From Nannocystis pusilla (GTDB lineage Bacteria > Myxococcota_A > Polyangia > Nannocystales > Nannocystaceae), in assembly GCF_026626665.1 (NCBI RefSeq), contig NZ_JAPNKE010000002.1:9196001-9260000 (forward strand): a DNA stretch of 64,000 nucleotides, in the 5' to 3' direction. Every line of letters starts with the position of its first letter. Position 1 is the stretch's first letter. The notes beneath the pieces were generated by a model, which saw only the letters and a program-made list of their open reading frames with translations, was not told the DNA's origin and made no database searches. Both the position numbers and the translations under genes were made by a program. This document shows positions 1 through 64,000 of this stretch, one piece after another.

Positions 1-120
1 GACGGCTCGTCCGTGGTGTGGGTGGTCGTCGACGACGCGATGCCGATGCACGCGTGGCACGAGTGCCGCGTCGACAACAACTCGGCCAGCGGCACCGGTC
101 AGTGCCCGCTGCCGGGGTGA
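1..120 (+). CDS. C-terminal end of an unknown protein, cut by the window edge
   Basis: Reading frame 1 is open from the first base to a TGA at 118-120 and gives 39 residues. They include a valine-rich strand (VVWVVVDD) and two cysteines in a hydrophilic tail (HECRVDNN...QCPLPG). The alternating hydrophobic pattern and the DNN tail look like the last beta strands of a secreted beta-sandwich repeat protein, but the fragment is too short to assign a family. A perfect hairpin follows the stop after seven bases, which supports this being a true gene end. The function is unknown. Confidence 0.55.
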   Translation, partial: DGSSVVWVVVDDAMPMHAWHECRVDNNSASGTGQCPLPG

Positions 121-127
121 AAAGCGA

Positions 128-152
128 AAGGCGAGCGTCGGGCGCTCGCCTT
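128..152. terminator. Hairpin between convergent genes
   Basis: A perfect 10-bp stem (AAGGCGAGCG at 128-137 with CGCTCGCCTT at 143-152) encloses a five-base loop. It lies directly after the stop of the gene ending at 120 and before the end of the leftward gene at 214. There is no long T-run, so it may act as a bidirectional, partly Rho-assisted terminator. Confidence 0.6.
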
Positions 153-213
153 CTGTCCTTTGGGGCAGGCTGTCTTTCGGGGCAGCCTGCGATCGGCTGC
201 CCCGAGGGACAGG
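153..213. repeat. Cluster of CTGTCC/GGACAG palindromes
   Basis: Three overlapping inverted motifs lie here: CTGTCC-tttg-GGGCAG, GCTGTC-tttcgg-GGCAGC, and a terminal GGGACAGG just before the stop of the leftward gene. They belong to the degenerate hairpin family found throughout the window. Confidence 0.5.
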
Positions 214-1008
214 TCACTTGACGGTGTAGCAGGTGCCGCGGCCCATGCCGTGGCGCTTGAGGCGGCCGTGCTTGACCAGCTGGCCGATGTGGAAGCGCAG
301 CTTGCGGCGGCCCATGCCGGTCTGCTCCTCGAGGTCCTGCATGGTCGCCTCCTTGAGCTTGCGGACGATCGGGACCAGCAGCTTGGCGGCCTGGTCGAGG
401 TTCATCGCGTCGCTGTCGTCCTGCATCGCCGGGACGTACATCGCGGCCTTCTTGGCGGCCTTCTTGCTCAGCTTCTTGCCGCCCGCGGCGCCCTTCTTGG
501 CCGGCGCGGGCGGGATGTTGGGCAGCGCGGTCTGGGTCGGGGCGGCGCGGCCGCCCTTGCCCTTGGCGGCCTTGGTGGCCTTCTTCGCGGCGGCTTTGGT
601 CTTCTTGGCGGCCTTGGGCGGGGGCGGCGGCGCGACGTCCTCCTCGGTCTCGCTGAGGTCGTCGTCGTCCTCGACCTCTTCCTCTTCTTCGTCCTCGTCC
701 TCGGGCTCCTCGGCGAACGCCTCGACCTCTTCCTCTTCTTCTTCCTCGGGCTCGCCGGCGTCGGCGACCGCAGGCGGCACAGCCGGCGCTGCGACCTCGC
801 CGCCGAGCAGGGCTTCGGCGAACTCGCCGAGCGACAGCTCACCCATCGCGTCGCCCCAACCGAGCTCTTGCGCGGCGTCGACGATGTCACCGAGCGTCGT
901 CGTCGGGCTCAGTTCGCGGGCGATGGTCTCGAGCACGGCCTTGCGTTGCTCGACGACGAGGTGACGACGGTAGCTGTCTTCGAAGCCGGTCGAGAGGTTG
1001 CGCTGCAC
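214..1008 (-). CDS. Chromatin-like DNA-binding protein: acidic run, lysine-rich H1-like linker, C-terminal winged helix
   Basis: The 264-residue protein has four visible parts. Residues 1-80 are a mixed helical region. Residues 87-124 are almost all Glu and Asp. Residues 132-190 are rich in Lys, Ala and Pro, like eukaryotic histone H1 tails. Residues 205-264 look like a small winged helix, with a QDLEEQTGMGRRKLRFHIG recognition-helix pattern and a basic wing. The likely role is binding or bridging DNA, with the acidic segment serving for self-masking or protein contacts. The start at 1008 has a GGGAG about ten bases upstream. Lysine-rich H1-like tails are known in myxobacterial regulators, but this arrangement is not one I can name. 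Function is inferred from composition and the C-terminal fold. Confidence 0.8.
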   Translation of the reverse strand: MQRNLSTGFEDSYRRHLVVEQRKAVLETIARELSPTTTLGDIVDAAQELGWGDAMGELSLGEFAEALLGGEVAAPAVPPAVADAGEPEEEEEEEVEAFAEEPEDEDEEEEEVEDDDDLSETEEDVAPPPPPKAAKKTKAAAKKATKAAKGKGGRAAPTQTALPNIPPAPAKKGAAGGKKLSKKAAKKAAMYVPAMQDDSDAMNLDQAAKLLVPIVRKLKEATMQDLEEQTGMGRRKLRFHIGQLVKHGRLKRHGMGRGTCYTVK

Positions 1009-1133
1009 GGCGCGGAATCTTGCTCCCGGGCCGGCGCCTCAGCAAGCGCGAACAGTGGACCGGCGCGCCGCGCGAAGCATGCAGCACGCGAGGGCAGCGG
1101 CGAGGACATCGGGGGTGGGTGCGCTAACCCACA

Positions 1134-3311
1134 TCAACTGGGAGTCTGTACGTTGTTCTCGGCAGGCGCAGCGGCCTCGGCAGGTCCTGGCGCGGCCTCG
1201 GCGGCCGGGCCGTCAGCGGGGGCAGGGGTGTCGCTCGGCTTGGGGATGTAGCCCTCGATAGGCTTCTGCCGCGTGCCCTTGATCCGACCCTCGGTGACGT
1301 CGACGGCGATCGGCTGCGCGAGCTTGTAGCGATAGCCGCGGGTCTTGAGGGAGATCTTGAAGGTCTGGTCCTCGTGGACGAATTCGCGGGAGAACCCGAG
1401 CTTGATCTGGCCCTCGCGGACGAACTGCCGGTGGCCGAGGATGAACGAGAACAGCCGCACCGCGGACATGTTGTAGAGGCGGTGACAGCCGTGCGAGTAG
1501 CGGCGGAGGATCGACATGTAGTCGACGCTGCCGTGGGTCCGGATCGAGTTGTCGAAGTCGGCCTTGAGGGTGCCGTCGGGGTTCTTGATCTCTTTGATAT
1601 GGTAGGCCGCGACCAGGCCGTAGGCCGAGGTGTAGCTGGGCCCGAACTCGGCGTTGTTGACGACCGTGCGGACCCGGCCGTCCTTCCACTTGCGGCGCAC
1701 CAGCTCGCGCGGCGGCGTGGTGGCCGGCGGGATCCACACCGGCGCCGCCACGATCTCCTTCCACACGCGCGGACCTACGTCGGAGTCCTTGTACTTGTAG
1801 TACTCGCCGCCGTTGTACAGCTCGCTGCGCCACGAGCCGATCGTGGTGCGCCAGTGGATCAGCGGGATCTTCTGGCCCTCGTAGACGGTGTAGACGGTGA
1901 TGTGCGGGTAGCGCTCGCGCGGCTGCGACAGGCGCTTGCCGGTGCTGTCGAACGGGAAGTCGTACCAGACGTCGCCGCGGTCGATGACGACCTCGTAGGT
2001 CATGTCCTCGAGGTAGTAGTCGGGCCGCGGCGGCAGCTTGACCGCGACCAGCAGGTCCTCGAAGTTGCCGGCGCCGAGCTCGCTGAGCTTGTCGAGCTGG
2101 CGTCGGGCGCTCTCGGGCGTGCCGAGGTCGAGGGCGGCGACGGCGGCGTCGACCGACTCGCGCACGACGTCGCGCAGCGGCTGCTCCTCGCCGCGGCGGT
2201 CCTTCCAGCGGAACTTCGGCTTCCAGCGCGCGGCGCTGCCGTCCTCGAGGATCGCCGCGCCCGAGACGACGCGCTCCTCGACGACCCGCAGCAGCCGGCG
2301 GTGGGCGCTCTCGTCCTGCGTGCGCGCGAGGGCCTCGAGGTTCTCGCGCGTGAAGTGGCCCCAGCCCATGATCGCGTGCTTCTTCTCGAACTGCGCCAGC
2401 GCGTGGGTGGTCGCCGAGTCGAACTCGCCCTTGGTGTAGGTGCCCTCGCCCTCGGCCGACTGGAACATCTTCTCGCAGCGGAGCCGGCGCTGGGCGTGGT
2501 CGATGACGTCGACCTTGCTCTGCAGCGCGCGCCAGTTGTCGTAGGCGCGGCCGAGCTTCGGGTGACCCTTGGCCTGCTCGAGGTCGGCGGGGTCGAGCTT
2601 GGCCTTCTTCAGGTCCTTCTCGAGCGAGGCCTTGAGCCGCGCGAGCTTGCGGACGTCGCCCGTCTTCTTGTCGGCGTAGGCGATGCCGCCGCCGGTCCAC
2701 GCGCGCAGGACCTCGGGGTCGAACCCGGCGGCCTGCAGACACGGCCCGATCTCGCTGTCGACGGTGCGCCACTCGCCGGCGACGACCTGCAGCGTCGGCG
2801 GGATGCCGTACAGCTCGAGGAAGTTGCGCTCGTGCTTGTCGAGCGCCTCGCCGTCGGCGTCGACGCGGTTGTTGGCGAGGTCGATGTAGCGCTTGCGGTA
2901 GTCGTTGGGCTGCGCGTCGTCGACGGCGACCGTCTTCTCGCTGAAGATGTACGGCACCCAGCTGTTGCTGAGGTCGATCACCGTGTAGCCGGCGGCCTCG
3001 ACCGCGGCGATCTCCTGCCGCTTGGGCTCGGCGCCCGGGCCGTCGAACACCCACGCATGGCCCGCGGACTGCTCGCGCTGGCTGGTCTTGGGGAACACGA
3101 GGGCTGCGGGCGGCGCCACGGGTTCGCTCGGCTGCGGCGCGGCCCCGGCGGCGGCTCCGGTGGGGACCTGGGGCGCAGGCGCGGAGGGGAGATCCGCAGG
3201 CGGGGTGCTCGAGCAGGCGAGACAGAGGGCGAAAAACGCGCTCCAGCGGACCGCAAGCGGTCGCGCGCGCACGAGCCGGGGCGAGGCCCCGCGACCCAGC
3301 GATACTGGCAT
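1134..3311 (-). CDS. L,D-transpeptidase (YkuD fold) with peptidoglycan-binding-like domain, exported
   Basis: This gene encodes a 725-residue exported enzyme expected to cross-link peptidoglycan or attach proteins to it by transpeptidation. The catalytic signature SHGCHR is at residues 606-611 with Cys609 as nucleophile and His607 beside it. A peptidoglycan-binding-like helical segment (residues about 395-430, with the ALAQFEKKHAI pattern) precedes it. The N-terminus has arginines, a hydrophobic core and a cysteine at about residue 33, so it may be a lipoprotein, though the lipobox is weak. A Pro/Ala-rich linker follows. The start at 3311 was chosen because the signal sequence begins there, although the frame stays open for another 164 codons upstream. 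The family usually has 300-600 residues, so this is a long member. The middle of the protein is not recognised. Confidence 0.85.
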   Translation of the reverse strand: MPVSLGRGASPRLVRARPLAVRWSAFFALCLACSSTPPADLPSAPAPQVPTGAAAGAAPQPSEPVAPPAALVFPKTSQREQSAGHAWVFDGPGAEPKRQEIAAVEAAGYTVIDLSNSWVPYIFSEKTVAVDDAQPNDYRKRYIDLANNRVDADGEALDKHERNFLELYGIPPTLQVVAGEWRTVDSEIGPCLQAAGFDPEVLRAWTGGGIAYADKKTGDVRKLARLKASLEKDLKKAKLDPADLEQAKGHPKLGRAYDNWRALQSKVDVIDHAQRRLRCEKMFQSAEGEGTYTKGEFDSATTHALAQFEKKHAIMGWGHFTRENLEALARTQDESAHRRLLRVVEERVVSGAAILEDGSAARWKPKFRWKDRRGEEQPLRDVVRESVDAAVAALDLGTPESARRQLDKLSELGAGNFEDLLVAVKLPPRPDYYLEDMTYEVVIDRGDVWYDFPFDSTGKRLSQPRERYPHITVYTVYEGQKIPLIHWRTTIGSWRSELYNGGEYYKYKDSDVGPRVWKEIVAAPVWIPPATTPPRELVRRKWKDGRVRTVVNNAEFGPSYTSAYGLVAAYHIKEIKNPDGTLKADFDNSIRTHGSVDYMSILRRYSHGCHRLYNMSAVRLFSFILGHRQFVREGQIKLGFSREFVHEDQTFKISLKTRGYRYKLAQPIAVDVTEGRIKGTRQKPIEGYIPKPSDTPAPADGPAAEAAPGPAEAAAPAENNVQTPS

Positions 3312-3543
3312 GGTGGACCGAGGATAGCCGGCTGCAAGGAAACTGCCAAAAGCCTGGCCAGAACCCGGCGAGAGCGTCTCCTGGGCCACGCGCGCGAAGT
3401 CAGCGTCACGCGTGCGTCGCAGCGCGGTGCGTGGTGAAAACGTGGACACACGGACGGTACGCGCCACGCCGTCCACGCCATCCATCGCGGCGCGCGGCGG
3501 CGGGTGCGTGGCGACGCGTACGGCGCGACGGCTGCAGGGCGGC

Positions 3544-3589
3544 GTGTGCGAGGGGCGTGCCGTGTGCGAGGGGCGTGCCGTGTGCGAGG
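3544..3589. repeat. 18-bp tandem repeat, 2.5 copies
   Basis: The unit GTGTGCGAGGGGCGTGCC occurs at 3544-3561 and 3562-3579, and a third copy starts at 3580. It lies in the 360-bp stretch between the leftward transpeptidase (start 3311) and the rightward lipoprotein (start 3672). I see no gene there and no clear promoter. Confidence 0.85.
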
Positions 3590-3671
3590 TGGCGCAGGCG
3601 GGCGGGCGCGACGGATGCTTTACAAGCTGTGGCCGGATGTGCCACGTTGACGCTGCCGCAAGGAGACCGCG

Positions 3672-4392
3672 TTGAACCTCCTCAAGACTGCCCTGACCTA
3701 CGCCGTCCTGTTTAGCGTGGGCGCCGTGACCTCGGTCGCGTGCTTCGAGCCGGAGCTCGATATCCCGTCGTTCCGCTGCAACCCGGCGCAGGCGACCGCG
3801 CAAGGCGACAACGGCTGCCCAGGCGAGGAGACGTGCTGCTCGGACGACCCGGCGACCGTCGGCGGCAAGATCCCAATACTACATGGACGGCGTCAGCAAC
3901 GAGCGGTACGGCGCCCCGCTGTTCTCCGACAACAACAACGCGCTCAGCACCCAGGGCATGTGCGTGAAGACGGGTGACTTCGACAGCCCGCTCATCAACG
4001 GCTGCCCCGTGCCGTGCAACCCGCATTGGGACACGGCCACGATCAACGAGATCTGCATGGGCTCGCAGTGCTGCCAGACGCAGGAGCTCGACCCGGCCCG
4101 CGACTGCATCATGGTCGACGGCAAGTGGCGCGGGGCCAACGGCTCCGACATCCTCGCCATGCGCTCCGGCTGGGGCGGGCAGCACGCGACCAATCAGGAC
4201 CCGGTCGCCGCGGGCTGCACGGTCTTCGCCCAGGGCGACCAGAAGAGCCTGCGCGACTGCATCGAGCAGCTCGGCGTCGCCAGCTCGCGCGGCTTCTGCT
4301 ACCTGCTCGGCTGCCCGTGCGTCGAGGACGTGTGCGAGATGAAGAACCCCGACTACGTGCCGCGCTGCACCGGCGGCGCGCCGGGCGTGTGA
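3672..4392 (+). CDS. Cysteine-rich secreted lipoprotein, frameshifted
   Basis: The gene starts with TTG at 3672, decided by a strong AAGGAG six bases upstream at 3660-3665. The first 24 residues form a signal peptide ending in a lipobox-like SVAC. A cysteine-rich secreted domain follows (patterns CCSDDP, CQTQE, CYLLGCPC), probably disulfide-bonded. The first frame is right up to about 3868 and the rest reads in the +1 frame from about 3880 to the TGA at 4392, so one extra base or two missing bases lie near the string aagatcccaatactacatg. The joined product would be about 239 residues. The family is not recognised. An assembly indel is as likely as a true mutation. Confidence 0.7.
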
Positions 4393-4646
4393 GCACCAGC
4401 GCCGCGGTCGCGTCGCGCGCCCGCGCGTAAGATCGCCGGAGGCGTCGAGCAAGGCGGCCGGCGCGACGAGATCGCACGATCAGATCCGCGCGCCGAGATC
4501 TTGCACCGCCACTCCAGGGGCCCAATGCTCCGGACCCGGACCTGAACTCGCGCTCGGACCGCCAGTCCGCGCCGGTCGCCCTCGTGCGTCGGCGTTCGCG
4601 TCTCGCTGGCGCCGCCGTGAGGCTTCTATTAAAGAGGTAGGCTCCG
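4393..4646. other. Intergenic stretch upstream of topoisomerase I
   Basis: These 254 bases hold no convincing coding frame or RNA gene. They lead into a strong intrinsic terminator hairpin that sits about 40 bases before the next start codon. The 5' leader of the topoisomerase gene may begin inside this stretch. Confidence 0.5.
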
Positions 4647-4648
4647 GT

Positions 4649-4680
4649 GGACCTGGCGGCGCCAGGTCCGGGGCTTTTTT
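4649..4680 (+). terminator. Intrinsic terminator or leader attenuator
   Basis: A perfect 8-bp stem (GGACCTGG at 4649-4656, CCAGGTCC at 4662-4669) with a five-base loop is extended by GCTCC/GGGGC flanks and followed by six T residues at 4675-4680. It points rightward and ends 42 bases before the topoisomerase start. It is 257 bases past the preceding stop, so it could terminate a short leader RNA rather than the lipoprotein mRNA. Confidence 0.75.
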
Positions 4681-4721
4681 ATTGCCCCTCCTTCCTGTAT
4701 CTCGTCTCACACGTGACCCCC

Positions 4722-7679
4722 ATGGCGCGAGCTTCTTCTGCAGACGGCACCAAGACCGACGCCCCCACCAAGACCCGCAAGGTCGCCAAGGTGAAGGCGA
4801 AGGCGACCGAGGCGGCCACGCCGGCGAAGCCGAAAGCCAAACCGAAAGCCGCCGAGGGCGCCGCCAAGAAGGCCGCGCCGGCGAAGAAGGCGGCCAAGGC
4901 CGCGACGCCCAAGGCGGCCAAGGCGCCCAAGGCGACGAAGGCGCCCAAGGCGACGAAGGCGCCCAAGGAGCCCAAGGAAGCGCCGGAGGCCGCGCCCGAG
5001 GAGGGCGACGAGGCCGAGGGCGCGTCGGCGCGCGGGAAGCAGCTGGTGATCGTCGAGAGCCCCGCGAAGGCCAAGACGATCAACAAGTACCTCGGCTCGA
5101 ACTTCGTGGTGCAGGCGTCGGTCGGCCACATCCGCGACCTGCCGACCAAGTCGGAGAAGGGCGCCAAGCAGCCGGTGCCCGGGGTCGATCTCGAGCACGG
5201 CTTCCGCCCGACCTACGTGGTCCTGACCAATAAGAGCAAGACGGTCGCCGACCTCAAGCGGCTGGCCAAGAACGCCTCGCAGGTGTGGTTCGCAACAGAC
5301 TTGGACCGCGAGGGAGAGGCGATCGCCTGGCACCTCGCGGAGGAGCTGCGCATCCCGCCGCAGGCCGCCCGCCGGGTGGTGTTCAACGCGATCACGCAGC
5401 AGGCCGTGCACCGCGCGTTCGCCAACCCGCGGCCGATCGACGTCAACAAGGTCAACGCCCAGCAGGCGCGCCGCATCCTCGACCGCATCGTCGGCTACCA
5501 GGCGTCGCCGCTGCTGTGGAAGAAGGTGGCGCGCGGGCTGTCGGCCGGGCGCGTGCAGTCGGTCGCGGTCAAGCTGATCGTCGAGCGCGAGCGCGAGATC
5601 GCGGCCTTCGTCCCCGACGAGCGCTGGGAGGTCACCGTCCGTCTGTGCGTCGACCCGAGCCAGGCTGCGCCGCTGGCGTCGGCGTGGACCACGTTCCTCG
5701 CCACCGTCGACGAGAAGGGCAAGGGCCCGACCCTCAAGGCGCAGAACACCTGGATGTCGCAGCACGCGGCGATCGAGTCGGAGCTGGTCGAGCTCGGCGG
5801 CGAGAAGTTCTCGCTGACGGCCGCCTCGACCGCGCCGCGCGACCTGTCCGCCGACGTGTCCCGCGTGGTCGAGGCCGTCGGCCTGGTCGACGTCAAGGCG
5901 ACCGCGCGCGACAACCCGGAGGGCAAGGGCCCGCAGAAGACGCTGCGCACGATCACCGGCGCGCTCGACCCGGCGGCGCGCTACCGCGTCAAGTCGGTCG
6001 AGACCAAGCGGACCAACTCGCGCCCGCTGGCGCCGTTCATCACCTCGTCGCTGCAGATCGCCGCCGCCAACCAGCTCGGCTTCACGACCCAGCGCACGAT
6101 GCGGGCGGCGCAGCAGCTGTACGAGGGCATCGCCATCCCGGGCGAGGGCCAGGTCGGTCTCATCACGTACATGCGCACCGACGCGACCGCGCTGTCGGCC
6201 GAGGCGCTGACGCAGATCCGCGGCTTCATCGAGTCGCGCTTCGGCGAGCCCTACCTGCCCGAGAAGCCCAACATCTACACGTCGTCGAACAAGGACGCGC
6301 AGGAGGCCCACGAGGCGATCCGGCCGACCGACATCAGCCGCCGCCCGGAGGACCTGCGCGAGGCGCTGACCGACGAGCAGTTCAAGCTGTACTCGCTGAT
6401 CTGGTCGCGCACGGTGGCCTGCCAGATGACGCCGGCGCAGTGGGACGCGACCGCGGTGATGTTCGAGCGCGCCGACAAGCCGACCGGCGCGGTGGTCCGC
6501 GCCACCGGCCGCACGCTGGTGTTCGACGGCTTCCTCAAGGTGCTCGGGGTCCAGGCGACCGACGAGCAGACGCTGCCGACGCTCGGCGAGGGCCAGGCGT
6601 TCGGGACGTTCTCGATCGAGCCGCAGCAGAAGTTCCAGAGCCCGCCGCCGCGCTACACCGAGGCGTCGCTGGTCAAGACGCTCGAGGCCGAGGGCATCGG
6701 CCGGCCGTCGACCTACGCGTCGATCATCTCGGTCATCCAGGAGCGCAAGTACGTCGAGCAGCTCGACCGCCGCTTCTACGCCACCGACCTCGGCGAGGTC
6801 GTGACCGACAAGCTGGTCGAGGCGTTCAAGGACCTGATGGACGTCGGCTACACGCGGGCGATGGAGGCCCAGCTCGACGAGATCGAGGACAAGGGCGCCG
6901 ACTGGCAGAAGATGCTCGAGCGCTTCTACGGCGGCTTCCGCCGCTCGCTCGACATCGCCAGCGACACGATGACGCACGCCAAGGCCGAGGCGCAGCCGGC
7001 GATCTACAAGTGCCCGAAGTGCGGGTCGCCGACCTGCTACCGGTTCGGCAAGAACGGCCGCTTCCTGTCCTGCACGACCTACCCCGAGTGCGACTACGCG
7101 GCGCCGATCACCCGCGACGGCCGGCCGCTGCTGCCGGAGCGCGTCGACATGGTCTGCCCCGACGACGGCTCCGACATGGAGCTCCGCAACAGCCGCTTCG
7201 GCCCGTTCCTCGCGTCGGTCAACTTCCCGCACACGAAGTTCGTCATCAACCTCGACAAGAAAGAGGGCGTCAAGCTGCCGACGCCTCCGGCGCTCGAGGT
7301 CGACGTGCCGTGCCCGAAGTGCGGCGCGCCGCTCAACCTGCGCATGGGCAAGCGCGGCCCGTGGCTCGGCTGCTCGAAGTTCCCCAAGTGCCGCGGCCGC
7401 CTGGCCTGGACGGCCCTCGACGAGGAGAAGCAGGCGGCGCTCAGCAAGCAGCTGACCGCCCACGAGAAGGCCCACCCGCCCGTGGTGCTCAAGCGCCGCG
7501 ACGGCCGCGTGATCGCCGAGGGCACGCCGGTGGCGAAGCTGCTGATCCCGGGCGGGCTCGCCGAGCTCGAGATCCACCCGGACGCGCTCGCCGCCAAGAG
7601 CGACGGCGAGAACAAGCCCGCGACCGTGGTCGCGGCGCCCGCGGCCGCGCCCGAGAAGACGCCGGCGCTGCGCAACTGA
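4722..7679 (+). CDS. topA: DNA topoisomerase I (type IA) with lysine-rich N-terminal tail
   Basis: The 985-residue enzyme relaxes negative supercoils by transient single-strand cleavage. After about 105 residues of Lys/Ala/Pro-rich tail comes the TOPRIM domain (LVIVESPAKAKTINKYLG), then the catalytic core with the active-site tyrosine in TYMRTD (Tyr483). Two C-terminal zinc ribbons follow, with CPKC...C...C cysteine sets at about 766-800 and 866-895. The ATG at 4722 was preferred over GTG at 4713 and the further upstream frame because the basic tail begins there. Ordinary bacterial TopA is about 860 residues and lacks this H1-like tail, which may increase processivity or tether the enzyme to DNA. 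The tail contains an 18-bp tandem repeat. The gene is likely monocistronic, with a hairpin after the stop. Confidence 0.97.
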   Translation: MARASSADGTKTDAPTKTRKVAKVKAKATEAATPAKPKAKPKAAEGAAKKAAPAKKAAKAATPKAAKAPKATKAPKATKAPKEPKEAPEAAPEEGDEAEGASARGKQLVIVESPAKAKTINKYLGSNFVVQASVGHIRDLPTKSEKGAKQPVPGVDLEHGFRPTYVVLTNKSKTVADLKRLAKNASQVWFATDLDREGEAIAWHLAEELRIPPQAARRVVFNAITQQAVHRAFANPRPIDVNKVNAQQARRILDRIVGYQASPLLWKKVARGLSAGRVQSVAVKLIVEREREIAAFVPDERWEVTVRLCVDPSQAAPLASAWTTFLATVDEKGKGPTLKAQNTWMSQHAAIESELVELGGEKFSLTAASTAPRDLSADVSRVVEAVGLVDVKATARDNPEGKGPQKTLRTITGALDPAARYRVKSVETKRTNSRPLAPFITSSLQIAAANQLGFTTQRTMRAAQQLYEGIAIPGEGQVGLITYMRTDATALSAEALTQIRGFIESRFGEPYLPEKPNIYTSSNKDAQEAHEAIRPTDISRRPEDLREALTDEQFKLYSLIWSRTVACQMTPAQWDATAVMFERADKPTGAVVRATGRTLVFDGFLKVLGVQATDEQTLPTLGEGQAFGTFSIEPQQKFQSPPPRYTEASLVKTLEAEGIGRPSTYASIISVIQERKYVEQLDRRFYATDLGEVVTDKLVEAFKDLMDVGYTRAMEAQLDEIEDKGADWQKMLERFYGGFRRSLDIASDTMTHAKAEAQPAIYKCPKCGSPTCYRFGKNGRFLSCTTYPECDYAAPITRDGRPLLPERVDMVCPDDGSDMELRNSRFGPFLASVNFPHTKFVINLDKKEGVKLPTPPALEVDVPCPKCGAPLNLRMGKRGPWLGCSKFPKCRGRLAWTALDEEKQAALSKQLTAHEKAHPPVVLKRRDGRVIAEGTPVAKLLIPGGLAELEIHPDALAAKSDGENKPATVVAAPAAAPEKTPALRN
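4920..4967 (+). repeat. 18-bp in-frame tandem repeat in the topA tail
   Basis: The unit AAGGCGCCCAAGGCGACG is repeated at 4920 and 4938, with a partial third copy from 4956. It encodes a KAPKAT repeat. Slippage here would lengthen or shorten the basic tail without breaking the frame. Confidence 0.85.
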
Positions 7680-7705
7680 GCGACGCGGTCGCCCAGACGT
7701 GAAGA

Positions 7706-7727
7706 GCGGGCGCCGCGAGGCGCCCGC
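7706..7727. terminator. Hairpin after topA
   Basis: A perfect 9-bp GC stem (GCGGGCGCC and GGCGCCCGC) with a GCGA tetraloop lies 26 bases after the topA stop and before the end of the leftward ferredoxin gene. There is no T-run. It probably limits transcription from both sides. Confidence 0.5.
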
Positions 7728-7831
7728 GGCTCCTGCCCGGACCCATCACCGCGCGAGGCGGCTTGGCGAGGCGCCCCGCGTAGCGAAGCAGCGAGGTGCT
7801 GCAAGAGCGCGGTCTGTCGCCGAGGTCGGGA

Positions 7832-8188
7832 TCACGCCTTGCGTGGGTCCTGCACGCTCGGGTGCTCCTTGTAGAACGAGTCGAGGCTCTCGCGGGAGAT
7901 CTCCGCTTCGATATCGCCGTCCTTCAGGATCTTCGCCTGACAGCCGAGCCGGCTCGAGGCGCGGACGTCGAACGCCTTGTCGAGCATGTCCTCCTCGTCC
8001 AACTCGGCCTGGGTGAGCAGCTCTCGGCCCTTCGTGACGTAGACGTGACACGCGGAGCAGGCGCAGACGCCGCCGCACATGTCGCCCTCGGGTGCGCCCA
8101 CTCTTTTCGACGCCGCGAGCAGTGTCGAGCCGACAGGGACCTCGGTCTCCCAAGTTCGGCCATGGGCCAGTAATCGGACTTTCGCCAT
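7832..8188 (-). CDS. fdx: 2Fe-2S ferredoxin, adrenodoxin/ISC type
   Basis: The 118-residue electron carrier has the adrenodoxin-type cluster pattern C-x5-C-x2-C-x35-C. Ligands are Cys38, Cys44, Cys47 and Cys83, with an extra cysteine at 42. Ferredoxins of this kind donate electrons in iron-sulfur cluster assembly or to cytochrome P450 and Rieske oxygenases. The start at 8188 is fixed by AGGAGG seven bases upstream. The gene stands alone with no isc genes next to it, so its partner cannot be named from context. Confidence 0.92.
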   Translation of the reverse strand: MAKVRLLAHGRTWETEVPVGSTLLAASKRVGAPEGDMCGGVCACSACHVYVTKGRELLTQAELDEEDMLDKAFDVRASSRLGCQAKILKDGDIEAEISRESLDSFYKEHPSVQDPRKA

Positions 8189-8494
8189 CAGTGCCTCCTC
8201 GATTCGTGCTCTGCCACGGCGCGTCGACGCCCTGGCCGCCGCCCCATTGTCATGAATGTAAACGTACCACGAGACAGAGGCCCGCCGGCGCAAGAGCCTC
8301 CCAAGTCCCAGCTTCTCGACCAGCCGATCCTCGTGTCTCGCGAACGAGGGCGGCGCGAAGGGCAGCGTGACGGCGAGTTCGCGCCTTGCCGCGGTAGGGG
8401 GCTCTGCCGTCGCGTGTCCGATCGAACATGCGTGATTGCACATGCCCGAAGCACCATGTCCGAGCGGCCATGCCTTTCAAAGCAGGCCACGAAG
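8189..8494. other. Intergenic region with palindrome cluster
   Basis: These 306 bases separate the ferredoxin start from the end of the phosphatase. The part from about 8440 to 8515 is dense in degenerate ACATG, CATGTCC and GGACAGG half-sites of the hairpin family, and one extends into the 3' end of the phosphatase. The ferredoxin promoter must lie in 8189-8440, but no clear -35/-10 pair was seen. Confidence 0.5.
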
Positions 8495-9006
8495 TTATGT
8501 CTTGACGGACAGGTCGTCGAGCAGCGCCGCGCAGGCGCGGGCGATCTGCCGGTACGCCGAGAGAAACCCTCGGGGCCGCCGCGCACGGGGTCGGGCACGT
8601 CGAGGTCGGCGCCGCGGGCGCTGGGGTCGGCGAGCGACGCGAGCAGGCGGATGCGCGCCTGTCGGTCCGTGCCGGCGATCGGGCCGAACGCGGAGCCGGC
8701 GGTGAGGCGGCGCAGCTCGGACGCGACCAGGCGGTCGAGCAGCAGGACCTCGTCGAATTCGAACAGGTCGTCGCGGCGCAGCAGGCGGCTCGAGTGGGTC
8801 AGCGCGAGGCCGTGGTCGGCGGCGACGCGGACGCTGCCGGCGTGGGCGGGGTTGCCGGCGTCGGCGGCCACGCCCGCGCTGTCGATGCGGAAGCGGCCCG
8901 CGACGCCGCGCTCGTCCGCGAGCCGCGTGAACACTGCGGCGGCCAGGGGCGAGCGGACGATGTTGGCGTAGCAGACGAACAGGACGCCGACCGGACGCGC
9001 GCTCAT
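8495..9006 (-). CDS. Low-molecular-weight protein tyrosine phosphatase (LMW-PTP), frameshifted
   Basis: The enzyme dephosphorylates protein tyrosine residues or arginine, or acts as an arsenate-reductase-like phosphatase. The P-loop C-x5-R-S is seen as CYANIVRS near residue 13, and the acid loop DVPDP is present. The frame breaks after GGPEGF at about 8553-8560. The expected C-terminal helix (YRQIARACAALLDDL) continues in the neighbouring frame to a TAA at 8495, which fits loss of one G. The joined product is about 170 residues, normal for the family. Its ATG overlaps the stop of the upstream lipoprotein gene as ATGA, so the two are translationally coupled. The P-loop second residue is Tyr with Ala in place of the usual Gly, a mild departure. 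Confidence 0.82.
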
Positions 9007-9701
9007 TTGATCAGCTTCTGCACCTCGGCGTCGTCCTTGACGATCTCGAAGGTCGGGTCGAAGCCGACTTGCTTGAGCAGCGTCTTGCCGCCGCGCTTCG
9101 ACACTTCCTTGAGCAGCTCGACGGTCTGCGGGACCTCGCCGGCGTTGGCGCTCTGCTTGGCGAGGTTGAACACCGGGTTCGGGTACGTGGTGTCCTTGTC
9201 CTTGGCCCACGTGAAGAACGCGGCGGCGCGCTCGGGCTCGTCGAACAGCGCTTCGCCGCGGGCGTTGGCGGACTCGGCGAGCTCGCGCACGGTGGCGCCG
9301 CCCTTCTCGGCCTCCTCGAGCGCCTTCTTGGCGCGCGTATCGGACGTCTTCTTCGCCTTTGCCTCGTCGAGCAGCTTCTTGTTGGCCTCGGCGGCAGCGG
9401 CGGGATCGGCCGCGGGCGCCGGCGGAGCGGCCTCGCCAGCGGTCGCGGCGGCGTCGGTCTTGGCGTCCTCGGGGACCTTGGCGTCGCCGGGCGGAGGTGT
9501 CGCGGGGTCACCAGCCGTCTTCGTCTCGGTCGACGGGGGCGGCGGGGCGACCTTGGCGTCGGCCGGCGGCGCGCCCTTGGTCTCCGGGGCGTCGGTCTTG
9601 CCGGCGACGACGGGGGCGTCTTTCGTCGCCGACTCCGGGTTCGTGTTGCACGCGAGGAGCGTCAGCGACGCGAGGACGAGCCGGGAGAAAGCTGGGCGCA
9701 T
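9003..9701 (-). CDS. Lipoprotein with Pro/Ala/Asp linker and TPR-like C-terminal domain
   Basis: The 232-residue protein has a signal peptide with lipobox LLAC (Cys18) and then about 100 residues of low-complexity Ala/Pro/Asp/Lys linker. The helical C-terminal domain resembles the end of a TPR array (VFNLAKQSANAG...LLKEVSKRGG). The linker should let the globular part reach across the periplasm. The start at 9701 begins the signal sequence, and the frame is open for another 28 codons upstream. It overlaps the downstream phosphatase by ATGA, so they form an operon, but a functional link is not obvious. The family is not recognised. Confidence 0.75.
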   Translation of the reverse strand: MRPAFSRLVLASLTLLACNTNPESATKDAPVVAGKTDAPETKGAPPADAKVAPPPPSTETKTAGDPATPPPGDAKVPEDAKTDAAATAGEAAPPAPAADPAAAAEANKKLLDEAKAKKTSDTRAKKALEEAEKGGATVRELAESANARGEALFDEPERAAAFFTWAKDKDTTYPNPVFNLAKQSANAGEVPQTVELLKEVSKRGGKTLLKQVGFDPTFEIVKDDAEVQKLIK

Positions 9702-9763
9702 GGCGCGGATATTATCGGAGAGTCCTGCGCCGCGCATTGTGGTAACACTCACGGTTGACGCAC

Positions 9764-11434
9764 ATGCTCGCGCCTGCAGCACCACTCGTTATGGCTGTCG
9801 TTTCGGCCCTCGCGCCGGCCCCTGACCTCGAGGCGAAGGTCAAGGCGATCTTCGAAGACAGCTGCACCGCCTGTCACGATGATGGCGCCGACGAGGTCTC
9901 GCTCGCGGGGTCACCTTCACGGCTGACCTCGGTGAAGTCGAAGGCGACCGGCAAACCGATGGTCGTCGCCGGCGACCCCGACGCCAGCTACCTCTACGCC
10001 AAGGTCATGGGCACCAAGGGCATCGCCGGCGAGGCGATGCCGCCGGGTGACTCGCTGCCCGCGGCCCAGAAGAAGGTGCTCAAGGAGTGGATCGCCGGCC
10101 TCAAGCCGACGACCGCGCCGGCGCCCGCGGCCGCGCCGGCACCTGGCCCTTCGGCCAGCAGCGGCGGCGCGGCCGGCAACAAGAAGGCGGCCGACCTCGA
10201 GGTCAAGGTCCGCAAGCTGTTCGACGACAAGTGCAGCGCCTGTCACGAGGCGGGCGGCAGCGAGGTCGTGCTCGTCGGCGACCTGGCGCACCTGTCGCGC
10301 GACAAGTCGAAGGAGTCGGGCAAGCGCTTCGTCGTGCCCGGCGACCCCGAGGGCAGCTACCTCGTCGCCAAGCTGGTGCCCGGCCACAAGGGCATCAAGG
10401 GCGACGTCATGCCGATGGGCGACGACCCGCTGAACGCCAAGGAGATGGAGCTCGTGCGCTCGTGGATCGTCGCGCTCGGCGAGTCGTCGGGCGGCGCGGC
10501 GGTCGAGACGCCGGCGCCGAGCGACGGCGCGGCGGCCGAGCCGAGCGAGGGTCCGAGCGAGGCCCCGAGCGACGCCGGCGGCGGCGACAAGCCGGCGGAG
10601 AAGGAGCGCGGCAAGCCGCCGTTCCACGGCACGTTCCAGATCAACCTGCCGACCACGACGACGCTCGGGCGGCGCACCTTCGAGTTCCGCATCGACCACC
10701 GCTTCGGTCAGGTCGGCGCCGAGCGCGGCGCGTTCGGCCTCGACGCCGGCGCCAACATCTCGTACGGCTTCGCCTACGGCATCCTCAACGGCTGGGACGT
10801 GCTGATCCGGCGCACCAACTCGCGCAAGGGCTACGAGCTCGGCACCAAGTACATCCCGATCCGCCAGGAGGACGGCAAGAAGCTGAGCTTCGGCGGCTAC
10901 GCGTCGGTCGAGTACCTGCGCGACTTCCCGAGCAACACCGCCAACCCGTGGGCCGGCAACTTCCAGCTGCTGCTCAGCCGGCTGTGGTTCGACCGCTGGA
11001 GCACGCAGCTGACGGTCGGCTACCACCTGCGCACCAACCACTCGGCCAACGTGCAGGTCGACCTGCCCGACGACGGCGTCGACGGGCCGGTCAAGGTCCG
11101 CGACAAGCGCGGCACGCTCGGCATCGGCATCGCCTCGACGGTGTGGCTCGGCCAGAAGAAGCGCTGGGGCATCGACCTCGAGTACCACCTGCCGATCCCC
11201 GCCGACGTGTTCTTCTACCGCGGCGGCAACGCCGACCGGAACGGCAGCAACATCGGCTCGTGGGCGATCGGCGGCTCGGTCAACACCGGCAAGCACTTCT
11301 TCCAGATCTTCATCACCAACACCCGCGAGATCCACACCAACCTGTACGCCCCCGGCGGTCAGAGCAAGAACCCGTTCAGCGACCGCGGCAACTTCTTCTT
11401 CGGCTTCAACCTCAGCCGCAAGTGGAGCCTGTAA
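9764..11434 (+). CDS. Two c-type haem domains fused to an outer-membrane beta-barrel (DUF5777-like)
   Basis: The 556-residue protein has a signal peptide and then two tandem domains of about 100 residues, each with one CxxCH haem site (Cys34/Cys37/His38 and Cys157/Cys160/His161). Each ends in a conserved DPDASYLYAK or DPEGSYLVAK block and a MPP/MPMGD methionine, like the planctomycete-type cytochrome C domain. A Glu/Pro/Ala linker follows at about 250-285. The remaining 270 residues are alternating beta strands ending in an aromatic tail (NLSRKWSL), as in outer-membrane barrels of the DUF5777 type. It may carry electrons at or through the outer membrane. The start could also be TTG at 9755 or ATG at 9791. 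The next gene follows four bases after the stop. Confidence 0.8.
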   Translation: MLAPAAPLVMAVVSALAPAPDLEAKVKAIFEDSCTACHDDGADEVSLAGSPSRLTSVKSKATGKPMVVAGDPDASYLYAKVMGTKGIAGEAMPPGDSLPAAQKKVLKEWIAGLKPTTAPAPAAAPAPGPSASSGGAAGNKKAADLEVKVRKLFDDKCSACHEAGGSEVVLVGDLAHLSRDKSKESGKRFVVPGDPEGSYLVAKLVPGHKGIKGDVMPMGDDPLNAKEMELVRSWIVALGESSGGAAVETPAPSDGAAAEPSEGPSEAPSDAGGGDKPAEKERGKPPFHGTFQINLPTTTTLGRRTFEFRIDHRFGQVGAERGAFGLDAGANISYGFAYGILNGWDVLIRRTNSRKGYELGTKYIPIRQEDGKKLSFGGYASVEYLRDFPSNTANPWAGNFQLLLSRLWFDRWSTQLTVGYHLRTNHSANVQVDLPDDGVDGPVKVRDKRGTLGIGIASTVWLGQKKRWGIDLEYHLPIPADVFFYRGGNADRNGSNIGSWAIGGSVNTGKHFFQIFITNTREIHTNLYAPGGQSKNPFSDRGNFFFGFNLSRKWSL

Positions 11435-11438
11435 CGAC

Positions 11439-12716
11439 ATGTCCCGGAAGACATCCAAGTCCGTGTCCCTCGCCCTGGCGACGACGACGTTGCTCGCGGG
11501 CTGCAACCAGCTCGAGGCGATCGAGACCGAGGGCAGCGGCGGCGGCGGCGGCGGCGGCGTGCCCCCGGCCGTGCGCGAGGCGTTCGAGGCCAGCTGCGGC
11601 AAGGGCGGCTGTCACTCGCCCGGCGCGACCCTGCCGGTGCTCGCCGGCGACGAGCTCGACGGCATCCTCACCGGCGAGATCAACGGCGTGCCGCTGGTGA
11701 CGCTCGGCGACACCGCGAACTCGTACCTGGCGATCGTGATGCTGCCCGACGCGCTGCTGTCGAGCCTCGGCCTCACCCGCACGGTGCCGCGCATGCCGGC
11801 CGACAACGACTTCCTGAACCCGAACAACCAGGTGATCCTGTCGTGGATCGGCGGCGCCGAGTTCGAGGGCGGCGGGCCGGCCTCCACCGGCGGCGACACC
11901 GACACCGACACCGGCGGGACCGACACCACCGGCGAACCCGCCGAGCCGACCTTCGCCAACGTGCAGGCGATCATCGACGCCAGCTGCTCGTGCCACTTCT
12001 CCGCGCCGAGCGCCGCCAACGGCATGCTCGAGATGCCGATGGGCGACTCCTACGGGGCGCTGGTCGGCGTCAAGTCGCCCACGACCGACCTCAACCTGGT
12101 CGAGCCGAGCGACTCGGCGGCCAGCTACCTGTACCTCAAGCTGGCCGGCGGCTTCGAAGAGGCCGGCGGCGCGGGCACGCTGATGCCCCCGGTCATGGGC
12201 CTGATGGACGACGCGAAGGTCGCCCTGGTCAAGGCGTGGATCGACGCGGGAGCGATGGACAATCGAGGACATGGTCCCGGGGACATGGTCCCCGGGACAT
12301 GGACGAAGGCACAGGACACCGAGGACAGGGCCGATGGGACAGGAGCTCGAAGTGGTCCAGGCGCTCGTGTGCGTCGACGGGCGCGTCCAGGGCGTCTACT
12401 ACCGCGCCAGCGCGCAAGCCCGCGCCCAGGCCCTCGGCCTGCGCGGCTGGGTCCGCAACCTGCCCGACGGCCGCGTGGAGCTGCGCGCGCAGGGGACCCG
12501 CGCGAGGGTGGAGGCGCTGGTCGACTGGTGCCGCAAAGGCCCGCCCTCCGCCCGCGTCTCGTCGGTCGACGTCGACTGGGAACCAGTCGACTCCGAGATG
12601 CCGCTCAGCTTCATCGTGCTGCGCTGAGTCGCGGCGCGAGTTCGGGGCTCCCAAGTCGGGTTGGTGATCTTTCGCCCACAGCGCGTCGCCTGGACGACCT
12701 CGCGTGCTCGAGCTAG
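11439..12716 (+). CDS. Lipoprotein with two atypical cytochrome-like domains, reading frame overruns the next gene
   Basis: The start ATG at 11439 lies inside an ACATGTCC palindrome core, four bases after the cytochrome-barrel gene. The lipobox is LLAGC (Cys22), followed by a glycine run. Two domains resemble the haem domains of the upstream gene but with altered motifs: SCGKGGCHSPG has C-x4-CH instead of C-x2-CH, and the second has SCSCH. Both end in the same SYLYLKL and MPP/MPAD blocks. The recognisable protein ends at about residue 273 (WIDAGAMDN, near 12258). The frame then runs through a palindrome cluster and 110 codons of the acylphosphatase gene before stopping at 12716, so the natural stop seems to have been lost. 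It is probably a surface partner of the upstream protein. Confidence 0.72.
   Translation: MSRKTSKSVSLALATTTLLAGCNQLEAIETEGSGGGGGGGVPPAVREAFEASCGKGGCHSPGATLPVLAGDELDGILTGEINGVPLVTLGDTANSYLAIVMLPDALLSSLGLTRTVPRMPADNDFLNPNNQVILSWIGGAEFEGGGPASTGGDTDTDTGGTDTTGEPAEPTFANVQAIIDASCSCHFSAPSAANGMLEMPMGDSYGALVGVKSPTTDLNLVEPSDSAASYLYLKLAGGFEEAGGAGTLMPPVMGLMDDAKVALVKAWIDAGAMDNRGHGPGDMVPGTWTKAQDTEDRADGTGARSGPGARVRRRARPGRLLPRQRASPRPGPRPARLGPQPARRPRGAARAGDPREGGGAGRLVPQRPALRPRLVGRRRLGTSRLRDAAQLHRAALSRGASSGLPSRVGDLSPTARRLDDLACSS
12265..12302. repeat. Triple GGACATGG palindrome unit
   Basis: Three direct copies of GGACATGG, separated by TCCCGG and TCCCCGG, form overlapping inverted repeats. They sit exactly where the lipoprotein coding sequence should end. 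The unit belongs to the window-wide hairpin family. Confidence 0.75.
12334..12627 (+). CDS. acyP: Acylphosphatase
   Basis: The 97-residue enzyme hydrolyses acyl phosphates. The two diagnostic blocks are visible: GRVQGVYYR with the phosphate-binding Arg24, and GWVRNLPDG with the catalytic Asn42. Length and motif spacing are normal. The ATG at 12334 is preferred over the open frame from 12271, which lies inside the palindrome cluster. The whole gene is nested in a different frame of the over-long upstream lipoprotein reading frame. Confidence 0.93.
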   Translation: MGQELEVVQALVCVDGRVQGVYYRASAQARAQALGLRGWVRNLPDGRVELRAQGTRARVEALVDWCRKGPPSARVSSVDVDWEPVDSEMPLSFIVLR

Positions 12717-12727
12717 GTTGCGCGAAC

Positions 12728-13411
12728 ATGACCCTCCCTGCGCTCAAGTCGGTCGAGCTGGGCGAGCGCCTCCGGACCCTCCATGGGGATGACGGTGCGC
12801 TGCTGGCGGAGATCTTGCGAACGCTGGCGCAGGAGGTGGAGCGCGAGCCACGAAACCTCATCGCCTCGACGGCGTACGGCCATGCCCTGGTGCTCGCGGG
12901 CAACGCTGCCGAGGCCCGACGCGAGGCTCGGCGGGCGCTCGAACTGTGGCGGAGCCTCCCGGCGGTGCCGCCCGCGGTCACGCTCAACGTCGTCGCCGGG
13001 CTCGCCGATGCAGGGCTGGCCGCGGAGGCGAAGCGAACGCTGGAGAGCCTCGACGGTCGAGCGCTCGGGGAGCGAGAGGAGCAGCTCCGTGCCGAACACG
13101 CGCTTCAGATCGGCGTGCGCTTCGGGGAGGTCGAATGGTGGGCGAAACGCTCTGCGACGCCATCTTGCCGTTCCTCTCCGAGGCCGGCCTCAGCGAGGGC
13201 TGGCGGGCCATCGTCTCGTCGGTCGAATCGGCGCTGGGCCCTCGCATCGTTCGTCTTGATGCTTCGCTCGAGGGCCCCGAAGACGGGCAAAGGGAACTCG
13301 TGTTGCAGTACTGGACCGATTCTCATTCGTACTCCGAGCTCAGCCGGCTGCACGACGAGGTCTGGGACGCGGTCGAGCGGGCAGTCGCGGCGGGTGCCCC
13401 CGACCCTGTGA
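12728..13411 (+). CDS. Helical (TPR-like) protein, 3' part doubtful
   Basis: The first 135 residues from the ATG at 12728 form amphipathic helices with a TPR-like rhythm (ALVLAGNAAEARREARRALEL, LADAGLAAEAKRTLESL). From about 13137 the frame runs to 13411 with Ser/Arg/Pro-rich, shadow-like sequence while another frame takes over as the coding one. Either the real protein ends near 13140 and the stop has been lost, or a frameshift once joined it to the following 111-residue protein. The role is unknown. It precedes a HEPN-like cassette and may be its regulatory or scaffold component. Confidence 0.5.
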   Translation: MTLPALKSVELGERLRTLHGDDGALLAEILRTLAQEVEREPRNLIASTAYGHALVLAGNAAEARREARRALELWRSLPAVPPAVTLNVVAGLADAGLAAEAKRTLESLDGRALGEREEQLRAEHALQIGVRFGEVEWWAKRSATPSCRSSPRPASARAGGPSSRRSNRRWALASFVLMLRSRAPKTGKGNSCCSTGPILIRTPSSAGCTTRSGTRSSGQSRRVPPTL

Positions 13412-13470
13412 GGCACGTCGTGTTCATGGTCTACGGCCCCGCCGTTCCGCTCGAGGAGATCGGCGCGTGA
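13135..13470 (+). CDS. Conserved-looking 111-residue protein upstream of HEPN-like gene
   Basis: The protein starts with ATG GTG GGC at 13135 and is coding-like throughout, with an alpha/beta pattern: a helix, then strands PRIVRLDASLEG and RELVLQYWTDS, then a long helix. The last codons overlap the next start as GTGA, so translation is coupled to the HEPN-like gene. It occupies the place that a MNT nucleotidyltransferase antitoxin takes in known HEPN/MNT pairs but has no visible GSxxxG...D nucleotidyltransferase motif. The family is not recognised. Confidence 0.6.
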   Translation: MVGETLCDAILPFLSEAGLSEGWRAIVSSVESALGPRIVRLDASLEGPEDGQRELVLQYWTDSHSYSELSRLHDEVWDAVERAVAAGAPDPVRHVVFMVYGPAVPLEEIGA

Positions 13471-13835
13471 TCACCCCCGACGAGCTTTGGTCCGAAGCGT
13501 TGCGCCAGTGCGGCGAGGCCTCGACGACCTCCGCCACCGAAGCCGCGCGGCGACTGGCGATCGCGGCGCTCTACTACGCGACGTATCACGCTGCAGGTCG
13601 GGTCGTCGCCGTCGATACGACGGCGAGTAACAGCAATCATGAGCGGCTGTTCGCCGCGCTTCGAGATTCGCGCGAGGTCGCCGTACAGCGAGCCGCGCTG
13701 CGCTACAGGAGCTTGAAGGCGCTGCGCGTCCGGTCGCACTACTACCTGCGAGAGCACGTCGGCTCGCAAGATCTGGGGCAGGCGCAGCACCACGCACGGG
13801 CCGTACGGACGCTGTTGAGGCTCGACTCCGAGTGA
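13467..13835 (+). CDS. HEPN-like protein (UPF0332-type)
   Basis: The GTG-started protein of 122 residues shows the HEPN helical layout. An early helix with the ALYYATYHAAG pattern matches the AYYAMFHAA helix of UPF0332/HEPN proteins. A later helix LKALRVRSHYYL occupies the place of their LRxxADY motif. HEPN proteins of this size are often RNases or toxins paired with a coupled upstream partner. Overlap by GTGA with the preceding gene fits a two-gene module. A classical R-x4-6-H RNase motif is not clear, so catalytic activity is uncertain. Confidence 0.6.
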   Translation: MITPDELWSEALRQCGEASTTSATEAARRLAIAALYYATYHAAGRVVAVDTTASNSNHERLFAALRDSREVAVQRAALRYRSLKALRVRSHYYLREHVGSQDLGQAQHHARAVRTLLRLDSE

Positions 13836-14020
13836 CGTAGCGCGGCGTTGTACGACGTCTGCGGCGGCGGTGGCCCGCTCGGGTCCGGAGCACTCGGAGC
13901 TCACCTTGCCGATCGCTGCGTGCGAACGTACCTCTCGTGGGGTAGGACGAGGGTGCGAGCAGTGGCCGGGCGACGCACAGCTCGGGAGCCGAGGCGCCGG
14001 GCACTGCTCGCGCGAGGCGC

Positions 14021-15217
14021 CTAGCACGGACAGCCGACGTAGGGCACCGAGTAGGCGTCGCGGAGCTCGGCGCCGTTCGGGTCGTGGGTGCGGAGGACGG
14101 TTTCAAAACCGTCGTCGGTGACGGCCTCGAGCACGCCGTCGCCCTCGAGGTCCATGAGCGCGGTGAGGCCGAGCCAGCCGGGCTGGTCGACGCGGACGAG
14201 TCGGCCGTCGCGCCGCTCGAGCAGGAGGGCGAGGCTGCCGCCGAAGTCGTCGCTGCAGGCCATGCGATCGACGAGCTGCAGCTCGACGCTGACGATCTGG
14301 CGCGAGCCGCCGATCTCGTGCCACGCGGTGGTTCTCAGGTTGATGGCGACGAACTCGTCCCAGGCCGGCAGGTCGGCGCGGCGCTCGGCGTCCATCGGCG
14401 CGAGGTACTCGGCGTACTCGCCCGTCAGGGCGGTGAACTCGGGCTGGGCACGCACGACTGCGGCGACCTCGGCCTTCAGGGCGGCGGCCTCGGCCTCGCT
14501 CGCGCCCCGGCGCCCGAACACGGTCGCGGGCGGGAGGTCGGCGCGGCGGGCCCACAGGCCCTCGCAGGGGCGGCCGTCGGCGGCGCGCTGGCGGGCCAGC
14601 AGCAGCAGGTCGTCCTCCTCGGCGAATAGCTGTTTGACCATGTCCCGAAGGACAGCCTTGTCGGCCGGCGGCTCGAAGCTCTCGTGGCCGTCGTCATCCA
14701 TCGAGTGGAAGACGTCGCCGATCTGCTCGAGGTGGAGCCGGGGCGCGTCGACGCTTGCGACGCAGGTGCTGCCGTCGGCGGCGTGCACGACCATGGTCGC
14801 GTCCTGCAGGCCGCGCAGGCGCTCGGGGAGGCTGTCCCAACGGGCAGATCGGGTGGCGAGCAAATGGCTGGGCTCGGCCTTGATCACGGGGCGACCGCTG
14901 GCCCAGCGCAGGTCGGCGTGGGTGTGGAGGACGAGGGCGTCCTTGCGCACGAGCATGGCCTGGCCCACGCCGGCGGGCGGGGGCACGGGAGCGGCGGTGG
15001 GCTCCGCGGCGGCGACCACGGGAGCGACGGGCGTCGGCGGCTCGACCGTCGCAGGCGCGGGCGTCGGGGCAGGCGCGGGCGGTGCGAGCGCGGCGAGCGG
15101 TTCCGAGCTCGCCGGCGCAGGAGCGTCGAGCGAGGGGAGCGCTTGCGAGACGAGGATCGCAGCGAGCGGGGCGACGAGGATGGCGGACAGGGCGACGAGA
15201 TCGCGGGTGCGGGCCAT
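14021..15217 (-). CDS. Membrane-anchored or secreted protein of unknown function
   Basis: The 398-residue protein starts at 15217 with a short basic N-terminus and one hydrophobic segment (residues about 8-26). A Pro/Ala-rich linker to about residue 85 and an ordinary globular domain follow. The C-terminus has paired cysteines (YVGCPC) and a repeat-like DLEGDGVLEAVTDDG block reminiscent of a calcium-binding VCBS/FG-GAP turn. A palindrome TGTCC-CGAA-GGACA is embedded in the coding sequence at 14641-14654. The family is not recognised. A palindrome-free 185-bp gap separates it from the HEPN-like gene that converges on it. Confidence 0.7.
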   Translation of the reverse strand: MARTRDLVALSAILVAPLAAILVSQALPSLDAPAPASSEPLAALAPPAPAPTPAPATVEPPTPVAPVVAAAEPTAAPVPPPAGVGQAMLVRKDALVLHTHADLRWASGRPVIKAEPSHLLATRSARWDSLPERLRGLQDATMVVHAADGSTCVASVDAPRLHLEQIGDVFHSMDDDGHESFEPPADKAVLRDMVKQLFAEEDDLLLLARQRAADGRPCEGLWARRADLPPATVFGRRGASEAEAAALKAEVAAVVRAQPEFTALTGEYAEYLAPMDAERRADLPAWDEFVAINLRTTAWHEIGGSRQIVSVELQLVDRMACSDDFGGSLALLLERRDGRLVRVDQPGWLGLTALMDLEGDGVLEAVTDDGFETVLRTHDPNGAELRDAYSVPYVGCPC

Positions 15218-15700
15218 GACGCGGCGTCAACGAGCCGCCGCCGGGCCGTTATTTCGTGGCTCGCATGCGCGTGCTCGCGTGCAAGTCGTTGCCGGCGCGT
15301 CACGGCGTTCGCACGCGCCGCGACGCCGGCGCCGACACTCCAGGAGTCGCGTCAAAGCGCCGCGCCGAGGCTCCAGATGGCGCCTCGATAGCGTTCGCTG
15401 TTGCGGTACGACGCTCTTCCTCGAGTCGACGCGGCGGTGAGCAGCGCGAGGGCTCGGCGCTCCTGGTCGAAGACGTGAGGCGACGACCTCGAGCGTCCGC
15501 GAGACGAACGACTCCCGCCGGCGGACCTACCGCGCGCTCGATCCGAAGCCGGAGGGGCGACTGCGAGGAGGTGTCACTGTCGGCGCGCTTGGTATCGCGT
15601 CGGAGAACGACTTCACGAAGACGCCGGCGTGGCCCACCGCGCGCTCGGTGTGACGGCCGAGAAACGACTGCAAGAGGGGCGTCAGCGTCGGTCGGAGGAC
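15218..15700. other. 480-bp stretch without a clear gene, containing a duplicated gene end
   Basis: No intact gene was found. The segment 15619-15652 resembles, on the minus strand, the last codons of the adjacent AmmeMemoRadiSam B gene (15710-15744). The encoded strings are TERAVGHAGVFV here and TERVVAYAGAVV in the gene. The stretch may be the decayed end of a duplicated copy. Confidence 0.4.
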
Positions 15701-16537
15701 TTACTGCACGACCGCGCCGGCGTAGGCGACCACGCGCTCGGTGTCGCCGGTGACCTGGCCGGAGTGGGTGTAGCCGACGAGCTCGGCCCGGCGCGCGCCG
15801 AGCTCGAGCGCGGCGACCAGCGCGACCGTGGCCGGCAAGATCCCGCACATGCTGATCTGGTGGCGCCGGACGGTCTCGTGAAGGCCTGCGGGGTCGAGCG
15901 CGAGCAGGCGGTCGAGCGCGAGGTGGTCGAGCGCGGCGGCCTCGTCGGCGCGGATGTAGTGGGACATGTCGCTGCTCGCGGCCAGCAGCACCCGCGGGGC
16001 GGCGTCGGGGTTGCCGGCCTCGAGCTCGCGGATCGCCGCGGCCACGCCGACGCCCACCACCTGGCACTCGGCGAAGTCGAGGCCGCCGAGGCAGACCGCG
16101 GCGATCTCGGCCTGCGGGTTGCGGGCGCGCAGGAACGGCAGGTGGACCTCGATCGCGTGCTCGCGCAGGTGCGCCGCCGTGTCGGGCTGGAGGCCGGCGT
16201 GGCGGATCAGGGCGTCGGTGAGGTCGGCGGCGATCGGCACCGGGCCGGCGGGGGTGTCCCACGCGCCGCCGGGCCAGATCGATCTCCGCGCGCCGCGCCC
16301 GGTGTGGTTGGGGCACAGCAGGATCACGCGGTCCGGGACATGTACTTGCGACCATGTCTTTCCGGCCAGGGCGCCGCTGTAGACATAGCCGGCGTGGGGG
16401 GCGAGGATCATGCGCGCCGGCACCGGCCGGACGTCGCGGTCGAGGCAGCGCTCGAGCTCGCGGCGGAGCGCGCCGGGCTCCCCGGGGTAGAAGCGGTCGG
16501 CGACGGCGGGCGGGCGGTGCGACTCGAGGTTGGACAT
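15701..16537 (-). CDS. amrB: AmmeMemoRadiSam system protein B (MEMO1 family)
   Basis: The 278-residue protein belongs to the MEMO family related to extradiol dioxygenases. Visible family blocks are ADRFYPG near the start, APHAGYVYSG, the SSDMSHY segment and SMCGILP. It is the dioxygenase-like partner of the AmmeMemoRadiSam system, whose chemistry is not settled. The ATG at 16537 has GGAG seven bases upstream. An alternative GTG at 16561 overlaps the upstream gene's TGA as GTGA, so coupled initiation there is also possible. It follows the radical SAM member in the same operon. The third member (AMMECR1) is not in the window. Confidence 0.93.
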   Translation of the reverse strand: MSNLESHRPPAVADRFYPGEPGALRRELERCLDRDVRPVPARMILAPHAGYVYSGALAGKTWSQVHVPDRVILLCPNHTGRGARRSIWPGGAWDTPAGPVPIAADLTDALIRHAGLQPDTAAHLREHAIEVHLPFLRARNPQAEIAAVCLGGLDFAECQVVGVGVAAAIRELEAGNPDAAPRVLLAASSDMSHYIRADEAAALDHLALDRLLALDPAGLHETVRRHQISMCGILPATVALVAALELGARRAELVGYTHSGQVTGDTERVVAYAGAVVQ

Positions 16538-16557
16538 GGCGCGGCTCCGTTCACGAT

Positions 16558-17613
16558 TCACAGCAGATGATAGCGCCGGCCGCCGGAGGTCGACTGGCTG
16601 CGGGCGTCGAAGACGCCGGGGATCTGGCGAGCACAGCCGGGGCAGGTGCCGTCAGCCTTGACGCGGTTGGCCGCGACGGCGTGCCAGCGGCGCTCGATCA
16701 GCGGGAGGTCGCAGCCCGGGCACGCGGTGACGGAGCCGACGCGGTCCCAGATGTTGCCGGTGTAGACGAAGCGCAGGCCGAAGCCGCGGGCCTCGTCGCG
16801 GGCGCGGATCAGGGTCTCGGGCGGGGTGCGTTCGACGTCCTGCAGCTTGTAGTCGGGGTGGAAGGCGGTGAGGTGGAGCGGGACGTCGGGGCCGACGTGC
16901 TCGGCGATCCAGCGGAACTGGGCGCGCAGCTCCTCGGGGTCGTCGTTGTGGCCGGGGATCACCAGCGTGGTCAGCTCGACCCACAGGCCGCGCTTGACCG
17001 ACCACTCGATGGTCTCGAGGACCGGTTGCAGGTGCGAGAAAGTCAGCTTGTGATAGAAGCGCTCGCTGAAGCCCTTGAGGTCGATGTTGAGGGCGTCGAG
17101 CTCGGGGTACATGTCGGCGCGTGCGGCGTCGGAGATGTAGCCGGCGGTGACGCCGACGGCCGCGACCCCGGCGGCGCGGGCGGCTCGCGCCGCGTCGATG
17201 ACGTACTCGGGGTAGATCGTCGGGTCGTTGTACGTGAACGCGACCGAGGCGGCGCCCTCGCGGCGGGCCAGCGCCGGCACGTCCTCGGGGGCCAGCTCGA
17301 GCGCGCGCTTGTGGTGCGACTTGGCCTTCGACAGGTCCCAGTTCTGACAGAAGCGGCAGCCGAGGTTGCAGCCGGCGGTGCCCATGCTGAGGATCGTGGT
17401 GCCGGGGAGGAAGTGCCACAGCGGCTTCTTCTCGATCGGGTCGACGGCGACGGCGTTGGGCTTGCCGTAGGCCAGCGACACCAGGCGCCCGTCCTCGTGC
17501 TTGCGCACGTAGCAGAAGCCGTGCTGCCCCTCGGACATCGTGCACAGGCGCGGGCAGGCGGTGCAAACGATGCGCTCGCCCTCGCGGTGCCAGTAGCGGG
17601 CCGGGTGGGTCAT
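16558..17613 (-). CDS. amrS: AmmeMemoRadiSam system radical SAM enzyme
   Basis: The 351-residue enzyme has the radical SAM cluster CNLGCRFC with Cys82, Cys86 and Cys89. A cysteine-rich N-terminus (Cys17, 20, 24 and 34) and two C-terminal CPGC knuckles suggest zinc or additional iron-sulfur binding. The blocks PIEKKPLWHFLPG and ALNIDLKGFSERFYH are typical of this subfamily. The start at 17613 begins MTHPARYW; the frame is open further upstream but overlaps the divergent hydrolase start. It is co-transcribed with the MEMO-family gene downstream. The substrate is unknown. Confidence 0.94.
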   Translation of the reverse strand: MTHPARYWHREGERIVCTACPRLCTMSEGQHGFCYVRKHEDGRLVSLAYGKPNAVAVDPIEKKPLWHFLPGTTILSMGTAGCNLGCRFCQNWDLSKAKSHHKRALELAPEDVPALARREGAASVAFTYNDPTIYPEYVIDAARAARAAGVAAVGVTAGYISDAARADMYPELDALNIDLKGFSERFYHKLTFSHLQPVLETIEWSVKRGLWVELTTLVIPGHNDDPEELRAQFRWIAEHVGPDVPLHLTAFHPDYKLQDVERTPPETLIRARDEARGFGLRFVYTGNIWDRVGSVTACPGCDLPLIERRWHAVAANRVKADGTCPGCARQIPGVFDARSQSTSGGRRYHLL

Positions 17614-17680
17614 GAGAATCGAGCTTTGGCCCGGGCGGCGCGGCATGCAAGTCCGCGCCGGGGTGTGTGCTTGCGCCGCC

Positions 17681-18640
17681 ATGTCAGGACGCCCCCACGA
17701 CGACCAAGCCCGCGCCGACCTTCATGCCGAGCTCGCTCGCCTCGAGCACGTGTTCGTCGCGCACGACGATGTCTCGCTCCATGTCGTCCGCAGCCGCCCG
17801 TGGGACCGCGGCGAGCGCCGGGCGCCGGTGCTGTTCCTCCACGGCTACCCCGACACGCTCGACACGTGGTCGCTGCAGCTGGCGTCGCTGGGCCAGTCGC
17901 ACCCGGTGGCGGCGTTCGACCAGCGCGGGGTGGGCCGCTCGACGGCGCCGACGAGCCGCGACGGCTACGCGTTCGCGCACTACCTGGGCGACATCGAGGC
18001 GGTGATCGACGACCTCGCCGGTCCCGAAGGACAGGTGCACCTGGTGGCCCACGACTGGGGCGCCGCGCTGGCGTGGATGTTCGCCGAGCAGCCGCGCTAC
18101 GCCCGGCGGCTGCGCTCGCTGTCGATCCTGGCCGGGCCCCACCCGAACCTGATGATGCGCCGCCTCGGCCGCGCGGCCAAGAACCCGCGCGAGCTCGGGT
18201 TCTTCTTCGATCAGCTGCGCAAGAGCTGGTACATGGTGTTCTTCCAGCTGCCGTGGCTGCCCGAGCAGCTGATCTCGCGCCAGTTCCCGCGCCTGTGGAT
18301 TCAAGCGCTGCGCAGCGGCGGGGTGGCCAAGGACGACCCGCTGCTGCGCGACTTCGACGCCGAGGGCGCGCGCCGGGCGGCCCTCACGCCGCTGGCGCTG
18401 TACCGCCAGGCGCTGTTCCGCAAGCTGCAGCCGCCGCGCCCCATCGAGGTGCCGACCTGCCTCCTCGTGCCGCTCCACGACATGGCGCTGCGCCCGGAGC
18501 TTTATGACGACATCCACGAGGTGGCCGCCGACCTCGAGGTGCATCGCCTCGACGCCAATCACTGGGCGCACCGCCAGCGGCCGACGGAGGTGTCGGGGAT
18601 CCTCGAGGCCTTTATTCGCAGGGTCGAGCACGACTCCTGA
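17681..18640 (+). CDS. Alpha/beta hydrolase, epoxide hydrolase/haloalkane dehalogenase-like
   Basis: The 319-residue protein has the oxyanion block HGYPDT (His54-Gly55) and the nucleophile elbow AHDWGAAL with Asp125. An aspartate nucleophile marks the epoxide hydrolase or dehalogenase branch rather than the serine esterases. A catalytic His lies near the C-terminus (ANHWAH). The cap region has long helices with many aromatic residues. A GTCC-CGAA-GGACAG member of the palindrome family is embedded at about 18022-18036 in the codons for GPEGQV. It starts 68 bases from the divergent radical SAM gene. The substrate is unknown. Confidence 0.9.
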   Translation: MSGRPHDDQARADLHAELARLEHVFVAHDDVSLHVVRSRPWDRGERRAPVLFLHGYPDTLDTWSLQLASLGQSHPVAAFDQRGVGRSTAPTSRDGYAFAHYLGDIEAVIDDLAGPEGQVHLVAHDWGAALAWMFAEQPRYARRLRSLSILAGPHPNLMMRRLGRAAKNPRELGFFFDQLRKSWYMVFFQLPWLPEQLISRQFPRLWIQALRSGGVAKDDPLLRDFDAEGARRAALTPLALYRQALFRKLQPPRPIEVPTCLLVPLHDMALRPELYDDIHEVAADLEVHRLDANHWAHRQRPTEVSGILEAFIRRVEHDS

Positions 18641-18644
18641 CGGG

Positions 18645-18760
18645 CGCCTGCGGGACAGAGGCGCCTGTCCCATGAGCCATGTCGTGGAGATTGTCGACAC
18701 ATGTCTTACGGGACATGTGTCGTGTGCGGGTTTGAAGGCCTGTCCTTCGGGACAGGCATC
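18645..18760. repeat. Three strong hairpins of the palindrome family
   Basis: Between two convergent genes lie GGGACAG/CTGTCCC (18652-18658 and 18665-18671), the perfect 10-bp stem GACACATGTC/GACATGTGTC (18696-18705 and 18712-18721), and GCCTGTCC-TTCG-GGACAGGC (18738-18757). The last has a UUCG tetraloop closed by C-G, an unusually stable RNA hairpin. Together they probably act as a bidirectional transcription barrier. Confidence 0.85.
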
Positions 18761-18763
18761 GCT

Positions 18764-19429
18764 TTACGCCGCCGCGGCCGGCAGCGGGGCGAATTCGACG
18801 CTGGGGCCGGCGCGGAGGGCCTCGGCCCACGTCTCGACGGCCCGGGCTTCGGGGCAGGCGAACGGGTCGGCCCAGAACACGCAGGTCTGGTAGCGGGGGT
18901 CGGGGTAGGGGTGGACGCCCAGGGTGTCGTCGACGACCGCGCCGAAGCGGCGGTAGAGGTCGAGGACGTGCTGGTGGGCGCAGCCGACGATCTGCGCGGC
19001 CCCGAGGGCGCGGGCGACCGCGAGGGTGGCGGCGGTGAGGTTGGCGGCGAGGTCGGTGCGGCGATAGGAGGGGGCGACCCAGGTGCCGCACAGCTCGACC
19101 AGCGGGCCGGGGGCGCGGGCGACCGCCTGTTCGATGGGACATATCGCGGCGAGGGCCCGCTCGACCGGCAGCGGGCTGCCGGAGCGGCGCAGGTGGACCC
19201 GCATGCCGCCGGCGGCGGCGCCGTCGTGGGCGCGCGCGAGGACCACGAAGGCCTCGGCGATGTGGACGGTCCAGAGCGCGGCCACGCTGCCGGGGTGGCG
19301 GCGGTAGCTGTCGGCCTGGCCGAGACAATAGAGCTCGGCGAGGTCGGGGCGCTCGGCGGCGCAGAAGGCCTCAAGGGTCAGCGAGGAGGGGTGGGGTGAA
19401 GAGGGTGAGATAGTCGGCATAGGCGTCAT
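18764..19429 (-). CDS. GNAT-like acetyltransferase
   Basis: The 221-residue protein shows the GNAT core: a strand with ELCGTWVAPSYRR, the acetyl-CoA region DLAANLTAATLAVARALGA, and the final YRRFGAV strand. The substrate is unknown. Its 5' end overlaps the upstream diiron oxidase gene by up to 59 bases, so the two genes are co-translated and probably act in one pathway. The start could be the ATG at 19429 or the one at 19420, and neither has a good ribosome site. Alternatives include a homoserine-lactone-synthase-like or N-acyl amino acid synthase function, since the fold is shared. Confidence 0.7.
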   Translation of the reverse strand: MTPMPTISPSSPHPSSLTLEAFCAAERPDLAELYCLGQADSYRRHPGSVAALWTVHIAEAFVVLARAHDGAAAGGMRVHLRRSGSPLPVERALAAICPIEQAVARAPGPLVELCGTWVAPSYRRTDLAANLTAATLAVARALGAAQIVGCAHQHVLDLYRRFGAVVDDTLGVHPYPDPRYQTCVFWADPFACPEARAVETWAEALRAGPSVEFAPLPAAAA

Positions 19430-20531
19430 AGCTGGCGGTGAAGGCGTCGGCGGCCAAATGAAGGACGGCGAGGAAGCGTTGCTGGGTGGTGTCGTCGCGC
19501 AGCAGGCGGGCGAGGACGGCGAGGGTGGCGTTCCAGTGGCCGTCGTCGCCGCCGTCTTCGCGTACGTGGCTGACGAGGAAGCGGGTCGCTCGCGCGGGCT
19601 CGCGGTAGCCCCAGCGGCGGACGTTGTCGGCGAGGTCGTCGAGCACGAGCGGGCCGACGCGGGCGGCCAGACCCTCGGCGACGAACGGGGCGGCGAGGAA
19701 GCCGGTGAGGTCGCCGTGGAACGCGACCATGCTCTCCTGCACGCTCATGAAGGTCAGCGTCGGGCCCCACGGGGCCATCGCGCGCAGCACGAATTCGACG
19801 TCGGCCTCGAGGTAGCGGAGGTCGGCCTCGATGAGGCGGTCGTGCTTCTGTTCGCCGCGGAAGTGGCGGGTGAAGTGATCGCGCAGCGGCTCGTCGTCGC
19901 ACACCGAGATCGCGCGGGCCAGCAGGCGCGGGGTGTAGCGGACGTACTGGTGGGTGTTGGCGAGGGCGGCGACGTACTGCTCGCGGGCGAGGCGACCGGC
20001 GTGGACGGCCCGGCACCAGGCGTTGCCGGCGAACGCCTCGGCGTGACGGGACAGGCACGCGGCCGCCTCGGCGACGAAGCGGCCGGCCAGCAGCGCGCGG
20101 CCGGCCTCGTCGCAGGCGAGGAACAGGCGGTGCATCGTCGCGTCGAGCGGCGCCGCTCGCAGGCCGCCGTGCGCCAGCGGAGGCAGCTGCAGGGGCGCCA
20201 GCGACGGCTCCGCGCTGACGACCGCGGCGCGTCGCCAGATCCGCGCCCGCTGCAGCGCCACGTAGAGGAGCAGCGCCGTGTCCGGCGCCCCGAGGGCCGC
20301 GTCGAGGTCGCGCAGCGCCGCGGCCCGCGAGGCCCCCGTCAGCGACGCGGTCGCCAGCTCGACCTCGGCCGGGACCACCGTGACCGCGATCGTCCGCGCC
20401 CCGCCCAGCAGCTCGACGCGCACCGCCGACGGCGCGGCGTCGAGGGCGACCGCCTCGCCGCCGAAGTCTCGCTCGCGGATGAACAAGCTGTTTGAAGGGA
20501 CAGGTGACAGGGCGTTCGCGCGGTGATGCAT
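19371..20531 (-). CDS. Haem-oxygenase-like diiron oxidase (TENA/PqqC fold)
   Basis: The 386-residue protein has a helical C-terminal 220 residues with the spaced metal ligands of haem-oxygenase-like diiron oxidases. These are Glu184 and His194 (EQYVAALANTHQY), Glu227 and His230 (GEQKHD), and the HxxxD...H set around His322, Asp329/330 and His332 (SHVREDGGDDGHW). Known members carry out N-oxygenation, desaturation or fragmentation of amino acids and fatty acids. The N-terminal 130 residues are not recognised. The start is uncertain, because the codons at about 20490-20515 lie in a palindrome of the repeat family and another coding-like frame covers the 200 bases upstream. It is coupled to the downstream acetyltransferase, which suggests a small biosynthetic unit. 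Confidence 0.78.
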   Translation of the reverse strand: MHHRANALSPVPSNSLFIRERDFGGEAVALDAAPSAVRVELLGGARTIAVTVVPAEVELATASLTGASRAAALRDLDAALGAPDTALLLYVALQRARIWRRAAVVSAEPSLAPLQLPPLAHGGLRAAPLDATMHRLFLACDEAGRALLAGRFVAEAAACLSRHAEAFAGNAWCRAVHAGRLAREQYVAALANTHQYVRYTPRLLARAISVCDDEPLRDHFTRHFRGEQKHDRLIEADLRYLEADVEFVLRAMAPWGPTLTFMSVQESMVAFHGDLTGFLAAPFVAEGLAARVGPLVLDDLADNVRRWGYREPARATRFLVSHVREDGGDDGHWNATLAVLARLLRDDTTQQRFLAVLHLAADAFTASYDAYADYLTLFTPPLLADP

Positions 20532-20836
20532 GACGGCTCGGTCCGCCCGAGTTGCAGATCACATTCCAGGCGCGCAACGAGGCGCCCGCGGTTGTGGGCG
20601 GCCTCGTTGTCCACGAAGCGCGACGGCGGGCGTCCGACGGTGTCAACCGGAGTGGACGCCGGGCTCGGCCCGGTCTGCTGGATCTCCGCAGGATCGAGCG
20701 GGGTCGCGGGCACCGGCGGGGACGCGCGGGGCATGGCCGGGCGCGCGGGCGCCCGCGGCGGACCTTGGGTTTCACGGATGTCATGGCGCGTGGACAGGGT
20801 CGTCCATCGCCGACGGCGCGCGGCCCGTTCGCGCGG
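20532..20836. other. Intergenic stretch with a coding-like minus-strand frame
   Basis: No clear gene is present. The minus-strand frame from 20734 to about 20500 has GC-rich third positions and reads as plausible protein (for example FVDNEAAHNRGRLVARL and then CITARTPC). It may be the true N-terminus of the diiron oxidase joined by a frameshift, or a short separate protein. Confidence 0.35.
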
Positions 20837-21880
20837 TCAGGGGCGCGAGATGTCCAGCGTCTGCATCAAGTTGTAGATGTGCGCGCGCGTGAGCGCGAGC
20901 CGGCGCGCGGCCTCGGCGACGTTCCAGTTGCTGTCCTCGAGGGTGCCGCGGACCAGCTGGGTCTGGAAGCGCCGCAGCGCCTCGCGGTAGTTGAGCGGGC
21001 CTGCACTTTCGGACCTGTCCTCGCGGTCAGGGAACAAGTGGCGCGTCTCGACCTCGCGCGCGTCCTCGCCGGCGGCGCGGATGACCGCGGCCTCGACCGC
21101 GTTGGCGAGCTCGCGGATGTTGCCGGGCCAGCTCGCGGCCTGGGCGGTGACGAGCGTCCATTGGGACAGGCGCAGCGGCGGCAGGCGGTGGCGCACGCAG
21201 GCGCGGACGCAGAAGTGCTGGGCGAGCTCGGGGATGTCGTCGCGCCGCTCGGCCAGCGAGGGCACGCGGATCGGGACCACGTGGAGGCGGTAGTACAGGT
21301 CCTCGCGGAACTCGCGGCGGGCGACGCGGGCCTTGAGGTCGCAGTTGGTGGCGGCGATCACCCGCACGTCGGCGGCGCGCGGGCGGCTGGCGCCGAGCGG
21401 GTAGTACTCGCGCGACTGCAGCAGCTGCAGCAGCTTGGCCTGCGCCGGCAGCGAGAGCTCGGCGATCTCGTCGAACAGGAGGGTGCCGCCGCGGGCGGCG
21501 AACACCTTGCCCTCGACCGCCTTGACCGCGGTCGAGTGGGCGCCCAGGGCCGCGCCGAACAGCTCGCTCTCGACGAGGTTGTCGGGCAGGTTGGCGCAAC
21601 TGAGCTCGACGAAGTTGCCGGCGGCGGCCCGCGGGCTCGAGGCGTGCATCACGCGGGCGACGTGGGTCTTGCCGGTGCCCGAGGGGCCGGTGAGCAGGAC
21701 CGAGACGTCGAGGGGGGCCAGCAGCGAGAGCTGGCGCAGCAGCTCGATCATCGGCGGCGAGCGGCCGATAAGGTCGTCGGACCGGAGCGTGCTGCGGAAG
21801 CGGTGCGTCGGGTCGCGCTTCTCGCCCGGCGAGAACAAGGGCCCTATCTCCCCGTGAGCCTCGGGATGCGCGCTGTCCAT
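20837..21880 (-). CDS. AAA+ regulator of the sigma-54 activator family with altered GAFTGA loop
   Basis: The 347-residue protein has Walker A GPSGTGKT, the ESELFG helix, Walker B GGTLLFDEI, the R-finger region and a Fis-type helix-turn-helix at the C-terminus (VAEAARRLALTRAHIYN). The loop that contacts sigma-54, normally GAFTGA, reads GAHSTA here. It therefore may not drive open-complex formation with sigma-54 and could act as a DNA-binding ATPase with another target. There is no sensor domain, only about 40 residues before the AAA+ module. The start could be the ATG at 21880 or at 21937. The latter is inside an AGGACATGTCCT palindrome. The regulated genes are not evident; the diiron oxidase lies downstream in the same direction. 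Confidence 0.88.
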   Translation of the reverse strand: MDSAHPEAHGEIGPLFSPGEKRDPTHRFRSTLRSDDLIGRSPPMIELLRQLSLLAPLDVSVLLTGPSGTGKTHVARVMHASSPRAAAGNFVELSCANLPDNLVESELFGAALGAHSTAVKAVEGKVFAARGGTLLFDEIAELSLPAQAKLLQLLQSREYYPLGASRPRAADVRVIAATNCDLKARVARREFREDLYYRLHVVPIRVPSLAERRDDIPELAQHFCVRACVRHRLPPLRLSQWTLVTAQAASWPGNIRELANAVEAAVIRAAGEDAREVETRHLFPDREDRSESAGPLNYREALRRFQTQLVRGTLEDSNWNVAEAARRLALTRAHIYNLMQTLDISRP

Positions 21881-21930
21881 GCCATCATAGTAGACGCGGA
21901 CGGGCGGCGGCCGCAGGGCCGGCGCGCGTG

Positions 21931-21956
21931 AGGACATGTCCTTTAGGACATTATGA
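21931..21956. repeat. Perfect AGGACATGTCCT palindrome with trailing half-site
   Basis: A perfect 12-bp palindrome at 21931-21942 is followed by TTAGGACATTATG. It sits upstream of the AAA+ regulator's preferred start, so it may be an operator as well as a member of the repeat family. Confidence 0.75.
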
Positions 21957-22005
21957 AGCGCACCTCATGCGCGGGTCTAGGTGATCGTTCGCGGGAGCGC
22001 GCGCG

Positions 22006-23865
22006 TCACTTCGTCGGACCGGCGAGCCACGCGTCTCGCAGTTCGCGGACCGCAGGTTCTGGTGTCGGCGAGGCGGCGAAGCGGAACGCCTTGCGCGGGT
22101 CGTCGGCGATGGTGAGGCGGCGTTGCAGCAGGCGACCGCCGCGGAAGAGGGCGACTTCGACCGACTGCCCGGGAGCGTGGTCCATCAGGCGTTCGGTGGC
22201 CTCTTCGCCGGTGCGGGTGCGGCGAGCCGCGACCGCGACGACCTCGTCTCCGGGCAGCAGCCCGGCGAGCTCTGCCGGCGAACCAGGGGCGACGCTGCGG
22301 ATCGCGTTGTCGGTGAACACGATTCCGGTCCAACCCTGTTTGCGGCGAGCTGCCAGCGGAGAGGACTCACCTGCCGACGGCGCGCGAATCTCGACGTCCA
22401 CGCCCATTCGCGCCAGCTGCGCGGGAAGCGGAAGTTCGTCGGTGCCCTCGATGTAGCGGCGGAAGAAGTCGCGCACGTCGCTGCCGGCCTCGGCCGACGC
22501 GGCGGCGACGATGTCTTCGAAGGTGATGCCCTTGCCGCGCGCGCCGTGGCTGGCCATCAGCCGGCGGAACACGCCGAGCAGCGAGCCCTTGCCGCGCGAG
22601 CGCAGCCGCAGCTCGAGGTCGAGGCACACGCCGGCGAGGTGGCCCTTCTCGTAGTAGCTGATGGTGGTGGTGAAGTGGCCCGGCGACGGCTTGTACTGCT
22701 TGACCCACGCCTCGACGCTGGCCTGCGTCAGCGGCACGTGGTTGCGCCCGGGCTTCTGCAAGTAAGCGGTCCACGCGGTCGCCAGCTCGCGCAGGAACTC
22801 GTCGGGGCTGGTGGCCCCGGCGCGCACGAGGATCTGGTTCTCGACGGTCTCGGTGAAGCCCTCGTGGAACCACAGCAGCTGGCTGTAATCCTCGCGCGCG
22901 TAGTCGTAGGGCACGAGGGCCGCGTCGCGCAGGCGCTTGGCGTTCCACAAATGGAAGAACTCGTGGCTGGCGAGGTGGAGCGCGCGGCGGTAGCCGCCTT
23001 CATCTTGGAACATGTCCCGAGGGACACGCATGAGCGTGCTGTCGGCGTGCTCGAGCCCGCCGTCGCCCTTCTCGTCGGCGAGCATCAGGAACACGTAGCG
23101 CGCGGTCGGCAGGCCGCCCATCGCCTCGGCGAAGGCGTGGACGACGGGCCTCAGCTCGCGGGCCAGGCGCTCGCTGTCGGCGTTGCTGCCGCCCGGGGCC
23201 GAGAACACCAGCTCGACGCGCGTGCCGCCCTCGTCCCATGCGTGGACGACAGGGGTGCCGAGCTCGAGCGGCGAGTCGACCAGGACGTCGTACGAGGACG
23301 CGCGCAGGGTGCCGGGGGTCGGCTGCGGCAAGGCGGCGTGCACGGTCCAGTTCGCGGGCAGGCCCGTGAAGCGCAGCTCGGCCGGGCGCGCCGTCTCGCC
23401 GACGAGGTAGAGGAACAGGCCGGTGCCGTTGAGGGTCGCGTGGCTGTCGTCGACCACGCTGGTGCGCACCCCCGGCTCGTCGGCCCACACCCGGTAGCGG
23501 GCGCGGAAGCTCTTTCCGCCATGTCCGATGCGCCATGTCTGTTTGTCCAGGCGCTCGACCGGCACCGAGACCCCGGCGAGGTCGGTGACCTCGATCCCGT
23601 CGAGGTTGCGGGCGAAGTCGCGGACCAGGTAGGAGCCGGGGATCCACGCCGGCAGGGCGACGTCGCTGCGGCGGCCGCGAGGGCGCTCGACGGTCATGAC
23701 GACCTCGAGCCAGCGCGACTCGGGGGCGGCCAGCGCCACCTCGTACTGGACCAGCTGCTTGCGCTCGCGCGCCGACCAGTCGGCGGGCGCAGGGGCCGGA
23801 GCGGCGACGGCCGTCGCACACGCGCCGCCGAGCGCGAGGGCGAGGAGGAGCGGCGAGAATCGCAT
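22006..23865 (-). CDS. M61-family metallopeptidase (glycyl aminopeptidase-like) with PDZ domain, exported
   Basis: The 619-residue protein begins with a cleavable signal peptide (start 23865). The peptidase zinc site is HEFFH at residues 301-305, with the third ligand Glu335 in FHEGFTE. A C-terminal PDZ domain (about residues 515-600, APGSPAELAGLLPGDEVVAV) probably positions unfolded substrate C-termini. M61 enzymes release N-terminal Gly or Ala or act as endopeptidases in the periplasm. Full family length is present. A CATGTCCCGAGGGACA palindrome is embedded near 22998-23015 over the codons for VPRDM. The gene is divergent from the PhoD gene with 104 bases between starts. Confidence 0.92.
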   Translation of the reverse strand: MRFSPLLLALALGGACATAVAAPAPAPADWSARERKQLVQYEVALAAPESRWLEVVMTVERPRGRRSDVALPAWIPGSYLVRDFARNLDGIEVTDLAGVSVPVERLDKQTWRIGHGGKSFRARYRVWADEPGVRTSVVDDSHATLNGTGLFLYLVGETARPAELRFTGLPANWTVHAALPQPTPGTLRASSYDVLVDSPLELGTPVVHAWDEGGTRVELVFSAPGGSNADSERLARELRPVVHAFAEAMGGLPTARYVFLMLADEKGDGGLEHADSTLMRVPRDMFQDEGGYRRALHLASHEFFHLWNAKRLRDAALVPYDYAREDYSQLLWFHEGFTETVENQILVRAGATSPDEFLRELATAWTAYLQKPGRNHVPLTQASVEAWVKQYKPSPGHFTTTISYYEKGHLAGVCLDLELRLRSRGKGSLLGVFRRLMASHGARGKGITFEDIVAAASAEAGSDVRDFFRRYIEGTDELPLPAQLARMGVDVEIRAPSAGESSPLAARRKQGWTGIVFTDNAIRSVAPGSPAELAGLLPGDEVVAVAARRTRTGEEATERLMDHAPGQSVEVALFRGGRLLQRRLTIADDPRKAFRFAASPTPEPAVRELRDAWLAGPTK

Positions 23866-23969
23866 GCGCGGCGAGTGTACCGGCGAGGCGAGGTCGGCGC
23901 GCTCCGATGTCACGCGAGCGCGACGCGGCCGGGACCGGCGGGGCGCGCGTTCCGCTATCCTGGTCGCGC

Positions 23970-25625
23970 ATGAACTCGCCGCCGCGCCCGCCTCGCCCGC
24001 GACCCCACACCGCCCCGACGCGCCGTGAATTCCTGTGGCAGGTGGTCGCCGCGGCCTCGGCGAGCGCCTGCGGCGGGGTGAATGGGGGCACCGACGGGTC
24101 CGGCGAGGTCAGCAGCTCGAGCACCACCGGCACCTCGACCGAGGCGACGCCGACGACGACCGACGCGCCGACCACGACGACCGGGACGACGGGCGAGCCG
24201 GCGCTGCCGGGGCCGCCGTTCACGCTCGGGGTGGCTTCGGGAGATCCGCTCGCCGACCGCGTGATCCTCTGGACCCGCCTCGCGCCCGACCCACTCGCCG
24301 GCGGGGGGATGCCCGAGACCGCGATCGCGGTCGCGTGGGAGGTCGCTACCGACGAGGCTTTCACCGCCGTCATCGCCAGCGGCGAGGCGCTCGCCGAGCC
24401 GGCGTTCGCCCACTCGGTGCACGTCGACGCCACGGGGCTGCAGGCCGACAGCTGGTACTTCTACCGCTTCCACGCCGGCGACTTCACGAGCCCGGTCGGC
24501 CGCACGCGCACACTGCCGGCCCCCGACAGCGCGCCCGAACGGCTGCGCCTGGCCTCGGCGAGCTGCCAGCGCTTCACCACCGGCTATTACACCGCCTACG
24601 CCCACGTCGCCGCCGAGGAGCTCGACCTGGTGCTGTTCCTCGGCGACTACATCTACGAAAACGGCGACAGCGGGCCGGTCCGCTCGCACATGAGCGAGGA
24701 GTGCCGCACCCTGCTCGACTACCGCAACCGCTACGCGCTGTACCGCGGCGACGCGCAGCTGCAGGCGGCGCACCACCGGTTCCCGTGGGCGGTGATCTGG
24801 GACGACCACGAGGTCGACAACAACTACGTGGCCGACATCTCGGCGGTCGACGACCCCGAATTCCTGGCCCGCAGGACCGCCGCGTACCAGGCCTTCTACG
24901 AGCACATGCCGATCCGCGTCGCCCCGCCGACGCCGGAGGGGCTGGCGATCTACCGCAAGTTCTCGTGGGGTGACCTGGCCGAGGTGTTTTTATTGGACAC
25001 CCGCCAGTACCGCACCGACCAGCTGTGCATGGACGAGCCGGGCGAGGACTGCGGCGAGCTCGAGACCGAGGACGGCGACATGCTCGGCCCGGAGCAGGAG
25101 GCGTGGCTGACCGAGGGGCTGTCAGCGTCGCCGGCGATCTGGAAGCTCATCGCCCAGCAGATCGTGTTTTCGAAGGTCGACTTCAGCGGGCTCTTGATCA
25201 ACTGGGACCAGTGGGACGGCTATCCGAAGGCGCGCCAGCGGATGCTCGACTTCATCGCCGGCGAGCAGCTCGAGAACGTGGTGATCCTCGCCGGCGACCT
25301 GCACGTCGGCGGCATGGCCGACGTCAACGCGGTGGCGGGCGACACCAACACGCCGGTGGTGGCGGTCGAGATCGTCACGACCTCGATCACGTCGAGCTCG
25401 GAGACCGACGTGCCGCCCGAGACCATCGAGCAACTGGTCGCCACGATCCCGCAGATCAAATATTTTAATGCCCACTCGCGCGGCTACGTGAAGGTCGAGC
25501 TGTCGCGCACCGAGCTGCGGGCGAAGTTCAGAATTGTCGACACGATCGAGGCCGAGACGGCCGCGGTCGAGACCGAGGCCGAGCTGAGCGTGCTCGCCGG
25601 GGTGGCGGGCATCCAGGTGCCCTGA
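23970..25625 (+). CDS. phoD: PhoD-like alkaline phosphatase, Tat-exported lipoprotein
   Basis: The 551-residue protein has a Tat motif (RREFLW at 18-23), a hydrophobic stretch and a cysteine at 34, so it is probably a Tat-exported lipoprotein. A Ser/Thr/Gly linker of 45 residues follows. The PhoD N-terminal domain (FTLGVASGDPLADRVILWTRL) and the metallophosphoesterase domain (SCQRF, LGDYIYE, IWDDHEVDNN, LAGDLHVG) are complete. It should release phosphate from mono- or diesters outside the inner membrane. A rare TTA codon occurs at 24990-24992. The stop lies inside a nested hairpin shared with the convergent gene. Confidence 0.94.
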   Translation: MNSPPRPPRPRPHTAPTRREFLWQVVAAASASACGGVNGGTDGSGEVSSSSTTGTSTEATPTTTDAPTTTTGTTGEPALPGPPFTLGVASGDPLADRVILWTRLAPDPLAGGGMPETAIAVAWEVATDEAFTAVIASGEALAEPAFAHSVHVDATGLQADSWYFYRFHAGDFTSPVGRTRTLPAPDSAPERLRLASASCQRFTTGYYTAYAHVAAEELDLVLFLGDYIYENGDSGPVRSHMSEECRTLLDYRNRYALYRGDAQLQAAHHRFPWAVIWDDHEVDNNYVADISAVDDPEFLARRTAAYQAFYEHMPIRVAPPTPEGLAIYRKFSWGDLAEVFLLDTRQYRTDQLCMDEPGEDCGELETEDGDMLGPEQEAWLTEGLSASPAIWKLIAQQIVFSKVDFSGLLINWDQWDGYPKARQRMLDFIAGEQLENVVILAGDLHVGGMADVNAVAGDTNTPVVAVEIVTTSITSSSETDVPPETIEQLVATIPQIKYFNAHSRGYVKVELSRTELRAKFRIVDTIEAETAAVETEAELSVLAGVAGIQVP

Positions 25626-25669
25626 GGAGCATGTTCTCAAGGACATGCTCCCGAGAGCATGTCCTCAGG
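25621..25669. terminator. Nested hairpin covering the stop codons of two convergent genes
   Basis: An outer stem CCTGAGGA (25621-25628) pairs with TCCTCAGG (25662-25669). Inside it, GAGCATGT (25627-25634) can pair with ACATGCTC (25643-25650), and another CATG half-site follows. The PhoD TGA (25623-25625) and the opposing TGA (25665-25667) are both in the outer arms. It belongs to the palindrome family and should terminate in both directions. Confidence 0.75.
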
Positions 25670-26312
25670 AGAAGGTGACGAGCTCGGTGGCGGCGCCGAG
25701 GCCGTGCAGCAGCTCGCGGTAGTAGGCGGCGGTGGCGGCGGCGAGGCCGGGCAGCTGGCTGGTGCCCCAGACGATCGACAGGGTGCGGCGGGTGCCGGGG
25801 TGGGTCTTGGTGCGCTGCGAGTCCTTGACCGGGCCGGCGCACGGGCCCTCGGCGTCCAGCAGCGAGACCAGGCCGCCGATGTCGATGACCTGGCCGCTGG
25901 CGTTGAACACGTAGCTGGTGCCCATGGGGGGCACGCCGACAGAATAAGGAGGGACCGCGCGGTCGGTGTCGACGACGCTGATCGGCAGGCCGCTGTGGAG
26001 CGAGGCGACGTTGCAGGCGTCGACCGCGGCGTTGATGCTGCCGAGGCTGCCGTCGCCGGCCGCCTTGAGCAGGTACTCCGAGGCGGGCTTGCTGCGCCCG
26101 GTCGGCTTGAAGCCGGCCTTGCGCAGCAGGTCGCGGACGGCGGCGCGGACGCGGTCGTCGGGGCGCGGGAGCGGCGTGGCTGTCCCCAGGGACAGGCCCG
26201 CCTGCAGCGCCGCCGACGTCGGGAGCTCACCGAGCTCGCGGCCGAAGTCGGTCGTGAACGCCACGAAGTCGACGAGAGGCAGCAGTGGTTGCAGCGAAGG
26301 GTCGGTCTGCAT
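25665..26312 (-). CDS. B3/B4 tRNA-binding-domain protein
   Basis: The 215-residue protein matches the B3/B4 editing domain that is part of phenylalanyl-tRNA synthetase beta and also occurs alone. Visible blocks are SINAAVDACNVASLHSGLPIS and ISVVDTD, then an RRTLSIVWGT strand near the C-terminus. Free-standing members are proposed to deacylate mischarged tRNA or bind modified amino acids. The start at 26312 gives the usual length. A CTGTCC-CCAG-GGACAG palindrome lies in the coding sequence at about 26188. It is divergent from the molybdoenzyme operon with 50 bases between starts. Confidence 0.82.
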   Translation of the reverse strand: MQTDPSLQPLLPLVDFVAFTTDFGRELGELPTSAALQAGLSLGTATPLPRPDDRVRAAVRDLLRKAGFKPTGRSKPASEYLLKAAGDGSLGSINAAVDACNVASLHSGLPISVVDTDRAVPPYSVGVPPMGTSYVFNASGQVIDIGGLVSLLDAEGPCAGPVKDSQRTKTHPGTRRTLSIVWGTSQLPGLAAATAAYYRELLHGLGAATELVTFS

Positions 26313-26362
26313 GCAGCGGGCGGGAGTATACGCGGTCCGGGCGCCGTGGTACCGTGGGCCTG

Positions 26363-26995
26363 ATGTCCGATCGGGCTGGCATTACCCGTCGCGGGCTCTT
26401 CCGCGGCATCGGCACCGCGGGCCTGCTCGCCGGCTGCAAGCCGAGCGAGCGCCCGCCCACCACCACCGACGATCCCGGCGGCGCGGCCGGGCCCGGCGCC
26501 GGCGAGGCCGCGCTCGGGCCGGGTCCGGCGCCGCTGGCCTTCACGCTCAACGGCGAGGCCAAGACCGTCGAGGTCGCGCCGCACGTCACCTTGCTGGCGG
26601 CGCTGCGCGAGCAGCTGCGCGTCACCGGCACCAAGGTCGTGTGCGACCGCGGGGCCTGCGGCGCCTGCACGGTGCTGATCGACGGCGTGGCGCGCAACAG
26701 CTGCATGACGCTGGCGCACGACGTCGCCGGCGCGGCGGTGACGACGGTCGAGGGCCTGGCGAGCGGCGGCAAGCTGTCGGTGCTGCAGCAGGCGTTCATC
26801 CGCCACGACGCGCTGCAGTGCGGGTTCTGCACCTCGGGCATGTTGATGTCGTGCCAGGGGCTGCTCGAGCGGTCGCGCGGGCAGAAGCTCGCGCGCGAGG
26901 ACGTCGAGGCGGCGATCGCCGGCAACCTGTGCCGCTGCGGCACCTATCCGAACGTGGTGGCGGCGGTGCTCGACGCCGCCGGAGGGAGCGCGTAG
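26363..26995 (+). CDS. 2Fe-2S subunit of a xanthine-dehydrogenase-type molybdoenzyme, Tat-exported
   Basis: The 210-residue subunit passes electrons from the molybdenum centre. The plant-type cluster motif CDRGACGAC...C and the C-terminal helical-domain motif CGFC...CRCG supply the eight cysteines for two 2Fe-2S clusters. The N-terminus is a twin-arginine signal (TRRGLFRGIG) ending in LLAGC at Cys25, so the complex is expected outside the cytoplasmic membrane and lipid anchored. Proline/glycine-rich linker sequence separates the anchor from the fold. It is the first gene of a three-gene operon, and the molybdenum subunit starts three bases after its stop. Confidence 0.94.
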   Translation: MSDRAGITRRGLFRGIGTAGLLAGCKPSERPPTTTDDPGGAAGPGAGEAALGPGPAPLAFTLNGEAKTVEVAPHVTLLAALREQLRVTGTKVVCDRGACGACTVLIDGVARNSCMTLAHDVAGAAVTTVEGLASGGKLSVLQQAFIRHDALQCGFCTSGMLMSCQGLLERSRGQKLAREDVEAAIAGNLCRCGTYPNVVAAVLDAAGGSA

Positions 26996-26997
26996 CC

Positions 26998-29340
26998 GTG
27001 CCGGACGATCAGAGGGTCACGCTCAAGGTCGGGTTCGCCGAGCAGCTGCGCGACATCGAGGTCCAGCTGCCGGCGGGCGAGCCGAAGCCGTGGGACGCGC
27101 GCAGCGAGCTCAAGGTGGTCGGCAAGCCGCACCCGCGCGTCGAGGCGCCGCTCAAGGTCTCGGGCGCGGCGAAGTACACCCACGACATCGTGCCGCCGAA
27201 CGCGTTGTGGGCGGCGGTGCTGCGCAGCCCGCACCCGTGCGCGGTGGTCGAGTCGATCGACGTCGCGCCGGCGCAGTCGCAGCCGGGGGTGTCGGCCGTG
27301 CTGGCGCTGGTGAAGCCCGGCGAGCGGGTGATCTTCGCCGGCCAGGACATCGCCGCGGTGGCCGCGAAGACGCCGGAGCAGGCCGAGGCGGCGCTGCGGG
27401 CGATCGCCGTCGGCTACAAGACGGAGCCGTTCGTGGTCGACACCGCGGCGGCGATGCAGGACGGCGCGCCGCTGGTCCACCGCGGCAAGGTCACCGAGCG
27501 CAGCACCGAGGGCGACGAGCCGGGCGCGGGCGGCAGCGCGGGCCAGCGCGGCAACGTCCGCACCTCGCCGTCGATGAAGAAGGGCGACGCGAAGAAGGGC
27601 CTGCGCATGGCCAAGGTCTCGCACGAGGCGACGTACACCACGCAGGTGCACACGCACTCGGCGCTCGAGACTCACAGCATCGTCGTGCAGTGGGACGGGC
27701 CCAAGCAGGCCACGGTGTGGTGCTCGACGCAGGGCATCTTCAGCGTGCGCGACGAGTTCGCCGAGGTGTTCGAGCTCAAGCCGGCCGACGTGCACGTGCA
27801 CACCGACTTCCTCGGCGGCGGCTTCGGGGCCAAGTTCGGCGCCTCGGCCCCGGGCTCGCGCATGGGCTTCATCGCCGGCGAGCTGGCGCGCAAGGCCGGC
27901 GCGCCGGTGCGGCTCTTGCTCGACCGCAAGGAGGAGCACCTGTGCACCGGCAACCGGCCCGACTCGCGCCAGCACGTGAAGATCGGGGCCAGCGCCGACG
28001 GCAAGCTGACGGCGATCCACGTGGTCGCCCACGGGTCGGCGGGCATCGGCACCGGCGCGGGGGTCGGGCGCAACGCGTTCGGCATCTACTCGCGCTGCCC
28101 GAACGTGCTGGTCGAGAGCCACGACGTGTTCACCCACGCCGGGCCTGGCACGGCCATGCGCGCGCCGGGGCACCCGCAGGGGGCGTTCGCGCTCGAGCTG
28201 GCGATCGACGAGCTGGCCAAGAAGCTGAAGATCGATCCGCTCGACCTGCGCCTGTCGCACGACGAGCACCCGGTGCGGCGCCACCAGTTCGAGCTCGGCC
28301 GCAAGCAGTTCGGCTGGGACGCCGGCCGCAAGCAGGCGGCGGCGCTGCGCGACAAGCAGGCCCGGGTGCGCCGCGGCTTCGGCGTGGCCGCGTCGATCTG
28401 GGGCGACTTCGGCCGCGGCAAGGCGGTCGTCGCCACCGTCAGCGTCCTCCGCGACGGCAGCGTCGAGGTCAAGAACGGCCTGCAGGACATCGGCGGCGGC
28501 ATCACCACGGTGGTCGCGCAGGTGGTCGCCGAGGTGCTGCAGCGCCCCGTCGAGGCCGTACGCGTGCGCCTCGGCGACAGCGAGCTCGGGCCGTCGGTCG
28601 GCAGCGGCGGCAGCGTGACCACGGCCAGCGTGACGCCGGCGGTGCGCGCGGCGGCCGAGGGGGTCAAGACCCAGCTGACGGCGCTCGCGGCCAAGCAGCT
28701 CGGGCGCAAGCCGGAGGAAGTGACCTGGTCCGAAGGACAGGCGCGCGCCGGCAGCAAGTCGATCGCGTGGGCCGAGCTGTGCAAGAAGATCGAGGGCGAG
28801 GCGGTGGTCGCCACCGGCACCCGGCCCGAGACGTACGGCGCCTATCCGGTCAAGTTCATGGGCGGCAACAGCTACCAGATCGCCGGGGTCCAGTTCGCCG
28901 AGGTGCGCGTCGACACCTGGACCGGCGTGGTCGGGGTGGAGCGGGTGCTGGCGGTCCACGACTGCGGCAAGGTGATGAACCCGCTGACCGCCCGCTCGCA
29001 GGTGCAGGGCGGGGTGATCCTCGGCACCAGCTACGCGCTGACCGAGCAGCGCGTCATGGACCGCGTGCGCGGGGTGATGCTGAACCCCAACCTCGAGACC
29101 TACAAGATCGCCGGCGCGCGCGACGTGCCGCGCGAGATCGACGTGGTGTTCACGCCGGTCGACACCGGCGCCAACAACACCGGGGCGATCGGCATCGGCG
29201 AGCCGTCGACGATCCCCACCGCCGCGGCGATCGCCTGCGCCGTCCACGACGCGCTCGGCGTGGCCGTCCGCGACCTCCCGCTCACCCCCGACCGCGTGCT
29301 CGCGGCGCTCGGCGCGGTGCCGACCCGCGGAGGCGGCTGA
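26998..29340 (+). CDS. Molybdopterin-binding large subunit of xanthine-dehydrogenase family oxidoreductase
   Basis: The 780-residue subunit binds the molybdenum cofactor and hydroxylates an aldehyde or heterocyclic substrate. Family blocks are PRVEAPLKVSGAAKYTHDI, the DFLGGGFGAKFG loop, AMRAPGHPQ in place of the common RAPG...P pattern, and GIGEPSTIPTAAAI with the catalytic Glu near the end. The GTG at 26998 is chosen because GGAGGG lies 11 bases upstream and the preceding stop leaves no room. An insertion rich in Gly/Ser/Lys at about residues 165-200 is unusual. No signal peptide is present, so it would be carried out with the Tat-signal subunit. A TGGTCC-GAA-GGACAGG palindrome is embedded near 28729. 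Confidence 0.95.
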   Translation: MPDDQRVTLKVGFAEQLRDIEVQLPAGEPKPWDARSELKVVGKPHPRVEAPLKVSGAAKYTHDIVPPNALWAAVLRSPHPCAVVESIDVAPAQSQPGVSAVLALVKPGERVIFAGQDIAAVAAKTPEQAEAALRAIAVGYKTEPFVVDTAAAMQDGAPLVHRGKVTERSTEGDEPGAGGSAGQRGNVRTSPSMKKGDAKKGLRMAKVSHEATYTTQVHTHSALETHSIVVQWDGPKQATVWCSTQGIFSVRDEFAEVFELKPADVHVHTDFLGGGFGAKFGASAPGSRMGFIAGELARKAGAPVRLLLDRKEEHLCTGNRPDSRQHVKIGASADGKLTAIHVVAHGSAGIGTGAGVGRNAFGIYSRCPNVLVESHDVFTHAGPGTAMRAPGHPQGAFALELAIDELAKKLKIDPLDLRLSHDEHPVRRHQFELGRKQFGWDAGRKQAAALRDKQARVRRGFGVAASIWGDFGRGKAVVATVSVLRDGSVEVKNGLQDIGGGITTVVAQVVAEVLQRPVEAVRVRLGDSELGPSVGSGGSVTTASVTPAVRAAAEGVKTQLTALAAKQLGRKPEEVTWSEGQARAGSKSIAWAELCKKIEGEAVVATGTRPETYGAYPVKFMGGNSYQIAGVQFAEVRVDTWTGVVGVERVLAVHDCGKVMNPLTARSQVQGGVILGTSYALTEQRVMDRVRGVMLNPNLETYKIAGARDVPREIDVVFTPVDTGANNTGAIGIGEPSTIPTAAAIACAVHDALGVAVRDLPLTPDRVLAALGAVPTRGGG

Positions 29341-29398
29341 CCGGCTGACCTCCGAGGTTACCTTCGGGACATGTCCTCTCGAACATGATGGAAAGACC

Positions 29399-30400
29399 AT
29401 GCAACCGTTCGTGCTGAGCCGCCCCAAGACCCTGGCCGAGGCCGCCGAGCTGGCGAGCGCGCGCCCGCAGGACAGCGCGCTGCGGGCCGGGGGCATCGAC
29501 CTCATCGACCGCATGAAGGAGGGCCTGGAGGCGCCGGCGCGGCTGGTCGAGCTGCGCTGGCTGGGTGAGGCGGACCGCGAGGTCATGCGCGCGCTCGGGC
29601 CCGAGGGCGACGGCGTGCAGGTCGGCGCCCTGGTGACGCTGGCGCAGCTGGCGGCGCACGAGGGCTTCGGCGAGGCCCACGCGGCGCTGCGCGAGGCGGC
29701 CGGCTCGGCGGCGACGCCGACGATCCGCAACGCCGCGACGCTCGGCGGCAACCTGCTGCAGCGGCCGCGCTGCTGGTACTTCCGCCACGCCGATCTGGTG
29801 TGTTTAAAGGGCGGCTCCGCCTGCCTGGCGGTGTCGGGGGAGAACAAGTTCCACGCGATCCTCGGCGGCGGGCCGAGCTTCATCGTCCATCCGTCGACTC
29901 TGGCGTGCGCGCTGACGGCTCTCGACGCGCGGGTGGAGATCCGCGGGGCCTCGCCGCGCACGCTGCCGCTCGCCGAGCTGTTCGTGACGCCGAAGCAGGA
30001 CGCGAAGCGCGAGCACGCGCTGCAGCCGGGCGAGGTGCTGGTGCGGGCGATCTTGCCGAAGCCGGGGCCGGAGCAGCGCTCGGGCTACGCGGCGGTCAAG
30101 GAGAAGCAGTCGCACGACTGGCCGCTGGCGGAGGCCGCGGTAAAGATGTCCCTTCAGTCAGGTGTGATGACGGACGTGCGCGTGGCCCTCGGCCACGTGG
30201 CGCCGATCCCCTGGCGCAGCCGCGAGGCCGAGGCGGTGCTCGAGGGCAAGCCGCCGAGCGAGGCGCTGTTCGCCGCGGCCGCCAAGGCGGCGCTGGCCGA
30301 GGCGAAGCCGCTGCGCGACAACGCCTACAAAATTCCGCTGGCCCAGGGGCTGCTCCGCGAGGTGCTGCACCGCGTCGCCGGCGTGCCGCTCCCGGAGTGA
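29399..30400 (+). CDS. FAD-binding subunit of the xanthine-dehydrogenase-type complex
   Basis: The 333-residue protein has the FAD-binding PCMH-like fold of molybdopterin dehydrogenases: LRAGGIDLIDRMK, then the flavin loop TPTIRNAATLGGNLLQRPRCWYF, and the C-terminal CO-dehydrogenase-flavoprotein domain. It passes electrons from the 2Fe-2S subunit to an external acceptor. It follows the large subunit after 58 bases that carry a GGGACATGTCC palindrome, an unusual spacer inside an operon. A rare TTA codon in GTTTAAAG occurs at 29804-29806. The substrate of the complex is not deducible from sequence. Confidence 0.93.
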   Translation: MQPFVLSRPKTLAEAAELASARPQDSALRAGGIDLIDRMKEGLEAPARLVELRWLGEADREVMRALGPEGDGVQVGALVTLAQLAAHEGFGEAHAALREAAGSAATPTIRNAATLGGNLLQRPRCWYFRHADLVCLKGGSACLAVSGENKFHAILGGGPSFIVHPSTLACALTALDARVEIRGASPRTLPLAELFVTPKQDAKREHALQPGEVLVRAILPKPGPEQRSGYAAVKEKQSHDWPLAEAAVKMSLQSGVMTDVRVALGHVAPIPWRSREAEAVLEGKPPSEALFAAAAKAALAEAKPLRDNAYKIPLAQGLLREVLHRVAGVPLPE

Positions 30401-30417
30401 GAGAAAGCGAGCCCGCC

Positions 30418-30638
30418 ATGCCGACTTTTCTGCGCGTCGTCGACCCCGACCAGCCGGTCTGCCGCCACCTGCGGACCAAGGCGATGCACGTGTACGGGCG
30501 CGACACGCCCGACGCGTTCAGCACCAGCCGCTCGAGCACTATCACTGCCTGCGCACGCAGTTCGTGACCGGCCCCGACGGCGGCCTCAGCGTGCCGGAGA
30601 GCTGCGCCGAGGGGCGCGAGTGCTTCGAGCGGCGCTGA
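30418..30638 (+). CDS. Small conserved cysteine-containing protein, frameshifted
   Basis: Read from the ATG at 30418 and corrected by one base near 30527-30531, this gives about 73 residues with CRHLRTKAMHVYG, a central HYHCLRTQ and C-terminal SCAEGRECFE. The four-cysteine pattern suggests a small metal-binding or disulfide protein. I recall similar small proteins from deltaproteobacteria but cannot name the family. As written, the first frame stops at 30567. It follows the molybdoenzyme operon by 17 bases and may be part of it. One C missing from an AGC-CCG-CTC string would explain the break. Confidence 0.65.
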
Positions 30639-30840
30639 GGCGACGCGGGGCACGCGACTGGGCGGCAACGGGGCGAAGCCACCACGCGAGCGCCTCGTCG
30701 ACCATCTGTCTGAAGAGACAGCTACGGGCGCGTCAGGGCGTGAGTGAGGAAGCGCGGCCGCGCGGCGTCGGCCCGCGGCTGCTCGAAGGGGCAGGTCGTG
30801 GCGCGCCGGGACTTGGGGTCGAGAGACAGGTCGCGGCGCC
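30639..30840. other. Intergenic stretch with a CTGTCTGAAGAGACAG palindrome
   Basis: No gene is seen. The palindrome CTGTCT-GAAG-AGACAG at about 30704-30721 is one of the few members with a different but symmetrical arm change, which suggests that selection or compensatory change keeps the stem paired. Confidence 0.5.
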
Positions 30841-31167
30841 TCAGAATTCGGCGTTGGCGATGACGATCAGCAGCAGCAGCTCGGCGCCCGCCAGCAGCGT
30901 GGCGAGCAGCGCGAGGGCCACGCCCGGGCGCGAGGGGCCGCTCAGGTGGCGCCAGACCGCGGCCAGGCCCATGGGCAGCGCCAGCGGGACGCACAGCAGG
31001 CTGAGCTCGAGCAGCGACGAGGCGATGTCGGCGGCGAGGCCGGTGCCGCGGACGAAGTCATCGAGAAGGAGCCGCAGGCCGAGCGCGAGCAGGGGCATCA
31101 CCGCGAGCACCGCCGACGCGGTGGACAGGCGCGAGCGCGTGGCGGGCGGTGACGGGTCGGCGGGCAT
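30841..31167 (-). CDS. Small integral membrane protein, three predicted helices
   Basis: The 108-residue protein has three hydrophobic segments (about residues 18-38, 48-75 and 82-105), with a short basic N-terminus and a brief cytoplasmic loop (WRHLSGPSRPG). The start at 31167 begins MPADPSPP. No family is recognised. Similar proteins are commonly annotated only as membrane proteins. The downstream 200 bases hold only a palindrome. Confidence 0.7.
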   Translation of the reverse strand: MPADPSPPATRSRLSTASAVLAVMPLLALGLRLLLDDFVRGTGLAADIASSLLELSLLCVPLALPMGLAAVWRHLSGPSRPGVALALLATLLAGAELLLLIVIANAEF

Positions 31168-31202
31168 GGGACGATGACAGCACATCGGCGGCCGCGCGGC
31201 GA

Positions 31203-31472
31203 TCAGGAGGCGTCGCCGCTGCGGCCCTCGTAGGCGGCGATGCGATCCTCCAGGACGCGCTCCATCGCCGCGAACGCGCCGGCGGCGTCGCCCTGGCGCC
31301 GGCGCACGGCCGCGAGGGTGAGCTTGAGGCCCGAGTCGTCGATCAGGCCGGAGCGCTGGTAGTGCGGCCCGAGAGCCGCGAGGCCGTCGTCGACGAGGTC
31401 GAGGGCGCGCACGAGGTCGCCGCTGCCGGCAGCGGCGCGAGCCTCGGCCAGCGACTCGACGGCGATCCGCAT
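31203..31472 (-). CDS. Small helical (TPR-like) protein
   Basis: The 89-residue protein is helical throughout with two TPR-like helix pairs (ARAAAGSGDLVRALDLVDDGL and RRRQGDAAGAFAAMERVLEDRI). It starts at ATG 31472, or possibly at GTG 31490 which adds six residues. It is divergent from the PhzF gene and lies 35 bases upstream of the membrane protein on the same strand, so the two may be co-transcribed. The function is unknown. Confidence 0.65.
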   Translation of the reverse strand: MRIAVESLAEARAAAGSGDLVRALDLVDDGLAALGPHYQRSGLIDDSGLKLTLAAVRRRQGDAAGAFAAMERVLEDRIAAYEGRSGDAS

Positions 31473-31535
31473 GGGCGAACGGGAGTCCACGCCCTCAGTA
31501 TGACGGCCCGCGGGGGCTCCGGTACATTGACCCGC

Positions 31536-32372
31536 GTGACCGAGATCGCCTGCTTCCACGTCGACGCCTTCACCGACCGCCGCTTCGCCGGCAATCCGGC
31601 CGCGGTGTGCCCTCTGCGGGCGTGGCTGCCCGACGCGACGATGCAGCAGATCGCGGCCGAGAACGCGCTGCCGGAGACGGCTTTCTACGTGCCGCGCCCC
31701 GGTACGGACGACTTCGACCTGCGCTGGTTCACCCCCGAGGTCGAGGTCGATCTCTGCGGACATGCCACCCTCGCCGCCGCCTTCGTCCACTCGCGCCTGC
31801 GCGCCGGCGCGCCGACCCACATGCGCTTCTGGACGCTGTCCGGTCCGCTCGCGGTCGCCCGCGTCGGCGAGGAGTTCACGCTCGACTTCCCGGCGCGCCC
31901 ACCTGTCCCACAGGACATGTCCGGAGAGGTGGTCGCGGCGCTCGGTCGGCGGCCGCTCGAGCTGCTGACGTCGCGCGACCTGGTGGCGGTGTTCGCCAGC
32001 GCGGCGGAGGTCCGCGCGCTGCGGCCCGACATGGCGGCGCTGAGCCGGCTGTCCGGGGTGTTCGCGGTGATCGCCACGGCGCCGGGCGGCGAACCCGACG
32101 CGGACGTGGACTTCGTGTCGCGCTTCTTCGCGCCGGTGCAGGGGATCCCCGAAGACCCGGTGACGGGCTCGGCCCACTGCACGCTGACGCCGCTGTGGAG
32201 CGAACGCCTCGGCAAGTCGCAGCTCCGCGCCCGCCAGGTGTCCCGCCGCGGCGGCGAGCTGCGGTGCGAACTGGCGGGTGAGCGGGTGCTCATCACCGGC
32301 CGCGCGGTGCTGGTCAAGTCGGGGACGTTCTATCTGGAGGACGAGGCTGTTCTGAGGGACATGTCGATGTAG
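31536..32372 (+). CDS. PhzF family isomerase/epimerase
   Basis: The 278-residue protein has the PhzF signature at the start (VDAFTDRRFAGNPAAVC), the catalytic glutamate in LPETAF (Glu47) and the DLCGHATLAAA block. Near the C-terminus it has GIPEDPVTGSAHC. PhzF proteins are cofactor-free isomerases. Only phenazine producers use them for phenazines and no other phenazine gene is nearby, so the substrate is unknown. GTG at 31536 is preferred because the family starts just before the VDAFTDR block; ATG at 31500 is an alternative. The last codons and stop lie in a palindrome run. Confidence 0.92.
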   Translation: MTEIACFHVDAFTDRRFAGNPAAVCPLRAWLPDATMQQIAAENALPETAFYVPRPGTDDFDLRWFTPEVEVDLCGHATLAAAFVHSRLRAGAPTHMRFWTLSGPLAVARVGEEFTLDFPARPPVPQDMSGEVVAALGRRPLELLTSRDLVAVFASAAEVRALRPDMAALSRLSGVFAVIATAPGGEPDADVDFVSRFFAPVQGIPEDPVTGSAHCTLTPLWSERLGKSQLRARQVSRRGGELRCELAGERVLITGRAVLVKSGTFYLEDEAVLRDMSM

Positions 32373-32396
32373 ACATGGCCTGTGGGACAGTTGATG
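32349..32396. repeat. Palindrome run over the PhzF stop codon
   Basis: CTGTTCTGAGGGACATGTCGATGTAGACATGG contains CTGTTC/GGACATGTC/GACATGG half-sites, followed by CCTGTGGGACAG. The TAG stop at 32370-32372 is inside the run. Confidence 0.6.
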
Positions 32397-32440
32397 GCGG
32401 ACGTTCGAGAGGGGCGGGAAAGGCGCGAGCGGCGTAAACT

Positions 32441-32471
32441 TTGACTACTCGGAAGAATGAGTGGACATAGT
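32441..32471 (+). promoter_or_regulatory. Promoter-like island between convergent genes
   Basis: TTGACT at 32441-32446 and CATAGT at 32466-32471 are separated by 19 bases in a locally AT-rich patch (GTAAACTTTGACTACTCGG). An AGGAG ribosome site and ATG (32488) follow directly. It points into the 3' end of the convergent ATP-grasp gene, so it would drive an antisense or relic transcript. Confidence 0.35.
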
Positions 32472-32487
32472 TTTTAGGAGACGTGAG

Positions 32488-32592
32488 ATGGGCAGAGCGC
32501 TTCGTCCGTCCGCTGCTCGAAGAAGTGTCATGATCCTGTCTCGCGGGACAGGCGCTCGGCGAGGCGGCGCCACAGCGGGCGCGGGGCGATGA
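32488..32592 (+). CDS. Possible 34-residue leader or relic peptide
   Basis: ATG at 32488 is preceded by AGGAG with a seven-base gap and gives a 34-residue basic peptide beginning MGRALRPSAARRSV. It runs antisense to the end of the ATP-grasp gene and across a palindrome. It could be the 5' remnant of a lost gene that kept its promoter. Evidence is only the ribosome site and the upstream promoter-like pair. Confidence 0.25.
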   Translation: MGRALRPSAARRSVMILSRGTGARRGGATAGAGR

Positions 32593-33529
32593 AGCTCAGG
32601 CCGGAGAACTGGGGGTCGCCCGGTTCGATGACGATCCACGCGCCGGACTCGAGCTGGGCGATGTCGAGGGACAGCAGCGGGGCGTCGAGGCGGGCGGCCG
32701 CGCGGCGGGCCAGCGCCAGGACCTCGGCCTCCTCGGCGGGGGACAGCGCCACGAAGTCGTGGAAGTACGGCCAGTAGTAGCCGTGAGCCAGCGGCTCGCC
32801 GCGATAAAGGAAGACGCGGTACTCGCGGGCGATCGGGACGTCGGTGGCGGCGACGCGGTGATGGCGGAGGGGAGCGAGGGTCCGCACGATCGCCCGGCCG
32901 CGGGAGTGAAACGGGCTGCGCAGCACGGCAGCCACGCGCTCGCGCAGCTCGGGGATCGTCGTAGCGACGCAGTGGCGCCAGCCGAGGTGCTTGCGCGAGA
33001 GGACGGCGCCCTTGACGAAGGCGGGCAGGCCGGCGACGGCGGCGGCGGCCTCGATGTCACGGAGATCGGTGACGACGACGCTGGTGGGAGTGAGCCCGGC
33101 GAGCCGCGGGTAGGCGCGGTCGAACTCCATCACCTGCAGGTGCGCGTCGGGGTCGTTGACGAGGTCGAGGCCGCGGGCGCGCAGGGCGGCATACACGGCG
33201 CGATAGGTGGCAGGTTCGGGGATCGTGCCGATCCACACGGCTGGCTCGCGGACGGGACGCATCGCCAGGGCGGCGATCGGGCCCAGCAAGTCGCCGCGGT
33301 GGTCGGCGTCTGGCGGCAGATGCAACGAATCGAAGCCGGCGGCCACGGCGGCGCGCGTGGAGGCGACGATGTCATCGCCGTCCTCGGGCGGCGGGTCCGG
33401 CGCCTGCGTCAACAGCAGCACGGGTTGAAAACTTATCAGCGCGGACGGCGAAGCGCGCAGTTCCTCTTCGGGAGACCGAGCGGCCGCGGCTCCATGACGA
33501 GAGATGCTCGGCGTGCGCGACCTCGTCAT
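32528..33529 (-). CDS. ATP-grasp protein of the R2K type (DUF4343-like)
   Basis: The 333-residue protein has ATP-grasp features: a lysine in a GAVLSRKHLGW segment, the EYRVFLYRGEPLAHGYYW block with the R2K-style arginine, and a C-terminal metal-binding IEPGDPQFSGL. R2K ATP-grasp ligases are proposed to modify peptides or proteins, often in phage or RiPP contexts. The N-terminal 130 residues resemble the usual R2K pre-ATP-grasp region. Its last codons (RLSRETGS) are encoded by the palindrome CCTGTC-TCGCG-GGACAGG, of which an identical 22-bp copy occurs near 57930. The start at 33529 is uncertain. Confidence 0.72.
   Translation of the reverse strand: MTRSRTPSISRHGAAAARSPEEELRASPSALISFQPVLLLTQAPDPPPEDGDDIVASTRAAVAAGFDSLHLPPDADHRGDLLGPIAALAMRPVREPAVWIGTIPEPATYRAVYAALRARGLDLVNDPDAHLQVMEFDRAYPRLAGLTPTSVVVTDLRDIEAAAAVAGLPAFVKGAVLSRKHLGWRHCVATTIPELRERVAAVLRSPFHSRGRAIVRTLAPLRHHRVAATDVPIAREYRVFLYRGEPLAHGYYWPYFHDFVALSPAEEAEVLALARRAAARLDAPLLSLDIAQLESGAWIVIEPGDPQFSGLSFIAPRPLWRRLAERLSRETGS
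32531..32552. repeat. 22-bp palindromic repeat, exact copy at 57928
   Basis: TGATCCTGTCTCGCGGGACAGG occurs here and, base for base, at 57928-57949. CCTGTC and GACAGG form the arms. Here it is inside the end of a coding sequence; at the other site it is intergenic. Confidence 0.9.
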
Positions 33530-33555
33530 CCGACTCGGCCCCTCGTGCCGCTAAA

Positions 33556-35433
33556 GTGAGGCGTGTCGACTCTGGTCCATTCGCTCGTGGCTCTCCGCGG
33601 CTGTCCTCTCCGGGCCTCGTGATCGTCGGTGACGACGGCGCGACGCGGGCCCGCAGCTTCGGCGAGCTGGTGGTGGCGATCGAGGGCTTCGCGGCGCGGC
33701 TGGTGTCGCGGGGGATCCGCCGCGGCGAGCGAGTGGCGATCGCGGCACCTGACCCCGAGTACATGGTCGTTGCGACACTCGGGGCGCTGCGCGCCGGGGT
33801 GGTGCCGGTGGTGCTCCCCGATCCGTCTGGCCGCTCGCCGGAGGTGTGGCGCGCCGAGGCGACGGAGGTGATGCGCGCGACCGAGGCGCAGCGGGTGATC
33901 CGTCCGTCGACGCGTGGATCGCTGCCGCCGCTCGGCGAGGTGCGCGAGCAGCTGATCGACGACCTCGGCGAGCACCCGCTGGGCCCGGTGTTCCTGGCGC
34001 CCGCGGCACTTTAAGGGGACGATCTGGCGCTGCTCGTCTGTACGACGGATCGCACCGGGACCGGGCAGGTCACCAGCTACACGCACGCGGCGCTGGCGGC
34101 CGCGGCCGACGCGGCGCTGGCGGAGACGCGATCGCCCGAGGCGGGCGACAAGGTGCTGGCGTGCGCCGGCCTCGACCGCTGCTTGATCGCGGCAGTGCTG
34201 GCGCCGCTGCGCCGCAAGGTGCCGTTCGTGGTCCCGAGACCCGCAGTCCGTGATGCGGTCCGCTGGCGACGAATGATCGACGCGCTCGGCGTGACGGTGG
34301 CGATCGCGGAGTCGGCGCTGGCAGCGAGCGAGGAGCAGGCCGAGCCGTCGCGCGTGCGAGTGTTCGGGACCGGCGGCGAGAAAGTGCAAGCAGCGGCGGC
34401 CGAGTCGGCAGTCGCGAATCAGGCTCAGGAAAAGCTTATGGGACGTCATGAACAGATCGTGGCGAGCACTGCATCGAGCGCGGGGGCTTCGGGCCTCGGC
34501 GGGCCGGGCGGGCGTAGCGAGCAGGACATGAGCGTCACGGCGAGCGAAGCGACGGCGGCGCTCGCGGGACCTCGCGGACCGGATGCAAACAGCGGCGCGC
34601 CGGCGAGCGAGCGGGCGGAGCCGGTCCGCGTGCTCGCTGGACCTCGCGGACCGGATGCAAGCAGCGGCGGGCCGGCGAGCGAGCGGGCGGAGCAGCTCCC
34701 CGCGCTCGCTGGACCTCGCGGACAGGATGCAAGCAGCGGCGCGCCGGCAAGCGAGCGGGCGCAGCAGCTCCGCGTGCTCGCTGGACCTCGCGGACAGGAT
34801 GTGAACAGCGCGCCGGCGAGCGAGCGGGCGGAGCAGCCCCGCGTGACGAAGGGGCCGGTCCTGGGAGAGGTCGTGGTCCGCGAGGGCGCGACGGTGCTCG
34901 GCGGATCGAAGGGGCGAGACGTGCTGTCGCTGGTCGGCGCGGCCTTGCGACCGCAGGACGTGGGGGGCGAGTCGCTCGAGCGGACGGCGAAGGTCGGCGG
35001 AGCGACTGTCCGTAAGGACATGTCCTACCCGACATTCGCTTCGGCGGTCGAGGTGGGGGGCGCGGCGCCTCGCGCCGAGGTCGGGCTCGCGGCGAACGAC
35101 GACGCGATCGTGGTGCAGGGCTGCAGCTACGACCCGCAGCCGATCGAGCGCGAGGCGGCGCGGGTGCCGGGGATCTGCGCCGGCCAGGTGATCGCGCTGA
35201 CGCGCCCGGGCAAGCTCAGCGACGAGCTCGTGGTGGTGGCGGAGGGCCGACCGGTCGATCGGGTGGTGTTGAACACGATGGCCGCGACCCTGCGCAGGCG
35301 GATCCAGGCGGCCCTCGGGCTGCAGGTCGCGGCGCTGGTCCAGGTCCCGGTGGGCGCCCTGCCGCGGACCGTCGGCGGCGAGCTGCAGCGGGCGGCCGCG
35401 CGAGCGCTGTACGCCAGCCCGCCGGGGGCTTGA
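33556..35433 (+). pseudogene. Degenerate adenylate-forming enzyme (fatty-acyl-AMP ligase-like) with internal stop and repeat block
   Basis: The first 150 codons from the GTG at 33556 resemble the start of an AMP-binding enzyme (SFGELVVAIEGFAARLVSRGIRRGERVAIA, PEYMVVATLGALRAGVVPVVL). A TAA at 34012-34014 interrupts, but the same frame continues with the TSYTHAALAAAA region after it. The motif region from residue about 255 is replaced by low-complexity sequence holding four 72-bp repeats (34558-34842). The last 110 residues again match the C-terminal domain of fatty-acyl-AMP ligases (VVQGCSYDPQPIEREAARV, PVGALPRTVGGELQRAAARALY). The conserved ATP-binding YTSGTTGxPK and GEI motifs are not visible. 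It is probably a decayed gene, although a repurposed repeat protein plus stop-codon error cannot be ruled out. Confidence 0.65.
34558..34842 (+). repeat. 72-bp tandem repeat, four copies
   Basis: Copies begin at 34558, 34630, 34702 and 34774; the last has lost three bases. Each encodes 24 residues with LAGPRGxDAxSGxPASERAE. The copies differ by a few substitutions, so the array is not brand new, and all length changes keep the frame. Confidence 0.9.
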
Positions 35434-35505
35434 CTGGACGTCGCGCTCGCGCAGGCGGGCGATCGGGCAGAGTCGGCGTCGGGGGCTCCGGCGAGCGAGC
35501 CGATA

Positions 35506-35547
35506 TGGTTTAAAGAACATGCCCTGAAAGGCATGTCCTCAAAACCA
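35506..35547. terminator. Two-tier hairpin over the stop of the leftward outer-membrane protein
   Basis: TGGTTT (35506-35511) pairs with AAACCA (35542-35547), and inside it ACATGCC (35517-35523) pairs with GGCATGT (35530-35536). The TGA of the leftward gene (35539-35541) lies between the two stems. It separates two convergent genes. Confidence 0.75.
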
Positions 35548-36812
35548 TCCGAACTCGAGCATCACGGTGCCCACGGGTCCGCCGAGGTTGGCCGGGCCGG
35601 TCCAGGTGCGGGCGGCGACGAGGCGCCAGCCGAGGGCGAGGTGCAGGCGGACGATGGGGGCGAGGACGATGCGGAGGCCGGCTCGCGGCTCGCCGACGAA
35701 GAAGGCGGTCTTGTCGGCACAGCGGCCGTTCTCGGGGTTCTGCACGCAACCGCCGCCGCCGCCGAGCAGGCCGCCGAGCGTGCCGGCGACCCGCTTGCCG
35801 CGGACGTAGGCGACGTCGACCACTAGGCCGCCGTAATTGATGTTGATCCGGGTGGCCGCGCCGCGGGCGAACGGCCCGGCGTCGACGGGATTGAGCAGCC
35901 ACTGCAGCGAGGCGCCGATGGTGAGCCGCTGCAGGATGTTGATGCCGCCCTCGAGGCCGACGAAGGCCGCGAACGCGCCGTTCAGGCCGGACAGGCGCAG
36001 GGCGGGGCCGCCGTAGCCGCTGACCTTCGGGCGCGGATCGGGGCCCCACCAGCGCGGGCGCGTGGGGGGCGGGGAGGCGACAGGGGACGGCGAGGCGGTG
36101 GAGGACGTCGCGGGGGCGGTCGACTCGGGAGGCGGTGACGTGACGGGTTGGGGTGCGGCGGCGTCGACGGGTGACGGCTGGGGTTCGGCGACATCGGCGG
36201 GCGCCTCGGTGACGGGCCCGGGCTCGGTGATCGCGTCGGGTGACGAGGTCGCGGGCGCGGATGTCGACGGCGCGGGCGCGGGTGACGAGGTTGCGGGCGC
36301 GGGTGACGAAGTTGCGGGCGCGGCGGTCGATGTTGCGGGCGCGGCGGTCGACGTCGCGGGCGCGGACGGTGGGGGCGAAGTCGAGGGCGCGGCGGTCGAG
36401 GTTGCGGGCGTGGATGTCGAGGTCGCGGGCGCGGCGGTCGAGGTCGAGGGCGCGGCGGTCGAGGTTGTGGACGCGGATGACGAGGTTGCGGGCGCGGATG
36501 TCGAGGTTGTGGGCGCGACGGTCGAGGTCGCGGGCGCGGCGGTCGAGGTCGGGGGCGCGGAGGATGAGATCGCGGGTGTCGATGCTGGAGTCGCGGGCGC
36601 GGCGGTCGAGGTCGGGGGCGCGGAGGATGAGATCGCGGGTGTCGATGCTGGAGTCGCGGGCGCGAGCGGGGTGCCGACTTCATGGCCGCGGAGGTCGAGG
36701 TCGCGGGGGCCGATGGACGTGTAGCGATCGCGGTGGCGTCGACGGGTGACGAGGTCGCGCTCGACTCGGGGGCTGCGGCCGCGAGTCCGAGCGCGAGGAG
36801 GGGGGCGTACAC
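35539..36812 (-). CDS. Outer-membrane beta-barrel-like protein with long Ala/Thr/Ser/Pro repeat linker, frameshifted
   Basis: The C-terminal 165 residues show alternating strands ending in an aromatic residue (VMLEFGWF), typical of an outer-membrane barrel, with one cysteine pair (CVQNPENGRC). Before that lie about 200 residues of Ala/Thr/Ser/Pro repeats (STAAPATSTAAP). A signal peptide (VYAPLLALGLAAAAPESS) is found only in the neighbouring frame, starting at about GTG 36812. A one-base break near 36670-36690 is therefore needed to join signal and body. The linker DNA is a chain of in-frame repeats, including a perfect 63-bp duplication. The function is unknown. The protease gene begins 61 bases away on the other strand. 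Confidence 0.62.
36538..36663. repeat. Perfect 63-bp tandem duplication inside a longer repeat tract
   Basis: The unit starting GGCGGTCGAGGTCGGGGG at 36538 is repeated without change at 36601. It sits at one end of a tract (about 36240-36663) built from 9-15-bp GTCGAGGTCGCGGGC-like units. Sequence identity points to a recent slippage event. Confidence 0.9.
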
Positions 36813-36873
36813 GCGCGCGATGATACCCGGTTCGCGCTTGCACGCGGCCGGCGAGGATGGGAGCCTGCAGCCC

Positions 36874-38205
36874 ATGCGTACACTCGGGGCAGCGGTGGTC
36901 TGCGGGCTCGTGGCGCTGGTCGCGGGTGCGGCGTTCGCCGGTGAGTTGGCGGACGCGAGCCCGCCGCCGCCGCAGCCGATCTTCGGCGGCGAAGAGGCGG
37001 GCGAGTGCGACTTCCCGAGCGCGGTGGCGATGCTCGACGCCAGCACCGAAGGGTTCTTCTGCACCGGCTCGCTGGTGCACCCGAGCGTGGTCGTGTTCGC
37101 GGCCCACTGCATGGACCCGCAGACGTCGTGGGCCGTGCCCGGCAGCGTGATGTTCGGCGAAGACGTCGCGGCGCCGGTGCGCCAGGTGCCGGTGACCGAG
37201 TGCGCCACGCACCCGCAGTGGGACCCGAACGCGACGGTGAACGACCTCGCGTTCTGCAAGCTCGCGCAGCCGGTCCCCGAGGTGCCGCGGGTGCCGCTCA
37301 TCATGGGCTGCGAGGTCGACCCGCTGCTGAACTCGCAGGTCACGATCGTCGGCTTCGGCGCGACGAATGCCGTGCTCGACCCCGAGGGCAACCCGCTGCC
37401 CACCGGCGGCGGCCGCAAGCGGTTCACCACCCAGACGGTCATCGAGGTCTCGCTCGCCAACAACGACATCGTGATGGTCGGGCCCGAGCACGGCGGGTGC
37501 TTCGGCGACTCCGGCGGGCCGGCTTACTTGCGCATGGGCGACGGCACGTGGCGGCTGCTCGGCGCGGCCTCGACGCTGCACCTCGGCGATCAGTTCCCGG
37601 GGCCCGGCGAAGAGGTCTGCGGGTTCGGCACGGTGTACGAGATGTTCTGGCCGCACATGCAGTGGCTCGAGGAGGCCGCGGGCGTCGACCTGTCGCCGTG
37701 CTTCGACACTGCGGGCAACTGGACGCCCACGGCCGAGTGCGGCGGCTTCCCCGGCGACTTGATGGATCCGCAGAGCGCGTGGAGCGACGGCTGCCGGAGC
37801 GCGCAGAGCGGAGGCTGGAGCGCCATCTGCGGCGAGCCGTTCAGCCAGGGGCCGTTCCCGGGGCCCGAGCCGGAGCCGGAGCCCGAACCCGAGCCCGAGC
37901 CCGAGCCGGAACCGGAACCGCCGCCTCCCGAGCCGGAACCGCCGCCGCCGGAGCCCGAGCCCGAGCCTGAACCCGAACCGCAGCCGCAGCCGCAGCCGCA
38001 ACCGCAGCCCGAGCCGCCGGGGCCGATCGACCCGACCGGCGACACCGGCGAGGAGGACAGCGGCGACGAGGCGAGCGCCGGGGCCGACGGCGGGGAGCTG
38101 GCCGAGCGGGGCTGCTCCTGCACTTCGGGACAGCCTGGCCTTCGGGACAGCTCGTGGCTGCTCGGCGGCCTGCTGCTGCTGGCGCGCCGGCGGCGAGGAC
38201 GATGA
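36874..38205 (+). CDS. Trypsin-like serine protease with Pro-Glu spacer and MYXO-CTERM tail
   Basis: The 443-residue protein has a signal peptide and then a chymotrypsin-fold domain with the triad His78 (FAAHC), Asp124 (NDLAF) and Ser213 (GDSGGP). Several cysteine pairs suit a secreted enzyme. After about residue 325 comes a long PEPEPE/PQPQ spacer and an acidic segment. The last 31 residues are a MYXO-CTERM signal: GCSC, a hydrophobic helix (SWLLGGLLLLA) and RRRRGR. MYXO-CTERM proteins are thought to be processed and sorted to the cell surface or released. Two CTTCGGGACAG units of the palindrome family are inserted in frame between GCSC and the helix. The stop overlaps the next start as ATGA. 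Confidence 0.93.
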   Translation: MRTLGAAVVCGLVALVAGAAFAGELADASPPPPQPIFGGEEAGECDFPSAVAMLDASTEGFFCTGSLVHPSVVVFAAHCMDPQTSWAVPGSVMFGEDVAAPVRQVPVTECATHPQWDPNATVNDLAFCKLAQPVPEVPRVPLIMGCEVDPLLNSQVTIVGFGATNAVLDPEGNPLPTGGGRKRFTTQTVIEVSLANNDIVMVGPEHGGCFGDSGGPAYLRMGDGTWRLLGAASTLHLGDQFPGPGEEVCGFGTVYEMFWPHMQWLEEAAGVDLSPCFDTAGNWTPTAECGGFPGDLMDPQSAWSDGCRSAQSGGWSAICGEPFSQGPFPGPEPEPEPEPEPEPEPEPEPPPPEPEPPPPEPEPEPEPEPQPQPQPQPQPEPPGPIDPTGDTGEEDSGDEASAGADGGELAERGCSCTSGQPGLRDSSWLLGGLLLLARRRRGR

Positions 38206-39795
38206 CGCGGCGCTCGCTCCCGTGGTTGCGTGGCCTCGGCGTGCTCGTCGGGGCTCTGGCGGCGATCGCCGCGGCCCCACCGATGACGCCGGAGGACGCG
38301 CAGATCCTCGCCGACGGGGTCGCGGTCGCGCAGGCCGGAGATCCCGCGCGCGCCGGCGTGCGCCGAGCGGCTCGAGAAGCTGGCGCAGCGGCTCGGCGAC
38401 AAGCACGAGCGAGCCGCGGAGGCGCTCGAGTACGCGGCCCGCTGTCACGAGGCCGCCGGCCAGTACGACGCGATGGTGGCCACGCGCGAGCGGCTGGTCG
38501 AGAAGTTCCCGACGCTGCCGGCGACCCGCGTCGCGCTGCTGGCCCTCGTGCGCCACCTGCGGGCGACCCTGGCGTTCGAGCGGGCTGCGGCGGCGATGGA
38601 GCGGTTCGCCGAGCGCTACCCGGGCGAGGCCGAGGCGAGCGAGCTGCTGCAGGAGGCGGGCCTGCTTCGCGCGCAGCTCGGCCAGGATCAGCGGGCGCTG
38701 GCGCTGTTCGAGAAGGTCGAGAAGAACTACGGCGCCAAGGACCCGCAGCGCGCCGCGATCGTCCACTGGGCCCGCGTCGACCTGCTCCCGAAGACATTGC
38801 CCGACGACCAGGCGCGGCAGAAGCACGCGATCGAGTACCTGGTGCGCCACGGCAACAAGGGCGGGCCGGGCCGGCGGATCGTCGCCGAGGTGACCGTCGC
38901 GGCGATCGAGTGGCGGCGCGCGTGCAACCAGAAGGGCGGGCTGATGGACCTGTGCGTCACGTCGAAGCCGGCGCCGATCGACGCGCCGAAGCGCGGCAAG
39001 CCGCCGACGGTGACGTGCGCGGGGCCGGCGGCGCAGAGCGTGACCGTGTTCCCGCGCGACCGCCAGCTCGCCGACTCGGCGCAGCGGCGCCTGAAGCAGG
39101 CGATCGAGCTCGGCCAGGCGCTGCCGCCGGTCGAGGACCCGTGGCTGCGCATGAAGGTCGCCGAGGCGCTCGACGAGGCGGAGGTCCTCGTGGCCGACCG
39201 CGAGCTCGAGGCGGCCCTGGCGGTGCGGCCCCCGACCGACCTGAACTTCCGCGTCGAGGACTACCTGCAGTACTCGTCGAAGGCCAGCGACCGCCAGAAG
39301 TACGCCGCGCAGAAGCGCAAGAGCGAGGACTCGCGGCGGCGCTTCCTCGACTACTGGACGAAGATCCGCGAGCAGTCCAACGACGTGACCCGCCGCTACG
39401 AGAAGATCGCGGCGCGCAAGGACAGCGCGCGCGGGGCGTTCGCGGCGGCGGCCCGGGTCGCCGTGCTCGTGCAGGCGCAGGTCGACACGCTGCTGGCCGC
39501 CGAGGTGCCGGACGGCCTCGGCTCCGAGGAGGCGATCAAGGCCTACTGCGGGGCGCTGCGCGACTACACGACGCCGGTCGAGGCGTCGGCGACGCAGGCG
39601 CTCGAGTTCTGCTGGGAGCGCGCGGCGGCGTTCGCCTACACCGACGCCTCGGTGGAGTTCTGCGGCGCCGAGCTGCAGCGCCGGCTGCCCCGCGCCCACC
39701 TGCCGCAGCGCGAGCTGTTCGGCTGGATGGCGCCGCCGCCGATCGAGCCGGTCTCGGCGCCGGTGCAGGTCGAGCCGCCGCTCACGGAGGAGTGA
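38202..39795 (+). CDS. Exported TPR-like protein coupled to the protease, frameshifted
   Basis: The start ATG at 38202 overlaps the protease stop as ATGA. The first frame gives a signal peptide (LGVLVGALAAIAAAP) and about 20 further residues. From about 38340-38362 the coding frame moves by one base, and the rest runs to 39795 with helical repeats (ERLEKLAQRLGDKHERAAEALEYAARCHEAAG, FERAAAAMERFAERYPGEAE) typical of tetratricopeptide or outer-membrane-assembly lipoprotein folds. The corrected product is about 530 residues. Coupling to a surface protease suggests a chaperone, inhibitor or sorting partner, but nothing in the sequence proves it. Confidence 0.7.
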
Positions 39796-39864
39796 TTCTT
39801 CGAGATCACCGGGCTGCTCCCTGTCTCGGAGAGCATGTTCGGATCGACATGTCCATTCGGACAT

Positions 39865-39895
39865 AAAAAAAGCGACAGGCCCGAGAGCCTGTCGC
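39865..39895 (-). terminator. Intrinsic terminator for the nitrite/sulfite reductase gene
   Basis: On the minus strand a perfect 9-bp stem (GCGACAGGC at 39872-39880 with GCCTGTCGC at 39887-39895) is followed by seven U residues (A-run 39865-39871). It lies 26 bases after the stop at 39922. A palindrome of the GACATGTCC type adjoins it at 39823-39862. Confidence 0.88.
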
Positions 39896-39921
39896 GTCTT
39901 GGTCGGTCGATCGGGGGGCGG

Positions 39922-41679
39922 TCAGGCGGCACATTCGCCGCGGCCGATGGCCACGTCGAAGGTGCGCTCCTGGCCGAGGTCGAAGATGTCGTCGTCGCGG
40001 AGGTTGGTGAACTGGCTGTCGAGGATGGCGTCGCCGAGGGCCTCGACGACGTCCTCCTTGGTGACGCGGCGGAAGAAGGTGCGCGCGTCCTCGCCGTCCT
40101 CGCGCTCGTCGCGGTAGAGGTCGAGCAGGCGCAGGAGAGCCTCGCCGGCCCGGCGGGCGGGGATCTTGACGATATGCCGGCCGAACTGGACGCCGTCGGC
40201 GTCGAAGCCGCCGCCGAGGTGGAGCTGGTACTCGGGGACCTGCTTGCCCTCGCCGACGTGGCGCACGGTGCCGTGGAAGCCGATCGCGGCCACGTGGTGC
40301 TGGCCGCACGAGTTGGGGCAGCCGGAGATCTTGATGTCGGCGGAGCGCGCGAGCTCGACGCTGCCCGTCGACTTGCCCGCGTTCTTGAGGAAGCGGGTGA
40401 GGTGCTTGGCCAGGCTCATGCTGTGGGTGACCGCGAGGTTGCAGCTGTCGGCGCCGGGGCAGCTGACGACGTCGTGGATCGTGTTGGAGCCGAGGTCGGC
40501 GAGGCCGATCTGCTGCAGCGCGGTGAACAGGTGCGGCAGGTACTCGGTGCGGACCCACCGGACGATGAGGTTCTGGCGGTTGCCGGCGCGCAGGGTGCCG
40601 TCGGTGAAGGTCTCGGCGAGCTCGGCGAGCTGGTCGAACTGGTCGGCCGAGATGTCGCCGCGGTCGAGCTTGATCGTCACCGCGGCGAAGCCAGACTGCT
40701 TCTGCGGGTCGACGGTGCGCAGCCACTCCTTGTACTGCGGGTCGTCGTCGGCGGCGCGCGGACCGGCCAGAGCGCGGTCGTTCCACGCCGGCGCGGTCTC
40801 CTCGGGCGGCAGCTCGACCGGCCGCTGCAGCGTGCCGGCGGCGACCAGCAGGGCCACCTCCTCCTCGTACGCCGCCACGAAGCCGGCCTCGCCCAGCGTC
40901 TTCATGACGTACTTGAGGCGGGCGCGGGCCCGGTTCTTGCGGTTGCCGTGCTTGTCGAACACGCGGATGATCGCCTCGGTGCGCGCCAGCATCTCGTCGG
41001 CCGGGATGAAGTCGTGCAGGCGATAGGCCGGGCGCGGGCTGGTCGACAGGCCGCCGGCGACGAACACCTCGAAGCCGCGCACGCCGTCCTTGATCTTGGC
41101 GCGGAAGCCGACGTCGTTGATCGCCGTCTGCGCGTGGTCCTCGTGGGTGCAGCCCTCGAAGGCCATCTTGAACTTGCGCGGCAGGTTGTTGGCCCACTCC
41201 TCGCGCAGGCACATGCGCACGAGCGCGTGCATGTACGGGGTGATGTCGTACGCCTCGGTGCCGCTGACGCCGGCGTACGGGCAGCCGGTGACGTTGCGGA
41301 CGGTGTTGCCGCAGGCCTCGCGGGTGGTCGCGCCAGTGAGGTCGAAGCGGCCCATCACCTCGGGCATGTCGGCCAGCTTGACGAAGTGGAACTGGATGTT
41401 CTGCCGCGTCGTGATGTGGCCCTTGTGGTACTGCGTGTACTCCCGGGCCACGCCGGCCGCGGTGCGCAGCTGGGCCGCGCTCATGATGCCGCCGGGGAAC
41501 TTGACCCGCAGCATGTTCACGTCCATCTGCCGCTGGCCGTACACCCCGCGCTTCAAGCGGAAGGTGCGGAAGTCCTCCGACGAGATCTCGCCGCGCTCGA
41601 ACCGCTCGAGGACCGAGACGAACTCCTCGACGTCCGCGGGGCTCGAGAAGTGGGTGTCATAACGTGCTTCTTGGGACAT
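39922..41679 (-). CDS. Ferredoxin-dependent nitrite/sulfite reductase
   Basis: The 585-residue enzyme reduces nitrite to ammonia or sulfite to sulfide with six electrons. It has the duplicated ferredoxin-like and sirohaem/4Fe-4S domain layout. The cluster cysteines are Cys407, Cys413, Cys454 and Cys458 in CPGADSC and CPNSC. The N-terminal half contains the parallel GCPYAG region. The ATG at 41679 sits in an ACATGTCC palindrome and has GGAG ten bases upstream. Whether nitrite or sulfite is the substrate cannot be settled from sequence alone. A good promoter lies 40-70 bases upstream. It is transcribed after the prenyltransferase gene but has its own promoter and terminator. Confidence 0.94.
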   Translation of the reverse strand: MSQEARYDTHFSSPADVEEFVSVLERFERGEISSEDFRTFRLKRGVYGQRQMDVNMLRVKFPGGIMSAAQLRTAAGVAREYTQYHKGHITTRQNIQFHFVKLADMPEVMGRFDLTGATTREACGNTVRNVTGCPYAGVSGTEAYDITPYMHALVRMCLREEWANNLPRKFKMAFEGCTHEDHAQTAINDVGFRAKIKDGVRGFEVFVAGGLSTSPRPAYRLHDFIPADEMLARTEAIIRVFDKHGNRKNRARARLKYVMKTLGEAGFVAAYEEEVALLVAAGTLQRPVELPPEETAPAWNDRALAGPRAADDDPQYKEWLRTVDPQKQSGFAAVTIKLDRGDISADQFDQLAELAETFTDGTLRAGNRQNLIVRWVRTEYLPHLFTALQQIGLADLGSNTIHDVVSCPGADSCNLAVTHSMSLAKHLTRFLKNAGKSTGSVELARSADIKISGCPNSCGQHHVAAIGFHGTVRHVGEGKQVPEYQLHLGGGFDADGVQFGRHIVKIPARRAGEALLRLLDLYRDEREDGEDARTFFRRVTKEDVVEALGDAILDSQFTNLRDDDIFDLGQERTFDVAIGRGECAA

Positions 41680-41721
41680 GTGCGGCCGCTCCGACAACTT
41701 CGCTAGACTGAAGCGTTGTTC

Positions 41722-41750
41722 AGCATATGGGACGAGGGCGTCCAGTTCAA
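41722..41750 (-). promoter_or_regulatory. Sigma-70-type promoter for the reductase gene
   Basis: On the minus strand TTGAAC (41750-41745) and TATGCT (41727-41722) are 17 bases apart, the ideal spacing, and point at the start codon at 41679. The surrounding bases are AT-rich compared with the window. Confidence 0.7.
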
Positions 41751-41766
41751 CGAAAAACCTTCAGGG

Positions 41767-41794
41767 TATTTTACACACGACATGTCGCAAAATA
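41767..41794. promoter_or_regulatory. AT-armed dyad around CGACATGTCG, possible operator
   Basis: A perfect 10-bp palindrome CGACATGTCG (41778-41787) is flanked by TATTTT (41767-41772) and AAAATA (41789-41794). It lies 17 bases upstream of the -35 box of the reductase promoter, a usual activator position. A related TATTGCGACATG copy occurs at the 3' end of the prenyltransferase gene (41845-41857). Confidence 0.55.
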
Positions 41795-41844
41795 GAGCAT
41801 GGCGGGCGGCCGATGTCGGCGGACGGCGGCCGATCTGCGCCTGT

Positions 41845-42717
41845 CTATTGCGACATGATCGAAAGGCCAGGTGAGGCCGTACAGCCGTCCGCGGCGCAGC
41901 GGACCAGCCATCCGGCGGTCGCCCCGTGGAGCCAGACCCACCCGGCGGCGAACAGGAAGGCGACCCCGAGGAGGAGGCGGATCTGGTTCCAGTAGCGCGC
42001 CGGACGGCCGAGCGGCAGGGTGACGCCGATCATCGGCGGGACGGCGACGAGCGGGTGGACGGCGACGGCTGCGGCGGCGGCGCCGAGGACCAAAAGCCCG
42101 CGGGCGAGCGCGAGGGTGCGCGGCACCCCGAGGGCGACGGCGGTCGTGCGCACGCCGGTTTCGCGGTCGGCGTCGTGGTCGCGGATGACCTGGATCGTCT
42201 CGAACACCGCCGAGTCGAGCGCGAGCAGGCCGGCCAGCACCCACCCGAGCACGTGCGTCGGCGGGAAGGCGACGGTCAGCATCGCCGCGCCCCAGATCAT
42301 CATCGCGGTGATGTCGGCCCCGGCGACGTGCTTGAGCCGCGCCGAGTAGAGCCAGCACACGCCGCCGCCGACGACCAGCGGGACCAGCAGGCCGAGGTCC
42401 CACACGCCGGCGACGAGGAGCATGGCGCCGACGAGGCCGAGCTGGGCCCCCACGGCGGCGCCGCGGTGGTCGCGGAGGTACCGCGTGTTGGCGTCGTCGC
42501 GCTCGGGCGAGCGCAGGTCGGTCGGCAGGTCGAGGAAGTCGTTGTTGAGGTAGACGAGCAGGTTGAGCAGGAAGGCGAAGCCGAGCCGCACCGCGACCTC
42601 GGTCGGCGACAGCCGCAGCGCGAGCATGATGAGCAGCGCGCCGCCCATGTTGGCCATCTCGAGCCGCTGCAGCCGGTAGACCGCGACGTTGAGCAAGATC
42701 CGCAGGGCCGCGATCAT
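41845..42717 (-). CDS. UbiA-family prenyltransferase
   Basis: The 290-residue membrane protein has the two Asp-rich prenyl-diphosphate motifs: NDFLDLPTD in the first half and DHDADRETGVRT in the second. Eight or nine hydrophobic helices are present. UbiA enzymes attach isoprenoid chains to aromatic or other acceptors; the acceptor is unknown. Its ATG overlaps the stop of the glycosyltransferase-like gene as ATGA, so they are co-translated. That pairing suggests modification of a polyprenyl-linked sugar or lipid. The last five codons (IMSQ-stop) come from a GACATG palindrome half. Confidence 0.88.
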   Translation of the reverse strand: MIAALRILLNVAVYRLQRLEMANMGGALLIMLALRLSPTEVAVRLGFAFLLNLLVYLNNDFLDLPTDLRSPERDDANTRYLRDHRGAAVGAQLGLVGAMLLVAGVWDLGLLVPLVVGGGVCWLYSARLKHVAGADITAMMIWGAAMLTVAFPPTHVLGWVLAGLLALDSAVFETIQVIRDHDADRETGVRTTAVALGVPRTLALARGLLVLGAAAAAVAVHPLVAVPPMIGVTLPLGRPARYWNQIRLLLGVAFLFAAGWVWLHGATAGWLVRCAADGCTASPGLSIMSQ

Positions 42718-44678
42718 CGCCGGGCCTCCCCGTAGCCGTTGACGAGCTCGAGGTCGGCCGGGTGCGGCGCGGGCACGCGGATGAAGCCGACGTGGTCGAG
42801 GTCGTCGATCTTCTCGCGGCGGATCTCACAACCTGGCTCACAGACCAGGTACTCCATCCAGTGGAAGCGCAGCACCAGGTCGACGTTCGGGTCGCTGCCG
42901 GTGACGCTGATCCGGTTGGGCGCGGCGACCACCTCGCCGCCGCCCTGCTGGATCAGGTGCGGCTCGATCGTGGTGCGGAAGATCCGGTGGTGGCCGATCT
43001 TGCCGGCCGGGACGATCAGGTCGGGCTTTTGGTTCCACCAGGTCGCGTTGCTGGTGACGATCACCCAGCGCACCGCGTAGGTCTCGAAGTACGTGCGCAG
43101 CTGGTCGTCGCCGGCGACCCCGAACTTGTGGCGCCGGTAGAGGTTGGCCATGCTGTGCTCGAGGTTGCGGAAGCGGAAGCCGCCGATGATCTGGGCGTCG
43201 GTCTGCCAGTGCAGCCGCTCGCCCACGGCTGGCTCTTCGACCAGGAAGCGGCTCTGGCCGTCGTCGACCTCGCGGACCCACTTCGACACCTCGCCGTGCT
43301 CCGGCCGCGACGGGAACAGGCGGTAGTCCGGGTGCGCCGGGTAGCCGCTGGCGGCCAGCAGGACCTTCTCGCCGCTGTAGAGCGGGGCGACCTCGGGCAG
43401 GTGCGCGGGGGTGAAGTAGAGGATGTCGCGCACGAGCATCTGCCCGGCCGGCAGGGCGAGGACGACCAGCAGGGCGCGCGCGGGCGGGGTGAGCGAGCGC
43501 CACAGCTCGCGCAGGCGCACCGACTCGAGCGCGGCGGCGGCGGGGATGACGGCGAGGAAGGCGAGCGGGAGGACGTGGCGGTAGGGCTGGATCTGTCTGA
43601 AGAGCCAGATGTACCCGGAGGCGTAGGCGAGCAGCACCATCGCCACCACCGCGACGACGAACGGCAGGGTGCGAGGGTCGCGGGCCCGTCGCCAGCGCCA
43701 CAGGCCGACCAGCGCGCCGCCGAGGACGAGGAAGCGGAAGCCGGTGCGCGTGCCGAGGAGGCCGGAGGTCGCGGTGTCGAGGACGAGGCCGAGGTAGTCG
43801 GCGAGCAGCCACTGCAGGCCCGACTGGCCGAAGAACCCGGAGTCGAGGATGTAGTGCCAGAACTGGACGGCGACCGCGAGCCACCAGGTGTTGAGCACCA
43901 GGGTGAAGACGACCATCGCCAGGACCGCGAAGTGGCCGCGCGCGCCGAGGCGACGCAGCTCGCGGAGGTACAGCACCAGCATCGGCGCGACCAGGACGAC
44001 GAAGGTGTAAGGATGGACGAGGTGGGCGACGCCGAGGGCGAGGCCGGCGGCGAGGCCCTGCCACGGCCTCCGCTGGCGGGTCCAGCGGTAGAAGAGGGCC
44101 AGCGGCAGCAGCGAGAGGTAGCCGCACAGGGCGTAGGCGACCATGCCGATCCACCAGCACCAGTGCGAGAAGGAGTCGAAGAACCACAGCGCCGAGGCGA
44201 GCGCGGCGGCCCACAAGGCGGCGCGGCGCGACAGGTCGAACAGCCGCGCCGAGGCGTAGACGACCGGCAGCACGCCGAGGTGCGCGGCCGCGGCGAACAG
44301 GTTGAAGGCGAGCCCGGCCGGGACGCCGAGATGGCTCAAAAGCCAGGTCCAGACCTCCCAGCCCTTGTTGTCGGCGTCGAAGATGACGCCGTGCAAGTAG
44401 CCGGCGAGCAGCCGCGGGTCGTACAGCCAGCTGTGACCCCAGCCGTCCATGGCCTCCATGAAGCGCCAGGTCTGGCCGACGTGGGTCTCGAAGTCGACGC
44501 CGGTGATCGGTGTGTCGGTCCACCAGACATCGAGCGGGACGAAGTAGAAGAACCACGCCAGGTGAAACGCGACGATGAGCAGCGCGGCGAGGACGAGCCG
44601 CACGGGCCGCTCCGGCGCGGACGACCCGGATGGCTCGGGCCCGCTCGGGCGCGCGGCAGGGTCGTCGGCAGCGGGCAT
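42714..44678 (-). CDS. Polytopic membrane protein, glycosyltransferase-like (GT-C fold)
   Basis: The 654-residue protein has a first periplasmic loop with acidic residues (ITGVDFETHVGQTWRF), then about 11-12 hydrophobic segments and a soluble C-terminal domain of roughly 190 residues. This is the layout of GT-C glycosyltransferases and related oligosaccharide-transfer proteins that use polyprenyl-phosphate sugars. No family-level identification is certain. The start at 44678 is followed by a Pro/Ser/Ala cytoplasmic tail. It is coupled by ATGA overlap to the UbiA gene, which could make or modify its lipid donor. Confidence 0.7.
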   Translation of the reverse strand: MPAADDPAARPSGPEPSGSSAPERPVRLVLAALLIVAFHLAWFFYFVPLDVWWTDTPITGVDFETHVGQTWRFMEAMDGWGHSWLYDPRLLAGYLHGVIFDADNKGWEVWTWLLSHLGVPAGLAFNLFAAAAHLGVLPVVYASARLFDLSRRAALWAAALASALWFFDSFSHWCWWIGMVAYALCGYLSLLPLALFYRWTRQRRPWQGLAAGLALGVAHLVHPYTFVVLVAPMLVLYLRELRRLGARGHFAVLAMVVFTLVLNTWWLAVAVQFWHYILDSGFFGQSGLQWLLADYLGLVLDTATSGLLGTRTGFRFLVLGGALVGLWRWRRARDPRTLPFVVAVVAMVLLAYASGYIWLFRQIQPYRHVLPLAFLAVIPAAAALESVRLRELWRSLTPPARALLVVLALPAGQMLVRDILYFTPAHLPEVAPLYSGEKVLLAASGYPAHPDYRLFPSRPEHGEVSKWVREVDDGQSRFLVEEPAVGERLHWQTDAQIIGGFRFRNLEHSMANLYRRHKFGVAGDDQLRTYFETYAVRWVIVTSNATWWNQKPDLIVPAGKIGHHRIFRTTIEPHLIQQGGGEVVAAPNRISVTGSDPNVDLVLRFHWMEYLVCEPGCEIRREKIDDLDHVGFIRVPAPHPADLELVNGYGEARR

Positions 44679-44838
44679 GTGGGCGCGGATGATACGAGAA
44701 AACAAACGGGTCCGGCGCGTCATGAACGATCGCCGCTCCGGGCCCGGGAGCGTGATGGCCGCCGCCCGGGCCGGGAGCGGCCTGGTGAGCCCCGCGGACC
44801 CGTGTGATAGGGTCGCGGAGCATCCGGGGCGAGCATCC

Positions 44839-45270
44839 ATGACCAGCGAGAGCAGCCGGATTCCGCCGTCCGACCTGGTGATGGTCGCCGACCTCGTGCT
44901 GCCCTGCAGCCATTGCGGGATCCCGTGCACCGGCACGGTGATGGTCTGGTTCCTCCGCGAGGAGATCCGGCACGCGATCGAGGTCGACCGGCCGACGTTC
45001 GACATCCTGCTCGGGAAGCTCTGCGTCGGCGAGCGTGCGAGCGACGAGCTGCCGCGGTTCGTGACCGACTGGTGCGCCTCGACCGGCTGGATGGACATCG
45101 ACGCCGCCGAGGTCGGGACGCCCGTCCCCCACATCGAGATGACGGCGACGCTGACGCGACTCGCCCAGGTCGAGCTCGACGAGCGCGAGCGCCAGCTCTT
45201 CGACGCGCTGCGGCGCGTCACCCGCGAGGGGCTGGCGACGGACTCGCCGCTGTTCGTCTACTACGACTGA
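44839..45270 (+). CDS. 143-residue protein of unknown function
   Basis: The protein from ATG 44839 has an N-terminal cysteine cluster (PCSHCGIPCTG at about 22-32), a strand-helix region (TVMVWFLREEIRHAIEV) and a C-terminal helix of charged residues. The three closely spaced cysteines could bind a metal. The family is not recognised. The coding pattern is convincing in codon use. It is divergent from the glycosyltransferase-like gene and is followed after 53 bases by the deoxynucleoside kinase. Confidence 0.65.
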   Translation: MTSESSRIPPSDLVMVADLVLPCSHCGIPCTGTVMVWFLREEIRHAIEVDRPTFDILLGKLCVGERASDELPRFVTDWCASTGWMDIDAAEVGTPVPHIEMTATLTRLAQVELDERERQLFDALRRVTREGLATDSPLFVYYD

Positions 45271-45323
45271 GAGCGCGGCATCGCGCACTCGACACGCGCG
45301 CGCGATCGCGGTACCCGGCTTGG

Positions 45324-45980
45324 GTGAGCGCTGCCCGCCCCCGCAGGTTCGTCGCCGTCGCCGGCAACATCGGCGTCGGCAAGTCGACGCTCGTCACGTT
45401 CCTGGCGCGGCAGTTCCGACTCACGCCGCACTTCGAGCCGAACGAGCAGAACCCGTACCTGGTCGACTTCTACTCGGACATGCCGCGGTGGGCGTTCCAC
45501 TCGCAGGTGTTCTTCCTCGCCAAGAAATTTCGCATCCACCAGGAGCTCATCCGCGCGACGCAGCCGGTGATCGGCGACCGCACGATCTACGAGGACGCGG
45601 AGATCTTCGCGGAGAACCTGTACCGCCGCAAGCAGATGACGCGGCGCGACTATCAGACCTACCGCGAGCTGTACGAGGCGATCGTGCAGCAGCTGCCGCC
45701 GCCCGACCTGATGATCTATCTAAAATGCTCGATGCGGACGCTGCGCAAGCGGATCGCGCTGCGCGGGCGACCGGAGGAGCAGGCGATCCCGACCAGCTAT
45801 CTGCGGCGATTGCAGGAGCTCTACGACGCGTGGTTCTCGCGCTACGACCTGTCGGAGACGGTGACGATCGAGACCGACAAGCTCGACTATCTCCACGACC
45901 TGGTCGACCGCATCGACCTGTTCGAGCGCATCGAGAAGATCTTGAAGTTGCGGCGCGATCCGGACGCGGCGCTCGAGTAA
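45324..45980 (+). CDS. Deoxynucleoside kinase
   Basis: The 218-residue protein has the P-loop GNIGVGKST (residues 14-22), the DRT motif (IGDRTIYEDAEIF), the LID-like arginines (RTLRKRIALRGRPEEQ) and YLKCS. These are features of the bacterial dGK/dAK-like kinases that phosphorylate deoxynucleosides in salvage. The start is GTG at 45324, as no ATG is available before the core strand VAVAGNIG. A rare CTA-AAA codon pair occurs in YLKC. A shared terminator follows the stop. Confidence 0.92.
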   Translation: MSAARPRRFVAVAGNIGVGKSTLVTFLARQFRLTPHFEPNEQNPYLVDFYSDMPRWAFHSQVFFLAKKFRIHQELIRATQPVIGDRTIYEDAEIFAENLYRRKQMTRRDYQTYRELYEAIVQQLPPPDLMIYLKCSMRTLRKRIALRGRPEEQAIPTSYLRRLQELYDAWFSRYDLSETVTIETDKLDYLHDLVDRIDLFERIEKILKLRRDPDAALE

Positions 45981-45983
45981 CAA

Positions 45984-46019
45984 TAAAAACCGGGCGGAGC
46001 CGCGAGGGCGCCGCCCGGT
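45984..46019 (-). terminator. Bidirectional intrinsic terminator
   Basis: ACCGGGCGG (45989-45997) pairs with CCGCCCGGT (46011-46019). On the minus strand the stem is followed by TTTTTATTG, so it terminates the AgmX/PglI gene. On the plus strand it follows the kinase stop directly. Confidence 0.85.
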
Positions 46020-46040
46020 CGGGCGAGGCTGTCCTTCAGG

Positions 46041-47735
46041 TCAGCCGGGCTGGAGGATGAACGGGTAGGTCACGATCGCGGCGCCGCCCGAGGCCGGCTT
46101 GGGGAACGACCAGCGCTTGACCGCCTGGGCGATGCAGGACCCGACGGCGCGGTCCTTGAGGTCGGTCTCGCCGACGACGGCCGAGGTGACCTTGCCGGTG
46201 CCGCCGATGGTGAACTGGACGGCGACGCGGCCCTTGAGGTTGGCGTCCTTGGCCAGCCCCTGGTTGTAGCAGTAGCGCACCTCGTTGATGTGAGCCCGCA
46301 CGACGCGGCGGATGAGGTCCTTGTCGAGCCCGCCGACGACCTCGGCCTTGGTGGCGAGGACCTGCGGGGAGCGGGTCTTGCGGGTCTCGAAGCCCGCCGA
46401 GCGGCGGAGCAGCCCGCCCTCGCCGTCGCCGGGGCGGTTGTGACCGATGAGGCCGACCGAGGTCAGACCCACCGTGCCCTCGCCGGTGCCGCCGCCGGAG
46501 CGGCCGGTGCCGACGAGGCCGAGGCCGCCGATGCCGTTGGACTCGGCGATGTCGCGGCCGACGAGCTGGCCCCACACGTCGTCGTTGTCGTTGCCGACCG
46601 CGAAGGCGTCGCCGAAGGGCGTGGCCATGAAGTGACCCGAGTCGGCCTTCATCAGGCCCAGGACGCCGGTGTTGCGCGCGTCCATGTCCGGGTCGAAGTT
46701 GCGGGCCAGCTTGGGGACGGCGGACGCGTTGCCCTTGATGGCGTAGCGGCCGCTGACCTGCTTGCTCTCCTTCTTGCCGGCCTTGCCCTCGTCGCCGACG
46801 TGGCGCTCGCCCGCGGCGCCGCCGGGCTCGTCGGCCTGCTCCTCGTCGGTCGGGATGGCCTCGTCCTTCTGCTCGTTCGGCTGCGCGAGGTAGCCGACGA
46901 AGCGGCTGTCCGCGAGCTCCTCCTGTAGCGCCAGCGCGCCGGCCTCGTTCGGGATCATCTGCGTGAGCAGGATGAGGCTGCCGATCGCGGCCGCCGACAG
47001 GCCGTTGTGGAACCAGAACGGCTTGTCGATCTCGCTCTTGCGAGCGAGCACGCGGCCGGGCGCGACCGAGTGGATGAAGAAGGTGAGGCCCTGCCAGCGG
47101 ATCCGGGCCTTCGCGCCGGCGGCCAGCGGGTAGCTGTAGACGCCGGCCTCGACCTGGCGCGCGAGACCGTTGCGGATCAGCTCCTCGAGGGTCACGTGGG
47201 TGTCGCCGATCCGCACCTCACCGGCCATGTCGGCGGTGAACTGCAGGTTGTGGTCGCGCTCGCCCTGGACGATCGGGAGCTCGCGGCGGCCGGGGACGGC
47301 GACGTGGAAGGCGGCGTCGTGGCCCTCGCCGAGGGTGTAGGCGGTGCGCGAACGGTCCTGCATGCGCATGGCCGCGACGCCGAACGGGATCAGGCCGAGC
47401 ATCGCCAGGCCGAAGCCGAGGCCGCCGAGGCCGGTGCCGGGGGCCTTCGGGGCCGGGGCGCTGACCTCCGCCGCGGCCTTGACGGCCTCGGCGTGGCCGT
47501 CCCAGTCCTGGGCGGCGTCGTGACCGAAGAGGGCGAGGCCGCCGAGCACCAGGGCGCCGCCGGCCGCGAGCCACTTGGGCGCGCTGCGCCGGCCGTCACG
47601 GGTCTGGCCGAGGTGCTGCACGTCGAGGACGGTGTCGTTGTACATGGCCACGACCTCGGCGACTCGGCCGCCGTCCTGCACCTCGGACTCGTTGTGGAGG
47701 GAGCTGACTTCGATTCGATGGTTGCGGGTGGTCAT
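46041..47735 (-). CDS. AgmX/PglI C-terminal domain protein
   Basis: The 564-residue protein has a short N-terminal region, two or three hydrophobic segments (around LAAGGALVLGGLALFG, GLAMLGLIPFGVAAM and AAAIGSLILLTQMI) and a Gly-rich stretch. It ends in the AgmX/PglI C-terminal domain (INEVRYCYNQGL, GRVAVQFTIGGTGKV, AVKRWSFPKPASGG). That domain is TonB-like and is found in myxobacterial gliding-motility and energy-transduction proteins. The start at 47735 (MTTRNHRIEV) is preferred, but an ATG at 47780 inside an ACATGT palindrome extends it by 15 residues. Its partners are not nearby. Confidence 0.88.
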   Translation of the reverse strand: MTTRNHRIEVSSLHNESEVQDGGRVAEVVAMYNDTVLDVQHLGQTRDGRRSAPKWLAAGGALVLGGLALFGHDAAQDWDGHAEAVKAAAEVSAPAPKAPGTGLGGLGFGLAMLGLIPFGVAAMRMQDRSRTAYTLGEGHDAAFHVAVPGRRELPIVQGERDHNLQFTADMAGEVRIGDTHVTLEELIRNGLARQVEAGVYSYPLAAGAKARIRWQGLTFFIHSVAPGRVLARKSEIDKPFWFHNGLSAAAIGSLILLTQMIPNEAGALALQEELADSRFVGYLAQPNEQKDEAIPTDEEQADEPGGAAGERHVGDEGKAGKKESKQVSGRYAIKGNASAVPKLARNFDPDMDARNTGVLGLMKADSGHFMATPFGDAFAVGNDNDDVWGQLVGRDIAESNGIGGLGLVGTGRSGGGTGEGTVGLTSVGLIGHNRPGDGEGGLLRRSAGFETRKTRSPQVLATKAEVVGGLDKDLIRRVVRAHINEVRYCYNQGLAKDANLKGRVAVQFTIGGTGKVTSAVVGETDLKDRAVGSCIAQAVKRWSFPKPASGGAAIVTYPFILQPG

Positions 47736-47780
47736 GGCGTCACGGACTTTCATACAATCGTTGGGTGACCGAATAGACAT

Positions 47781-48646
47781 GTTCTTTGGGTACTGTCTCG
47801 ACGAGCAGGCTCGTCCAGCCGCGCGGGGGTCCGTCGCGGCGGCGGATGGGCCGCTTTCGCAGCCGCTTCCCGTCTCGCCGTCGCAGCACCGTCGACGCGG
47901 CTACAGACAGAGGTCAGGGGTCGCGGTTCCTCGGGCGACGAAAAATTGTGTGGGCCGCACGCGACGAACTCGCCCGGGAACCTGCGTCAGGCCGCGTTGT
48001 CGCGGCGCCCGGCCGGGGACCCGCGCGTGGGGGCGATGTTTTCGGGCGGCGAAAGTGACAGCGATCGCGGCGCCGGGAACCCGGCTGCGGCGGCGCTGTC
48101 GCGCGCCGCGTGTGGGACAGCGTGGGGGCCGAATCGGGCGCGCGCGGCGGAATGCGAGCGGGGGGGTTGCGGCAGCGGTCGCTGTCTCTTTCTCGGGCAG
48201 CGGCGCTGCGAGGATCGGCGCGGTGCCGTCGCGCGGAGGTCCGATGTGGGTGCGAGCCCTGCAGCGCGCAGTGGACTCGGCGACGGCGACGAAGGTGCCC
48301 CGGCGCATGGAGTGGAGGCGGTGAAGACGAAGCTTGCCTCGCCATCGCAGCCGCTCGTCCTCCGCGGCGAGTGTTTTAAACAGAAGCGCGCGCGGGCTCA
48401 GCTCGACTCCGCACCCGCGGAAGAGCTCGCCCTCGGCGGCGAGCGCTTCGCGAAAGCGCGAGCTCAGCTCACCTCCGCAGCCACGAAGGAGCACGTCCTC
48501 GGCGGCGAGCGCCTCTCGAGGAAGCGCGAGAGCAGCTGGCCTGCGCAGCCGCGGAAGAGCTCGTCCTCGGACTCGGCTCGCCATCGCCGCCGCGGAGGTC
48601 TGCGTGCACCGCGGCGAGCCTTTTGGCGAAGGACGAGCGAGCGAGC
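47781..48646. other. 870-bp non-coding stretch with decayed repeats
   Basis: No gene is convincing here. From 47781 to about 48250 there are imperfect copies of CGGGCG-ACGAAA and GGGAACC-type segments about 107 bases apart. From 48343 a 66-68-bp tandem repeat begins. The sequence is a mixture of decayed minisatellites. Confidence 0.55.
48343..48585. repeat. Decaying 66-68-bp tandem repeat, about 3.5 copies
   Basis: Units share a CGCGGAAGAGCTC and CCTCGGCGGCGAGCG core followed by AAGCGCGAG-CAGCT, starting near 48343, 48409, 48475 and 48543. Copies differ by substitutions and one- or two-base length changes. It is similar in style to the 72-bp array at 34558. Confidence 0.65.
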
Positions 48647-50241
48647 TCAGGCGGCCTGGCGCAGCGCCTCGAGCGTCGGGTTCACGAGCTCGCGGAGGCC
48701 CTCGCGCCACAGCGCGGCGCGCAGGGGCGCGTCGACGACCCCGTGCGCGTGCAGCTCGGGCGCGCCGGGCTCGCGCGCGAGCGCCTCGATCGTGGCCTCG
48801 GCGCCGGCGATCGCGGCGGTGAACACCGCCTCCGCGCGCGCGCTGGTCCGCGTCGGCGCGCGCGAGGGCCCACTGGACGACGCGCCAGCCGAGCTCGGCG
48901 TGGCGCTGCTCGTCGGCGGCGATCTGCTCGAGGATCCGGCGCACGGCGGGATCTTCGGCGCGCAGGGCGGCCTCGCGGGCCTCGAGCGCCGACAGCGTCT
49001 CGCCGACGCAGGCCTCGCGGATGACCGCGGCGACCACCGCGTCGAGGTCGAGCGCGCCGAGCGAATCGGCGGCGGTCAGCGGGCCGGGACCGACACCTGT
49101 CCCTTCGTACAGGCTGGCCAGCGCGAAGCACAGGCGCGCGTGCTCGATCTCGTCGGCGAGGGCCTGCTGCGCGTCCTTGACCAGGTCGGCCGGCGCGCCG
49201 ACGGCCAGCAGCTGCAGGATGAAGCGCGCGAACGAGGCCACCGAGGCGTGCTCGCACAGGCCGATCTGCTGCCAGTACGCGGCCAGGCGCGCGCGTCGGC
49301 GGCAGCGCGACCGGGACGCGGACGAGGGCGCGCCAGTCGTCGCGTGCGCACGCCGGCGCGGTGACGGCCTGCTCGTCGACGAGGAAGGGCCGGCCGCAGG
49401 CCGCGTTGGCGCAGGCCCACGACTGGACGCTGTCCTCGAACACGCACGGGGGGCTGGGGCAGTCGCTGTCGCCGGAGCAGGCGTCGTCGGGGGTGGTGCA
49501 GTGCGAGGAAAACAGACCGGGCTCGCAGATGTCGGCCGCGAAGCCGCAGAGCTCGCCGGGGCAGTCGGCGTCGGTGATGCAGGTGGCGGGGATGCACTCG
49601 GTGTAGAGGCCGAGGCCGTCGCCGGCGCAGCGGCACACCTCGCCCGAGGCGCAGTCGCCGTCGGTCTGGCAGCCGTACACGCAGCCGCAGGTGTCGCCGG
49701 GCGCGAGGATGCCGCCGAACACCATGTTGAGCTGGCACGAGCCGAACGGCTTCTCGGTGCAGTCGGCGTCGGTGAGGCACTCGCCGTCGGGTGAGGCGTC
49801 GGCGGGGCAGCTGCTCGGCGTGAGCGGCGACAGGCACTCGCGGGGCTCGGGGCGGTGGACGAGGCCGTCGTCGCACTTCACGAAGCCGGAGGGCGTCGGC
49901 GGATCGACGAAGGCCTGCATGAGCTCGGTGACGGTGCCCTCGCAGACAGGCGGGATCGGGCCGGTGGTCGAGGTCGGAGCGTCGGTGGTGGCCGTGGTGG
50001 TGGTCTGGCCGCCGCTCTCGGTGCCGGTGCCGGGGTCGATGGTGCCGGTGCCGGGGTCGATGGTGCCGGTGCCCGGGCTCGTCGTGCCGGTGGTCGCCGG
50101 GTCGGTGGTGGCGCCGGTCTCGGACAGCGAGGAGGAGTCGGTCTCGGTCTCGTTCTTGCCGGGCCCGCAGGCGACGAGCAGGCCGAGCGCGGCGAAGAGG
50201 GAGGCGCGGACGGGGTCTAAGGAGGTTCGGATAAGCGTCAT
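48647..50241 (-). CDS. Cysteine-rich lipoprotein with ferritin-like diiron domain, two frameshifts
   Basis: The protein has lipobox LLVAC (Cys25) and a Thr/Gly/Ser/Asp linker with a 24-bp repeat (TGTIDPGTGTIDPG). A cysteine-rich region with several DADC and DGDC segments follows, and then a ferritin-like four-helix domain. Its diiron-type motifs are CEHASVASF, DEIEHARL and ADEQRHAEL. Frames break at about 49281-49300 and again at about 48831-48845, after which the expected C-terminal helix (GVVDAPLRAALWREGLREL) runs to a TGA at 48647. The corrected product is about 530 residues. The same lipoprotein-plus-ferritin architecture occurs in other myxobacteria, which supports reading the pieces as one gene. 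Iron storage or redox at the envelope is possible. Confidence 0.8.
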
Positions 50242-50322
50242 GGCGGGAAAGGTGACGCATGAGCGCGGTGCGGGTCAAGCCGCGCGGTTGCCAGCGGCTG
50301 CATCGGTTCGTACCGTCCTCGG

Positions 50323-51797
50323 GTGACGGACCGCGCCGCGCCGGCCGGCCGCTTCGGCTGGATCTCGCCCGACTCGGGGCCGGTGGTGGCGCGGTTGTTC
50401 CACGCGCTGCTCGGGTTGGTGTTCGTGCTCGCGTTCGGCTCGTTGCGGGCGCAGGTGGAGCCACTGTTCGGCGCCGAGGGTCTGTCGCCGCTCGCCGAGG
50501 CGGTCGCGGGGGCGCGCCCGGGCGGGTGGTCCGCGACGCCGACGCTGTTCTGGTGGGGCTCCGGCGACGCGACGCTGCGCGGGGCCGCGACGGCGGGGAT
50601 GATCGCGGGGGCGCTGGCGCTCGTCGGCGTGTGGCCGCGCGTGTGGCTGGCGATCGCCACGCTGCTCTACCTCAGCTTCGTCAGCGTCGGCGCGCCGTTC
50701 CTCCAGTTCCAGTGGGACAGCCTGCTGGTCGAGTGCGGGGTGCTGGCGCTGCTGCTGCCGCGCGATCGGCCGCAGCAGGCCGCGCACCTGCTGCTGCTGT
50801 TCGCGGCCTTCAAGCTGTACTTCGAGTCAGGTCTGGCCAAATGGGGCTCGCCGCTCGGCGACTAGATCGACGGCAGCGCGATGTCCTATTATTACGAGAC
50901 GGCGCCGCTGCCGGCGCCGCTCGCATGGTTCGCGCACAACCTGCCGGGCTGGTGGCACGCGCTCGAGAGCCGGGCCACTCTGGTCGCCGAGCTGGTGGTG
51001 CCGGTGCTGCTGTTCTGCGGGCGTCGCGGGCGGCTGATCGCGCTTGTGGTGCTGACGGGGTTCCGCTGCTCAACCTGGCGACCGCGAACTACGGGTTCTT
51101 CGTGTGGCTGGCGCTGGCGCTGCACCTGTTCATGCTGCGCGACGCCGATCTGTTGAAATTGTACGCGCGGTTGCCGGGGCGCGCGGTGTGGGGGCGGGTG
51201 CTGCTGCCGCGCGAGGGCGTGTCGGCGCCGGCGTGGCCGCGGCTGCGCGCGGGGCTCTTGGTTGCGTTCGGGGTCGTGTACGTGACGCTGTCGCTGGCGA
51301 CCGCGCGGGTCGAGCTCGGCGCTGGCGCGGGGCGGTGGGCGGCGGCGCTGCAGCGGTACGCGGAGCCTTGGCACGTGTTCAACGCGTATCACCTGTTCGC
51401 GCAGATCACCCGTGTGCGGATCGAGCCGGAGTTCGCCGGGTTCGCGGCGGGGGCGTGGCGGACGTACGACATGCGCTACAAGCCCGGGCCGCTCGATCGG
51501 GCGCCGCCGATCGTGGCGCCGCACCAGCCGCGGCTCGACTTCATGCTGTGGTTCTACGGGCTGCGGGCCCGGCGAGCGCCTCCCGGGTACGTGCGCCGGT
51601 TGCTGACGCAGCTGTGCGAGCAGCCGGCGCGGGCGCAGGGGTTCTTCGTGACGCCGCTGCTGGACCGGCCGTCGCACGTGCGGGTGCAGTTCTGGCGCTA
51701 CAGGTTCACCCGGCCGGGCGAGGCGGGATGGTGGCGGCGCGAGGCGGCGGCGCCCGAGCTGGTGGTGGCCTGCTCGAAGGGACAGGTGGAGCGGTGA
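50323..51797 (+). pseudogene. Lipase maturation factor family protein, interrupted by TAG and a frameshift
   Basis: The joined sequence is a polytopic membrane protein with the lipase-maturation-factor pattern: FLQFQWDSLLVECG, LYFESGLAKWGSPLGD, DGSAMSYYYETAPLP and, after a break, LLNLATANYGFFVWLALALHLFML. A TAG at 50863-50865 occupies the position after PLGD, where the family usually has Trp, so a single TGG-to-TAG change explains it. A one-base loss at about 51060-51070 shifts the frame. The C-terminal soluble domain (LDFMLWFYGL) continues to 51797. These proteins help fold secreted lipases in the envelope. With two lesions the gene is either dead or affected by sequencing error. Confidence 0.82.
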
Positions 51798-52143
51798 GGC
51801 GGCGGCGGGCGGGGCGGAGGTGGGGGCGAAAATCAGATGTCCGAAAGAGCAGGTAGAAGGTGGGTCGGCGTGCGGCGAGCGGTGGTGCGAGGCTCGCGGT
51901 CGCGCCGGTGGTTCGGGCTTGACTTCGTCGGGAGGTGCTCGTAACTTCCTCGCCGTTCCGCGGCTGCTGCTCGGGATTCTCTGGGCCCTGGTGCACGGCT
52001 GTCCGTCGCGCCAGGGTGGATAGGACCTGTGCGTCACGACACGGCCCCGAAGGTCAGGTCGCACAGGCACGAAGCGCGCGCCACCGAATCGGCGCGTCGC
52101 AATGCTCGCGCGTGGGCCGACGCGCGCGCAGGAGCAGCACGTC
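51798..52143. other. Intergenic stretch carrying the RtcB promoter region
   Basis: No gene is seen in these 346 bases. They contain an ATGTCCGAAAGAGCAGG palindrome half near 51838, a good sigma-70 promoter at 51919, and a GGTCAGGTCG half-site near 52050. Confidence 0.5.
51919..51947 (+). promoter_or_regulatory. Sigma-70-type promoter upstream of RtcB
   Basis: TTGACT (51919-51924) and TAACTT (51942-51947) are separated by exactly 17 bases and point rightward. The RtcB start is about 190 bases downstream, which leaves a long leader. Confidence 0.55.
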
Positions 52144-53585
52144 ATGCAGCCAAAGAACTTGCAACGGGTCTTCGCCGCGCTCGCGCGCGAAGGCCTCCAT
52201 GTCGAGCGCGACGGTCGTGTCTACCGTGTGCGGCTCAAGGACGTCGAAGGTGCCCCCGCGGGCGAGGTGCTCCTCCCCGACGAACTCCCGGTCGAGGCCA
52301 AGGCGCTGCGCCAGCTCGCCGGGCTCGCCGCGCTGCGCCACCCGGCCGGCGGCGGCGTGACGACCGTGCGGGCCTCGCCCGACTTCCACCCCGGCGACGC
52401 CGGCGTGGCGATCGGCTCGATCGTCGAGACCGAGGGGATCGTCGTCCCCGCGGCCGTCGGCACCGACATCAATTGCGGCATGCGCCTGCACGTGGTCGAC
52501 CTGTCGGCCGAGCAGCTGCTGGCCAGGCGCGATGTGTTGGTGGAGCGGCTCAAGGGCGACTACTTCTTCTCGTCGCGCGACCTGCCGATGACGGCAGAGG
52601 CGATGCAGGGGCTGTTCCGCGAGGGGCTGGTCGGGTGGCTGTCGGCGGTGCGCCGGCGACCGCTCGGGCGCTGGCTCGGGCAGACCTCGATCAGCTCGAG
52701 CAGGAGATCGATCGCGTCCACCTCGGCGGTGCGCTCGACGGGGACCCGCGCTGGGCCCCCGAAGACATCGTGCCGGCGGAAGGGGTGGTGCGCGACGGGG
52801 GGCTGGCGACGATCGGCGGCGGCAACCACTTCGTCGAGATCCAGGTGGTCGAGGAGGTCGTCGACCGGGCGCGCGCGCGGCAGTGGGACGTCCGCGCGGG
52901 GCAGGTGGCGATCATGATCCACTCGGGCTCGCGCGGGGTCGGCAAGCACGTCGGCGCGATGTGGCGCGACCGGGCGCGCAGCATGTGGCCGAAGGGCCAG
53001 AAGTTCCCGCCGGAGGGGCTGTTCTCGCTGTCGCTGGCGGATCAGCCCGAGGCCGTCGCCGGCTATATGCAGGCGGAGGCGACGGCGGCGAACTACGGGT
53101 TCCTCAACCGCTTGCTGCTCGCCGAGCTGCTGCGACAGCGCCTGCGCGAGCTGTTCGGCGAGGTCGCCGCGCCGCTCGTGTACGACCTGCCGCACAACAT
53201 CACGCTCCCCGTGGAGGGTCCGGCGCGGCGCTGGATCACCCGCAAGGGCGCGTGCCCGGCCGGGCTCGAGCAGCCGGTGATCATCCCCGGATCGATGGGC
53301 GCGGCGTCGTACCTGCTGGTCGGGCGCGGCTCGCCGCACCTGCTCGGCTCGGCGTCGCACGGGGCCGGGCGGGCGACGTCTCGCTTCGAGATGGGTCGGC
53401 GCGGCCGTGAGACCGAGGACCTCGGGCTCGCCGGCGTCGACTGCATCACCCTCCGCGAGGAGCGGCGGATCGAGGAGGCGCCGGCGGCCTACAAGCCGAT
53501 CGGCCCGGTGATCGCCTGCCAGGTCGAGGCCGGGCTGTGCGATGTGGTCGCCCGCATGCGGCCGCTCATGACCTTCAAGGCGTGA
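52144..53585 (+). CDS. rtcB: RtcB-family RNA ligase, frameshifted
   Basis: RtcB joins RNA ends with 2',3'-cyclic phosphate or 3'-phosphate to 5'-OH ends using GTP and manganese. Visible motifs are the metal-binding DINCGMR (Cys111), GGGNHFVEIQ, HSGSRGVG, MGAASYL and the guanylylated-His region SHGAGR near the end. The frame breaks once at about 52655-52685, where loss of one base converts AVRRRPLG-ALARADLDQLEQEI into a shifted reading. The corrected product is about 480 residues. The ATG at 52144 begins the normal N-terminus. No archease or RNA-repair operon is adjacent. The motif DFHPGDAG differs from the common DVHPGYG. Confidence 0.88.
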
Positions 53586-53612
53586 GCGGCCGCGGCGGGC
53601 GCCGCGGTGTGG

Positions 53613-53630
53613 TGATTCGCCCGCGAATCA
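53613..53630. terminator. Short hairpin over the stop of the first fibro-slime gene
   Basis: TGATTCGC (53613-53620) pairs with GCGAATCA (53623-53630), and the TGA of the leftward gene is in the arm. A second GC stem (CCGCGGC/GCCGCGG) adjoins it at about 53590-53606. It separates convergent RtcB and fibro-slime genes. Confidence 0.6.
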
Positions 53631-54767
53631 CATCGGGATGAAGCAATTGATCGAGGTGTCGATGCGGAAGTTGCTGCCCGCCTCGCAGCGCTCGGCGTGG
53701 AAGGCGTCGAGGCTGTAGGTCTCGCCGACGGTGAGGCCGAGCAAGTCGAGCTCGATCGTGCCCATGGCCGGCGGGTGGAGGCCGCCGATGTCCATCGCCA
53801 GCTTGCCGTCGATGAAGATCCACACGTCGTCGTCGCCGCTGAAGCTGAAGGTCTGGCCGGCCTCGTAGACGAAGTTGGTGTGGATCTCGGTGGTGAACGA
53901 GCCGTTGCGGTCGGGGTAGGTCTCGCCGGCCCAGTTCGGCGTCACGTTGTTGCCGAAGCCTTGACCGGTGAGCGGGAAGAACTCCTCGCTCTCGAAGCTC
54001 CAGATGCCTTGCTGGATCTCCGTCAGCGCCAGCTCGCCCGCGATCTCCACGTTGATGCCGTCCTTGGTGTTGTACCAGTCGCTGAACGACGCGGCCGAGG
54101 TGATCTGCGGGTTCGAGCCGCCGTACCCCGGCAGGGTCGGGCCCGGCTGCGGGTTGTAGACCGGCTTGCCGTCGCCGCCGAGCATCGGCTGCACGAGGGT
54201 CGGCCGCACGCCGTTGCCCCACATGTGACAGCCGAAGTCGGAGTGCAGCGGCTTCATGTCGCGGTAGATGACCGGGAGGTTGCCGCACTCGAGCGGCGGC
54301 TCGCCGGTGGTGCTCGTCGTGGTGGTGTCGGTGGTCGCGTCGGTCGTGGTGTCGGTGGTCGCGTCGGTGGTCTCACCGGTGGTCGTGGTGGTGGTCTCGC
54401 CCTCGGTGGTCTCGCCCTGCGTGGTGGTCTCGCCCTCGGTGGTCGTGGTCGAGGTCACCGGCGTCGACGTGGCGGTCGCGGTGTCGGTGTCCGTCGCGCT
54501 CGGGTCGGTGGTGCTGGTCGGCGCCGTGGTGGTGGTCGTCGTCGACTCGGTGCCGCTCGCGGTGCCGCTGTCGGTGCCGTCGGACGCGGAGCCGGTGCCG
54601 GCGGTGGGGTCGTCGGTGGTGGCGGTGCCGTCCGTCGACGCGGTCGATTCGGTGCCGGCGTCGGAGTCGGTGCCGTTGCCCTGCGGCGCCGGACTGCCAC
54701 ACGCGATCGAAAAGCTCATCACCATCAGGAGGGCCGAGGGGCCCCCACGAGAAGGAATGCCAGACAT
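53628..54767 (-). CDS. Fibro-slime domain lipoprotein 1
   Basis: The 379-residue protein has lipobox SIAC (Cys23), then about 130 residues of Thr/Ser/Asp/Glu-rich linker with GETT repeats. A fibro-slime domain follows: IYRDMKPLHSDFGCHM, DWYNT, ETYPDRNGSFTTEIHTNF, GDDDVWIFIDGKLAMDIGGLH and LDAFHAERCEAGSNFRIDTS. This PA14-like domain is found in surface adhesins and secreted proteins of slime moulds and myxobacteria. The start at 54767 begins MSGIPSRGG. It is a paralog of the next gene on the same strand, about 180 bases away, and the two probably arose by tandem duplication. Confidence 0.92.
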   Translation of the reverse strand: MSGIPSRGGPSALLMVMSFSIACGSPAPQGNGTDSDAGTESTASTDGTATTDDPTAGTGSASDGTDSGTASGTESTTTTTTAPTSTTDPSATDTDTATATSTPVTSTTTTEGETTTQGETTEGETTTTTTGETTDATTDTTTDATTDTTTTSTTGEPPLECGNLPVIYRDMKPLHSDFGCHMWGNGVRPTLVQPMLGGDGKPVYNPQPGPTLPGYGGSNPQITSAASFSDWYNTKDGINVEIAGELALTEIQQGIWSFESEEFFPLTGQGFGNNVTPNWAGETYPDRNGSFTTEIHTNFVYEAGQTFSFSGDDDVWIFIDGKLAMDIGGLHPPAMGTIELDLLGLTVGETYSLDAFHAERCEAGSNFRIDTSINCFIPM

Positions 54768-54837
54768 CGTGCGAATGTAGCGGATCTGCGCACGGCCGCA
54801 AGCCGCCGCGCTCGCGCGCGCGTCGGGGAACGTCACG

Positions 54838-54915
54838 CGCGAGGCGAAGGACGATCGCCTCGCGGACGTGATTGTCTCTTCACGCGGCCGCTCACGCTAC
54901 GGGGTGAGCGGCCGC
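54838..54915. terminator. Two perfect hairpins between the fibro-slime paralogs
   Basis: CGCGAGGCGA (54838-54847) pairs with TCGCCTCGCG (54855-54864). GCGGCCGCTCAC (54884-54895) pairs with GTGAGCGGCCGC (54904-54915). The second lies 33 bases after the stop of the upstream paralog. Neither has a T-run. Confidence 0.65.
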
Positions 54916-54947
54916 GGTGGTGGCAACATTCGCCGCGGGGCCGGCGA

Positions 54948-56077
54948 TCACATCGGAATGAAGCAGGCGATCGAGGTGTCGATGCGGAAGTTGCTGCCGC
55001 TGTCGCAGCGCTCGGCGTGGAAGGCGTCGAGCGAGTAGCTGTTGCCGGCCACGAGGCCGAGGGTGTCGAGGTTGATGGTGCCGTTGACGGGGCCGTGGAG
55101 GCCGCCGAGGTCCATCGCCAGCTTGCCGTCGATGAACACCCACACGTCGTCGTCGCCGCTGAAGCTGAAGACCTGGCCGGCCTCGTAGATGAAGTTGGTG
55201 TGGATCTCGGTGGTGAACGAGCCGTTGCGGTCGGGGTAGGTCTCGCCGGCCCAGTTCGGGGTGACGTTGTTGCCGAAGCCCTGGCCGGTGAGCGGGTAGA
55301 ACGAGTTGCTCTGGAAGCTCCAGATGCCCATTTGAATCTCGGTCAACTCGAGCTCGCCTTCGACCTCGAAGTTGATGTCGGCCTTGGTGTGGTACCAGTC
55401 GTTGAACGAGGCGGCGGAGGTGATCTGCGGGTTCGTGCCGTTGTAGCCGGGCGGCGGACCCGGGGGTTCGGGTTGTAGACCGGGGTCTGGTCGCCGCCGA
55501 GCATCTGCATCACGAGGCCCGGGCGGGCCATGTTGCCGTTCATGTGACAGCCGAAGTCGGTGTGCAGCGGCTTGAAGTCGCGGTAGATGACCTTGAGGTT
55601 GCCACATTCGAGCGGCGGCTCGCCGGTGGTCGTGGTGGTCTCGCCGTCGGTGGTCTCGCCGGTCGTGGTGGTCTCGCCGGTCGTGGTGGTCTCGCCGGCG
55701 GTGGTGGTGGTCTCGTCCAGCGTGGTCTCGCCGGTGGTGTCGCTCGTGGTCGAGGTCACCGGGGTCGTCGTCGCGGTGGTGGAGTCCGAGGTCTCGCTGA
55801 CCGTGGAGTCGGTGGTGGTCGTGGTCGGCGACGTGGTGGTCGGCGACGACTCGGAGCCGCTGTCGGTGCCGCCGCCCTCGGTGCTCTCCGTGGCCGAGCC
55901 CGAGGCGGTGCCGTCGGTGGTGACGCCGGTGCCCTCGGTGACGGCGGTCAGGCCGGTGCCCGTGTCCGAGTCCGACTCGGTGCCGGTGCCCTGGTTGGCC
56001 GGGCTGCCACACGCGACGGTAAAGGTCATCGCCACCAGGAGCGTCGACACGCCCCCGCGAGATTGAATGCTAGACAT
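54948..56077 (-). CDS. Fibro-slime domain lipoprotein 2, frameshifted
   Basis: The gene parallels its neighbour: signal and lipobox TVAC (Cys23), a Thr/Ser/Glu linker, then the fibro-slime domain with IYRDFKPLHTDFGCHM, ETYPDRNGSFTTEIHTNF and GDDDVWVFIDGKLAMDLGGLH. One base is missing in a C-run at about 55451-55470 (NPNPPGPPPGYNG region), which splits the frame in the middle of the domain. The corrected length is 376 residues. The two paralogs are nearly identical in the core and differ in linker length, so the duplication is old enough for the linkers to diverge. Confidence 0.87.
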
Positions 56078-56718
56078 TGCGCGAGGGTACCGGATCGCCG
56101 CAGGCTCGCAAGAGCCGGTTTCGCTCGCGCGCGCCGGGGCAGGCCCGAGGGGCGGCGAGGTGCGACGCGAGCGCCGAGTCGACCGATTGACAGCTCACAA
56201 TGAAAGCGAAGACAGGCGCCGGATTTTATGCCGATGCGCGCAGCCGCGCGGCGACGGCTGCCGGCGTCGTCCGATTCGCGACCGGTGTATGACGATGGTG
56301 CGATACGCGGCTCGCATCAGTCACTGACTGCCGTCCGCTTCCGGCGCGCACCGCGGGCCGCGAAGGCGCAAGCGCAGGCGAGTGGACCTCCGTCCAGGCC
56401 GGCGCAGACGCCTGCACGGGGCGGTGGCTGATGGAGAGGACGATTCGCCGGCGAGGGGGCGCAGCGGACGCGGCCAGGACGAGATTGGTGAGAGTGCCCG
56501 CCCGACGATTCTGAATCGAGGCATTGGGGGCGGCTGATGTTTGCAAATAGGTGCTTGCCCGGCCGAGCTCATTTCGGTGTCGAGGGCTGTCGGGAGAAGA
56601 GGAGCGATGAATCGGCCTACGACGAATCATGGACGTCGAACCCGCTCATCATCCGGTTCGCCGCGCCGCCCTAGATGCGGGGACTTCGGTGGAAGTCCCC
56701 GCTCGTACTGGGCCACAA
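56078..56718. other. 640-bp stretch without a recognised gene
   Basis: No frame here shows convincing protein character. A TTGACA occurs near 56187 without a matching -10 box. GC content is somewhat lower than in neighbours. A strong hairpin lies at the far end and belongs to the next gene. Confidence 0.45.
56677..56702 (-). terminator. Terminator hairpin of the Cip1-like gene
   Basis: A perfect 11-bp stem (GCGGGGACTTC at 56677-56687 with GAAGTCCCCGC at 56692-56702) with a GGTG loop lies 17 bases after the leftward stop at 56719. No T-run follows. Confidence 0.7.
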
Positions 56719-57763
56719 TCAGAGGATGCAGCCGATGCGGACGCCGTCGATGGCGACCTCGTCGATCCACACGTCGTAGTGGTCGGGGTTCGGGTTGCCC
56801 TGGTAGAGCCACCAGCCGACCCACGCCGACTCGAATTGCGGCATGACGTAATCAGCGCCCTGATTGCCGCCGTGGCTCGTGGCGGTGGTGGCGAGCGAGG
56901 GGTGCTCGGTGGCGTCCCACCAGAACTTCGTCTCGTCGTTGGCGCCGTCGTGCAGCCATTCGAGGCACACCCAGTCCTTCACGACGACCGCGGTGGGGGC
57001 TCCGCGCGGGTCGCCGTCGAGGTTGGTCCAGTCGCCGGTCGGGCCGCCGTCGGAGCCGACGCCGAACAGGTTCTTGCCGACGAACGGGTTGTACTGGCCG
57101 CCGACGCGGATCTCCCCCGGCTCGCCGGAGCCGACGGCGCCGACGAGGGTCCAGTGGGCCCAGTCGGGGGCGATCGGGACGGCGTCGATCCACACGAACA
57201 TGCGGCCGTAATAGGTGTTGTCGGGGGCCGGGAAGGTGACGACCTCGCGAAGATAGGAAAAACCATTGCCCTCGGTGTGGACATGGGCGGCGCTCGCCCC
57301 GCGCGGCGTGCTGCGAATCGATGGTGACGGTGCCGGTGACCTGCCACTTGCCCAGGTCGATCGCGCCGGCTTCGAAGGAGTCGCACAGCAGGACGTCGGC
57401 GCCGTCGCAGCGCGGGTCGCCGAAGAACTTGGTGCGATCGCTGGAGTAGTCGCGCAGCGGCTCGCCGGTGGTGCTCGTGGTGTCGTCGCCGGTGGTGTCG
57501 GTGGTCGGGCCGACTTCGCTGGTCGAGGTGGTGCTGGTGGTGGTGTCGGTGGCGCTCGCGTCGGTGGTCGCGGTCGAGGTCGTCGTCGAGGTCGAGGTGG
57601 TCGGTGCGTCGGTCTCGCCGGTCGACGGGGCGGCGGTGGTGCCGGTGGTCGGATCGGTCGAGCTCGCGGCGTCGCTGCCGGTCGAGTTGCCGCCGTCGTC
57701 GCCGCCGCAGGCGCCGGCGAACAGCAGGGACATTGCGAGCATCGTCGCGCGGGTGCAGGTCAT
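56719..57763 (-). CDS. Lipoprotein with Cip1/concanavalin-like carbohydrate domain, frameshifted
   Basis: The protein has lipobox FAGAC (Cys19) and a Ser/Thr/Asp linker of about 70 residues. A jelly-roll-like domain follows (LLCDSFEAGAIDLGKWQV, then FVWIDAVPIAPDWAHWTLVGA, EIRVGGQYN, WVCLEWLHDGANDETKFWWD and YDVWIDEVAIDGVRIGC). The pattern resembles the Cip1-like core domain of secreted polysaccharide-active proteins. Frames break at about 57283-57305, after QHAARG, by one inserted or two lost bases; the following sequence ASAAHVHTEGNGFSYLREVV continues correctly. The corrected length is about 347 residues. It is probably a surface glycan-binding protein or lyase of a predator. Confidence 0.78.
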
Positions 57764-58167
57764 GGCGAAGAACCTCCGCGGCGAGGTTAACCCGGTCCTC
57801 GCGGCCGGCCGACACGGCGTTCGGATGCGAGAGGACGGGTGCGCAGGGCCTCATGCGCGCGGCCGGGCGCGGGCGCGAGGATGCGGGGGCGGGGTTCCCC
57901 CCGGCGCGTGATGTGGTGATTGCCGCTTGATCCTGTCTCGCGGGACAGGTTGTCTCGCTCCCGGATGCAGACCCGGTCTGGCGACGAGGACGATGGCGAG
58001 GGGCTGTCGACATCGGCGCCACGGACGGTGGGCGGGCTGGTGCGAGTGGCCGCGCGCTTCGTCGGTTCGACGCTGTCGCGCAGGCCCCGGTCGCAAGTGC
58101 ACGCGTGGGCGACGGCGATCTCGCACCGCGGTTCGTCCGGTGCTCGGAGCGGCGGGGCGCGGCGCCG
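57764..58167. other. Intergenic stretch with an exact copy of a palindrome
   Basis: No gene is seen. The 22-bp palindrome TGATCCTGTCTCGCGGGACAGG at 57928-57949 is identical to the one at 32531-32552. The following TTGTCTC continues the motif. Confidence 0.55.
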
Positions 58168-58878
58168 TCACGCTCCTGCGGCGCGGCAGGCTCGGCAGCG
58201 AGGGGACGGACAGGAGCCTTCGCCGTCTGCGAGGGCAGCTTGCCGATCGATCCGTCGCGTGAAACGTCCTCCATAGGCTGTGAGGATCCGCGACGGCCGC
58301 TGCCGACGACGGCGGGCCAAACAAGCGAGGACGAGCCAACCGAGATTGGCTCCGGACATTCGCGTCATTCCACAGGTACACCCTGCTTTATCCATCGGTT
58401 CGCTGTCCGAGCTCGTACCCTCCGCCGAGTCGCTCTCGCCTCCCGAAATCGTGCTCGCATCGGAGGCCGAGCTGTCGCTTGCCTCGCTCGCGGGCTCATC
58501 TTCCACCGTTATTTTGGTGGGGCCGGAGTATTCGGCCGCGGAGCCATAGGAGGCGCGCGCCTCAAGCTCGTAGGATCCTGGAGCGAGCGTGATGTCAAAG
58601 TCGACTTCGCCCGTCAGGCAGGGATCACATTCGTCCGTTAATGCACTGTCTACGAGGAGATATACGACATTCGCGGGGACGTCGGCGCACGTGTCCGTGT
58701 CACAATATTCGACATCGCCGTAGGTGACCTTGACCGAGAATTGCGTCGGAAGTACGGCCCCATCCTGGGGCGAGACGATGACGACTGGGTCGGCGCGTGC
58801 ATCAGATCCCGCCACGAAGCCCACGAAGCAGCAGATGAGCGCGGCCAGGGACTTTCCTGGTCGATCGAGGAAACGCAT
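58168..58878 (-). CDS. Secreted MYXO-CTERM protein
   Basis: The 236-residue protein has a signal peptide (LAALICCFVGFVAGSDARA) and a beta-sandwich domain of about 100 residues (VVIVSPQDGAVLPTQFSVKV ... LAPGSYELEARASYG). A Ser/Asp/Glu-rich spacer and a MYXO-CTERM tail (AGCTCG, a hydrophobic helix, LARRRRQR) come next. The frame continues 45 residues past the arginine cluster, which is unusual for this sorting signal and suggests that the original stop was lost. Codon use is less GC-extreme than in the neighbours. The domain resembles an Ig-like fold; the family is not recognised. Confidence 0.75.
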   Translation of the reverse strand: MRFLDRPGKSLAALICCFVGFVAGSDARADPVVIVSPQDGAVLPTQFSVKVTYGDVEYCDTDTCADVPANVVYLLVDSALTDECDPCLTGEVDFDITLAPGSYELEARASYGSAAEYSGPTKITVEDEPASEASDSSASDASTISGGESDSAEGTSSDSEPMDKAGCTCGMTRMSGANLGWLVLACLARRRRQRPSRILTAYGGRFTRRIDRQAALADGEGSCPSPRCRACRAAGA

Positions 58879-59031
58879 CTCCGTCGAGTATAAACGGCAG
58901 ACGGCCCGAGGCGACGTCCGGTGCGCGAAAGGTGCTGCGAAACTGCTGTGCTCGACACCGGCCGCGGCCGAGACATGGAGAGCGAAGCCTGGGCGTTCCC
59001 TGACTCGATCGTGACGTTCACCTGCGACCCG

Positions 59032-60404
59032 TCACTGCTCGACGCAATAGAGGCGCAGCTTCAGCGAGCAGTCGACGGCGGGGCAGCCTTCGGTCCAGCC
59101 GAGGTTCGTCGCGTGGACGAGGCCGGCGACGGCGGTGCCGCTGCCGAGCAGCCAGCCGCTGCACGGGTCGCCGGGGAAGGGGCTGCCGGTGGCGCGGGTG
59201 TGGGTCCAGGCGAGGTCGGCGGGTTCGTTGCAGGCGAGGCCGCCGGTGAGCGCGGCGCCGTCGGCGGTGTGATCGATGGCGTGGGCGAGGTCGCCGTCGA
59301 CGAGGTCGAGCCAGTCGGCGGCGACGGGCGTCAGCGAGCCGGGCAGGACGTAGGGCGCGTCGTGGCGCGCGAAGTCGGCGGCCGGCGGCGCGCCGGGGAA
59401 GGTCAGCCAGGCGCGGTACGTGCCCGGCAGCTTGGCGTCCTTGGCCGATTCTGGCAGTGGTCGTCGGCGGCGGCGACGTTGCCGAAGGCGCCGGAGAAGG
59501 TCTCGGCGGTGACGAACACGAAGTAGGCGTCGCGCTCGCAGGTGGGCGAGCAGCCGTCATCGGCGACCTGGTTGCCGTCGTCGCAGGCCTCGCCGGCGAC
59601 GAGCAGGCCGTCGCCGCACTCCTCGAGCTGGCAGTCGGGCGTGCAGCCGTCGCCGGAGACGAGGTTGCCGTCGTCACACGTCTCGGTCAGCGCGAGCACG
59701 CCGTCGCCGCAGACGTTGAGCAGGCACTTGTCGGTGCAGGTCTTGTCGGCGACCTGGCACTCCTCGCCGGGCTCGGGGTCGGTGTTGGCGACGCAGCTGG
59801 CGAGGGCGCAGCTGACGTCGCACGGCGGGTCGGCGTCGGCCGGCTCGCAGGCCTCGCCGGGGCCGACGAAACCGTCGCCGCAGGCCGCGAGGGTGCAGGC
59901 GGTGGTGCAGGCGGCGGTGTCGGCGTTGTGCGGGCCGTGGTCGCAGATCTCGCCGTCCTGCAAGATGCCGTCGCCGCAGCCGGTCTCGCGGCAGTTGTGG
60001 GCGCAGGCGTCGCCGTCGTCGCGGTTGCCGTCGTCGCACTGCTCGTCGTCCTGGTTGACGATGCCGTCGCCGCAGCGCACGAAGGTGCAGTCGGGCAGGC
60101 AGTCGTCGCCGCCGTCGCAGGCCTCGGTCGGGGCGAGGAAGCCGTCGCCGCAGGCCGCGACGGTGCAGTCGGTCTTGCAGATCGCCCAGTCGCCGTTGAG
60201 CGGGCCGGCGTCGCACTGCTCGCCCGCCTGCAGCAGGCCGTCGCCGCACACCGGCGCGGGGCCGGTGGTCGGATCGCCGGTGGTCGTGGCGGTCGGATCG
60301 CCGCCGGTCTGGCCGGGCAGAGGGCCGTCGCCGGGCCCGAGGTCGGAGAAGCAGCCGGCGAGGGCCAGCGCGGCGAGGAGAGGAGAGAATGTCCGAAGAG
60401 ACAT
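59032..60404 (-). CDS. DUF4215 cysteine-rich repeat lipoprotein 1, frameshifted
   Basis: The protein has lipobox LAGC (Cys18) and then about eight DUF4215 repeats, each with CGDG, CDDGN and C-x3-C blocks. A C-terminal lectin-like domain follows (AYFVFVTAETFSGAFG ... TNLGWTEGCPAVDCSLKLRLYCVEQ). Its ATG at 60404 and the codons for MSLRTF come from a palindrome of the repeat family. One base is missing at about 59445-59460, between HCQN and the expected SAKDAKLPGTY. The corrected length is about 457 residues. It is a shorter paralog of the gene upstream. DUF4215 proteins are probably surface exposed; the role is unknown. Confidence 0.85.
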
Positions 60405-60418
60405 GTGCTTTCGGACAT
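60389..60418. repeat. Palindrome over a start codon
   Basis: ATGTCCGAA (60389-60397) pairs with TTCGGACAT (60410-60418) around a central AGACATGTGCT. The ATG of the downstream gene (60402-60404 on the minus strand) is in the centre. It would fold into a hairpin that hides the ribosome start. Confidence 0.8.
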
Positions 60419-60475
60419 GGCAGAGAGGACCGGCGGCGAGGCGCGCGCTCGCCGGGCCGTGACGGGGGCCGCCGG

Positions 60476-62236
60476 TCACGACGGCTGCTCGAAGCAGTAG
60501 ATGCGGGCCGACAGGTTGCAATCGACCTCGCCGCAGACATCGGTCCAGCCGCCGTCGTCACGCTTGACGCTGCCGGCGAGGGCGGTCATCTGCATGTCGC
60601 CGCTGGCCCACTTGGAGCAGTGGTTGCCGAAGCCGTTGTCGGCCTTGATGCCGGTCCAGACCACGTGGTTGCCGTCGCAGTCCGAGCCGCCGGTCAGCTC
60701 CATGTTGGTGTCGGTGACGTCGATGCCGGTGATGATGTCGGCGTCGACCAGGTCGGTCCAGCTGTCGGCGATCTTGGCGGTGGTGGTGTTGCGCAGGGTG
60801 TAGTAGGGGACCGAGCTCTTGTGGAAGTTGTTGCCGGGGCCGACGGCGCCGTCGCCGAGCCAGGCCTTCCACTTGTGGCCCTTGATCTTGAGCCAGCCCA
60901 TGTCGCTGGCGGCGAGGTCGGCACAGCGGGCGTCGGCGGCGGCGATCGAGTTGAAGTCGTTGTTGCCGGGGATGTAGAGCTTCGAGCTGACGAACACGAG
61001 GAAGCCGTTGCGGGTGCAGTCGGTCTTGCACGTGCCCTTGGCCGGGTCGCTGTTGTTGTGGGCGCCGTGGTCGCACTCCTCGGTGGAGTCGGCGTGCAGC
61101 CAGCCGTCGCCGCAGGAGGCGGGCTCGCAGTTGTCGAGGCAGTCGTCGGTCTGGTCGTCGTTGCCGTCGTCGCAGTCCTCGACGCCCGTGTAAAGGAAGC
61201 CGTCGCCGCAGGTGTTGCTCTTGCAGTCGTCGAGGCAGCCGTCGGTCTGGACGTCGTTGCCGTCGTCGCAGTCCTCGCCGTCCTGGACGATGCTGTCGCC
61301 GCACACCGGGTTCTTGCAGCCGTTGGTGCACGCGTCGTCGTCGACCTGGTTGCCGTCGTCGCACTGCTCGACGCCCATGTGCGGCTTGCCGTCGCCGCAC
61401 ACGTTGTCCTTGCAGCCGAGGGTGCAGGCGGCGTCGTCGGCGTTCTGGGTCACGCCGTTGTCGCACTCCTCGCCGCTCTGGACGATGCTGTCGCCGCACG
61501 CCGGGTTCTTGCAGGCGTTGCTGCAGCCGTCGTCGTTGACCTGGTTGCCGTCGTCGCACTCCTCGCCGGGCGACTTGATGCCGTCGCCGCAGCCGGGCGG
61601 GCCGCAGCTGTTGGGGCAGTCGTCGTCGTCGACCTGGTTGCCGTCGTCGCAGTGCTCGTTGCCGTCCCACACCAGGCCGTCGCCGCACACGGCCATCTTG
61701 CAGCCGTCGACGCAGGCGTCGGTGTTCAGGTCGTTGCCGTCGTCGCACTGCTCGACCCCGACGTGGGTGAAGCTGTCGCCGCAGGTGGCGTTCTTGCAGG
61801 TGCTGAGGCAGGCGTCGGTCTCGTCGGCGTTGCCGTCGTCGCACTCCTCACCGGCGTCGGTCATGCCGTTGCCGCACGAGGCCAGCTGACAGTTGACGCA
61901 GCCGTCGACCGCACCCTCGCAGTCCTCGCCGGCGCCGACGTAGTTGTCGCCGCACACGTTGTAGGCGCAGCTCGGCGTGCACACGCCGTTGCCGTTCGGC
62001 CCCTGGTCGCACTCCTCGCCGGCGTCCTGCTGATAGTTGCCGCACAGGTCGCCCGGCATGGTCGTGGTCGTCGGCTCGGTGGTGACGTCGCTCGTGGTCG
62101 TGGACGTCGTCGTGCCGGTGGTCTCGGTGCCCGCCTGGGTCGTCGGGGGCTGCTCGCCGAAGCCAGAGCTGTCGAAGGTGCAGCCGGCCAGCGCGATGCA
62201 GGAGAACAGCAGGGCCGCGGCGTTGCGGGTGATCAT
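60476..62236 (-). CDS. DUF4215 cysteine-rich repeat lipoprotein 2
   Basis: The intact 586-residue protein has lipobox LAGC (Cys19) and a Thr-rich linker. About eleven DUF4215 repeats (CGDGxxxxGEECDDGN...C..C) follow, then a C-terminal domain of about 190 residues (GFLVFVSSKLYIPGN ... DVCGEVDCNLSARIYCFEQ) like that of its neighbour. The repeated CDDGN loops suggest calcium binding, and the C-terminal domain resembles secreted lectin-type folds. The start at 62236 has AGGAG ten bases upstream. It lies 71 bases upstream of its paralog on the same strand. Confidence 0.94.
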   Translation of the reverse strand: MITRNAAALLFSCIALAGCTFDSSGFGEQPPTTQAGTETTGTTTSTTTSDVTTEPTTTTMPGDLCGNYQQDAGEECDQGPNGNGVCTPSCAYNVCGDNYVGAGEDCEGAVDGCVNCQLASCGNGMTDAGEECDDGNADETDACLSTCKNATCGDSFTHVGVEQCDDGNDLNTDACVDGCKMAVCGDGLVWDGNEHCDDGNQVDDDDCPNSCGPPGCGDGIKSPGEECDDGNQVNDDGCSNACKNPACGDSIVQSGEECDNGVTQNADDAACTLGCKDNVCGDGKPHMGVEQCDDGNQVDDDACTNGCKNPVCGDSIVQDGEDCDDGNDVQTDGCLDDCKSNTCGDGFLYTGVEDCDDGNDDQTDDCLDNCEPASCGDGWLHADSTEECDHGAHNNSDPAKGTCKTDCTRNGFLVFVSSKLYIPGNNDFNSIAAADARCADLAASDMGWLKIKGHKWKAWLGDGAVGPGNNFHKSSVPYYTLRNTTTAKIADSWTDLVDADIITGIDVTDTNMELTGGSDCDGNHVVWTGIKADNGFGNHCSKWASGDMQMTALAGSVKRDDGGWTDVCGEVDCNLSARIYCFEQPS

Positions 62237-62256
62237 CGGAAGGCGCTCCTAAGAAG

Positions 62257-62276
62257 GCGCCCGGCGACGCGGGCGC
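62257..62276. terminator. Hairpin between the MFS gene and the DUF4215 gene
   Basis: GCGCCCG (62257-62263) pairs with CGGGCGC (62270-62276). It lies between the stop of the leftward MFS gene at 62336 and the next start, so it may end the MFS transcript. The stem is short and lacks a T-run. Confidence 0.4.
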
Positions 62277-62335
62277 GCAGAATTGCCGACACGATACGAG
62301 AGCGGGCGGGTGCGCGTCCACCCGGTCGCGTGTCC

Positions 62336-63667
62336 TCATCGGTGCGGCTGCGGGCCGCCCGCGTAGGTCATCAGGCCGCCCGGTGCGCGGGCGATCCGGC
62401 GCGCGCCCCACAGGAGGACCAATCCCCCGAGCAGCACCGGGATCGCGGTGGTCGCGATCGCAAGGTTGAGGCCCGCGGCCTCCGCCGCGCGCACGGCGGC
62501 CTCGGTCGGCTCCTGACCGGCGAGGTAGGCGGTCTTGGCCCGGTCGCTCACGTAGCCGATCAAGGTGCGCGACAACGCGTCGCCGAACGCGTGAATGCAG
62601 AAGATGTTGACGGCAAACGCGGTGCCCCGCAGCCACGCCGGGACGCAGCCGACCAGCGCCGCGTTGAGCGGGCCGGTGTTGAGGAACAGCAGCAGCTCGG
62701 CGAAGAAGGCGACCACGAACAGCGCGACGAGGTGGTCCATGCGGGTGAGCAGGACGATCAGCGGGGCGCTCAGGACCAAGCCCACGCCGCTCAGCCAGAA
62801 ATAACCGCCGGCGGAGCGGGCCTGCAGGCGGTCGCCGAGGCTGCCGCCGAGGAGGGTGCCGCACAGGCCGGCCAGGACGGTGACCGCGCCGAACACGGGG
62901 CCCGCGCTGGCGGTGCTCATGCCGTGGACCCGCTCGAGGTAGGTCGGCATCCACAGCGAGAGGCCGCCGACGGTGAAGGTCATCATCGCCAGGCCGACGG
63001 TGTTGATGCCCCACGCGGGGGTGCGGACGATCCGCCCCAGCGCGGCGAAGAAGGTGCCCTCGGTCCGCGCGGTGACGGGGTCGAGCCGGCCGCGCTCGGG
63101 CTCGACGATCCGCGCGGCCAGTGCGGCGAACAGGAGGCCCGGCAGGCCGCCGACCAGGAACACGGCGCGCCAGCCGAAGTGCTCGCCGATGAGCCCCCCG
63201 AGGATGAAGCCCAGCGCCGAGCCGACCGGGGTGGCGACGTAGAACAGGGCGAGCTTGCGGCTGCGCTCGTCGGGGCCGTAGAGGTCGGCGATGATCGAGG
63301 GGGCGGTGGTGGCGTAGGCGGCCTCGCCGATGCCGAGCAGCGCGCGGCACACGAGCAGCTCCTCGTAGGTGCGCGCGAACGCGGCGGCGAGGGTGGCGAG
63401 GCTCCACAGCATGACCCCGCCGGCGATGATGTTCTTGCGCTTGAAGCGGTCGCCGAGGTACCCGAGCGGGGCGGCGATCGTGTAGGTGATGACGAACAGG
63501 CTGCCGAGCAGGCCGCCCGCGGTGTCGCTCAGGGTGAACTCGAGCTTGATCTGCTCGAGCACGGAGCTGAGCAGCATCTGGTCGATGTAGTTGAGGAAGT
63601 TGATGACCGTGAGGACGGTCAGGATCGCCGCGGCCCGGCCGCGCCAGCTGGTGCTCGGATCGCTCAT
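62336..63667 (-). CDS. MFS transporter, spinster-like
   Basis: The 443-residue protein has 12 hydrophobic segments. The family signature loop between helices 2 and 3 is present (GYLGDRFKRKNI), as is RALLGIGEAAYATTAPSIIADL in helices 4-5. This matches the spinster-like MFS branch of bacteria, whose substrates are often unknown (lysophospholipids, sugar acids or aromatic acids). Its ATG overlaps the stop of the upstream gene as ATGA, so both are made together. No regulator is next to it. Confidence 0.93.
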   Translation of the reverse strand: MSDPSTSWRGRAAAILTVLTVINFLNYIDQMLLSSVLEQIKLEFTLSDTAGGLLGSLFVITYTIAAPLGYLGDRFKRKNIIAGGVMLWSLATLAAAFARTYEELLVCRALLGIGEAAYATTAPSIIADLYGPDERSRKLALFYVATPVGSALGFILGGLIGEHFGWRAVFLVGGLPGLLFAALAARIVEPERGRLDPVTARTEGTFFAALGRIVRTPAWGINTVGLAMMTFTVGGLSLWMPTYLERVHGMSTASAGPVFGAVTVLAGLCGTLLGGSLGDRLQARSAGGYFWLSGVGLVLSAPLIVLLTRMDHLVALFVVAFFAELLLFLNTGPLNAALVGCVPAWLRGTAFAVNIFCIHAFGDALSRTLIGYVSDRAKTAYLAGQEPTEAAVRAAEAAGLNLAIATTAIPVLLGGLVLLWGARRIARAPGGLMTYAGGPQPHR

Positions 63668-64000
63668 GCGTCCCCCAGCGCGGACCGCAGCTCGGCCACC
63701 CGCGCGGCGTGCTCGCGGTCGGTCAGCACCGGCTCGACGTCGCCCGCGATGACCTCGGCGAGGTCGACCCACGAGTGACAGCCGGCGTACTCGGCCCGAT
63801 CGGCGATGTCGATGACCTGTCCCGAGCGATAGGTCCGAAGGAACAGGACCCAAAGACCAGGTTTACGGTAAGCAAAGCGGTCGGCGACGCACCCGGGGGC
63901 GAGGCCGTGGGCGTCGCCGAGGCGAGCGAGGCGCGCGAGGTCGTGGACCTCGACCGCGGCGTCGACCTCGGCCCACAGCGAGAGGTGCAGGCGGCCGGCG
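63664..64000 (-). CDS. DUF1802-like protein, C-terminal part, cut by the window edge
   Basis: The last 111 residues are visible: LHLSLWAEVDAAVEV, a KPGLWVLFLRTYR block and EYAGCHSWVDL. These resemble the C-terminal half of DUF1802 proteins, a family of unknown function with possible nucleic-acid links. A palindrome with CCTGTCC-CGAGCGATA-GGTCCGAAGGAACAGG half-sites is embedded in the coding sequence at about 63815-63850 (codons for FLRTYRSGQV). The 5' part lies outside the window. It is translationally coupled to the MFS transporter. Confidence 0.6.
   Translation of the reverse strand, partial: AGRLHLSLWAEVDAAVEVHDLARLARLGDAHGLAPGCVADRFAYRKPGLWVLFLRTYRSGQVIDIADRAEYAGCHSWVDLAEVIAGDVEPVLTDREHAARVAELRSALGDA

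Follow-up and report, generated by a model that had tools for sequence, protein, structure and literature searches.

A fatty-acyl-AMP ligase-like gene with degenerate catalytic motifs and a repeat-bearing middle in Nannocystis, and the 14-bp-spaced palindromic sites found through it

The FAAL-like locus and its tandem array

The window, i.e. the whole stretch of 64,000 nucleotides that was analysed, is part of a genome of 11.99 Mb in two contigs (G000 in what follows) and contains a gene similar to fatty-acyl-AMP ligases (FAALs), placed between a divergent and a convergent neighbour. The features recognized at the locus are given below; the scores of the palindromic sites are those of the weight matrix described in the third section.

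32528..33529, minus strand: divergent neighbour, an R2K-clade ATP-grasp protein (Pfam PF14243, E 1e-16)
33563..34011, plus strand: N-terminal part of the FAAL-like gene (Pfam PF00501 positions 17-98, orthologs)
33759..33768, no strand: site of the 14-bp family in the N-terminal part, GTACATGGTC, score 17.7; position shared by five of six species, G006 being the exception
34012..34014, plus strand: in-frame TAA, where the orthologs have F-K or F-R (ortholog comparison; possibly an assembly error)
34015..34320, plus strand: degenerate P-loop region and next part of the large domain (alignment to orthologs and FAAL-type relatives; Pfam match below cut-off; dN/dS 0.22-0.92)
34321..35100, plus strand: low-complexity stretch in the place of the second half of the large domain of N. 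pusilla DSM 53165 (ortholog comparison; predicted disordered)
34561-34845, plus strand: 72-bp tandem array of four units (TRF, unit alignment, shuffles)
35016..35025, no strand: site of the 14-bp family, GGACATGTCC, score 30.8; G004 and G005 have a similar site at the corresponding position
35101..35433, plus strand: C-terminal subdomain, strongly constrained, ending with PRTVGGELQR and then TGA (dN/dS 0-0.37; folded in the models)
35501..35552, no strand: array of four 14-bp sites (scores 11.0, 33.9, 29.9, 12.6) between the convergent ends of the FAAL-like gene and the next gene

The gene is read as two open pieces in the same frame, 33556-34011 and 34015-35430, split by the TAA. The GTG at 33563 opens the reading VSTLVHSLVALRGC, which is common to the orthologs, and a one-base shortfall of the window assembly relative to G004, the closest relative, was read by eye near 33610; at the place of the TAA the same relative has three extra bases (CTT TTT AAA). 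The AMP-binding family PF00501 was matched by the first piece at profile positions 17-98 (E 3e-11) and by the second at positions 180-306 with an E value of 8.5e-4, below the curated family cut-off. Thus, the ends of the protein are recognizable, as stated in the preliminary description of this DNA, with the qualification that Pfam identifies AMP-binding pieces only, the C-terminal part being matched by the orthologs and by FAAL-type relatives. The flanking genes are common to all six species bearing an ortholog. The R2K neighbour was matched beside the FAAL-like gene in each of them, at full length or nearly so in four, partially in G003, and partially and with 41% identity in G006; in G004 the match changes frame after its first 34 residues, owing possibly to a second shift or to a window start set too far upstream. 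The R2K-clade ATP-grasp protein is a possible functional partner of the degenerate ligase.

TRF reported one 72-bp array at 34560-34845 (four copies, score 446). No array scored above 87 when the entire window was dinucleotide-shuffled 20 times, so that the four repeats first described are real. In codon register the units start at 34561, 34633, 34705 and 34777 and are 72, 72, 72 and 69 bp long, and any two of them differ by 6-8 positions, in agreement with the slight divergence already observed. Units 1-3 encode LAGPRGxDxxSGxPASERAxxxxx, and the 24-residue period holds for these, unit 4 being one residue shorter; six of the ten columns that vary among units 1-3 fall at second codon positions. 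The frame is indeed open through the repeats, but this is weak coding evidence since five of the six reading frames are open there, and the gene is broken upstream by the TAA and the shift. With 53 tandem-array rows in the window, one of them a 96-bp array with a score of 443, an array inside a gene is not unusual here. A search of the genome for the 72-bp unit gave no second good copy, the remaining matches covering 44-48 bases at 82%, and a search of a plasmid collection with the unit gave no matching record; capture of a minisatellite from elsewhere is therefore unsupported. The possibility that the unit is a copy of the 14-bp site was also rejected (best site score within the array 2.8, threshold 10), and the array is therefore not accounted for by the site family.

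Other repeats were observed nearby. A minisatellite of 20 copies of a 21-bp unit (36244-36669) lies in the N-terminal part of the convergent neighbour, where it encodes a stretch rich in Ala, Pro, Ser and Thr, and the congeners carry their own tandem repeats near that place. A minus-strand array at 61160-61877 (7.5 copies of 96 bp) encodes a Cys-rich repeat similar to CGDGIVQGGEECDDGN, as read by eye from the consensus, which presumably resembles other myxobacterial Cys-rich repeats. A tRNA-Arg called by ARAGORN at 37848-37943 on the minus strand, located in the Pro/Glu-coding repeat of a trypsin-like gene, is probably spurious.

Motif loss and replacement of the core in the orthologs

Orthologs were sought in 59 genomes including the window's own, seven from Nannocystis and 52 from outside the genus. 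Close orthologs were found in six of the seven Nannocystis genomes, namely that of the window and G002-G006, of which G002 is N. poenicansa FL3, G003 is N. pusilla DSM 53165 (the only strain meant by N. pusilla here, and treated as a species distinct from that of the window), G004 is the sister of the window genome and G005 is N. exedens DSM 71. Only weak FAAL-type matches were obtained from G001 (88% complete) and from 22 of the 52 genomes outside the genus. The completeness of the window genome (80%) is the lowest of the six that bear an ortholog, the others being 90-91% complete. Of 14 loci with FAAL-type relatives translated from other genomes, six were usable, five of them full-length and one truncated.

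FAALs are characterized by a P-loop of the form (T/S)SGS(T/S)xxPxGV, by the Asp of a TGD motif that precedes the hinge and by a catalytic Lys within PKTSSGK. The N. pusilla ortholog is full-length, with an AMP-binding match over residues 26-388 (profile 17-378 of 384, E 1e-30) and a match to the E. coli FAAL 3pbk over residues 34-520 (E 1e-39). In spite of this, the canonical P-loop is missing both in the window (VCTTDRTGTGQVTSYTH) and in N. pusilla (QFSGGGQVALRATPYSH, reading SGGGQVALRATP in the full-length protein), while it is intact in all five full-length FAAL-type relatives. The TGD Asp is lost: N. pusilla has TGL and the other five middles have no counterpart of the motif, which is TGD in four of the full-length relatives and SGD in the fifth (L017). 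The catalytic Lys is replaced as well, the sequence being PRTVGGE in the window and PRTSSGE in N. pusilla; it is kept in all six readable relatives, with SSGK in the five full-length ones. The N. pusilla protein being full-length yet degenerate in motifs that are intact in the relatives, catalysis appears to have been lost before the core. From this pattern of motif loss we infer that the FAAL-like gene is catalytically dead and would no longer support acyl-AMP formation.

A continuous AMP-binding domain is present in N. pusilla and absent in the window, G002 and G006, where the match stops at profile positions 306, 303 and 269, respectively, of 384 (after residue 283 in G002 and 256 in G006). 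All species but N. pusilla, i.e. five of the six, lack the second half of the large domain and have in its place 189-260 residues of low complexity in which Ala, Gly and Ser abound. The content in ILVFWYMC residues of these middles is 18-22% as opposed to 30% in N. pusilla, and their third-position GC is 0.80-0.89 as opposed to 0.94-0.98 in the C-terminal part of the same genes. Replacement of the catalytic core by repeats, as originally proposed, is therefore correct for the part downstream of the P-loop; the P-loop region proper (34015-34080) is present, albeit degenerate, and the array fills only 285 of the 780 bases of the replaced stretch. All six middles are multiples of three bases in length. 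The five low-complexity middles are mutually alignable, which suggests one origin. On the other hand, a single-gene tree rooted with G001 places G005 outermost, with support of 30-54 outside the G000 and G004 pair, and so leaves room for two independent losses of the core. In a tree from 18 genes (22,119 columns) G006 joins G003 with a support of 90 and G002, G005 and the G000 and G004 pair are nested successively with a support of 100, the midpoint falling, by our own arithmetic and with a root that is not well supported, on the G003 branch.

Tandem repeats within the middle are different in different species. The four 72-bp units of the window correspond to a single unit in G004, to 2.0 copies of a 72-bp unit in N. 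exedens and to 2.9 copies of a 66-bp unit in N. poenicansa, and no array was reported in the middle of G006 or N. pusilla. Since the core loss is common to five species and G004 has one unit, the comparison of the orthologs indicates that core loss predates the four-unit state. The window units differ from the G004 unit at 7-9 positions and among themselves at 6-8, so that the expansion would be about as old as the split between the two species; contraction or loss to one unit in G004 is also possible. The N. exedens unit shares with that of the window the 72-bp period and the peptide PRGQD, from which an older common origin of the repeat is possible, but the best DNA match between them spans 20 bases with a score of 25-26 against a shuffled maximum of 31, as compared to 104-109 for the G004 unit. 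In N. poenicansa, moreover, an array of 2.3 copies of a 144-bp unit was observed at and beyond the end of the FAAL-like gene (L026, reverse complement, 5549-5886), and this unit includes a palindromic site of the CATGTCC type.

A family of palindromic sites with a 14-bp period

The peptide DMS recurs in the middles, where it is encoded by GGACATGTCC or near variants, and by following this linker motif a family of palindromic sites was found in which GGACATGTCC-N4 is iterated with an exact 14-bp period. Sites of the family are present in the middle of all six orthologs, and the 66-bp unit of N. poenicansa holds two adjacent ones. Exact copies of GGACATGTCC number 636-952 in six Nannocystis genomes, 55 in G001 and 0-69 in the 52 genomes outside the genus, with 0-8 copies of the reversed control over all 59 genomes. 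The counts of a two-unit pattern are 534-1007 for the six species, 40 for G001 and 0-10 for the 32 other genomes searched, and a stricter pattern found 132 times in the window genome gave no match in 139 other genomes of the phylum, none of them Nannocystis. Thus, the family is essentially confined to Nannocystis among the genomes searched. The exact decamer also occurs in published papers, several of them on p53, which is taken as a coincidence.

A site weight matrix was trained on 800 kb and used with a score of at least 10 for arrays and spacing and of at least 14 as a strict threshold. At the latter, 635 sites were found in the 800 kb and 2 in the reversed sequence. A distance of exactly 14 bp separates successive sites scoring at least 10 in 454 cases; the second most frequent distance, 36 bp, was observed 10 times. 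The 800 kb contain 411 arrays of 1-9 units, 158 of which are single sites, corresponding to approximately 500 arrays per Mb and, by extrapolation, to about 6000 per genome. Examples of arrays located in the window with the matrix (no strand) are the following.

8424-8516
12267-12346
25627-25664
29367-29390
39831-39868
60385-60422

Most of the 13 window sites examined keep their place in at least one other species (those at 21011, 32357 and 39845 are poorly kept), and recent insertion of mobile elements is for this reason unsupported. Over a 204-kb block compared with G006 and G002, conservation is 0.91-0.98 for the CATG core, 0.82-0.88 for the flanks and 0.71-0.87 for the spacers. Within coding sequence CATG is fully conserved in 34/36 cases in sites and in 264/336 elsewhere in one comparison (P 0.013), and in 33/34 and 267/339 in the other (P 0.004); outside coding sequence the values are 35/41 and 74/112 (P 0.014), and 31/38 and 83/114, the last difference not being significant (P 0.19). 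In the same block 65 of 176 sites lie inside called coding sequence.

Arrays are more frequent in convergent than in divergent gaps. In two syntenic blocks, with orientation taken from our own rough gene calls, they were found in 10/12 (G002) and 11/16 (G006) short convergent gaps, in 1/12 and 1/9 divergent gaps and in 6/27 and 7/26 tandem gaps. In independent samples of G000 and G002 the corresponding figures are 9/14 and 9/22 for convergent, 0/9 and 2/17 for divergent and 9/34 and 18/57 for tandem gaps, so that the G002 sample (9/22 versus 18/57) indicates a small excess over tandem gaps.

Covariation between arms was analysed in 665 adjacent pairs, in which one of ten positions (8-3) gave a signal (mutual information z 6.7) and the others were at the level of shuffles; the signal at 8-3 is absent in 217 isolated doublets (z −0.6), and 81 doublets of G002 gave a z of 3.8 at position 9-2. 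With covariation at the level of shuffles for nine of ten positions and no Rfam family matched in a search of the window, a function of the sites as RNA hairpins or terminators is unsupported. A polar motif oriented with replication was rejected, the sampled stretches exhibiting a mild strand bias that broadly follows base skew, and so was, for G002, a site-free chromosomal domain, suggested by apparent gaps of about 1.5 Mb with the strict pattern, since normal numbers were found in G002 at 7.56, 8.22 and 8.88 Mb.

The closest known parallel considered is that of REP/BIME elements, which, according to PMC2817692, are short palindromes present in hundreds of copies or more per genome and often forming regular arrays; the Nannocystis sites likewise exceed the 100 palindromic copies per genome by which such elements are defined. 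Differently from REP/BIME elements, the Nannocystis sites have a symmetric 10-bp unit, a strict 14-bp period, no accompanying match to a Y1 transposase, a frequent location in coding sequence and little paired change in the arms. The Y1 transposase family (Y1_Tnp) was matched in none of the seven Nannocystis genomes and in 5 of 14 control genomes. The likeliest reader of the sites is a putative DNA-binding protein. A tentative proposal, to which we assign somewhat less than an even chance, is that thousands of arrays centred on GGACATGTCC and its CATG core, with exact 14-bp period, position conserved both within and between genes and preference for convergent over divergent gaps, form an undescribed genus-specific DNA code read by a putative DNA-binding protein that could polymerise on the arrays, the core of the dead ligase being one place where sites became protein. 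The site family is more novel than the array, and in a search of open-licence papers neither palindromic sites of this kind in Nannocystis nor a FAAL devoid of catalysis was found to have been described.

Selection, predicted structure and interpretation

Selection was estimated as dN/dS (Nei-Gojobori) over 15 species pairs. The values obtained were 0-0.37 for the C-terminal subdomain (105 codons) and 0.11-0.46 for the first N-terminal piece (53 codons); the second N-terminal piece (74 codons, 0.43-1.15) and the P-loop piece (102 codons, 0.22-0.92) are weakly constrained. Between the window and G004 there is no amino-acid change in the 105 C-terminal codons at a dS of 0.106. Thus, the absence of purifying selection expected of a pseudogene is not what is found for the C-terminal subdomain.

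The AlphaFold model of the G006 protein, built with an alignment of eight sequences, has block mean pLDDT values of 74-94 up to residue 250 and of 79-94 over residues 461-560, with residues 271-454 below 50. In the model of the 472-residue piece of the window the C-terminal subdomain is confidently predicted and the array has block means of 25-34, so that the middle is predicted to be disordered in both models made. Most of the top Foldseek hits of the G006 model are FAALs, with TM values of about 0.4 and an rmsd of 13-23, a poor superposition attributable to the middle, which does not fold.

With FAALs (3pbk of E. coli, mycobacterial FadD23/FadD32) the Nannocystis proteins share the sequence similarity over residues 34-520 in N. 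pusilla and the Foldseek hits of G006; they differ from them in the lack of the ATP-binding loop, of the TGD Asp and of the catalytic Lys and, in five cases, of the second half of the large domain. A precedent for a non-catalytic leftover adenylation piece that is kept structurally is the pseudo-adenylation subdomain of keto-acid NRPS modules (6ulw), which resides, however, within a multidomain synthetase around a ketoreductase, whereas the Nannocystis protein reads as free-standing, with two ends joined by a disordered stretch. Coding minisatellites and expanding disordered linkers consist of in-frame tandem units with species-specific copy number. The array described here conforms to this description (in-frame units, four copies in the window and one in G004), with the difference that the linker is located where part of an enzyme core used to be.

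The reading that we consider the most likely is that of a retired FAAL that has become a non-catalytic two-part scaffold with a disordered, fast-evolving and repeat-expanding linker. As a first step, the ATP-binding loop, the TGD Asp and the C-terminal catalytic Lys were lost from a protein whose fold was still complete, and this state can be read in the sequence of N. pusilla. The Ala/Gly/Ser-rich stretch would then have replaced the second half of the large domain in an ancestor of the other five species; the replacement itself is shown, and its single origin is probable. As a third step, seen in three species, lineage-specific tandem repeats grew in the replaced stretch, the four-unit 72-bp array being the version of the window species, most likely generated by local slippage or unequal exchange. 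What would remain in the end is a partial domain at the N-terminus and a small subdomain at the C-terminus, joined by the disordered linker of 189-260 residues, and such a two-part protein would probably work by binding a partner. According to PMC11837247, which also describes a FAAL-specific insertion, the FAAL C-terminal domain helps to dock the acyl carrier protein. By analogy, a carrier protein may be taken as the first candidate partner, with rather low confidence. The array itself is an ordinary local expansion within an unusual, partly dissolved and apparently dead enzyme.

The alternative with most in its favour, though unlikely, is that the gene is a pseudogene decaying in the window species, and perhaps in G004, and that the array is a minisatellite evolving without selection in dead DNA. 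The frame is open in four species and broken in two, by the TAA at 34012 and the one-base shift near 33610 in the window and by one shift in the N-terminal part of the gene in G004, where the frame offset of the R2K neighbour may be added; moreover, the prevalence of second codon positions among the variable columns argues that the unit peptide is not being conserved. Lesions in both copies make relaxed selection in this pair possible. However, the window assembly seems rich in indel errors: with genes called by our own ORF and GC rules, 4/23, 3/20 and 5/24 conserved neighbour genes were frame-broken in it relative to three reference species, whereas the five other assemblies had no frame-broken gene among the 19-30 examined in each comparison (none of 22-27 for G004, whose FAAL-like gene was not flagged). 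Thus, the stop and the shift of the window may be errors and are weak evidence of decay, and claims from the window that are based on frame require care; the shift in G004 is not accounted for by this argument. The open frame in four species and the unchanged C-terminal codons relative to G004 also weigh against decay. The flanks are largely kept across species, again against decay, although the repeats vary from species to species and two copies of the gene, those of the window and G004, are interrupted. Of the two explanations offered in the preliminary description, that of a minisatellite captured by a decaying gene is accordingly disfavoured, with no second good copy of the unit and with conserved, selected ends, and that of a spacer in a repurposed scaffold is favoured, as a stretch predicted to be disordered instead of a folded repeat protein.

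It appears improbable that the C-terminal subdomain is a separate small protein translated from a start inside the low-complexity stretch, which would make the upstream stop irrelevant. The strong constraint on this part and the ATG at 34438, preceded by AGGA at seven bases (noted by eye in the window), are consistent with it, but the position of the suggested start is not conserved across species, and all six middles maintain the N- and C-terminal parts in the same frame, which a separate start would not need.

We are still more doubtful that the middle, relieved of constraint on its protein, is kept mainly as DNA carrying the palindromic sites, the low-complexity peptide being a by-product. 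The occurrence of sites, often encoding DMS, in the middle of all six orthologs and the pair of sites in the N. poenicansa 66-bp unit would agree with this; against it, the window's 72-bp unit does not itself qualify as a site, the simple-mismatch count of sites in G005 is not above shuffles (P 0.18) and, with about one array every 2 kb everywhere, one per 0.5-0.8 kb is unremarkable. Lastly, a folded repeat domain for mechanical or binding work, suggested by the regular 24-residue period, is scarcely credible in view of the pLDDT values of 25-34 throughout the array, of the G006 and N. pusilla orthologs without a reported array and of the dissimilar array of N. poenicansa.

Returning to the ligase, probably a retired one, the six Nannocystis orthologs suggest one series from enzyme to scaffold, in which the loss of catalytic residues is followed by the dissolution of part of the core into a disordered linker and then by repeat expansion, while the outer pieces are still under selection, and the role of a dead adenylation protein becomes testable in a cultivable species. 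If the palindromic sites do represent a binding code, this would be a signal new to myxobacterial genomes (about 12 Mb) and distributed over the whole chromosome.
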